From a virus, in the IMG/VR virus record IMGVR_UViG_3300042319_000150, positions 1 through 23,449 of that record: a DNA stretch of 23,449 bases. One strand, 5' to 3'. The position numbers and the translations under genes were made by a program. Numbering within the stretch: position 1 is the stretch's first letter; the number at the start of each line of letters is the position of its first letter. Below are positions 1 to 23,449 of the stretch, in pieces. The notes under the pieces were generated by a model. That model did no database searches and was not told the DNA's origin. It was given only the letters and a program-made list of their open reading frames with translations.

Positions 1-34
1 ACCATTTAAGCCCTTCAAAGGCTATAAGAAATGA
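1..34 (+). CDS. C-terminal end of a small phage protein (partial)
   Basis: Only the last ten codons are inside the window (first full codon at base 2), reading PFKPFKGYKK before the TGA at 32-34. The stop overlaps the ATG of the next gene (ATGA). The next gene ends in PVKPFKGYKK, so the two neighbours share an almost identical C-terminus and are probably tandem paralogues. Function cannot be judged from this fragment. By analogy with its neighbour it may be another internal head protein, which is inference. Confidence 0.7.
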   Translation, partial: PFKPFKGYKK

Positions 35-405
35 GAGCATGGGAATTCATAACTGAGGGGAAAAAAATTCCCGGTTCCCCTCAGCATCACAGTGGTCCTT
101 TAACTGGTCTGCATCGATTTAGTGATAGTACATATGATCGATATTATTTACTAAATCGAGTAATGATGGCTGCCGCCAGTACTGACGGTAAAACACCTCC
201 AGATATGGATAGTGACAGTTGGGCCTCTCGTTATAATATAGCACACCCTTATACCAAAGTAGACCAAGAAAAACTAAGGTTAGCATATCAGGCTGCAGGC
301 GTAAAAAAGTTTGATGACCTTACAGACGGAGACATATCTAGTACAGAAGTTTCCGGAGCAAATATTATTAGCCCAGTTAAGCCCTTTAAGGGCTATAAAA
401 AATAA
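31..405 (+). CDS. Putative internal head (cargo) protein with capsid-targeting N-terminus
   Basis: This 124-residue protein begins MRAWEFITEG. That resembles the capsid-targeting peptide of T4 internal protein III (MKTYQEFIAEA), which is cut after Glu by the gp21 prohead protease at (I/L)-x-E. Here the cut would fall after Glu9 (I-T-E, then G). The rest is polar, with a Tyr-rich stretch near residues 34-44 and a basic C-terminus KPFKGYKK shared with the upstream protein. The ATG overlaps the preceding stop, so the two are translationally coupled. I recall similar short proteins with an M-R/K-x-F/W-E-F-x-x-E start in aquatic T4-like phages. The likely role is packaging into the prohead with the core and release of the targeting peptide during maturation. 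What the mature protein does is unknown. Confidence 0.7.
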   Translation: MRAWEFITEGKKIPGSPQHHSGPLTGLHRFSDSTYDRYYLLNRVMMAAASTDGKTPPDMDSDSWASRYNIAHPYTKVDQEKLRLAYQAAGVKKFDDLTDGDISSTEVSGANIISPVKPFKGYKK

Positions 406-435
406 TTTGCAAGCATTCTAGGTGACTAAGTATTA

Positions 436-450
436 TTATAATATTTAGGA
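436..450 (+). promoter_or_regulatory. Possible -10/late element and Shine-Dalgarno before the methyltransferase gene
   Basis: TATAAT at 437-442 is followed by AGGA at 447-450, six bases before the ATG at 457. There is no convincing -35 at 16-18 bp; TTGCAA at 407-412 is too far away (24 bp). It may be a late-type or weak promoter, or chance in AT-rich DNA. The AGGA is a reasonable ribosome binding site. Confidence 0.3.
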
Positions 451-456
451 ATACGA

Positions 457-1158
457 ATGCAAAACTTAATAGACATTAACAACACCCTCGACTTAATCAA
501 ACTCAAGTTCTATAATGAATGGCTATACACAGCACACATTTATGATGAGGGTGACAGTCAATTTCACAAAGATTTAACTAAACAGGTTGTAGAAACCTAC
601 ATTGATCCTATTAAACTTCCAAAAGACGCACATATTCTTGATTTGGGTTGTGGCCCCGGCTACTTCCTAGATCAAATGAAAGAACGTGAATACACTAACG
701 TGCATGGTGTAACATTAAGCCCGGGTGATATCAAGATTTGTGAAGATAAGGGTCATAACATTAAAAAGTATGACTTGAGTTTTTTGCCTCAGCGTGATGG
801 TTACTATGATGAATCAGTTGACTTCATCTTTTTACGTCACGCATTGGAGCATAGCCCATATCCTATCTTCTCATTGATGGAATACAACCGTATATTGAAG
901 CAAGGTTCAAAGATTTATATTGAAGTACCTGCTCCTGATTGTGATCGCAAGCATGAATACAATCCAAATCATTATAGCATTTTGGGTTCTAATCAGTTAG
1001 CCGCATTGCTTCAGCGTACTGGTTTTGACATTGATGCGTTCAATAACTTAGAGTTTGATTTGAATGTCCCGTCAGGACCAAATGGTGAAACAACTCCTGC
1101 AAGAGAAAAATACTATTGTATTGTTGCTACTAAAGCAAGACCACTAGACATTAAGTAA
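457..1158 (+). CDS. Class I SAM-dependent methyltransferase
   Basis: A 233-residue protein with a Rossmann-type SAM-binding motif I, LDLGCGPGYF, at about residues 61-70, an acidic residue after strand 2, and a motif IV-like stretch VDFIFLRHALEHS near 121-133. It ends with a motif VI-like ILKQGSKIYIEVP, as in Methyltransf_11/23 family enzymes. The substrate cannot be read from sequence. Enzymes of this type in phages modify small molecules, sugars or proteins, and DNA methylation is less likely because no NPPY/DPPY motif is present. It starts with ATG behind AGGA, follows the putative head protein by 51 bp and ends just before a strong terminator. The class call is firm; the role is unknown. 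Confidence 0.85.
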   Translation: MQNLIDINNTLDLIKLKFYNEWLYTAHIYDEGDSQFHKDLTKQVVETYIDPIKLPKDAHILDLGCGPGYFLDQMKEREYTNVHGVTLSPGDIKICEDKGHNIKKYDLSFLPQRDGYYDESVDFIFLRHALEHSPYPIFSLMEYNRILKQGSKIYIEVPAPDCDRKHEYNPNHYSILGSNQLAALLQRTGFDIDAFNNLEFDLNVPSGPNGETTPAREKYYCIVATKARPLDIK

Positions 1159-1164
1159 AACAAG

Positions 1165-1191
1165 AAAAGTCACTTTCGAGTGACTTTTTTT
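1165..1191 (+). terminator. Intrinsic terminator after the methyltransferase gene
   Basis: A perfect 10-bp stem (AAAAGTCACT at 1165-1174 with AGTGACTTTT at 1179-1188) closes a TTCG tetraloop. The T-run continues to 1191. It lies 7 bp after the methyltransferase stop, and the A-rich 5' arm may let it work in both directions. Confidence 0.88.
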
Positions 1192-1205
1192 ATGGCTATC
1201 TTAAG

Positions 1206-1236
1206 TTATTTGATTGCCAATTGACTAATCAAATAA
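1206..1236 (+). repeat. 10-bp perfect inverted repeat upstream of terminase
   Basis: TTATTTGATT (1206-1215) and AATCAAATAA (1227-1236) are perfect reverse complements separated by 11 bp. The right arm overlaps the putative late promoter of the terminase gene. It could be a protein-binding operator or a hairpin. It has no T-run and so is not a terminator. Confidence 0.6.
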
Positions 1237-1239
1237 ATA
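1232..1239 (+). promoter_or_regulatory. Putative T4-type late promoter for terminase
   Basis: AATAAATA at 1232-1239 matches the T4 late consensus TATAAATA at seven of eight positions. In T4 this box occupies about -13 to -6, which would place +1 at 1245, the A of the terminase ATG. No -35 element is expected for the gp55 type of late promoter. Confidence 0.5.
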
Positions 1240-1244
1240 CTCTT

Positions 1245-2807
1245 ATGAGTAAACAATCTACCAGTAATGGATCGTCACTAGTAAAGAACCCTTATACCAA
1301 AACGGTTTTCAAAACTGATAAAGAACTACAAGATTTTATTAAGTGTTGTGACCCTGATACAGGTTATCTATACTTTATGGATAACTTTTTTATAATTCAG
1401 CACCCTACTAAAGGCTCAATGAATTATCACCCCTGGGAATACCAAGAACGACTAATCGATACATATCATAGATTTCGTTTTAGTATTTCATTGATGCCTC
1501 GTCAGTCCGGCAAGTCAACTTCAGCCGCAGGATATTTGCTTTGGTATGCTATGTTCGTTCCGGATAGTACCATTCTTATTGCCGCACACAAATATACAGG
1601 TGCTCAGGAAATTATGCAACGCATTCGCTATGCATATGAAAACTGTCCTGACCATATCAAAGCGGGTGTTACAACATATAACAAAGGCTCATTAGATTTT
1701 GAGAATGGATCACGTATTGTGTCTGCTACTACGACTGAAAATACAGGCCGCGGTATGTCTATTACACTATTATATCTTGACGAGTTTGCCTTCGTTAGAC
1801 CAAGTATTGCTAAAGAATTTTGGACTGCTATTACACCAACTCTATCAACTGGTGGTAAGGCGATTATCACAAGTACCCCTAACAGTGACGAGGATCAATT
1901 TGCGTTTATTTGGAAAAGTGCCAACAAAACAGAAGATGAGTTTGGCAACACAACTGAGTTAGGTATTAATGGGTTTAGAGCATATCGTGCTTACTGGCAT
2001 GAACAGCCTGGTAGAGATCAAAAATGGGCCGATGAAATGAAAGCCCAACTTGGCGAAGATCGTTTCAATCGTGAAATTGGTTGTGAATTCATTATTGCTG
2101 ATGAAACACTTATCAATCCTAATACATTACTAATGATGGAAGGTATCGAGCCTGTCTCTCGTATGGGACAAGTTCGTTGGTATGATAAACCTACAAAGGG
2201 CAATATCTATTGTGTAGGATTAGATCCAAGTCTTGGTACAGGTGGCGACCCAGCCGCTATTCAAATCTTTGAAGCAACCACTACTAAGCAGATCGGTGAG
2301 TGGAAGCACAACAAAACTGATATTCCTAATCAGATTAAACTGATAGCACAGATTAACAAGTATATCGTAGAATGTACCGGTGAACCTAACAATATCTATT
2401 ACAGTATTGAATGTAATGGCATCGGCGAAGCCGCAATTATATCACTAAGTGAATATGGTGAAAGTAATATTCCCGGTATCTTTATCAGTGAGTCTGGAAA
2501 AAGTCGCAAAGGATTCAACACAACTAATAAAAGCAAACTAGCAAGTTGTGCTAAGTTCAAAACACTAGTTGAAAGCAAGAAAATGACTGTAAATAGTCGC
2601 AGTCTTATTTCAGAATTAAAAGCATTTGTCGCACACGGTGGCAGTTATGCCGCTAAGATTGGCGATACAGATGACTTGATTATGGCTAGTTTACTAGTAA
2701 CACGTATGGTACAGCAACTAAGCGACTACCACTCAGATTTGGAAAGTCAGATTAGAGACCATGAAGAAATGATTGCTCCTCTTCCCTTTTTTGCAGTGTT
2801 AGGTTAA
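1245..2807 (+). CDS. 17: Terminase large subunit (gp17-like)
   Basis: The packaging motor ATPase and nuclease, acting at the prohead portal to translocate and cut concatemeric DNA. The N-terminal ATPase shows Walker A MPRQSGKS at residues 84-91, Walker B LLYLDE at 175-180 and the coupling motif STP at 210-212. The C-terminal RNase H-like nuclease carries GLDPS (Asp327), an acidic residue in YSIECNG (Glu389) and GDTDDL (Asp474-477), matching the acidic triad of T4 gp17. At 520 residues it is slightly shorter than T4 gp17 (610) but looks complete. I chose the ATG at 1245; an in-frame TTG at 1221 would add eight residues. Neither has a Shine-Dalgarno, and the late-promoter spacing favours the ATG. 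A small-subunit gene is not adjacent. Confidence 0.96.
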   Translation: MSKQSTSNGSSLVKNPYTKTVFKTDKELQDFIKCCDPDTGYLYFMDNFFIIQHPTKGSMNYHPWEYQERLIDTYHRFRFSISLMPRQSGKSTSAAGYLLWYAMFVPDSTILIAAHKYTGAQEIMQRIRYAYENCPDHIKAGVTTYNKGSLDFENGSRIVSATTTENTGRGMSITLLYLDEFAFVRPSIAKEFWTAITPTLSTGGKAIITSTPNSDEDQFAFIWKSANKTEDEFGNTTELGINGFRAYRAYWHEQPGRDQKWADEMKAQLGEDRFNREIGCEFIIADETLINPNTLLMMEGIEPVSRMGQVRWYDKPTKGNIYCVGLDPSLGTGGDPAAIQIFEATTTKQIGEWKHNKTDIPNQIKLIAQINKYIVECTGEPNNIYYSIECNGIGEAAIISLSEYGESNIPGIFISESGKSRKGFNTTNKSKLASCAKFKTLVESKKMTVNSRSLISELKAFVAHGGSYAAKIGDTDDLIMASLLVTRMVQQLSDYHSDLESQIRDHEEMIAPLPFFAVLG

Positions 2808-2815
2808 GGATTGGA

Positions 2816-2822
2816 CTAAATA
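2816..2822 (+). promoter_or_regulatory. Putative late promoter (CTAAATA)
   Basis: CTAAATA at 2816-2822 sits between the terminase stop and the ATG at 2828. Exactly five bases separate the box from the ATG, the same spacing as at 1245, so predicted +1 is the A of the start codon. CTAAATA-like late promoters have been described for T4-like cyanophages, as I recall. Confidence 0.5.
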
Positions 2823-2827
2823 TACAT

Positions 2828-5245
2828 ATGGCACTAGACACCGAATCATTCAACAAACAACTATATGACCTTCTTAAAGTAAGAGGTTATAAGCCTGTAC
2901 CAAAAGACTCTAGAAATCAAAACGTAGAAGCATCACAACTTGCTGACGTTATGGAATTTGTATTCATGAAAGAAGGAGAAGAGTACGGTAAGGCATGGGC
3001 AAGCATCGATGATGCAAACAACGTAATTATCTATTATGATGATGAACAAGCAGATAGTCCAGAAGGAAAAACCCCCGGGGTCGAATATGATGATTCATGG
3101 TCAGGGTTTTTAAAACACGTTAAGAATTGGGCACAACGTAAGCAACTTAGTTTTGAGTTAGCCAACAAAGCCCGTCTTAGCGATGACATGCGACAAAGGG
3201 AATATGTAAAAATGAAAGAAAAAATCTCAGAAGGCTATCATGCTATGGGCAAGAAAGCCAGTTATAATGACAACGTTCCTAGCGTTAAAATTATTCTTCA
3301 ACATAATCGTCAGATTGAAGAAGGTGAACAACGTTATCGCAATGTAGCCAAAATCTTTTTGGAGAACACAGAAGGTGAAAGAATTCTTGCCCCCACTACC
3401 CGTCCGGGTATCGCACAAATTTACGCCAGACATTTGGCCGAAGGCGGAGTTCCAAATGACGAACGTTGGAACCATATCAAGGGTCTTTGTGAAGAGTATT
3501 CCAAAATGGCAGGGTTCGTTCGTGCCACACGAAATAATCAATTCAACGAATCAGCACAAGCACTAGTCAACGAAGGTATTAATCACTATCAATCATTGCG
3601 TGAATCATTAAGCAAGATGCGTGGTCATCGTGGCTACAATGCATACTTTGAATCATGGACTCCACCTTTGATGGAAGAAGAAAATGATATGTCAATCAAT
3701 GAATTGTTTGTGCAAGAAACTGTTGATCCTCGTATTGAAAGTGTAATGCCTATTCTTTCACGTTTAAGTAAGAAGTCAGGCATTAAGCCAATGACAGAAG
3801 TATCAGAACTTGCTGAATGGGCCCAAAGTATCGTAGAAGGTGAAAATAAAAGTATTGTAATCAATGGCAAAGAAGTTGATTACGCTAGTCTTGAAATCGA
3901 TGGTGTAGATTCTAGTGACTACCCAGATTTTTCTGATGCTTATTTTAGTTCAGGATATTTCACAGATGGCACACAAATGAGTGATGAAGATTTAGATCAA
4001 TTGGCGGACAAATATGGTGAACTTGTCAATCGCAAAGCATACGATAGTTTACACGAAGGCGGCGACGGCGGTGAAGCATCTGAAGAAGAAGATGTATATA
4101 CCGATGCAGATGCCGGCGAAGAAATGGATGCATCAGCCGAAGAAGAAATGCTTGAAGCACCCGGCGCAGAAACATTAGGTCATAACCAATCAACTGAAAA
4201 AAGCAATCTAGCGGCATTTGATCTTGGCGAAGCACTTGATCCAATTGCAGACAAGATTGCTGAATTAGAAAAACAATTGAGAACTGCTACTCCGCAAGAA
4301 GCACAGAAGATTAAAGAAATTCTTACTTTGTTAAAAGCAAAAGCAAACAAAGGATCATCTAACCCATCTGATGGTGGCACAGCCGTAGATAGAGCAGAAA
4401 AACGAGCCAAAGATCGTTTTTCTAAGAAGTCATCAGTAACAGGTGATAACATCGGTGACACTATTAAAGGTGGAGCGGCACTAATGGGCTTTTTGGGTTT
4501 AGGTGAAGGTCGTATGGCAGAAACAGATAGTATCATTCAGGATATTATCAATGGTGATTTAGATGCATATAACGTTATGGCAAATCCTAAAACGCCAGAA
4601 GAAGAATATGTAGCAAACATGATGCAAGAAATGTATGATGATGTTTCAATTGAATATAGTCTACATCCAGACGATGACTTTGAAAAAATCTTAGACATTG
4701 TAGTTGACCAATTAGCAAAAGACCACAAGCACGATGACAATCAACTATCAATGCTTGAAGGTGATGTTGAAGAAGGTATGTTACATCAAGGCGCCGGTTG
4801 GTTAGCCAAGAAATTAGCATCTTTTGCTGGATACAAGGCACTTAAGCCAGGTACATATATTGTTCCTCCTTTAGCACAAGCAGGCGGAAAACCTATCTTA
4901 TTCTCTATTCGTAGTGAGTCAGATTACCCCGTCTTCAATCTACCTCCTGATGAAAAATATAATCCAGAACGAATCTATTCTCATATCAAGGCACATATTC
5001 AATCGGGTAACTATGAAACTGCACCTTCTGCAATGCAACGTGATTATTCACAGAAGACAATGCCAAAAGAAGAAGTAGAAGAAGATTTAGACGCTAATCA
5101 AAAACGTGTAGGTCAATTAGGTCCAACCGAAAAGGTAGGACCTAAAGGTGCAGTAGGTAAATTAGTTGGTGCAAGCGAAAGCATTGAGGTCAACGAAGGC
5201 CAAGATGATTTAGATGCAATCAAACGATTACTAAACAGATACTAA
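2828..5245 (+). CDS. Large acidic virion or prohead-internal protein of unknown function
   Basis: I do not recognise a characterised family in this 805-residue protein. It is acidic and mostly hydrophilic, with no signal peptide or membrane segments. Residues about 410-455 are very rich in Glu/Asp, and 470-500 are likely coiled coil (IADKIAELEKQLR region) followed by a Lys-rich stretch. Sequences of the form (I/L)-x-E-G, which fit T4 gp21 prohead-protease sites, recur at about 133-136, 408-411 and 558-561, with further examples such as HLAEGG, IVEGE and IEEGE. The C-terminal 60 residues (LGPTEKVGPKGAVGKLVG region) look like an ending I associate with structural proteins of aquatic T4-like phages. 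Its place directly after terminase and its own late promoter support a structural, proteolytically processed role (inference). It is followed by a hairpin terminator. Confidence 0.75.
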   Translation: MALDTESFNKQLYDLLKVRGYKPVPKDSRNQNVEASQLADVMEFVFMKEGEEYGKAWASIDDANNVIIYYDDEQADSPEGKTPGVEYDDSWSGFLKHVKNWAQRKQLSFELANKARLSDDMRQREYVKMKEKISEGYHAMGKKASYNDNVPSVKIILQHNRQIEEGEQRYRNVAKIFLENTEGERILAPTTRPGIAQIYARHLAEGGVPNDERWNHIKGLCEEYSKMAGFVRATRNNQFNESAQALVNEGINHYQSLRESLSKMRGHRGYNAYFESWTPPLMEEENDMSINELFVQETVDPRIESVMPILSRLSKKSGIKPMTEVSELAEWAQSIVEGENKSIVINGKEVDYASLEIDGVDSSDYPDFSDAYFSSGYFTDGTQMSDEDLDQLADKYGELVNRKAYDSLHEGGDGGEASEEEDVYTDADAGEEMDASAEEEMLEAPGAETLGHNQSTEKSNLAAFDLGEALDPIADKIAELEKQLRTATPQEAQKIKEILTLLKAKANKGSSNPSDGGTAVDRAEKRAKDRFSKKSSVTGDNIGDTIKGGAALMGFLGLGEGRMAETDSIIQDIINGDLDAYNVMANPKTPEEEYVANMMQEMYDDVSIEYSLHPDDDFEKILDIVVDQLAKDHKHDDNQLSMLEGDVEEGMLHQGAGWLAKKLASFAGYKALKPGTYIVPPLAQAGGKPILFSIRSESDYPVFNLPPDEKYNPERIYSHIKAHIQSGNYETAPSAMQRDYSQKTMPKEEVEEDLDANQKRVGQLGPTEKVGPKGAVGKLVGASESIEVNEGQDDLDAIKRLLNRY

Positions 5246-5257
5246 AACGGGTAAATA

Positions 5258-5281
5258 AAACCGCACTTAATTGTGCGGTTT
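5258..5281 (+). terminator. Hairpin terminator between the 805-residue protein gene and gene 32
   Basis: AAACCGCAC (5258-5266) pairs with GTGCGGTTT (5273-5281) around the loop TTAATT. Only three T residues follow within the stem, so termination may be partial. It separates late structural transcription from the gene 32 promoter. Confidence 0.7.
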
Positions 5282-5292
5282 CCCATATCTGG

Positions 5293-5300
5293 CATAAATA
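5293..5300 (+). promoter_or_regulatory. Possible late promoter upstream of gene 32
   Basis: CATAAATA at 5293-5300 resembles the late box and sits just before the sigma70-type promoter. It would start transcripts near 5306, keeping the leader pseudoknot. Gene 32 might therefore be expressed both early/middle and late, as in T4. Confidence 0.35.
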
Positions 5301-5303
5301 TAC

Positions 5304-5332
5304 TTGACATTAGAAGAAAGTATGTGTATACT
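5304..5332 (+). promoter_or_regulatory. Sigma70-type promoter of gene 32
   Basis: TTGACA at 5304-5309 is a perfect -35; a 17-bp spacer leads to TATACT at 5327-5332, preceded by TGTG. Predicted +1 is near 5339, giving a leader of about 73 nt for gene 32. Confidence 0.82.
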
Positions 5333-5346
5333 AGAATCTAGTGTTA

Positions 5347-5388
5347 GTTATCTCATGGTGAGATAGCGACAACTAAAATGACACCATG
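5347..5388 (+). promoter_or_regulatory. Candidate H-type RNA pseudoknot in the gene 32 leader
   Basis: GTTATCT (5347-5353) pairs with AGATAGC (5361-5367), with one G-U pair. The enclosed loop CATGGTG (5354-5360) is exactly complementary, 7 of 7, to CACCATG (5382-5388). This gives a classic H-type pseudoknot ending 23 nt before the ATG. T4 gene 32 mRNA has a leader pseudoknot that nucleates autoregulatory gp32 binding, so the same role is plausible here. An alternative fold is two hairpins with complementary UGG and CCA triloops, which could kiss. Confidence 0.65.
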
Positions 5389-5411
5389 TCAATGAAATAA
5401 GGAAATATATT

Positions 5412-6401
5412 ATGGCTTCACTAGCAGAAATTCGTGCCCGTATCGCGGCACAAGAAAACAAGACCCAGAACAAGGGTTCTTCAACTCAATCTGACAACGC
5501 AATTTACCCACACTGGAATATCGATGAAGGCGCTCAGGCGACTATTCGTTTGCTTCCAGATGCAGATACAAACAACACGTTCTTTTGGGTAGAGCGTCAG
5601 ATTATCAAACTTCCATTCAACGGCGTTAAGGGCGATCCTAACATCAAGCAGACAGTGGTACAAGTACCCTGTGTTGAGATGTATGGTGACGCATGTCCTG
5701 TTCTCGCAGAAGTTCGTCCTTGGTACAAGGATGATACTCTTAAGGAACTTGCTAACAAGTATTGGAAGAAGCGTTCTTACATCTTCCAGGGGTTTGTTCG
5801 CACTAACCCACTTGGCGATGACAAGACTCCGGCAAATCCTATTCGCCGATTCATTATCTCTCCTCAAATCTTCACTATCATCAAGTCTTCATTGATGGAT
5901 CCTGAAATGGAAGAATTGCCAACAGACTTCTTGCGTGGTCTTGACTTCAATATTAAGAAGACAAGCAAGGGTGGATATGCTGACTACTCAACTAGTAACT
6001 GGGCCCGTAAGGAATCAGCACTAACTGAAGTTGAGCAGGCTGCTATTGAAGCACATGGTCTACACAATTTGGCAGACTTCTTACCTAAGAAGCCTAACGA
6101 AGCAGAACTACGTGTCATTAAAGAAATGTTTGAAGCATCAGTAGATGGTCAACCCTTCGACAATGAACGTTGGGGTGCATACTATCGCCCATATGGGGTA
6201 GAAGCACCTTCAGGTACTACAGCGGCTAAACCATCAGCGTCTACTGAAACTAGCGCACCCGCTAAGTCACCAGTCGCAGGCACAGAAGATGATACTCCTC
6301 CTTTTGAAACTGCTGATCCAGTAGTTGTCCCACAGACAACTTCAAGCGATAAGGCCCAAGATATTCTTGCAATGATTCGTGCAAGACAAAATAAGGCCTA
6401 A
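5412..6401 (+). CDS. 32: Single-stranded DNA-binding protein (gp32-like)
   Basis: Coats ssDNA during replication, recombination and repair and organises UvsX/UvsY loading. The 329-residue protein has a short N-terminal helix with basic residues (IRARIAAQENK, about 6-16), which corresponds to the cooperativity region. The OB-fold core runs to about residue 255, with VPCVEMYGDACPV at 85-97 and aromatic/basic stretches such as YWKKRSYIFQGFV. A Thr/Ser/Pro/Ala-rich linker leads to an acidic EDDTPPF at 292-298 and a terminal helix. Of the zinc ligands of T4 gp32 (one His, three Cys), only Cys87 and Cys95 have clear counterparts; Leu98 replaces the last Cys and I find no matching His. AAGGAA at 5399-5404, eight bases upstream, sets the ATG. 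It has its own promoter and a structured leader. Confidence 0.93.
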   Translation: MASLAEIRARIAAQENKTQNKGSSTQSDNAIYPHWNIDEGAQATIRLLPDADTNNTFFWVERQIIKLPFNGVKGDPNIKQTVVQVPCVEMYGDACPVLAEVRPWYKDDTLKELANKYWKKRSYIFQGFVRTNPLGDDKTPANPIRRFIISPQIFTIIKSSLMDPEMEELPTDFLRGLDFNIKKTSKGGYADYSTSNWARKESALTEVEQAAIEAHGLHNLADFLPKKPNEAELRVIKEMFEASVDGQPFDNERWGAYYRPYGVEAPSGTTAAKPSASTETSAPAKSPVAGTEDDTPPFETADPVVVPQTTSSDKAQDILAMIRARQNKA

Positions 6402-6404
6402 TTG

Positions 6405-6432
6405 AATTGGGGGAAGGAAACTTCCCCCAATT
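6405..6432 (+). other. Strong GAAA-capped hairpin between gene 32 and the next gene
   Basis: A perfect 12-bp stem (AATTGGGGGAAG at 6405-6416 with CTTCCCCCAATT at 6421-6432) carries a GAAA loop of the GNRA class. No T-run follows, so it is more likely an mRNA 3'-end stabiliser, processing site or partial attenuator than a full intrinsic terminator. The AAGGAG of the next gene starts at 6437, just outside the stem. Confidence 0.8.
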
Positions 6433-6449
6433 GATTAAGGAGAAATAAT

Positions 6450-6680
6450 ATGACATTACCTGACGAAAGATACCGTGCTTTAAAGCAGGGTAAGAAACTA
6501 CTGGAAGAATTATGTGATCCAGGTAAGACTCCTAGAGTCCCAAGTATTATCAGAGACAGAGCAAGAGGCGCACTGCGTCATTTTCCAAGTGACTATGAAC
6601 TAGAACGTCTTGCAGATCAATGTCCCGATTTACTTGATAAAGTTCCTTTTTCTGATAGAATGAAACAAGTTGCAAGATAA
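6450..6680 (+). CDS. BPSL0761-like small conserved protein
   Basis: The 76-residue protein starts MTLPDERYRALKQG and continues with a pattern of PRVP, RDRARGALRHFP and a Leu/Glu-rich helix. I recognise this as the BPSL0761 family, a group of short proteins of unknown function known mainly from Burkholderia and relatives. AAGGAG lies seven bases before the ATG. It sits between gene 32 and uvsX, ahead of a GAGGAG-led TTG start, so it belongs to the ssDNA/recombination operon. The family match is from memory. If correct, it is a hint of a betaproteobacterial host or of gene transfer from one. Function is unknown. Confidence 0.75.
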   Translation: MTLPDERYRALKQGKKLLEELCDPGKTPRVPSIIRDRARGALRHFPSDYELERLADQCPDLLDKVPFSDRMKQVAR

Positions 6681-6694
6681 TAGAGGAGAATAAC

Positions 6695-7789
6695 TTGGCT
6701 AAGGCATTTGACGTAAGTAAATTCCGTAAGGATATCACTAAGGCTATTGATGGTCTTAGTATTGGATTTAATGACCCTACTGATTGGATCAGTACAGGTA
6801 ATTACGCACTGAACTATCTAATCAGTGGTGATTTTAACAAAGGCGTACCACTAGGTAAGGTAACTGTATTCGCAGGTGAATCAGGCTCTGGCAAGAGTTT
6901 CATCTGTTCGGGTAACCTAGTACGTCACGCACAAGAGCAAGGCATTTTCGTTGTACTAATCGACAGTGAAAATGCACTAGACGAAGCATGGTTACATGCT
7001 CTCGGTGTATCTACTGAAGAAGATAAGTTGTTAAAACTTAACATGGCAATGATTGATGATGTTGCTAAGACTATCAGTGAGTTTATGAAGAGTTATAAGA
7101 CAATGCCTGAAACTGACAAGCCTAAGGTATTGTTTGTTATTGACTCATTGGGTATGTTGTTGACTCCCACAGACGTTAATCAGTTCCAAGCAGGTGACAT
7201 GAAGGGCGACATGGGTCGTAAGCCTAAAGCACTAACATCACTTGTTCGTAACTGTGTTAACATGTTTGGTTCACATAATGTTGGACTAGTTGCAACCAAT
7301 CACACATATGCATCACAAGATATGTTTGACCCCGATGATAAGATTTCAGGTGGTCAAGGTTTCGTATATGCATCAAGTATTGTTGTTGCAATGAAAAAGT
7401 TGAAACTAAAGGAAGATGAATCCGGTAACAAGGTAACTGATGTTCGTGGTATTCGTTCCGCTTGTAAGATTATGAAGACTCGTTATGCGAAGCCTTTTGA
7501 ATCAGTACAAGTTAAGATTCCTTATGAAACAGGTATGAGTCCTTATTCAGGTCTATTAGATATGATTGAAAAGGCTGAACTTGTTAAGAAAGAAGGTAAC
7601 TCATTAGTCTATACAACACTTGATGGAGAAATCATTAAGAAGTTTCGTAAGGGTTGGGAAGCAAATGATGACGGTTGTTTAGACAAGGTAATGTCTGAAT
7701 ATGGACTGCGTGATTCAATGAAAGCAAGTATCAATATAACAGAAGATAATGAAGAAACTATTGATATAGAGGAGTTACCAGAAACATGA
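6695..7789 (+). CDS. uvsX: RecA-like recombinase (UvsX)
   Basis: Strand-exchange ATPase forming filaments on ssDNA for recombination-dependent replication and repair. Walker A GESGSGKS is at residues 61-68. VLIDSENALDEAWL follows in the usual place of the catalytic Glu region, then Walker B-like VLFVIDSLGM. The L2-like segment contains SGGQGFVYASSIVVAM. The length of 364 residues and the acidic C-terminus fit T4 UvsX (about 390). The start is TTG at 6695, chosen because GAGGAG at 6683-6688 lies six bases upstream and the conserved N-terminus begins there. The stop overlaps the next gene (ATGA), so the two are coupled. Confidence 0.95.
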   Translation: MAKAFDVSKFRKDITKAIDGLSIGFNDPTDWISTGNYALNYLISGDFNKGVPLGKVTVFAGESGSGKSFICSGNLVRHAQEQGIFVVLIDSENALDEAWLHALGVSTEEDKLLKLNMAMIDDVAKTISEFMKSYKTMPETDKPKVLFVIDSLGMLLTPTDVNQFQAGDMKGDMGRKPKALTSLVRNCVNMFGSHNVGLVATNHTYASQDMFDPDDKISGGQGFVYASSIVVAMKKLKLKEDESGNKVTDVRGIRSACKIMKTRYAKPFESVQVKIPYETGMSPYSGLLDMIEKAELVKKEGNSLVYTTLDGEIIKKFRKGWEANDDGCLDKVMSEYGLRDSMKASINITEDNEETIDIEELPET

Positions 7790-8067
7790 GTTTATCGGTA
7801 ATTAATGAAATTTGGAAATTACTCAAGCCTAGTCTTGAAGCGGGTACAGTAGCCGAAGAGGCTGCTGATAATTTAGTCAATTATCTTATTGATGAAGATT
7901 ATTCTCCTAATGAAATTAAGCAAGCGTTTCGCGGAGATGCATACATTAAGAGTGCATTAGAGTTTTTTCTAGAAACTCCTGATCAAGGATACAAACTTGA
8001 TGAAGAAGAGGAAGATCCATTCGATGACTATCATTCATTTGATGATGAAGATGATGACTGGAACTAA
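7786..8067 (+). CDS. Small acidic protein encoded between uvsX and uvsY
   Basis: 93 residues, not recognised as a characterised family. The first 70 residues are predicted helical (INEIWKLLKPSLEAG, YLIDEDYSPNEIKQAFRG). The last 20 are dominated by Asp and Glu (DEEEEDPFDDY, FDDEDDDWN). Its ATG overlaps the uvsX stop, and the uvsY ATG follows its own stop directly, so it is cotranslated with both recombination proteins. A role with UvsX, UvsY or gp32 is likely from context only. An acidic tail could mimic DNA or contact a basic partner. Confidence 0.75.
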   Translation: MSLSVINEIWKLLKPSLEAGTVAEEAADNLVNYLIDEDYSPNEIKQAFRGDAYIKSALEFFLETPDQGYKLDEEEEDPFDDYHSFDDEDDDWN

Positions 8068-8526
8068 ATGAACTGGTATACGAGGATCACTGCTGATCTA
8101 TCAGTAATCCCAGACTTTATTTCTCATTATGAAAATGAGATAATTTCTGCAAAAGCCGATGTAAGGGTTTATGGCAATGTTGAAAAGAACATTGCCGCCC
8201 TTCCCGGCATCACTGAATACCGCTTCAATCAATTACAAGAGATTGAAGCGGTACTCAACTATCTAAACATTCAACTTAGAAAAATTCGTAGAAAGCATTT
8301 TCAGAAATACCTTGAAGCATATAATCGTGCGTTAACATCACGTGATGCAGAAAAGTACACTGATGGTGAGCAGGAAGTTATTGACTACGAAGTGTTAATC
8401 AATGAAGTTGCACTATTGCGTAATAAGTTTTTGGGTGTAATGAAGGGCATTGATGCAAAGCAATGGCAACTAGGTCACATTGTTCGTCTACGCACTGCTG
8501 GTATGGAAGATATCACAATTGGGTAA
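8068..8526 (+). CDS. uvsY: Recombination mediator (UvsY-like)
   Basis: 152-residue helical protein with the pattern of the UvsY family in aquatic T4-like phages. It has an N-terminal segment, a central EYRFNQLQEIEAVLNYL helix, RKIRRKHFQKYLEAYNRAL, an acidic DAEKYTDGEQEV loop, and the C-terminal LLRNKFLGVMKGIDAKQW...VRLRTAGMED. UvsY loads UvsX on gp32-covered ssDNA; T4 UvsY is 137 residues. Its place two genes after uvsX and in the same operon agrees. The ATG at 8068 abuts the previous stop; GGA at 8060-8062 is the only ribosome-site hint. Confidence 0.8.
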   Translation: MNWYTRITADLSVIPDFISHYENEIISAKADVRVYGNVEKNIAALPGITEYRFNQLQEIEAVLNYLNIQLRKIRRKHFQKYLEAYNRALTSRDAEKYTDGEQEVIDYEVLINEVALLRNKFLGVMKGIDAKQWQLGHIVRLRTAGMEDITIG

Positions 8527-8534
8527 AATACCTC

Positions 8535-8563
8535 TTGCATTTAATTCATAAGTGATGTACAGT
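8535..8563 (+). promoter_or_regulatory. Possible sigma70-type promoter after uvsY
   Basis: TTGCAT at 8535-8540, a 17-bp spacer and TACAGT at 8558-8563, in the 66-bp gap after uvsY. Predicted +1 is near 8570, leaving a leader of about 23 nt with AAGGAA in front of the ATG at 8593. The match is moderate. Confidence 0.45.
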
Positions 8564-8592
8564 TATAAAATAGTAACAACAAGGAATTATTC

Positions 8593-9348
8593 ATGTCAAC
8601 AATGAATGCCACAGTACTAAATTGGCCTAGTAATAGTACAGAAATATCATTTGATAATCTATTTGAAACTAGAGAATCCAAAGATATTAAGTTTGATCTT
8701 GACCTACTAGTTCTTAGTGCTACTCTATATCGGTTGCGCAATTCCACATATGGTGACGAACAAATTGCTAACCAATATCGTTGCCTGTCATTGATTGAAG
8801 ATAACATTCAACAATATGTAACTGAATCTGATTATGAATTTGCAGAAGAAGTTCGTCAACACTTTAGTCAAAAACTAATGATGCTAAAGTTGAAGACAGA
8901 AAATCTTACTTCATTCCGTGAAGACTTGAATCAGTTTTTACATGCCAGTTGGCATAACAATTCAAGTAGATCATTTGTTTATCCTAAAAAGTTTGTTGGA
9001 CTTGCTTACAAGTTGCCTTACTTTTACATTTATGACAATCAATTGAATTCAATCTTTGGGTCTTCATACAGTAAAATCAAAGGTCCGCGACAAGTTAAGG
9101 GTGAAAAGAAATTGTCGTTCTTGACCAAAATTCAATCTCATACTCGCAGTGGTGCAGGTAATATTGAATATTGGTTCGAAGACGAATCTAGTAATAAGGT
9201 AATGATTTCACTTGAAAATCATAACCCTCTGCTTAATCTATTCAACAAACTTATTACGGACACTGTTGTAATCAATGGCAAGTTTGATGTACGCCATAAG
9301 GATACAATGGAATATTACAATTCATATAACTGGACTTGTGTTGCATAA
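8593..9348 (+). CDS. Unknown protein, 251 residues
   Basis: I do not recognise a family. The N-terminal half is helical, with a run of short amphipathic helices (SATLYRLRNS, NQYRCLSLIEDNIQQYV, YEFAEEVRQHFSQKLMMLKLK). The C-terminal half is richer in aromatic beta-type sequence (YKLPYFYIYDNQ, NIEYWFEDESSNKVMISLENHN). No membrane segment or signal peptide is seen. AAGGAA precedes the ATG by about seven bases. The stop overlaps the ATG of the next gene (TAATG), so the two proteins are made together and may act together. Confidence 0.75.
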   Translation: MSTMNATVLNWPSNSTEISFDNLFETRESKDIKFDLDLLVLSATLYRLRNSTYGDEQIANQYRCLSLIEDNIQQYVTESDYEFAEEVRQHFSQKLMMLKLKTENLTSFREDLNQFLHASWHNNSSRSFVYPKKFVGLAYKLPYFYIYDNQLNSIFGSSYSKIKGPRQVKGEKKLSFLTKIQSHTRSGAGNIEYWFEDESSNKVMISLENHNPLLNLFNKLITDTVVINGKFDVRHKDTMEYYNSYNWTCVA

Positions 9349-9920
9349 TGACTACTATTGAAGTTGCTGATTACCTTCGTGCTAATATTGATTGGACACG
9401 ATTTGCTAAACAAGTTAAGGCCCTAAGTGGTCAATGCAATGATAGGCAGTGGCGATTTGCTAAAGGCCTAATATTAGAACTCTCGTTTGAAATGTGTGCT
9501 AGTGGTAAACTTAAGTATGTTGCGCAATTGGGTACTGATTATATTCTAGTAAGTCTCAATAATATTAGTATTGAATTCAAATTTGAACAAAAGCCATTGT
9601 TTGGTAAACTTGGAAAGATTGCAAAGAATATCAATCCCACATTGATGAATAGCAGGGGTACCAACAAGCACGTTGTATTACCCAGTACCTATGCTGACTA
9701 CTTAATATATGCTACTCCCAATGGGGCATTGTTGTTTGACAAGCCTACGGTGTCAAACCATTTAAAAGTTTCCGGAGATAGCATTACTGGTAATTTACCT
9801 AGCAATGCAGGTGTTATACTCGCTGATCCGCAAATTATGAATCCTGCAAATCAAGTAGAAGTTGACATTATCAACCCGCTTATGAATATGATACGTACTT
9901 GGGCCCAAAACATCAAGTAA
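9348..9920 (+). CDS. Unknown protein with a possible PD-(D/E)XK-like nuclease signature
   Basis: 190 residues from the ATG at 9348, chosen because it overlaps the preceding stop as TAATG; an in-frame TTG at 9336 would add four residues without support. The region GTD (Asp64) followed eleven residues later by EFK (Glu76, Lys78), with an upstream Glu-rich helix LILELSFE near 45-52, has the spacing of PD-(D/E)XK nucleases. No family match is remembered, so the nuclease idea is a hypothesis. The C-terminal half carries LADPQIMNPANQVEVDI, not diagnostic. It is coupled to the 251-residue protein and followed by a weak terminator and a large palindrome. Confidence 0.7.
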   Translation: MTTIEVADYLRANIDWTRFAKQVKALSGQCNDRQWRFAKGLILELSFEMCASGKLKYVAQLGTDYILVSLNNISIEFKFEQKPLFGKLGKIAKNINPTLMNSRGTNKHVVLPSTYADYLIYATPNGALLFDKPTVSNHLKVSGDSITGNLPSNAGVILADPQIMNPANQVEVDIINPLMNMIRTWAQNIK

Positions 9921-9946
9921 GTTGTTGATTTACAACACATTTTTTT
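9921..9946 (+). terminator. Weak intrinsic terminator
   Basis: GTTGT (9921-9925) pairs with ACAAC (9932-9936), or in register TGTTG with CAACA, followed by seven T residues at 9940-9946. The stem is only 5 bp, so its strength is doubtful. Its place directly after a stop and before a promoter supports it. Confidence 0.4.
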
Positions 9947-9967
9947 ATCCAATTATTGGATAAAAAA
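9941..9967 (+). repeat. 12-bp perfect palindrome with 3-nt centre, just upstream of promoter P1
   Basis: TTTTTTATCCAA (9941-9952) and TTGGATAAAAAA (9956-9967) flank TTA. The arms run T before and A after, so it does not have the layout of an intrinsic terminator on either strand. It ends two bases before the -35 of P1, a typical place for a regulator or for A/T-rich curved upstream DNA. Confidence 0.7.
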
Positions 9968-9969
9968 GG

Positions 9970-9998
9970 TTGACAATTAATCGTTTTGGGCGTACAAT
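9970..9998 (+). promoter_or_regulatory. Promoter P1 of a three-copy family
   Basis: TTGACA at 9970-9975, a 17-bp spacer and TACAAT at 9993-9998. The spacer contains CGTTTTGGGC, identical in P2 and P3. Predicted +1 is near 10005, leaving a leader with GGAGA before the ATG at 10033. Confidence 0.85.
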
Positions 9999-10032
9999 AC
10001 ATGTATTGACACTAAGAAATTGGAGACAGCAC

Positions 10033-10521
10033 ATGAAGATCGTTATTCAAACTCAAGTTAAAGAGAACTATGGCGCTCACGATTGGGACGGTAAAGGTGA
10101 GTGTCCGCAGTATTGGAAGTTTAAGGGTGGTAACACTTATGTGATACCTAACCTCAGCGTAGAGCAAACGCTCCGCATCAAAGAGGTTGGTGTTCCGACT
10201 CTCATTGCGCTTATCGAAGATTGTAATGACAGTTACGAGGAGTATGTGCAGAATTGGGCAACTCTGGATGATGACATTGTGGTATGTGAGCCATGGGAAA
10301 CGCCCTTCGAATTGTTTTGGGAAGAAGGTCGTTGGGTTGCCCGTCGCACTGAGGAGAACGGTGAGTATGGTTATATGCGTAGTGATATTGCCAGCAAGAC
10401 CGAGCAGTATGACATGCTGATGGGTGGTGGCCGCGAGAATTATATCGCTACTTACACAATGCGTACAGGAGAAGTGTTGACTTCTCAGGAACTTGAAAAT
10501 TTTTATCGCCAAGCGGCATAA
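10033..10521 (+). CDS. Unknown protein, probably early, 162 residues
   Basis: Starts MKIVIQTQVKENYGAHDWDG at the ATG at 10033, with GGAGA six bases upstream; an in-frame TTG at 9970 lies inside the P1 -35 box and is rejected. The protein is acidic and rich in Trp, Tyr and Glu, with no Cys pair, membrane segment or known catalytic motif that I can see. I have a vague memory of similar proteins in other large phages but no function. It has its own strong promoter and a second promoter directly after its stop, typical of early host-takeover genes. An antisense reading frame covers the same DNA but has no support. Confidence 0.8.
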   Translation: MKIVIQTQVKENYGAHDWDGKGECPQYWKFKGGNTYVIPNLSVEQTLRIKEVGVPTLIALIEDCNDSYEEYVQNWATLDDDIVVCEPWETPFELFWEEGRWVARRTEENGEYGYMRSDIASKTEQYDMLMGGGRENYIATYTMRTGEVLTSQELENFYRQAA

Positions 10522-10527
10522 AAAGGC

Positions 10528-10556
10528 TTGACATTTAATCGTTTTGGGCATATAAT
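10528..10556 (+). promoter_or_regulatory. Promoter P2 of a three-copy family
   Basis: TTGACA at 10528-10533, a 17-bp spacer and a perfect TATAAT at 10551-10556. The spacer shares fifteen contiguous bases with P1, ending in CGTTTTGGGC. It begins seven bases after the previous stop. Confidence 0.9.
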
Positions 10557-10586
10557 ACATTATACACTGAGAAAACGGAGTCACAG

Positions 10587-10790
10587 ATGGGTTATCGGAC
10601 ACTTAGCGAACGTGAAGCAAAATGGCAACCCCGTAAGGGACTAGAAGGTCCTTTCTTTTACCCCAATGGTCGGGTTGCTTATTATGACACCAAAGAGGGT
10701 GCATATTACGATCCTACTACCGATTTCTACCTCTCTTATGAGGAATCTTCTGAACTTCAAAATTCAGTTTTTGACGTAATTAAGGCTTGA
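10587..10790 (+). CDS. Small unknown early protein, 67 residues
   Basis: Not recognised. It is aromatic-rich, with a YPNGRVAYYDTKEGAYYDP stretch that suggests beta-hairpins. CGGAG lies about seven bases upstream of the ATG. Its TGA stop is embedded in the -35 of promoter P3, so the two elements are packed together. Being directly behind a strong promoter, it is probably made early and in quantity. Function unknown. Confidence 0.75.
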   Translation: MGYRTLSEREAKWQPRKGLEGPFFYPNGRVAYYDTKEGAYYDPTTDFYLSYEESSELQNSVFDVIKA

Positions 10791-10815
10791 CTTTAATTCG
10801 TTTTGGGCTTATAAT
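10787..10815 (+). promoter_or_regulatory. Promoter P3 of a three-copy family
   Basis: TTGACT at 10787-10792, a 17-bp spacer and TATAAT at 10810-10815, with the shared CGTTTTGGGC. The -35 overlaps the stop codon of the preceding gene. It drives the AAA+ ATPase gene. Confidence 0.88.
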
Positions 10816-10844
10816 ATACATATATTAACACAGAAAGGTATCGT

Positions 10845-11858
10845 ATGTCTTCAATCATTGTTAAGTTTGGTGAGTATCGTAATCAAGCAGTTGTCAATAC
10901 TAAGTTTAATCTCGTTAAGGGATATCAGACTGGTAAGAAAGGCGGCTACGTTACTGTAAAGAACGAAGGTCAATTCCCGATTGCTATTGATGTAGTCAAG
11001 ATTAAAGTGAACAACATTCACGACATTGAATTTAATGGAGCCCCTGTGATTGCAGAAGAATCTCAAGTTGTTGAAAATGTAGTTTCTGAAACAGAAGAAG
11101 ACGCAATGAATCGCATTGCTATTCGTTTCGGTGTGCTTGATGAAATGTCACGTGCGTGTATCGCAGGTGATATTCGTGCTATGATTGTGACAGGTCCTGC
11201 AGGTATCGGCAAGTCGCACGGTGTGACTACTCAAATGGAAAAAGCAACATTGTTTGATCAAGTTGCAGGCAACAAGACTCGTTTTGAAATTGTTAAAGGT
11301 GCTATGTCAGGCATCGGCTTGTTCGCTAAGTTGTACAAGTTCAGTGATGCTAAGAACGTATTAGTGTTTGATGATTGTGATATCTGGGAAGATCAAGACG
11401 CTATCAACGTACTTAAGGGTGCGCTTGACAGTGGCAAGACTCGCAGAATTTCTTGGAACAAAGACAGTCGTTTGTTGCGTGACGAAGGTGTACCTAACAG
11501 TTTCAACTTCAACGGCTCTATCATCTTTATTACAAACAAGAGTTTTGATGCACGTAAAGCAAGCAAGATTCAGCCCCACTTAGATGCATTGCAGTCTCGT
11601 TGTCACTTTCTTGACTTGACTGTTAACACTGAGCGTGACAAGATGTTGCGCATCAAGCAAGTGCATCGTGATGCTGAAGGTGGCTTGTTTGCTGATTACG
11701 ATTTCAGTGAAGAACAGACAGATGAAATCATGTCGTTCATTTGGGACAACCACAGCAAATTGCGTGAAGTGTCCTTGCGTATGTGTTTGAAAGTTGCTGA
11801 TCTAGTTAAGATCAGTGCTAACTGGAGAGAGTTGGCAAAAGCAACTTGCATGAAGTAA
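10845..11858 (+). CDS. AAA+ ATPase
   Basis: 337 residues. An N-terminal domain of about 75 residues looks beta-rich (GYVTVKNEGQFPIAIDVVKI). The ATPase follows with Walker A GPAGIGKS at 117-124, Walker B LVFDDCD at 173-179, sensor 1 FITNKS ending near 233, and an Arg252 in DALQSRC that fits an arginine finger or box VII position. A small helical C-terminal lid follows. It is not a clear match to the clamp loader gp44 or to the helicase gp41. I recall unassigned ATPases of this kind in many large phages. AAAGG upstream of the ATG supports the start. It is the last and largest product of the P1-P3 block and ends at a strong terminator. Partner and substrate are unknown. Confidence 0.85.
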   Translation: MSSIIVKFGEYRNQAVVNTKFNLVKGYQTGKKGGYVTVKNEGQFPIAIDVVKIKVNNIHDIEFNGAPVIAEESQVVENVVSETEEDAMNRIAIRFGVLDEMSRACIAGDIRAMIVTGPAGIGKSHGVTTQMEKATLFDQVAGNKTRFEIVKGAMSGIGLFAKLYKFSDAKNVLVFDDCDIWEDQDAINVLKGALDSGKTRRISWNKDSRLLRDEGVPNSFNFNGSIIFITNKSFDARKASKIQPHLDALQSRCHFLDLTVNTERDKMLRIKQVHRDAEGGLFADYDFSEEQTDEIMSFIWDNHSKLREVSLRMCLKVADLVKISANWRELAKATCMK

Positions 11859-11899
11859 GTTTGTTAGTTGGTTGGTGTTTCTTTTGTTAATCACTTTAC

Positions 11900-11924
11900 A
11901 GGGGACTTCGGTCCCCTTTTTTTT
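11900..11924 (+). terminator. Strong intrinsic terminator after the AAA+ gene
   Basis: AGGGGAC (11900-11906) pairs with GTCCCCT (11911-11917) around a C(TTCG)G tetraloop, followed by eight T residues to 11924. It closes the P1-P3 transcription block. Confidence 0.95.
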
Positions 11925-11934
11925 ACCTTTATAC

Positions 11935-11963
11935 TTGCAATATTATTTTATTAGTGCTATATT
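11935..11963 (+). promoter_or_regulatory. Sigma70-type promoter giving a predicted leaderless start at 11970
   Basis: TTGCAA at 11935-11940, a 17-bp spacer ending in TGC (extended -10) and TATATT at 11958-11963. Six bases separate the -10 from the ATG at 11970, so predicted +1 is the start codon itself. No Shine-Dalgarno is present. Confidence 0.7.
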
Positions 11964-11969
11964 GATATA

Positions 11970-12971
11970 ATGGATACAAAAGAACATCTACTTTATTTTT
12001 TCTTGCAGGGCAAGATAAGCCTTAGTCAGTATGACCAAAAGTTTTTATCTAATCTGCAAATGATATGCCATGAGAAAAATCGGATCACTTCTAATCAAGC
12101 CGCATTATTCGATAAGTTGATTAGTAAGTACAGTAAACAGTTATCCAAAAATAACGTAGATGTTGAACAGGTAAAGTTGCTATCTTGGAAAGTAGATTTG
12201 GTACCTAGTACACCTGAATTTACTGGAGCAAGAGTATCAATTGAAGACAACAATACATTGTTGATACGTGTACCATTTAATAAAACATTCATATCAGATT
12301 TTAGAAGTGTCAACGATAACCCGTTTGATTGGGATCGTGACGATAAAAGGTATGTTGCTGAATTCAGTACCTATGCATTAAAAATTGCATATACTTTGCT
12401 ACCCAGTTATTTCCCAATCGTCATGTATTGCGATAAGTTGTTATCATTGTTAGAACAACTAAGTATATATGAGAATGTTAAAGTGTGGGAACCTACACTA
12501 GTTCGTATCAATGGCAATTTAATTGTTGCAGGAGTCAACAATATACTTGGTGATATGATTGCTAATATGGAATTAAATCACGATGCAAGGACCTTTTATG
12601 AGTTATCTCAAATGGGTATTAAAATTGATCCTTCACTAATTGACAGTCCAAAGTTAAAGTTTGCATCAGAGTTTGTTACTGAAGTTAACTTAGATAATTT
12701 TACTAACGTTGCTAAATGGATCGTTGAATTAAATCCAAGTAACGTATTATTTGGTAGGGGCCTAGTTAATAGACTTGATAAGGAACTTAGAAGTCTATTG
12801 GATCATGAAATTAATTGTGGCAAAAAAGATGTTGTTTCCCGCATCAGTAGACCTTCACGACAAATTCTGTTACAATATCATAGTCAACCGGATACTAAAC
12901 GTAAATATTCGTCAGAAGCAATAGGTAAATGCGTAATAATTAGAAACATGAGGCCAATAGAGGTACGATGA
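11970..12971 (+). CDS. Unknown protein coupled to UvsW, possible HARP-like domain
   Basis: 333 residues. The N-terminal 60 residues form a helical pattern (ISLSQYDQKFLSNL, ITSNQAALFDKLISKYSKQL) that I recall from conserved unknown proteins of aquatic T4-like phages. Residues about 85-145 (ARVSIEDNNTLLIRVPF, then FDWDRDDKRYVAEF) resemble the small HARP-type DNA-binding module of SMARCAL1-like annealing helicases, a tentative fold-level impression. No helicase motif occurs in it. The stop overlaps the uvsW start (ATGA), so it is probably a DNA-structure-recognising partner of UvsW; this is inference. It is preceded by a promoter that predicts a leaderless mRNA. Confidence 0.75.
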   Translation: MDTKEHLLYFFLQGKISLSQYDQKFLSNLQMICHEKNRITSNQAALFDKLISKYSKQLSKNNVDVEQVKLLSWKVDLVPSTPEFTGARVSIEDNNTLLIRVPFNKTFISDFRSVNDNPFDWDRDDKRYVAEFSTYALKIAYTLLPSYFPIVMYCDKLLSLLEQLSIYENVKVWEPTLVRINGNLIVAGVNNILGDMIANMELNHDARTFYELSQMGIKIDPSLIDSPKLKFASEFVTEVNLDNFTNVAKWIVELNPSNVLFGRGLVNRLDKELRSLLDHEINCGKKDVVSRISRPSRQILLQYHSQPDTKRKYSSEAIGKCVIIRNMRPIEVR

Positions 12972-14452
12972 AACAAGCAAAAATTATAATTAAAGATGAA
13001 GTAAACGTAAAGATCGAAGGTCTTGAACTTGATGCCCGCCGTGCATTGATGAAGAAATTTGAATATGAAAAGCCCGGCGCACGTTATTTACCAAGTGTCC
13101 GTTTAGGTAGATGGAACGGCAAGATCAGTTATTTCTCGTTAGCAGGAAGCACGTATCTAAATCTACTAGATCAAGTCATTCCGATCTTAGATCAATTGAA
13201 TTACGATATTGAACTTGAAGACTTGCGCACATACAGCACAACCTTCAATTTCACAGAAGTGACCGAAAATACATTTTCTCATAAAGTATGGTCAAAAGGT
13301 CATGAACGTGAAGGTCAACCTATTGTATTGCGTGACTATCAAGTTGAGATTATCAACAACTTCTTAAAAAATCCGCAAGCATTGCAGGAAGTCGCCACAG
13401 GTGCTGGCAAGACATTGATGACTGCGGCTTTAAGTTTAAGTGTTGAGCAGTATGGTCGTACTATTGTTATCGTTCCAAACAAATCACTAGTGACACAAAC
13501 CGAAGCAGACTATATTAATTTGGGTCTTGATGTTGGTGTATACTTTGGAGATCGCAAAGAATACAACAAGACACATACTATCTGCACTTGGCAAAGTCTT
13601 AACAACATGCTTAAGAATACACAGTCGGGTGAAGCAGAAGTTCCAATTGGAGAATTCATTGAAGATGTAGTATGTGTAATGGTCGATGAAGTTCACATGG
13701 CTAAGGCTGATGCACTTAAGACATTGCTCACTGGAGTATTCTCAGCAGTACCTATTCGATGGGGTCTAACAGGAACAATTCCTAAAGCAGAAATGGACCG
13801 TGTGTCTATTCTAGTATCACTTGGACCTGTTATCGGCAAACTAGCCGCAAGTGATTTGCAAGAGAAGGGTGTTCTAGCACAATGTCACGTGAACATTGTA
13901 CAGTTAAAAGATACTCCTGAGTTTACAAACTATCAAAGTGAGTTGAAGTTTCTTACTGAGGATCCTAAGCGATTAGATACCATTGCTAACTTGATTAGAA
14001 AAATTAGCGAAGGCGGCAATACACTTATTCTTGTTGACCGCATTGGTGCAGGTAAAGAACTACAAATCAGACTATCAGAAATCTTTAGTTTAGTTAAAGA
14101 TGCACCCGAAGTTGCATTTGTGTCGGGTAATACTAAACTAACAGAACGTAAGGAAGAATACGATGAGATTAAAACAGCGAGTAATAAAATTATTATCGCC
14201 ACTTACGGCGTCGCCGCAGTGGGGATTAATATTCCTCGGATCTTTAATTTGGTTCTTATTGAGCCAGGCAAATCTTTTGTAAGAGTTATTCAAAGTATTG
14301 GTCGAGGTATTCGCAAGGCTGAGGATAAAAACTCCGTTGAAATTTGGGATATTACCAGTACATGTAAGTTTGCAAAGCGTCATTTAACACAACGCAAGGC
14401 TTTTTACAAAGAAGCCAACTACCCGTTCAGTTTGGAGAAATTGGATTATTAA
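12968..14452 (+). CDS. uvsW: UvsW-like SF2 DNA/RNA helicase
   Basis: Branch-migrating and annealing helicase for recombination intermediates; in T4 it also removes origin R-loops to switch replication mode. It has an N-terminal DNA-recognition domain (about 1-95), then ATGAGKT (Walker A, 143-149), motif Ia IVPNKSLV, TWQSL, DEVH at 240-243, motif III GLTGT, motif V region IIATYGVAAVGINIP and motif VI QSIGRGIRK. The 494 residues match T4 UvsW (about 500), so it looks complete. The ATG overlaps the preceding stop. In T4, UvsW is made late. Here the upstream promoter looks sigma70-like, so timing may differ. Confidence 0.94.
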   Translation: MKQAKIIIKDEVNVKIEGLELDARRALMKKFEYEKPGARYLPSVRLGRWNGKISYFSLAGSTYLNLLDQVIPILDQLNYDIELEDLRTYSTTFNFTEVTENTFSHKVWSKGHEREGQPIVLRDYQVEIINNFLKNPQALQEVATGAGKTLMTAALSLSVEQYGRTIVIVPNKSLVTQTEADYINLGLDVGVYFGDRKEYNKTHTICTWQSLNNMLKNTQSGEAEVPIGEFIEDVVCVMVDEVHMAKADALKTLLTGVFSAVPIRWGLTGTIPKAEMDRVSILVSLGPVIGKLAASDLQEKGVLAQCHVNIVQLKDTPEFTNYQSELKFLTEDPKRLDTIANLIRKISEGGNTLILVDRIGAGKELQIRLSEIFSLVKDAPEVAFVSGNTKLTERKEEYDEIKTASNKIIIATYGVAAVGINIPRIFNLVLIEPGKSFVRVIQSIGRGIRKAEDKNSVEIWDITSTCKFAKRHLTQRKAFYKEANYPFSLEKLDY

Positions 14453-14456
14453 TATG

Positions 14457-14485
14457 TTGACAAAACAAAAGAAAGATGATAGAAT
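14457..14485 (+). promoter_or_regulatory. Sigma70-type promoter giving a predicted leaderless start at 14492
   Basis: TTGACA at 14457-14462, a 17-bp spacer and TAGAAT at 14480-14485. Six bases lie between the -10 and the ATG at 14492, and no Shine-Dalgarno is present. It heads the long gene run that ends at 21873. Confidence 0.72.
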
Positions 14486-14491
14486 AACAAA

Positions 14492-14992
14492 ATGCGTATA
14501 TTAACCCTTGATGATGAATATTATAACTTAGAGACATTGCCAGAAGAAATTGATGATCTGCGATTTGCGATTCTTGATAACTCTAATCCACAGAATGTAG
14601 ATTATTATTATATCCCGCTAATCTTTTTGGAATCGTTCAACAGCCCTGCTCTAGTATTAAAGATTGCTGACAAGATAATCAAAATGCCAGTTGATTGGCA
14701 GATATTGATCGGTGAACAAGAACATGGTGACTTAGAAACATTACCGCTGTCTAGTCTTAATGACAGAGGATTCAACGTGTTTCAATTCAATCCATTAAGT
14801 TCATTCTCACCGACATTTCTGCCAATTGAAATTGTAGATATCTATCCAGACGTAACTTGGTATGCACCTCGTCTTAGAAACGGACAATTCTTGTGTGTTC
14901 CTATTGACGATGGTCCAAATCCTCGTTGTGTTTATTTTGTCAAAGAAGTAAGTCGTAACTGCGAAATCGTAGATTATAGTCAAGCATTTTGA
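14492..14992 (+). CDS. Conserved unknown phage protein, 166 residues
   Basis: Starts MRILTLDDEYYNLETLPEEI and is mixed alpha/beta with hydrophobic strands (IPLIFLESF, ALVLKIADKII). A C-terminal half contains WYAPRLRNGQFLCVPIDDG and ends in DYSQAF. I recall proteins with this overall pattern in T4-like phages of aquatic bacteria, usually near uvsW or replication genes, but with no assigned function. No catalytic motif is evident. The ATG coincides with the predicted transcription start. The next gene begins ten bases after its stop. Confidence 0.78.
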   Translation: MRILTLDDEYYNLETLPEEIDDLRFAILDNSNPQNVDYYYIPLIFLESFNSPALVLKIADKIIKMPVDWQILIGEQEHGDLETLPLSSLNDRGFNVFQFNPLSSFSPTFLPIEIVDIYPDVTWYAPRLRNGQFLCVPIDDGPNPRCVYFVKEVSRNCEIVDYSQAF

Positions 14993-15002
14993 AAGAAGAA
15001 AA

Positions 15003-15320
15003 ATGAAGTGGTTTGATAAATGGTTTTTTAATAAGTGCCGTCAGGCATGGGATGATGCAAAAAATCCAGTTGATGAAGATGTTCCTATGTATCCAATGCA
15101 ATCACGTAAGGGCAGGGCAATTACTTCGTCACCGCGGTCACTAGAATCAAATGGTGTCAATTTTAGATTGTATACTGCTAGTGGTGGTCATGTAGTAGAG
15201 TTGAATCATTATGATTCGCAAACTGATCGACAGACTACGGGATTGCATATTATTCCTGCTAGTGAAGATTTAGGCCAGTCACTAGCACATATCATTACTA
15301 TAGAGGCACTAAAGCGATAA
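15003..15320 (+). CDS. Conserved unknown small phage protein, 105 residues
   Basis: Starts MKWFDKWFFNKCRQAWDDA, an amphipathic and basic helix. A beta-rich part follows (FRLYTASGGHVVELNHYD, TTGLHIIPASEDLG) and a C-terminal helix AHIITIEALKR. I recall similar proteins in aquatic T4-like phages, function unknown. GAAAGAAGA upstream is a weak ribosome site. Its stop and the next start overlap as TAATG, so translation is coupled. Confidence 0.75.
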   Translation: MKWFDKWFFNKCRQAWDDAKNPVDEDVPMYPMQSRKGRAITSSPRSLESNGVNFRLYTASGGHVVELNHYDSQTDRQTTGLHIIPASEDLGQSLAHIITIEALKR

Positions 15321-15586
15321 TGCAAGTAGCACACCAAACATTACAGGTTGAGGGTAATCGCTATTGGTTCAATCAGTCAAAGCGTTACCCAGAAGATATT
15401 ATTTCTGTGAAACGCTATGTTAATATCAATGATATTAACTTGACAGAAGATCAGATACCTGATACAATTAAACTTGTACAACGTGACTGTCTTAACAATT
15501 GGTATAACGATGATAATGATGCATCAATTTACGTAGTTAAGCATGAAGACAAGTATGGCGTTTTTGCAAATCATCAGGCAATTTAA
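15320..15586 (+). CDS. Small unknown protein, 88 residues
   Basis: Not recognised. Acidic, with VKRYVNINDINLTEDQIPD in the middle and a YVVKHEDKYGVFANH ending. Its ATG overlaps the preceding stop, and the next gene starts on the base after its own stop, so it is embedded in the replication-gene run. No motif gives a function. Confidence 0.7.
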   Translation: MQVAHQTLQVEGNRYWFNQSKRYPEDIISVKRYVNINDINLTEDQIPDTIKLVQRDCLNNWYNDDNDASIYVVKHEDKYGVFANHQAI

Positions 15587-16174
15587 ATGGCAAAAGAAAA
15601 AGTAGCAGTAGACGAAAAGTTAGAACAACAAGACTTTGACTTGTTCGAAGCCATAACGGCTATCGACAAAAAAGACTATGGCTACTACGATAGACTAACT
15701 CCCGAACAACAAAAGAAGTTTGTTCCTTTTATGATGTTGCATTGGATCAGCGCAATCAAAGGCAACGAAGGTCTATCACGTTATTATGTTATGAGTACAA
15801 ACGAGTATGCTAACAAATACTTGTTCAATGAAAATGTAATGAAGCATCCTAAACTACAGTGGCTTATGCTGTGTTCAGCAAGCCCTGGCTTAGGCAAACA
15901 ATTTCATCAATGGATCCCACATATCAAAGAACGTGTGAGTAAGTTGCGTGAACCTGCTAAGACAAAAGATATTAAAGAATACTTTAAAAAGATATATCCC
16001 AAAACTAGTGATACAGATTTGTCTGACTTTGCAGAAGCATTCGTAGACAATCACAAGAAAAAAATGTATCTGGCTAACAGATTCCCTAATTTAAAATATG
16101 ATGAGATTGAGTTATTAAGTGACATTGTTACAGACGAAGATATTAAACAATATGAAAAAGACTTCGGCAACTAA
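15587..16174 (+). CDS. 62: Candidate clamp-loader small subunit (gp62-like)
   Basis: 195 residues, largely helical. The pattern DLFEAITAIDKKDY, then FVPFMMLHWISA, YVMSTNEYAN, HPKLQWLMLCSAS and a basic region before KEYFKKIYPK, follows the order seen in T4-like gp62 proteins (F-E-x-I-x-x-I near the start, a P-F/Y-M/I helix, a conserved M-x-x-N, then an aromatic/basic segment). gp62 joins gp44 to load the gp45 sliding clamp. gp44 and gp45 are not in the window. Similarity is from remembered motif order, not a search, so the name is tentative. It abuts the preceding gene and overlaps the next by 23 bp. Confidence 0.5.
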   Translation: MAKEKVAVDEKLEQQDFDLFEAITAIDKKDYGYYDRLTPEQQKKFVPFMMLHWISAIKGNEGLSRYYVMSTNEYANKYLFNENVMKHPKLQWLMLCSASPGLGKQFHQWIPHIKERVSKLREPAKTKDIKEYFKKIYPKTSDTDLSDFAEAFVDNHKKKMYLANRFPNLKYDEIELLSDIVTDEDIKQYEKDFGN

Positions 16175-16850
16175 GTCAGAGTTTAATTGTGAATTTTGTG
16201 GGCGTGATTTCCTGCGTGAATCAACTATGGCTAAACATCTATGTGAAAATAAACGTAGATGGCAAGACAAAGACTTACCTGGCAATCGTATTGGGTTTCA
16301 ATGCTGGTTGCAGTTCTATGTAAAGAACACTGCAACTAAGAAACAACGTACATATTTGGACTTTGTTAAGAGTTCATATTATCTAGTGTTTGTTAAGTTT
16401 GGTCACTATTGTGTAAACGTAAACGTGTTGAATGTTACACGTTATGCTGATTGGTTACTTAAGAACCAAATCAAAATTGATAACTGGGCAAGCGATACTA
16501 ACTATACAAAGTTCTTAATTGATTATCTTAAACTAGAAGACCCATTAGACGCAATTGCACGTAGTATTGAAACTACGATTGCACTTGCTAAGTTAGATGG
16601 CATTCAAAGTAAAGATAGTTTGCGTTATGGCAACAAGAACAAACTATGTTATGCTATTACGTCCGGCAAGATTAGTCCATGGATGCTATATCAAAGCGAC
16701 AGTGGCATTCAGTTCATTGAAAGCCTTGACGTAACACAACAAAAGATGATCTTAGACTATATCAATCCTGAACAATGGGCTATCAAGTTTAAGCGTAGTA
16801 GCAATATCATTGGTCAAGTGAAAGAGTTATTGAATGCGGCAGGATACTAG
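16152..16850 (+). CDS. Zinc-finger-containing conserved phage protein
   Basis: 232 residues from the ATG at 16152 (a GTG at 16119 would add eleven residues with less support). The N-terminus carries a compact zinc site, Cys13-x2-Cys16 with His29 and Cys31, embedded in a basic helix (MAKHLCENKRRW) as in nucleic-acid-binding fingers. The rest is helical, with KSSYYLVFVKFGHY and GKISPWMLYQS. I recall this architecture as a conserved protein of aquatic T4-like phages located near replication genes, without a known role. DNA or RNA binding is likely. It overlaps the upstream gene by 23 bp and the next gene by 17 bp. Confidence 0.78.
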   Translation: MKKTSATKSEFNCEFCGRDFLRESTMAKHLCENKRRWQDKDLPGNRIGFQCWLQFYVKNTATKKQRTYLDFVKSSYYLVFVKFGHYCVNVNVLNVTRYADWLLKNQIKIDNWASDTNYTKFLIDYLKLEDPLDAIARSIETTIALAKLDGIQSKDSLRYGNKNKLCYAITSGKISPWMLYQSDSGIQFIESLDVTQQKMILDYINPEQWAIKFKRSSNIIGQVKELLNAAGY

Positions 16851-17031
16851 AATACGTATACCGTGGATAGTAAATGGTAACACAACTAAATGGAATGAAA
16901 CCTGTGCATGGGCAATAGAACAGTTTGGATTACCCGGAAATAGATTCACTTCTCATCCTACAGAAGACTATATGGATTTTCATTTTAAAGATGAAAAAGA
17001 CGCTATCCTATTTGAGTTAAGATGGGGATAA
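16834..17031 (+). CDS. Small paralogue-array protein A, 65 residues
   Basis: Starts MRQDTRIRIPWIV and ends in MDFHFKDEKDAILFELRWG. The C-terminal pattern (hydrophobic strand, F-x-x-E-K/R-D, then F-x-L-x-W) recurs in the next genes, suggesting a small alpha/beta domain copied several times. Similar endings occur, as I remember, in short proteins of cyanophages. Function unknown. It overlaps the upstream gene and ends one base before the next start. Confidence 0.7.
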   Translation: MRQDTRIRIPWIVNGNTTKWNETCAWAIEQFGLPGNRFTSHPTEDYMDFHFKDEKDAILFELRWG

Positions 17032-17032
17032 T

Positions 17033-17275
17033 ATGTTAATGCATCATTACGAAGGCGGAGACTGGAACAATACCAAACCTGGTTGGTATGAAGGTACTGC
17101 ATATGTTTCTCACCCTTCAGAATTGCATGACAAGTATGAAGAAATAATTGCCTGGTTGTATGAGCGCATAGATAAATGTGAAAGACATACTAGATGGTAT
17201 GCAAGAAGTAATTTTATAAAAGTCAAGTTTAGGTACGAAAGGGATTATGAATGGTTTATGCTGACATGGGCTTAA
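17033..17275 (+). CDS. Small paralogue-array protein B, 80 residues
   Basis: Rich in Trp and Tyr (GDWNNTKPGWYEGTAYV). The helix EEIIAWLYERIDKCERH leads into FIKVKFRYERDYEWFMLTWA, which parallels the end of protein A residue by residue (F-x-x-E-R-D, F-x-L-x-W). The ATG at 17033 is two bases after the previous stop; a second in-frame ATG lies at 17039. It overlaps the next gene. Function unknown. Confidence 0.7.
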   Translation: MLMHHYEGGDWNNTKPGWYEGTAYVSHPSELHDKYEEIIAWLYERIDKCERHTRWYARSNFIKVKFRYERDYEWFMLTWA

Positions 17276-17523
17276 GCACAATTAAATACGATGACCCCAT
17301 TGAAGTTGTCCCTGTTAACTTTAGGACACTAAAGAAGACTGTTCCATTGAATGGTGGATGGGAAGACCGAACCTTTTATGAAGTACGACCTAAAATTAAT
17401 GTAACACTTGATTGGTTAACAAAACATTATGGTGTGTTTAAATACCAAGAAACATGGTGGTACACTAATAATAGCATTGTAATGAGAGATAATATCTATA
17501 CGCATTGGAAGTTGTGTGAGTGA
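17251..17523 (+). CDS. Small paralogue-array protein C, 90 residues
   Basis: A basic/aromatic protein with TLDWLTKHYGVFKYQETWWY and the ending SIVMRDNIYTHWKLCE, a shortened version of the ending shared by A, B and D. The ATG at 17251 is preceded by AAAGGGA; an alternative ATG at 17266 would trim five residues. It overlaps gene B by 25 bp and gene D by 8 bp. Function unknown. Confidence 0.68.
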   Translation: MVYADMGLSTIKYDDPIEVVPVNFRTLKKTVPLNGGWEDRTFYEVRPKINVTLDWLTKHYGVFKYQETWWYTNNSIVMRDNIYTHWKLCE

Positions 17524-17863
17524 TTATAAATTAAAGTTTACTAAGTTGGACAAAAGATATCAGGGCTATGGTGTCTTTTCTCACTATATTCAAATACAAG
17601 CCTCTAAAGGCTTTGTCGTACCTTCGGCTAGTGTAACTAGTTTGTTTAATAAGTTTCGTACACTATGTGTTGAAACATGGGGAATGTCCACAGAACGAGA
17701 TACTTACATTTATCTACATCACAATAAAAACTATTTGTCTTTGGCTCAACTAGAAGATATGTATGAACTTAATGAATACTGGGCATGGCATACTGAGCGT
17801 GAGGAACGTAGAATATACTTAACAGAAAAAGGTAAAACATGGGCGGAACTAGTGTGGACATAA
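17516..17863 (+). CDS. Small paralogue-array protein D, 115 residues
   Basis: GTG start at 17516 behind GGAAG. Contains SVTSLFNKFRTLCVETWG, an aromatic middle (YLHHNKNYLSLAQLEDMY) and the ending RRIYLTEKGKTWAELVWT, whose last turn matches A and B (L-x-W plus a small residue). It overlaps gene C by 8 bp and the radical SAM gene by 25 bp. Function unknown. Confidence 0.68.
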   Translation: MSDYKLKFTKLDKRYQGYGVFSHYIQIQASKGFVVPSASVTSLFNKFRTLCVETWGMSTERDTYIYLHHNKNYLSLAQLEDMYELNEYWAWHTEREERRIYLTEKGKTWAELVWT

Positions 17864-19149
17864 AAGAACCTATCTATTGCAGCCTTGCGCAAGGTTCAGT
17901 AGCAATCAACTCATATGGTGAGTATATTCCATGCTGTAACATTCGCATGGAACATTTTACTATGTACCAGTCACCTTTTATCAAGCATCTTATACCCACT
18001 GAGCCGAGTGAACGTATTAATATGGCAAATCTTAAAAAGATTCGCAATGATCTATCTAAAGGAATTTGGCCATTAGCATGTCAGAATTGTAAAAGTTCAG
18101 AAGACAATGGTGTTGCATCAATGCGTACAATTTGGAATGAGGCTATTCCAGATGCACCCATGACTGATACTATTAATCCAATTGATGTAAAATATCTTGA
18201 TTTGACATTTGGCACAAAGTGCAATAGCAAGTGCATGACCTGCAATGCAGATTTAAGCGATTTTTGGGAAGAAGAATACAATATACATTATCCTAACTCA
18301 ATATATACAAATGTTAATAATAGAGTATCAATTACTACTGAAACTGCACAAAAATTAATTGATACTTTTCCCAATGTCGAACGAATTAGTTTAATTGGTG
18401 GTGAACCTACAATCTCTGATGAACATTTTGAATTTCTCAAAATGTTAATTGAAAAAGGTAGAAGTAAAAATATTGGATTAAGTTATGTCACTAACTTAAC
18501 TGGTGTTACTGATGAACTACTAGAACTATGGGATAAATTTAAAACAGTTCACTTGTCAGTAAGTATTGATGGCTTTGATAAAGTTAACGAGTACATTAGA
18601 TATCCATTTAAATGGTCAAAGACCGAAAACAATTTAAAAACTATTTTAAGTTTATGTCAAGAACATGTACTAACCCACAAGTATACAATGGGATTAAGTT
18701 GTACACATAGTATATACAATGCTATTCAAGCACATGATTTGATAGAATATTTCTATGATATATTAAAATCTTATCAGTGTGAAGATGGTAATACATTGCT
18801 TAAACATTGCGGAGCATTTATTAATAGAGTAAGTCATCCTAAAGATGCAATGGTATCTAACTTATCAAACACATATCGAAATAAAGGTATTAAACGTGGT
18901 AGTAAACTATTAGAAAAAGTTCAACATGATATCGACAATGGATTATTAGTTGAAAAGGGTATTGTAGAATCGATCAAGTTAATCAATGCTTGGTTAGCAG
19001 AACCTTGGTCTATGGATAAAACAAATATTCAAACTATACTTAAGTTCATTAACACTTCTGATACATTTAGAAATAGAAACATCAATGACTATATTCCCGA
19101 ACTTATGACTGAATTAGAATACATGAAACAGGTATTAAAAATTGACTGA
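17839..19149 (+). CDS. Radical SAM enzyme (twitch/SPASM-like type)
   Basis: 436 residues. The radical SAM cluster motif is Cys128-x3-Cys132-x2-Cys135 in FGTKCNSKCMTC, with the SAM-binding GGEP at 187-190 and later strands HLSVSIDG and TMGLSCTHSIY. The N-terminal region has AINSYGEYIPCCN and a further CQNC pair, the pattern of an auxiliary cluster domain at the N-terminus. I recall this layout from twitch-domain radical SAM proteins of cyanophages and pelagiphages. Substrate unknown. It overlaps the small protein gene before it and, by 8 bp, the PhyH-like dioxygenase after it, so the two redox enzymes are made together. The ATG at 17839 is preceded by AAAGG. Confidence 0.9.
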   Translation: MGGTSVDIKEPIYCSLAQGSVAINSYGEYIPCCNIRMEHFTMYQSPFIKHLIPTEPSERINMANLKKIRNDLSKGIWPLACQNCKSSEDNGVASMRTIWNEAIPDAPMTDTINPIDVKYLDLTFGTKCNSKCMTCNADLSDFWEEEYNIHYPNSIYTNVNNRVSITTETAQKLIDTFPNVERISLIGGEPTISDEHFEFLKMLIEKGRSKNIGLSYVTNLTGVTDELLELWDKFKTVHLSVSIDGFDKVNEYIRYPFKWSKTENNLKTILSLCQEHVLTHKYTMGLSCTHSIYNAIQAHDLIEYFYDILKSYQCEDGNTLLKHCGAFINRVSHPKDAMVSNLSNTYRNKGIKRGSKLLEKVQHDIDNGLLVEKGIVESIKLINAWLAEPWSMDKTNIQTILKFINTSDTFRNRNINDYIPELMTELEYMKQVLKID

Positions 19150-19846
19150 CAGTAATGTACTAATTGATGGTTTAGGATATGTTACTGTTAGAGAACTAAT
19201 ACCTGAACATTTAATTGATAGTATCAATTTAAAACTTGATACATTGTATCCTATACGTGCATCTAGTAGCAATAAGCAATATGCTGAAGGTAAAAACATT
19301 TCAAAACTACCTGACGTAAGTGTTTGGTGGAGTCAGTTAACTATGGACTGGCCAGAAGTTATTGAGATTAATAACATCATTCAACCATTAGTGGCAGATT
19401 TCTTAGATAATATTGAATGGTATGCAAGCGATATCGTAACGATTGCTCCCGAAAGCACATGGATTAATCCTCACGTAGATACCCCACATCGTTTCAGTAA
19501 GTACAACTATGATCAACGATTGTTAGGTGTGCAATGCATTGTTGCATTACAAGACACCGATCACAAAACAGGATCAACTGGTATTGTTGCATGTAGCCAA
19601 ACACATGATTGGGATATCAATAAATGCTATAATGGAACTTATGACAGTTATTTCAAAGTGCATTGTATGCAACCCATTATGCCCAAAGGTAGTTTGTTGA
19701 TGTATAACTGTAGACTGTTGCACTCTAGTATGCCAAATTATTCGCCCAAAGCACGACCTGCACTATTGCTTAATTACCTAAACGGTGCTATAATAGAAGA
19801 TATAAAGAAGATAGACAATATATGGAAGAGTAATAATGGCGAATGA
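19142..19846 (+). CDS. PhyH-like 2-oxoglutarate/Fe(II) dioxygenase
   Basis: 234 residues. The iron-binding triad is visible: His111-x-Asp113 in NPHVDTPH and the distal His194 in RLLHSSMPN, with Arg205 in KARPALLLNY suited to bind 2-oxoglutarate. This is the PhyH (phytanoyl-CoA dioxygenase) arrangement, a family that hydroxylates small molecules, peptides or modified bases. The start is TTG at 19142, since no nearby in-frame ATG exists and the first residues already look conserved. It overlaps the radical SAM gene and the exonuclease gene. The enzyme class is well supported; the substrate is unknown. Confidence 0.82.
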   Translation: MTDSNVLIDGLGYVTVRELIPEHLIDSINLKLDTLYPIRASSSNKQYAEGKNISKLPDVSVWWSQLTMDWPEVIEINNIIQPLVADFLDNIEWYASDIVTIAPESTWINPHVDTPHRFSKYNYDQRLLGVQCIVALQDTDHKTGSTGIVACSQTHDWDINKCYNGTYDSYFKVHCMQPIMPKGSLLMYNCRLLHSSMPNYSPKARPALLLNYLNGAIIEDIKKIDNIWKSNNGE

Positions 19847-20408
19847 TATTATGATTGACATTGAAAGTTTAGATACACGACCTGATTGTGTTATCTTAAC
19901 TATTGGTGCAGTTCGTTTTGATCCTAAGGGTACTGGAGTAGTTGAACGTTTAGAACTACGTCCCACTATTGAGGATCAAACAGAAATTTACAATAGAAGT
20001 ATTAATGAAGACACATTACGTTGGTGGTCTACTCAAAGTCCAGAAGCCCTTGAAGAAGCAATGGGTGAGCATGGTCGTGTCCCGTTTGCAGAATGTATGG
20101 AAACACTTTATAAGTTTTGTTGGAATCGGCGCGCTGTTTGGAGTAATGGTGCACCTTTTGATTTGGTAGTAATGGAGAATGCGTGGCGTCAAGTCACTGA
20201 TCCTTTAGTTAGACCTAATCCTATTCCTTGGACTTTCTGGTCTATGCGTGATACACGAACATTGTGGGACATAACAGGTGTCAGTCTTAAAGATGGTGGA
20301 CATACTACAAGTCATAAAGCAGTAGAAGATGCCGAAAGACAAGCAATTGTTGTACAAAAAGCATACATGAAACTAATCAAAGCAGAACTAGTACCTCCCC
20401 CACGATGA
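19836..20408 (+). CDS. dexA: DexA-like 3'-5' exonuclease (DEDDh)
   Basis: 190 residues with all five DEDDh residues: Asp8 and Glu10 in MIDIES, Asp109 in NGAPFDLVVME, and His160 and Asp165 in HKAVEDAERQA. The layout and the RWWSTQSPEA segment match T4 DexA and the Rv2179c-like exonuclease family. T4 DexA degrades DNA from 3' ends; Rv2179c-like members act on RNA, so the substrate is not certain. It overlaps the dioxygenase by 11 bp and the endonuclease VII gene by 4 bp. The ATG at 19836 is the natural start. Confidence 0.88.
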   Translation: MANDIMIDIESLDTRPDCVILTIGAVRFDPKGTGVVERLELRPTIEDQTEIYNRSINEDTLRWWSTQSPEALEEAMGEHGRVPFAECMETLYKFCWNRRAVWSNGAPFDLVVMENAWRQVTDPLVRPNPIPWTFWSMRDTRTLWDITGVSLKDGGHTTSHKAVEDAERQAIVVQKAYMKLIKAELVPPPR

Positions 20409-20809
20409 ACCCAAATGATTTATTTGAAGGACTAGATTTATCAGAAACTAAATCTTGTTCAATGTGTAATAAGATATTATCAGTTCATAACTTTGCCAAA
20501 GAAGGTAGTAAAGGTTATTTACGTTATGAATGTAGAGATTGTGCTAAAAAACACGGAAAGCTTGTAGCAAAGATTAAGAAATCTGCACCATCTGTAACAG
20601 CAGATCATAAATGCCCAGTGTGTCAACGTACAGCAAATCAATTGACTACATATGGTAAGAATAAGAAATCAGTATGGGTAGCAGATCACAATCACGAAAC
20701 TGAAAAATTTCGCGGGTGGTTATGTCATAAATGCAATTTGGGTTTAGGAAATTTAGGTGATAGCGCAGAACGGTGTAAAAGAGCCGCGGAGTATTTAAAT
20801 GAGAATTGA
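20405..20809 (+). CDS. 49: Recombination endonuclease VII (gp49-like)
   Basis: Resolves Holliday junctions and trims branched DNA before and during packaging. The endonuclease VII core lies in the C-terminal half: Cys70-x2-Cys73 and Cys107-x2-Cys110 bind zinc, Asp94-His95 lies in ADHNHET, and Asn111 follows the second Cys pair, equivalent to Asp40, His41 and Asn62 of T4. FRGWLCHKCN and GLGNLGDSAE are hallmark segments. Unlike the T4 enzyme, it has about 45 extra N-terminal residues with a second zinc ribbon (Cys18-x2-Cys21, Cys43-x2-Cys46) and lacks the long T4 C-terminal half (134 versus 157 residues in all). The ATG overlaps the preceding stop. Confidence 0.93.
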   Translation: MNPNDLFEGLDLSETKSCSMCNKILSVHNFAKEGSKGYLRYECRDCAKKHGKLVAKIKKSAPSVTADHKCPVCQRTANQLTTYGKNKKSVWVADHNHETEKFRGWLCHKCNLGLGNLGDSAERCKRAAEYLNEN

Positions 20810-21377
20810 TTCAGACATTGACATTGATTTTGGTGATAGAGAAAAAGTTCTAGCACTGATTAAGCATGTGCCTGCTGCCATGCTCAATGTCAAGCCAATT
20901 CGTAAGCATCCAACTGGTGTTTATATTACTGATATCCCATATGATCCTGTCAATGCCATGTCAGCACTTCATTATGAAGAGGCTGAAAAGCGTGGGTATT
21001 TCAAACTTGACTTGTTGAATGTGCATGTGTATAATCAAGTGCGTGATGAAAATCATTTACTATCATTAATGCGTGAACCCAATTGGGCTAAATTAAAAGA
21101 TAGAGCATTCGTTGAGAAACTAATTCATTTAGGAAATCAGTTCGACTTCATTCAGCGTATGCCTGAATCACTTGATTCGATTCCTAGATTAGCAATGTTT
21201 CTTGCTGTCATTCGACCTGCAAAGCGTCATCTGATTGGCAAGATTTGGAAAGAAGTAAACGATACAGTGTGGGATAAAGATCACACTGGATACAGTTTTA
21301 AAAAGAGTCACGCCGTTGCATATGCGCACCTCGTGGTTGTACACATGAATTTACTGGAAGAACAAAATGGAACTTAA
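20799..21377 (+). CDS. Miniature DnaE-like protein (DNA polymerase III alpha homologue)
   Basis: 192 residues that line up in order with separated segments of bacterial DnaE. SDIDIDFGDR (residues 5-14) corresponds to the PDxDxDF motif; KHPTGVYI (36-43) to KHAAGVVI; GYFKLDLLNV (66-75) to the (V/L)KFDFLGL strand; IQRMPESLDSIPRLAMFLAVIRP (118-140) to the RL-P-x-F-ED...ALFRPGP helix; and GYSFKKSHAVAYA (164-176) to GYGFNKSHSAAYA. The three catalytic Asp of E. coli DnaE (401, 403, 555) have counterparts Asp8, Asp10 and Asp71. About 80 percent of a normal alpha subunit is absent, including PHP, thumb and C-terminal domains. Comparable small proteins may exist in cyanophages. Whether it polymerises is unknown. 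It overlaps genes on both sides. Confidence 0.78.
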   Translation: MRIDSDIDIDFGDREKVLALIKHVPAAMLNVKPIRKHPTGVYITDIPYDPVNAMSALHYEEAEKRGYFKLDLLNVHVYNQVRDENHLLSLMREPNWAKLKDRAFVEKLIHLGNQFDFIQRMPESLDSIPRLAMFLAVIRPAKRHLIGKIWKEVNDTVWDKDHTGYSFKKSHAVAYAHLVVVHMNLLEEQNGT

Positions 21378-21873
21378 ACTACTTGAAGAAAATAACACAC
21401 AATTATTAGAAATCTCTGAAGATTGGGACTTTCGTTTAGACGGAGATCCTAGCGAATTAATCAAAGAGATGGCTAAAGTTATGTTCACTCAGGGTGGAAT
21501 CGGATTGGCTGCACCACAGTGCGGAGTAAAGAAGCGTATCTTTATCATGGGCAATCCTGAAGAACTTATTGCTTGTATCAACCCTAAGGTTATTGCACTG
21601 TCAGAAGAACGTGTAACTAGTCAAGAGGGTTGTTTAAGTTTCCCTAATCTATGGCTTAATGTTAAGCGTCCAGCAACAGTAAAAGTATCATATCAGAATG
21701 TCTTAGGGGAAGAAACAGAAGCAGAATTAGATGGATTACATGCACGTGTATTCTTGCATGAGTTTGATCATTTAATGGGAGTCACGTTTGACCAACGTGC
21801 TAGTATTTTAGGTCTTGCTATGGCTAAGGATCGTAGAAAGAAGAAACAAAAGAAGTTTAAATCACCCGCTTAA
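21367..21873 (+). CDS. def: Peptide deformylase
   Basis: Removes the formyl group from the N-terminal Met of new proteins. All three motifs are intact: GIGLAAPQ at 44-51, EGCLS at 87-91 with the metal ligand Cys89, and HEFDH at 131-135 with metal ligands His131 and His135 and the catalytic Glu132. The 168-residue length is typical of bacterial enzymes; the C-terminus is unusually basic (DRRKKKQKKFK). Phage deformylases are known from cyanophages and other aquatic phages. The ATG lies within the end of the mini-DnaE gene (11-bp overlap), and the 3' end overlaps the convergent minus-strand gene by 17 bp. Confidence 0.95.
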   Translation: MELKLLEENNTQLLEISEDWDFRLDGDPSELIKEMAKVMFTQGGIGLAAPQCGVKKRIFIMGNPEELIACINPKVIALSEERVTSQEGCLSFPNLWLNVKRPATVKVSYQNVLGEETEAELDGLHARVFLHEFDHLMGVTFDQRASILGLAMAKDRRKKKQKKFKSPA

Positions 21874-22237
21874 CGAGTGTAATGCTTCTACGTTTGGACC
21901 TCTTTTTAGTAAAATCTGTCATACTAACTACGGGGCCATGAATGATTTCTAGACTTTTATTATTGAATGTTCTTAAGAAGGGTCTAAACGGCGACCAATC
22001 ATCCTTAAGGAATAAATTGATAGGAATCGTTCTATTAGATTCCCACCACCAAATGTCGCCTAATTCTAAGAACTTGGCCCTCAAATCAATAGAAGCAATG
22101 GATCCATAGTCATACATAGTAGTAACTAGGTCATCACGATTCTGAATAATTCCTACATAGTCTTGGCTTGCATAGGAACATATTGAAATGAACGGGTGGT
22201 TCTCGCTTAGTTTAGTGAAAAATTCATGTGCATTCAT
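21857..22237 (-). CDS. Conserved unknown phage protein, 126 residues
   Basis: The only supported minus-strand gene. Residues about 1-50 read MNAHEFFTKLSENHPFISIC with YVGIIQN; the middle has FLELGDIWWWESNRTIPINL and FLKDDWSPFRPFLRTF, followed by a basic tail (KKRSKRRSITLVKR). The composition and aromatic pattern are those of a real folded protein, and I recall a similar conserved unknown in T4-like cyanophages. It converges on the deformylase gene and diverges from the structural gene at 22399. A late-type TTAAATA box lies 11 bases upstream. Function unknown. Confidence 0.78.
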   Translation of the reverse strand: MNAHEFFTKLSENHPFISICSYASQDYVGIIQNRDDLVTTMYDYGSIASIDLRAKFLELGDIWWWESNRTIPINLFLKDDWSPFRPFLRTFNNKSLEIIHGPVVSMTDFTKKRSKRRSITLVKRVI

Positions 22238-22248
22238 AAGTATAACTC

Positions 22249-22255
22249 TATTTAA
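22249..22255 (-). promoter_or_regulatory. Possible late promoter for the minus-strand gene
   Basis: On the minus strand the DNA reads TTAAATAGAG with the box at 22255-22249. It resembles the plus-strand CTAAATAAGAG about 45 bp away, forming a divergent pair. Predicted +1 is about six bases before the ATG. Confidence 0.4.
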
Positions 22256-22294
22256 TCTGGTAATTCCAAAGTTAATATTTTAATATTTTCTAGA

Positions 22295-22301
22295 CTAAAT
22301 A
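22295..22301 (+). promoter_or_regulatory. Putative late promoter for the structural gene at 22399
   Basis: CTAAATA at 22295-22301, identical to the box at 2816-2822. Predicted +1 is near 22307, within an AAGGAG (22306-22311). The leader to 22399 is about 92 nt and contains an in-frame GTG at 22321, so part of it may be translated. Confidence 0.5.
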
Positions 22302-22398
22302 AGAGAAGGAGACAATTTTTGTGTATTCAACATCAGTTTTTTATTACATTCAACGCCAAATAGTTGTACTCCTATCAGGATTTTCTCCGAGGAAATAT

Positions 22399-23100
22399 AT
22401 GCCACAATATGCTAAACCACTAACGCTACACAGAGGTGTAGACAATCAGATTCAGTTTCAATTCTTAAACCAAGAACAGAAACCTGTTGACATTACTGGT
22501 AAGACTATTACTTGTAGGATTCTTAATGCCGATGGTACAGTAGTACTTATTAACAAGGCTCTAACACCTCAATTGCCTTTAACAGGTATTTGTGCATTGC
22601 AACTTAATGCCGCAGAGATTGAAGATATTCCTGCTCAGAAAGCATATTACTCATTAGAGATTCCAGTAGGATCATTTGACTATCCTGTCTTTGTGGATCA
22701 GAACGCAGGCGCACGTGGTGACATGAACATTGTTGATTCGGTCCTCCCTTCCTTTGTTCCTTCTGCGAATATTACTATTCCAACTGGTCAACCTTTCCCT
22801 AACTTAGATCAAAACAATAGTGTTGCTAATGCTTTACCAAATGCTAACACATACTACAGTAGTGTAATCAACACACAAGATAATCCTATCTTAACTATTC
22901 AAACATCATATGTTGAATTTAACGGTGATGTAATTGTATCAGGTTCAACTCAACCCGATACCGAATGGTACCCCATTACAACTGATACATATGCTAACGC
23001 TACTGATACGTTTGGATATACTATCGTAGGATTTCACCCGTTCGTTCGAATGGAGTTCGTAAGCAATGCCGGTGCAGTAACAAACATTTTGGCTAGATAA
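22399..23100 (+). CDS. Tail/baseplate-type virion structural protein (BppU-like N-terminus)
   Basis: 233 residues from the ATG at 22399, which has GAGGA five bases upstream and begins the recognisable MPQYAKPLTLHRG. Residues 1-110 have the beta-sandwich pattern of BppU-N/adaptor domains in phage baseplates and fibres (IQFQFLNQEQKPVDITGKTI, a CRILNADGTVV strand, ICALQLNAAEIEDIPAQKAYYSLEI). The C-terminal part is Thr/Asn/Ser-rich beta sequence ending in FHPFVRMEFVSNAGAVTNILAR. It lacks Cys pairs or enzymatic motifs. An in-frame GTG at 22321 with AAGGAG nine bases upstream could add 26 residues. Structural class is likely; the exact virion position is unknown. Confidence 0.7.
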   Translation: MPQYAKPLTLHRGVDNQIQFQFLNQEQKPVDITGKTITCRILNADGTVVLINKALTPQLPLTGICALQLNAAEIEDIPAQKAYYSLEIPVGSFDYPVFVDQNAGARGDMNIVDSVLPSFVPSANITIPTGQPFPNLDQNNSVANALPNANTYYSSVINTQDNPILTIQTSYVEFNGDVIVSGSTQPDTEWYPITTDTYANATDTFGYTIVGFHPFVRMEFVSNAGAVTNILAR

Positions 23101-23114
23101 TATAACCTTATTGC

Positions 23115-23142
23115 TTGATTTTCTCGCAGGTTATGCTATAAT
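23115..23142 (+). promoter_or_regulatory. Sigma70-type promoter giving a predicted leaderless start at 23149
   Basis: TTGATT at 23115-23120, a 16-bp spacer ending TGC (extended -10) and perfect TATAAT at 23137-23142. Six bases separate it from the ATG at 23149, and there is no Shine-Dalgarno. A 7-bp inverted repeat, ATAACCT (23102-23108) and AGGTTAT (23128-23134), spans the -35. Confidence 0.8.
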
Positions 23143-23148
23143 AGTATT

Positions 23149-23449
23149 ATGTTTGATATCCTAACGGTAGTCCCAGGTAAGAAAAAACTAACACAAAGTG
23201 GATGGCATAGTTTTAATGCTGTGTGCTGTCATAACCGTGGACACAAAGCCGACAAACGTATGCGAGGCGGAATCATTTATGATGGGGATATCAACTGGTC
23301 ATATCATTGCTTTAACTGTAACTTTAAATGCGGATTCACTATTGGCAAGCCACTAAGTGGAAATACTAAACAACTATTAAGATGGTGTGGGGTAGACGAT
23401 ACCGAAATCTCTAAATGGAATCTAGCAAGTTTACAGCAAAAAGATTTGC
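23149..23449 (+). CDS. 61: DNA primase (gp61-like), 5' part
   Basis: The first 100 codons are in the window and the gene runs off the right edge. The protein starts MFDILTVVPGKKKLTQSGWH, then a zinc-binding domain with Cys26, Cys27, His28 and His32, followed by Cys54-x2-Cys57 and Cys61 in YHCFNCNFKCGF. This matches the N-terminal zinc domain of gp61-type primases in aquatic T4-like phages, which make RNA primers for lagging-strand synthesis with the gp41 helicase. The catalytic TOPRIM-like part would lie beyond the window. It is expressed from its own extended -10 promoter. Confidence 0.88.
   Translation, partial: MFDILTVVPGKKKLTQSGWHSFNAVCCHNRGHKADKRMRGGIIYDGDINWSYHCFNCNFKCGFTIGKPLSGNTKQLLRWCGVDDTEISKWNLASLQQKDL

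Follow-up and report, generated by a model that had tools for sequence, protein, structure and literature searches.

The window, that is the whole 23,449-nucleotide stretch of viral DNA analysed here, encodes on its + strand a predicted protein of 329 aa (5412-6401) which, judged by its profile matches, is a gene 32 (gp32)-type single-stranded DNA-binding protein (SSB). The ORF matches phrog_1192 (E=2.3e-62) and PF08804 (28.8 bits; cutoff 26.8), and also T4 gp32 in a profile comparison (E=1e-4, but with a probability of just 57%). A UvsX-like recombinase gene (6695-7789) lies close by. The SSB gene has its own transcription-unit signals, all on the + strand. Immediately 3' of the upstream gene (2828-5245) is a terminator-like hairpin, AAACCGCAC-TTAATT-GTGCGGTTT (5258-5281), which has no proper T-run and is absent from the terminator-scan output; relatives have similar hairpins at this position, for example AAACCTCAC..GTGAGGTTT. 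Then come CATAAATA (5293-5300), a putative promoter box resembling those of T4 late genes, and a sigma70-type promoter, TTGACA-17-TATACT (5304-5332; 11 of 12 consensus matches), from which transcription is predicted to start at about 5339-5340, giving a leader of approximately 72 nt. The Shine-Dalgarno (SD) sequence AAGGAA is located at 5399-5404 and the ATG at 5412. Elsewhere in the window, three sigma70-type promoters (9970, 10528 and 10787, + strand) have an odd common spacer, TTAATCGTTTTGGGC or close variants of it (TTGACA-TTAATCGTTTTGGGC-ATATAAT), and apparently represent an early-promoter class of this phage; a strong inverted repeat, GAAUACCGCUUCAAUC..GAUUGAAGCGGUACUC (8207-8264), lies within ORF 8068-8526 and has a sub-threshold Rfam match.

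Two hairpins can be drawn in the + strand of the SSB leader. In hairpin A (GUUAUCUCA-UGG-UGAGAUAGC, 5347-5367), GTTATCT (5347-5353) pairs with AGATAGC (5361-5367) in 7 bp including one U.G, and the stem extends to 9 bp closed by a TGG triloop. An A/U-rich linker, GACAACUAAAAU (5368-5379), joins it to hairpin B (GACA-CCA-UGUC, 5380-5390), which in the window has an extra U-A pair (TGACA-CCA-TGTCA, 5379-5391). Hairpin A is positioned at -65 to -45 relative to the AUG, and the 3' side of B ends about 21 nt before it. Taken alone, the leader of the window is unimpressive, as its RNA fold has a z-score of only -1.6 with 13 of 200 shuffles equally good, a modest signal that is also weak in other single leaders; it is the comparative data that decide. 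An outer stem spotted by eye in the window, TTAGTT/AACTAA, is missing from most relatives.

For the comparison, 238 distinct gp32 leaders were collected from IMG/VR viral contigs by a protein-guided scan and from a search of named-phage records. Leaders consisting of hairpin A, an A/U-rich linker, hairpin B and an SD were designated class 1, and account for 87 of the 134 leaders in the first sets. The arrangement of this class is tightly spaced: the -10 box is 13 nt from hairpin A in 60 leaders, which places A at a fixed distance of roughly 6-8 nt from the predicted mRNA 5' end, and A is 62-68 nt from the AUG in most. Hairpin B comes to within 12-14 nt of the AUG in some relatives, where it touches the SD. 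The TAAATA box is found in 86/87 class-1 leaders, and together with a TTGACA..TATACT-type promoter in 81/87. Linkers are 11-22 nt long and 81% A+T, with TAAA in 73/87, and the SD is AAGGAA in 68 leaders and AAGGAG in 14 of the 87; this bears out the point of the preliminary description that an A/U-rich stretch and then the SD come after the structure.

Comparison of 47 distinct leaders showed that the eight pairs of A and the four of B are formed in 99.0% of 524 cells, as opposed to 83.4% in shuffles. Double changes were observed at 9 of the 12 pairs (81 cells vs 20.4 in shuffles), the covariation score was 0.478 vs 0.183 when shuffled, and sliding the partners by 1-3 columns reduced pairing to 30-55%. 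RNAalifold, unaided, recovered the same 10 pairs of A and B. For hairpin A alone, all cells are paired and six of the eight pairs show double changes. Its basal pairs are formed in 264/264 cells (44 distinct sequences), a figure that is partly selected as the search demanded at least 4/5 basal pairs; in an independent check on 54 loci chosen by linker and hairpin B only, with the 5' arm of stem A outside the pattern, the stem was paired 6/6 in 53. Hairpin B is paired in 97.3% of cells with double changes in 3 of 4 pairs, its stems including GAGA/UCUC, AAGA/UCUU, GACA/UGUC and GACU/AGUC around a loop of CCA (CAA once). When mapped on a tree of gp32 coding sequences, each of A pairs 2-6 had undergone 12-26 changes and B pair 1 ten, and tree-aware independent contrasts were significant for stem A (A3 p=6e-5, A4 p=2e-4, A5 p=0.016, A6 p=0.004) and for B pair 1 (8/8 agree, p=0.008). 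Stem A contains 48 G.U wobbles and no A.C mismatches in 264 cells, with one A.C among 54 further leaders, which indicates that the + strand RNA is the pairing molecule; hairpin B shows no wobble changes and is neutral between RNA and DNA. It is near certain that both A and B exist as RNA hairpins and are conserved in the gp32 leader.

This element is specific to the gp32 gene and is found only upstream of it. Searched with a covariance model of A and B, 11 class-1 genomes or contigs, two of them 352 and 364 kb long, yielded one strong match apiece (E <= 2e-13) and no other convincing one, and the window likewise had just one strong match. An exact pattern of the linker and B matched viral contigs 54 times; 53 of the matches have gp32 16-20 nt downstream, and the contig of the 54th is cut off inside the gp32 start.

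A contact between the two hairpins was also considered. The preliminary description had noted two folds, and of its alternative, a pair of kissing hairpins, the hairpins themselves are strongly conserved while the kissing contact is not above chance. The idea that GG of loop A pairs with CC of loop B, uniting both hairpins in one tertiary unit, draws on the presence of these dinucleotides in 43 of 47 distinct combinations, on L173, the sole leader whose B loop is CAA, likewise being without GG in A, and on class 2, where a hairpin loop UCC is accompanied by a downstream AGG in 40/43 and by CC in none, the reverse polarity. However, the contact would amount to just 2-3 bp that offer no variation for a test, CC persists in three combinations without GG, and the complementarity of the loops equals that of re-dealt loops; in neither class 1 nor class 2 does kissing or loop-downstream pairing rise above the chance level. 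Such a unit has a low probability. In class 2 the loop UCUCC could in addition pair with GGAGA of the SD (AGGAGA in 42/43), a pairing that is possible but invariant.

The other fold was an H-type pseudoknot, in which a 7-bp stem (5347-5353/5361-5367) encloses a 7-base loop that pairs with a segment 21 bases downstream. These features are present as described, CATGGTG (5354-5360) and CACCATG (5382-5388) being exact reverse complements. The complete 7-nt match is shared only with the two nearest relatives, L246 and L251, and the helix was rejected as a conserved structure: it is paired in 39.9% of cells vs 40.6% in shuffles, with no covariation over 47 distinct leaders, and loop-downstream complementarity across the family is 3.66 vs 3.63 for re-dealt loops. 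It also competes with hairpin B, which covaries, and the match in the window is explained by A and B both having CA...UG tops around the complementary triloops TGG and CCA. The comparison of related leaders proposed in the preliminary description has turned up abundant compensatory changes in A and B and none for the loop-downstream helix, and this pseudoknot is very unlikely.

The promoter itself lies within a third covarying element. This inverted repeat, P1 (5307-5344, +), has an arm pairing of 14.6 vs 8.4 +- 0.23 for re-paired arms (125 distinct regions), and the -35 TTGACA falls within one arm; where relatives have TTGACG, this accompanies CGTTAG in the opposite arm. Pairing of this type scores 15.8 at gp32 promoters vs 9.0 at 22 other TTGACA..TATACT matches, and the covarying dyad is thus particular to the gp32 promoter, being absent where similar promoter sequences occur elsewhere. 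P1 would be present in RNA only if transcription began upstream, for example at the TAAATA box.

More distant relatives have a hairpin of different sequence at the same leader position, followed by GGC-containing repeats. In the leader classes of these relatives, GGC occurs 1.8-2.8 times per 75 nt vs 0.6-1.2 when shuffled. A single copy of the class-2 repeat AGGCTCAA..TAGGCA is present in each of 4/4 records, at the gp32 leader. Because the motif itself helped to define the groups, these enrichments are descriptive. Class-1 leaders show no excess of repeated 6-mers (0.92 vs 0.77 shuffled), and the GGC-repeat idea is therefore confined to the other classes. Several individual leaders were also observed. 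Tandem short repeats 5' of the SD, in the 60 nt that precede the SSB start, were seen in L342, L338, L305, L083 and others (AUAGGCAAC, UAGGCUAAUA, AUGGCA) and in Atu_ph07 (UUAGCACAA), the repeats differing in each lineage. Six hybrid leaders (L076, L115, L124, L131, L145 and L212) combine the UUAGGCUCAAC/AAGGCUCAAC element with hairpin B, linking leader classes. The SSB leader of PA5oct (L081, about 1390-1500) has a candidate H-type pseudoknot, AGUUUUGC..GCAAAACU, with a loop CUAACCC complementary to the downstream GGGUUUAG (one bulge).

Tentatively, SSB leaders across the broad family of gp32 relatives could be viewed as a single architecture in unrelated sequences, with a 5' hairpin (in PA5oct the candidate pseudoknot), then hairpin B or tandem GGC repeats (AUAGGCAAC, AUGGCA, UUAGGCUCAAC), and then the SD. 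Autoregulation would then hold for these SSBs in general, through RNA components that keep being remade, and the promoter within a covarying inverted repeat may provide early and late transcripts with 5' ends that differ in structure.

On balance, the class-1 leader is read here as a two-part RNA operator acting in cis on the SSB gene, probably autogenous and translational, which has the layout of the T4 leader in a different RNA; we infer that gp32 represses its own synthesis. SSB in excess of the available ssDNA would load on its own mRNA at the structured element, spread along the A/U-rich segment and cover the SD, thereby halting further production in the manner of T4 gp32. Loading or phasing may fall to hairpin A, with B acting either as a second contact or as a gate at the ribosome site. 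The 3' side of B is close to the AUG, sometimes touching the SD, so that a ribosome would have to melt or avoid it. Counter to the operator reading, most class-1 leaders hold at most one U(U)AAA and have no T4-like repeat series. Leader class tracks protein phylogeny, with 5 changes for 149 leaders compared with about 54 after shuffling, a pattern that plain linkage explains as well.

The main rivals to an autogenous operator are a role of A in stabilising the mRNA and recognition by an RNA-binding protein other than SSB; a 5' stability element or another RNA-binding regulator would give the same covariation. In the former case A would be a 5'-terminal hairpin shielding the mRNA from 5'-end-dependent decay, with no regulation of translation by the SSB. 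Its tightly fixed place next to the predicted 5' end is in agreement with this, and greater stability than that of other transcripts has been described for T4 gene 32 mRNA (PMC3014915), but protection leaves hairpin B near the SD and the conserved GG/CC loops unexplained and seems unlikely overall. Recognition by another protein, RegA-like or from the host, is suggested by the resemblance of the conserved loops AUAGG/AUGGU and CCA on freely varying stems to protein recognition sites; a general regulator would however have further targets and the element occurs at gp32 only, which makes this improbable. That the dyads, which directly follow a strong promoter, serve a transcription repressor as operators in the DNA can hardly be credited, as stem A tolerates G.U and not A.C, failing the strand symmetry expected of such a dyad (G.T as frequent as A.C), and the sequence divergence is far beyond what a single DNA-binding protein could recognise.

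The operator reading can be set against that of T4 gene 32, where a pseudoknot starting ~67 nt before the AUG is followed by U(U)AAA repeats and then the SD (PMC3014915, PMC535899). The leader described here resembles the T4/RB69/T2 operator (PMC535899, PMC3014915) in belonging to a gp32-family SSB gene, in a 5' structure ~65 nt before the AUG, with hairpin A falling in the region (about -67 to -40) expected of the structured element, in an A/U-rich stretch and in the SD AAGGAA. It differs in having two hairpins and no conserved H-type pseudoknot, in having no UUAAA/UAAA repeat series between structure and RBS despite the TAAA of its linkers, and in that its function is a proposal. The suggestion that a T4-like layout has been kept with unrelated sequence is borne out, in that the structure stands at T4-like distances and covariance model R1 found no match in the T4 leader (locus L538), indicating no sequence or structure homology to it. 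RB49 is reported to be without the gene 32 pseudoknot, and a review of T4 urges the study of diverse relatives (PMC3014915). The T4 gene 43 operator is likewise a hairpin with a conserved loop and no pseudoknot, through which a replication protein is under autogenous control (PMC3014915), and differs in its gene, its single hairpin and its loop. The STAXI motif is also structured and near genes including those for ssDNA-binding proteins, but consists of tandem pseudoknots (PMC2864571). Rfam 15 covariance models, STAXI among them, found nothing convincing in the window or in 11 related loci; among solved structures, a sequence search gave just spurious weak matches and a profile search none. 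To our knowledge, the choice of its own mRNA by a non-sequence-specific ssDNA-binding protein is known only in T4 and its close kin. Own-mRNA recognition can be tested directly with this leader family, which is large, has a well-delimited two-hairpin element and comes with a covariance model as well as natural compensatory variants.

Follow-up and report, generated by a model that had tools for sequence, protein, structure and literature searches.

A small open reading frame in the viral DNA examined here raises the question of what a shortened relative of DNA polymerase III alpha (DnaE, family C) might do in a lineage of phages whose DNA is replicated by a family B polymerase. The window, meaning the whole stretch analysed, is 23,449 nt long. 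The answer reached below is that the protein is probably one of two pieces of a divided enzyme. An active site shared by two small proteins, and kept for long in large phages that own a family B polymerase, is unusual.

The ORF and its phage

The ORF at 20799-21377 (+) starts with ATG, ends with TAA, and encodes 192 aa, in agreement with the earlier note on this DNA, and it has an endonuclease VII homologue on one side and a peptide deformylase gene on the other (Table 1). The product, referred to below as the C half, matched PHROG_11778 ("DNA polymerase") at 4.5e-56 over nearly its full length. Relatives were found by tblastn in 90 phage records, almost all of them genomes of 280-490 kb, and in at least 415 stretches in IMG/VR. 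In the GTDB collection, the C half was found on two MAG contigs only (L312 and L313; archaeal: Natrialbaceae and Pacearchaeota), which are probably misbinned phage. Comparisons with close relatives gave dN of ~0.16-0.23 (five pairs), and dS was computable for two of the five pairs (1.7 and 2.4); these values indicate strong purifying selection on the gene.

The terminase in the window was closest to those of Sinorhizobium phage Phosso, the PA5oct-like phages, and GAP32, and the window was therefore placed, from its sequence, as a 23 kb fragment of a T4-like group 2.2 jumbo phage. Homologues of gp32, UvsX, UvsY, and UvsW were present. The earlier assignment to a T4-like phage holds in the sense of T4-like group 2.2 with these four genes, but by its terminase the source is a jumbo phage of the Phosso/PA5oct/Rak2 type, not T4-like in the narrow sense.

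Table 1. Positions of the features discussed (window coordinates unless another record is named; counts are relatives with enough flanking sequence).
Feature	Position	Strand	Remarks
UvsX recombinase	6695-7789	+	Same replication/recombination block
Clamp-loader-like candidate, phrog_1250	10845-11858		Weak clamp-loader similarity; about 9 kb from C half
UvsW helicase	12968-14452	+	Same replication/recombination block
PHROG_11058, function unknown	16119-16850	+	Zinc-finger-like N-terminus; about 1 kb upstream of C half in 81/91 relatives
Radical SAM protein and PhyH-like 2-oxoglutarate-type dioxygenase	17839-19846		Inside replication block
3'-5' exonuclease, Rv2179c/DEDD type	19836-20408		Two genes upstream of C half; nearby in 34/91 relatives
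Putative C-terminal half of split minimal DNA polymerase III alpha	20799-21377	+	192 aa; PHROG_11778
Phage peptide deformylase	21367-21873		Directly downstream of C half, slight overlap; near C half in 9/89 relatives
Opposite-strand ORF, PHROG_11637, function unknown	21857-22237	-	Just downstream of C half in 87/89 relatives
phrog_1084, function unknown	22321-23100	+	Weak virion-structural similarity; in 65/89 relatives
Primase gene start, zinc-binding N-terminus	23149-23449	+	Cut by window end; downstream of C half in 84/89 relatives
Example of Glu at the R390 equivalent	N half L100:6001-6504		Residue 165, alignment A3

Relationship to DnaE and a second protein

With the 192-aa protein as the query, no match was obtained in Pfam or, by single-sequence phmmer, in the PDB, and NCBIfam gave weak matches of DnaE models to the C-terminal helix (best E 0.03); profiles were therefore needed. 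The C-half profile (A1, 51 diverse relatives) was compared with a DnaE profile (A4) built from 14 varied proteins (E. coli, actinobacterial, DnaE2, phage, and SPbeta-type). The two aligned with P = 1.2e-10 over E. coli residues 508-776, and the DxDxD strand of the C half aligned separately at 400-408. Column-shuffled controls (n = 100) scored 24 at most, compared with 64 for the real profile. When the PDB was searched with the C-half profile (hmmsearch), all nine matches at E < 0.1 were Pol III alpha chains, and the top match aligned in pieces that followed one another from the DIDIDF strand through the RPG region to the F-KSH helix.

The AlphaFold2 model of the C half (mean pLDDT 92.7, pTM 0.84) was compared with the PDB using Foldseek: the eight best matches were Pol III alpha, followed by unrelated folds with much worse E-values. 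The top matches of both this model and that of the second protein described below had probabilities of 0.66-0.99 and E-values all above 0.001, which for the C half is expected because the query is devoid of the large inserted domains; the support from the model is therefore taken to lie in the uniform identity of the top matches, not in the E-values. Profile comparison, shuffled controls, and PDB matches agree, and on these sequence grounds the C half is judged truly related to DnaE, the resemblance not being due to chance. The earlier note had called the protein a family C relic and proposed a profile search and a structure prediction as checks; both led to DnaE.

A scan of whole records with the DnaE profile revealed a second, separate protein of about 170 aa (PHROG_11127, the N half), which carries an R-G-S motif. 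It was found in Agrobacterium phage Atu_ph07, E. coli phage 121Q, Pseudomonas phage Paride, and three IMG/VR contigs. Its profile aligned to DnaE 286-392 with P = 7.9e-10 (shuffled controls 30 at most, real profile 78), and the best PDB matches of its AlphaFold2 model (pLDDT 90.6) in Foldseek were Pol III alpha. The break point is fixed: 101 of 102 N halves stopped 33 residues past the first G of GRGS, at the equivalent of DnaE residue 393. The C half begins at DnaE residue ~395-400, a few residues before D401, and across C halves the distance from the start to the DxDxD strand ranges from a few residues to about 20. Since one protein ends at 393 and the other starts just before D401, the two are, by sequence, complementary parts of a single palm divided within the loop 393-400.

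Inteins invade polymerase genes of these phages, e.g., the family B polymerase of phage MIJ3 (PMC6892783), and a DnaE cut by a split intein and rejoined through protein splicing, as in cyanobacteria, was also considered. The N-half stop at 393 and the C-half start near DxDxD leave no room for an intein on either chain, and a search for intein fragments at N-half ends and C-half starts found no extra sequence. Protein splicing is thus extremely improbable as the origin of the two chains.

The two halves occur together. Both were present in 18 of 20 long records having the C half, and in all ten records of at least 266 kb; the two records with the C half and no N half were fragments of 132 and 139 kb. 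Among cultured phages, tblastn with either half listed nearly identical records. No locus through L124 contained both genes, whether side by side or fused, and in the 18 two-half records the closest pair lay about 9 kb apart. In the window, neither strand contained a GRGS-type partner motif, and the N-half gene was not found by motif search or DnaE-profile scan; an N half elsewhere in the genome of this phage is expected from its relatives.

This distribution bears on the leading idea of the earlier note, namely that the 192-residue protein by itself would suffice as a minimal repair polymerase. All three metal-binding Asp residues are present, a confident solo fold was predicted by AlphaFold, and very small polymerases are known, Pol X among them at about 20 kDa. 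The G-S nucleotide-binding motif, with its strand and loop, is, however, on the co-occurring protein instead, and the C half is best seen as one part of a two-gene split; that it works as a polymerase by itself is very improbable.

No family B polymerase was found in the 23 kb fragment, and eight records carrying both halves have one. The earlier note was right to see a family C relic in a lineage replicating with a family B enzyme. In Atu_ph07 (NC_042013.1, record of L090, 212336-213688), record G010 (163654-166082), and Paride, the family B polymerase is in two reading frames. In phage MIJ3, the family B polymerase has been described as split and as containing an intein (PMC6892783). Both polymerase types are thus split in some of these phages.

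Residue map and gene neighbourhoods

The gap-free alignment of SDIDIDF in the C half with PDFDVDF in E. coli DnaE equated D6 with D401, D8 with D403, and D10 with D405. Further pairs were K69 and K553, D71 and D555, H37 and H511, R139-P140 and R639-P640, F167 and F756, and H171 and H760. All these C-half residues, as well as Y175 in the fingers, were invariant across the 51 diverse C halves. The three catalytic Asp residues named earlier (8, 10, and 71) are hence present and invariant, with the numbering to be shifted: the pair is D6/D8, D10 corresponds to D405, and D71 was assigned correctly. The Lys-x-Asp strand had also been recognized rightly (K69 and D71).

The R-G-S nucleotide-binding motif (R362-G363-S364), not in the C half, had counterparts invariant in 44 diverse N halves. 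Over the two chains, 14 of the 26 residues invariant in the DnaE set (n = 14) remained invariant, and G514 nearly so; the kept set includes R362-G363-S364, D401, D403, D405, K553, D555, R639, F756, and H760.

Much of DnaE is missing. No sequence before residue ~395 has a counterpart in the C half, whose alignment leaves out E. coli 409-507 and roughly 642-745 and stops near 778, and the PHP, thumb, full fingers, and C-terminal domains are missing from it. Q687, E688, and R709 are absent together with the fingers segment carrying them, and the thumb is gone as well. R390, an Arg in 14/14 DnaE proteins, is replaced by Glu in 44/44 N halves (residue 165 in alignment A3), within a gap-free stretch; this Glu may contact the C half at the interface. 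R390 and R709 presumably correspond to arginines in contact with the incoming triphosphate in the enzyme from Thermus. Replacement of R390 by an invariant Glu and loss of R709 are the strongest reason why ordinary polymerase chemistry is doubtful, and we regard them as the most useful new observation. As for the claim that the key DnaE landmarks are kept in order, those present are ordered; the protein lacks the G-S motif, R390, the thumb, and the greater part of the fingers.

Gene neighbourhoods were surveyed for 101 distinct C halves, with counts made over the 89 or 91 having enough flank. In 121Q, Paride, and Atu_ph07, the gene order after the C half was the same as in the window, leading into primase or primase/helicase genes. 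The N-half gene lay just upstream of the clamp-loader gene in these three phages and in 78 of 79 IMG/VR loci. With the N half 5' of the clamp loader and the C half 5' of the primase, the halves travel with different replisome genes. The setting put forward earlier, beside a nuclease, a resolvase, and a clamp-loader gene, is accurate for the resolvase (endonuclease VII), which adjoins the C half here but in only 2/91 relatives and is a neighbour particular to this lineage; the clamp-loader-like gene is distant (Table 1), and the constant neighbour is the primase. Being rare in relatives (2/91 and 9/89), endonuclease VII and the deformylase were dropped as functional hints.

Because it is kept in so many relatives (Table 1), the PHROG_11058 product may be a replisome-associated DNA-binding protein; here, about 4 kb of inserted genes separate its gene from that of the C half. 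The protein begins with a C2H2-like zinc finger, FNCEFCGRDFLRESTMAKHLCEN, and phmmer showed it to be weakly similar to eukaryotic zinc fingers (best E 3e-4). The Rv2179c/DEDD exonuclease is a possible proofreader, although not a constant neighbour. The radical SAM and PhyH-like genes look like a lineage-specific insertion, as only 7/91 and 18/91 relatives, respectively, have them near the C half.

Possible function and comparison with known systems

We consider it probable that the C half and the N half form the core of a minimal family C polymerase with two subunits, used for short synthesis once priming has taken place. The C half would supply the DxDxD and K-x-D strands, which would bind two Mg ions, plus a shortened piece of the fingers; the N half would supply the first part of the palm, and its R-G-S motif would hold the incoming nucleotide. 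From these features, we infer that the halves bind each other, meeting where DnaE 393 joins 400, and rebuild a catalytic, pol-beta-like active site. The pair would then perform short template-directed synthesis tied to priming and clamp loading, beside the main family B polymerase. Candidate tasks are primer extension before hand-off to the family B polymerase, or gap filling and repair. The role after the primase is suggested by analogy with Bacillus subtilis DnaE, which extends RNA primers and then hands over to PolC, and the activity of which is abolished when both Asp residues of the DxD motif are replaced (D382A/D384A) (PMC5627055). The absence of the thumb, R709, Q687, and E688 and the change of R390 to Glu speak against a polymerase core, and ordinary chemistry is not assured. 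A literature search for a biochemical test of the split enzyme (DNA synthesis by the two halves) found none.

The same losses could be accommodated by a heterodimeric nucleotidyltransferase that is not template-directed and either tails DNA or RNA ends or puts NMP on a protein or small molecule. A bare pol-beta-type fold is common to non-polymerase nucleotidyltransferases, and the remnant here, with its metal ligands and R-G-S invariant and the thumb, much of the fingers, R390, and R709 missing or replaced, is close to it. The fingers residues R139-P140, F167, H171, and Y175 would have no role in a bare enzyme, yet they are invariant, and the genes are located with those of the primase and clamp loader; we therefore hold such a transferase to be unlikely.

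Non-catalytic halves could likewise have lost the thumb and the two DnaE-invariant arginines, and could be a scaffold, i.e., a replisome part binding the primase or clamp loader, in keeping with the nearby genes for replisome parts, or a mimic interfering with host DnaE. The metal ligands and the K553 and R-G-S counterparts would be dispensable in a scaffold, yet they are invariant in 51 and 44 diverse sequences; for a mimic, the hosts span very different DnaE proteins, and the strong purifying selection bears no sign of an arms race. Loss of catalysis in either form is accordingly rather improbable.

If the two-subunit core is active, it would come close to being the smallest functional family C core and would directly test the requirements of the fold; if it is inactive, it would be a striking reuse of a replicase as a scaffold. 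More tentatively, and in our opinion doubtful, a two-chain family C enzyme lacking the thumb and the arginines expected at the triphosphate (R390 replaced by Glu, R709 deleted) might still be catalytic, with the lost hold on duplex and phosphates supplied by the phage primase, the clamp loader, or the family B polymerase; if true, the family C core and the family B polymerase would be one replisome machine.

Compared with E. coli Pol III alpha (NP_414726.1), the palm metal ligands, K553, H511, R639, and the GYxFxKSHxxxY helix are shared in the same order, as had been noticed for the helix (GY-F-K-SHA-YA). The E. coli protein has PHP, thumb, little finger, OB, and C-terminal domains that the phage enzyme lacks; in the phage, the fingers are mostly deleted, R-G-S is on another chain, and R390 and R709 are lost. 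B. subtilis DnaE (PMC5627055) offers a functional analogy as a second family C polymerase beside the primase in a two-polymerase replisome; it differs in being a full-length single chain, and its partner PolC is a family C enzyme, not family B. The 172-aa "truncated DNA polymerase III alpha" CBB_328 of Pectobacterium phage CBB (PMC5259590) belongs to the same split enzyme in Rak2-like relatives; its size, together with the name and position of the CBB match in GenBank, indicates that it is probably the N half, unlike the half studied here.

The split enzyme itself was published in 2021. In their description of group 2.2 jumbo phages, Iyer et al. 2021 (PMC7824862) reported a phage-specific minimal Pol III alpha, split into N-terminal NTP-binding and C-terminal Mg- and template-binding proteins encoded by distant genes, with a family B polymerase alongside. 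The C half corresponds to their C-terminal part in family, size, and domain content, as matched by that description, and the relatives analysed here likewise have two genes far apart and a co-resident family B polymerase; what is new is the sequence itself, which comes from an uncultured phage. Relative to that description of the enzyme (PMC7824862), the analysis adds a residue-level map, the fixed break point, the R390-to-Glu replacement, the loss of R709, and the primase and clamp-loader neighbourhoods, and the map names the exact residues with which the published split-polymerase idea can be tested.
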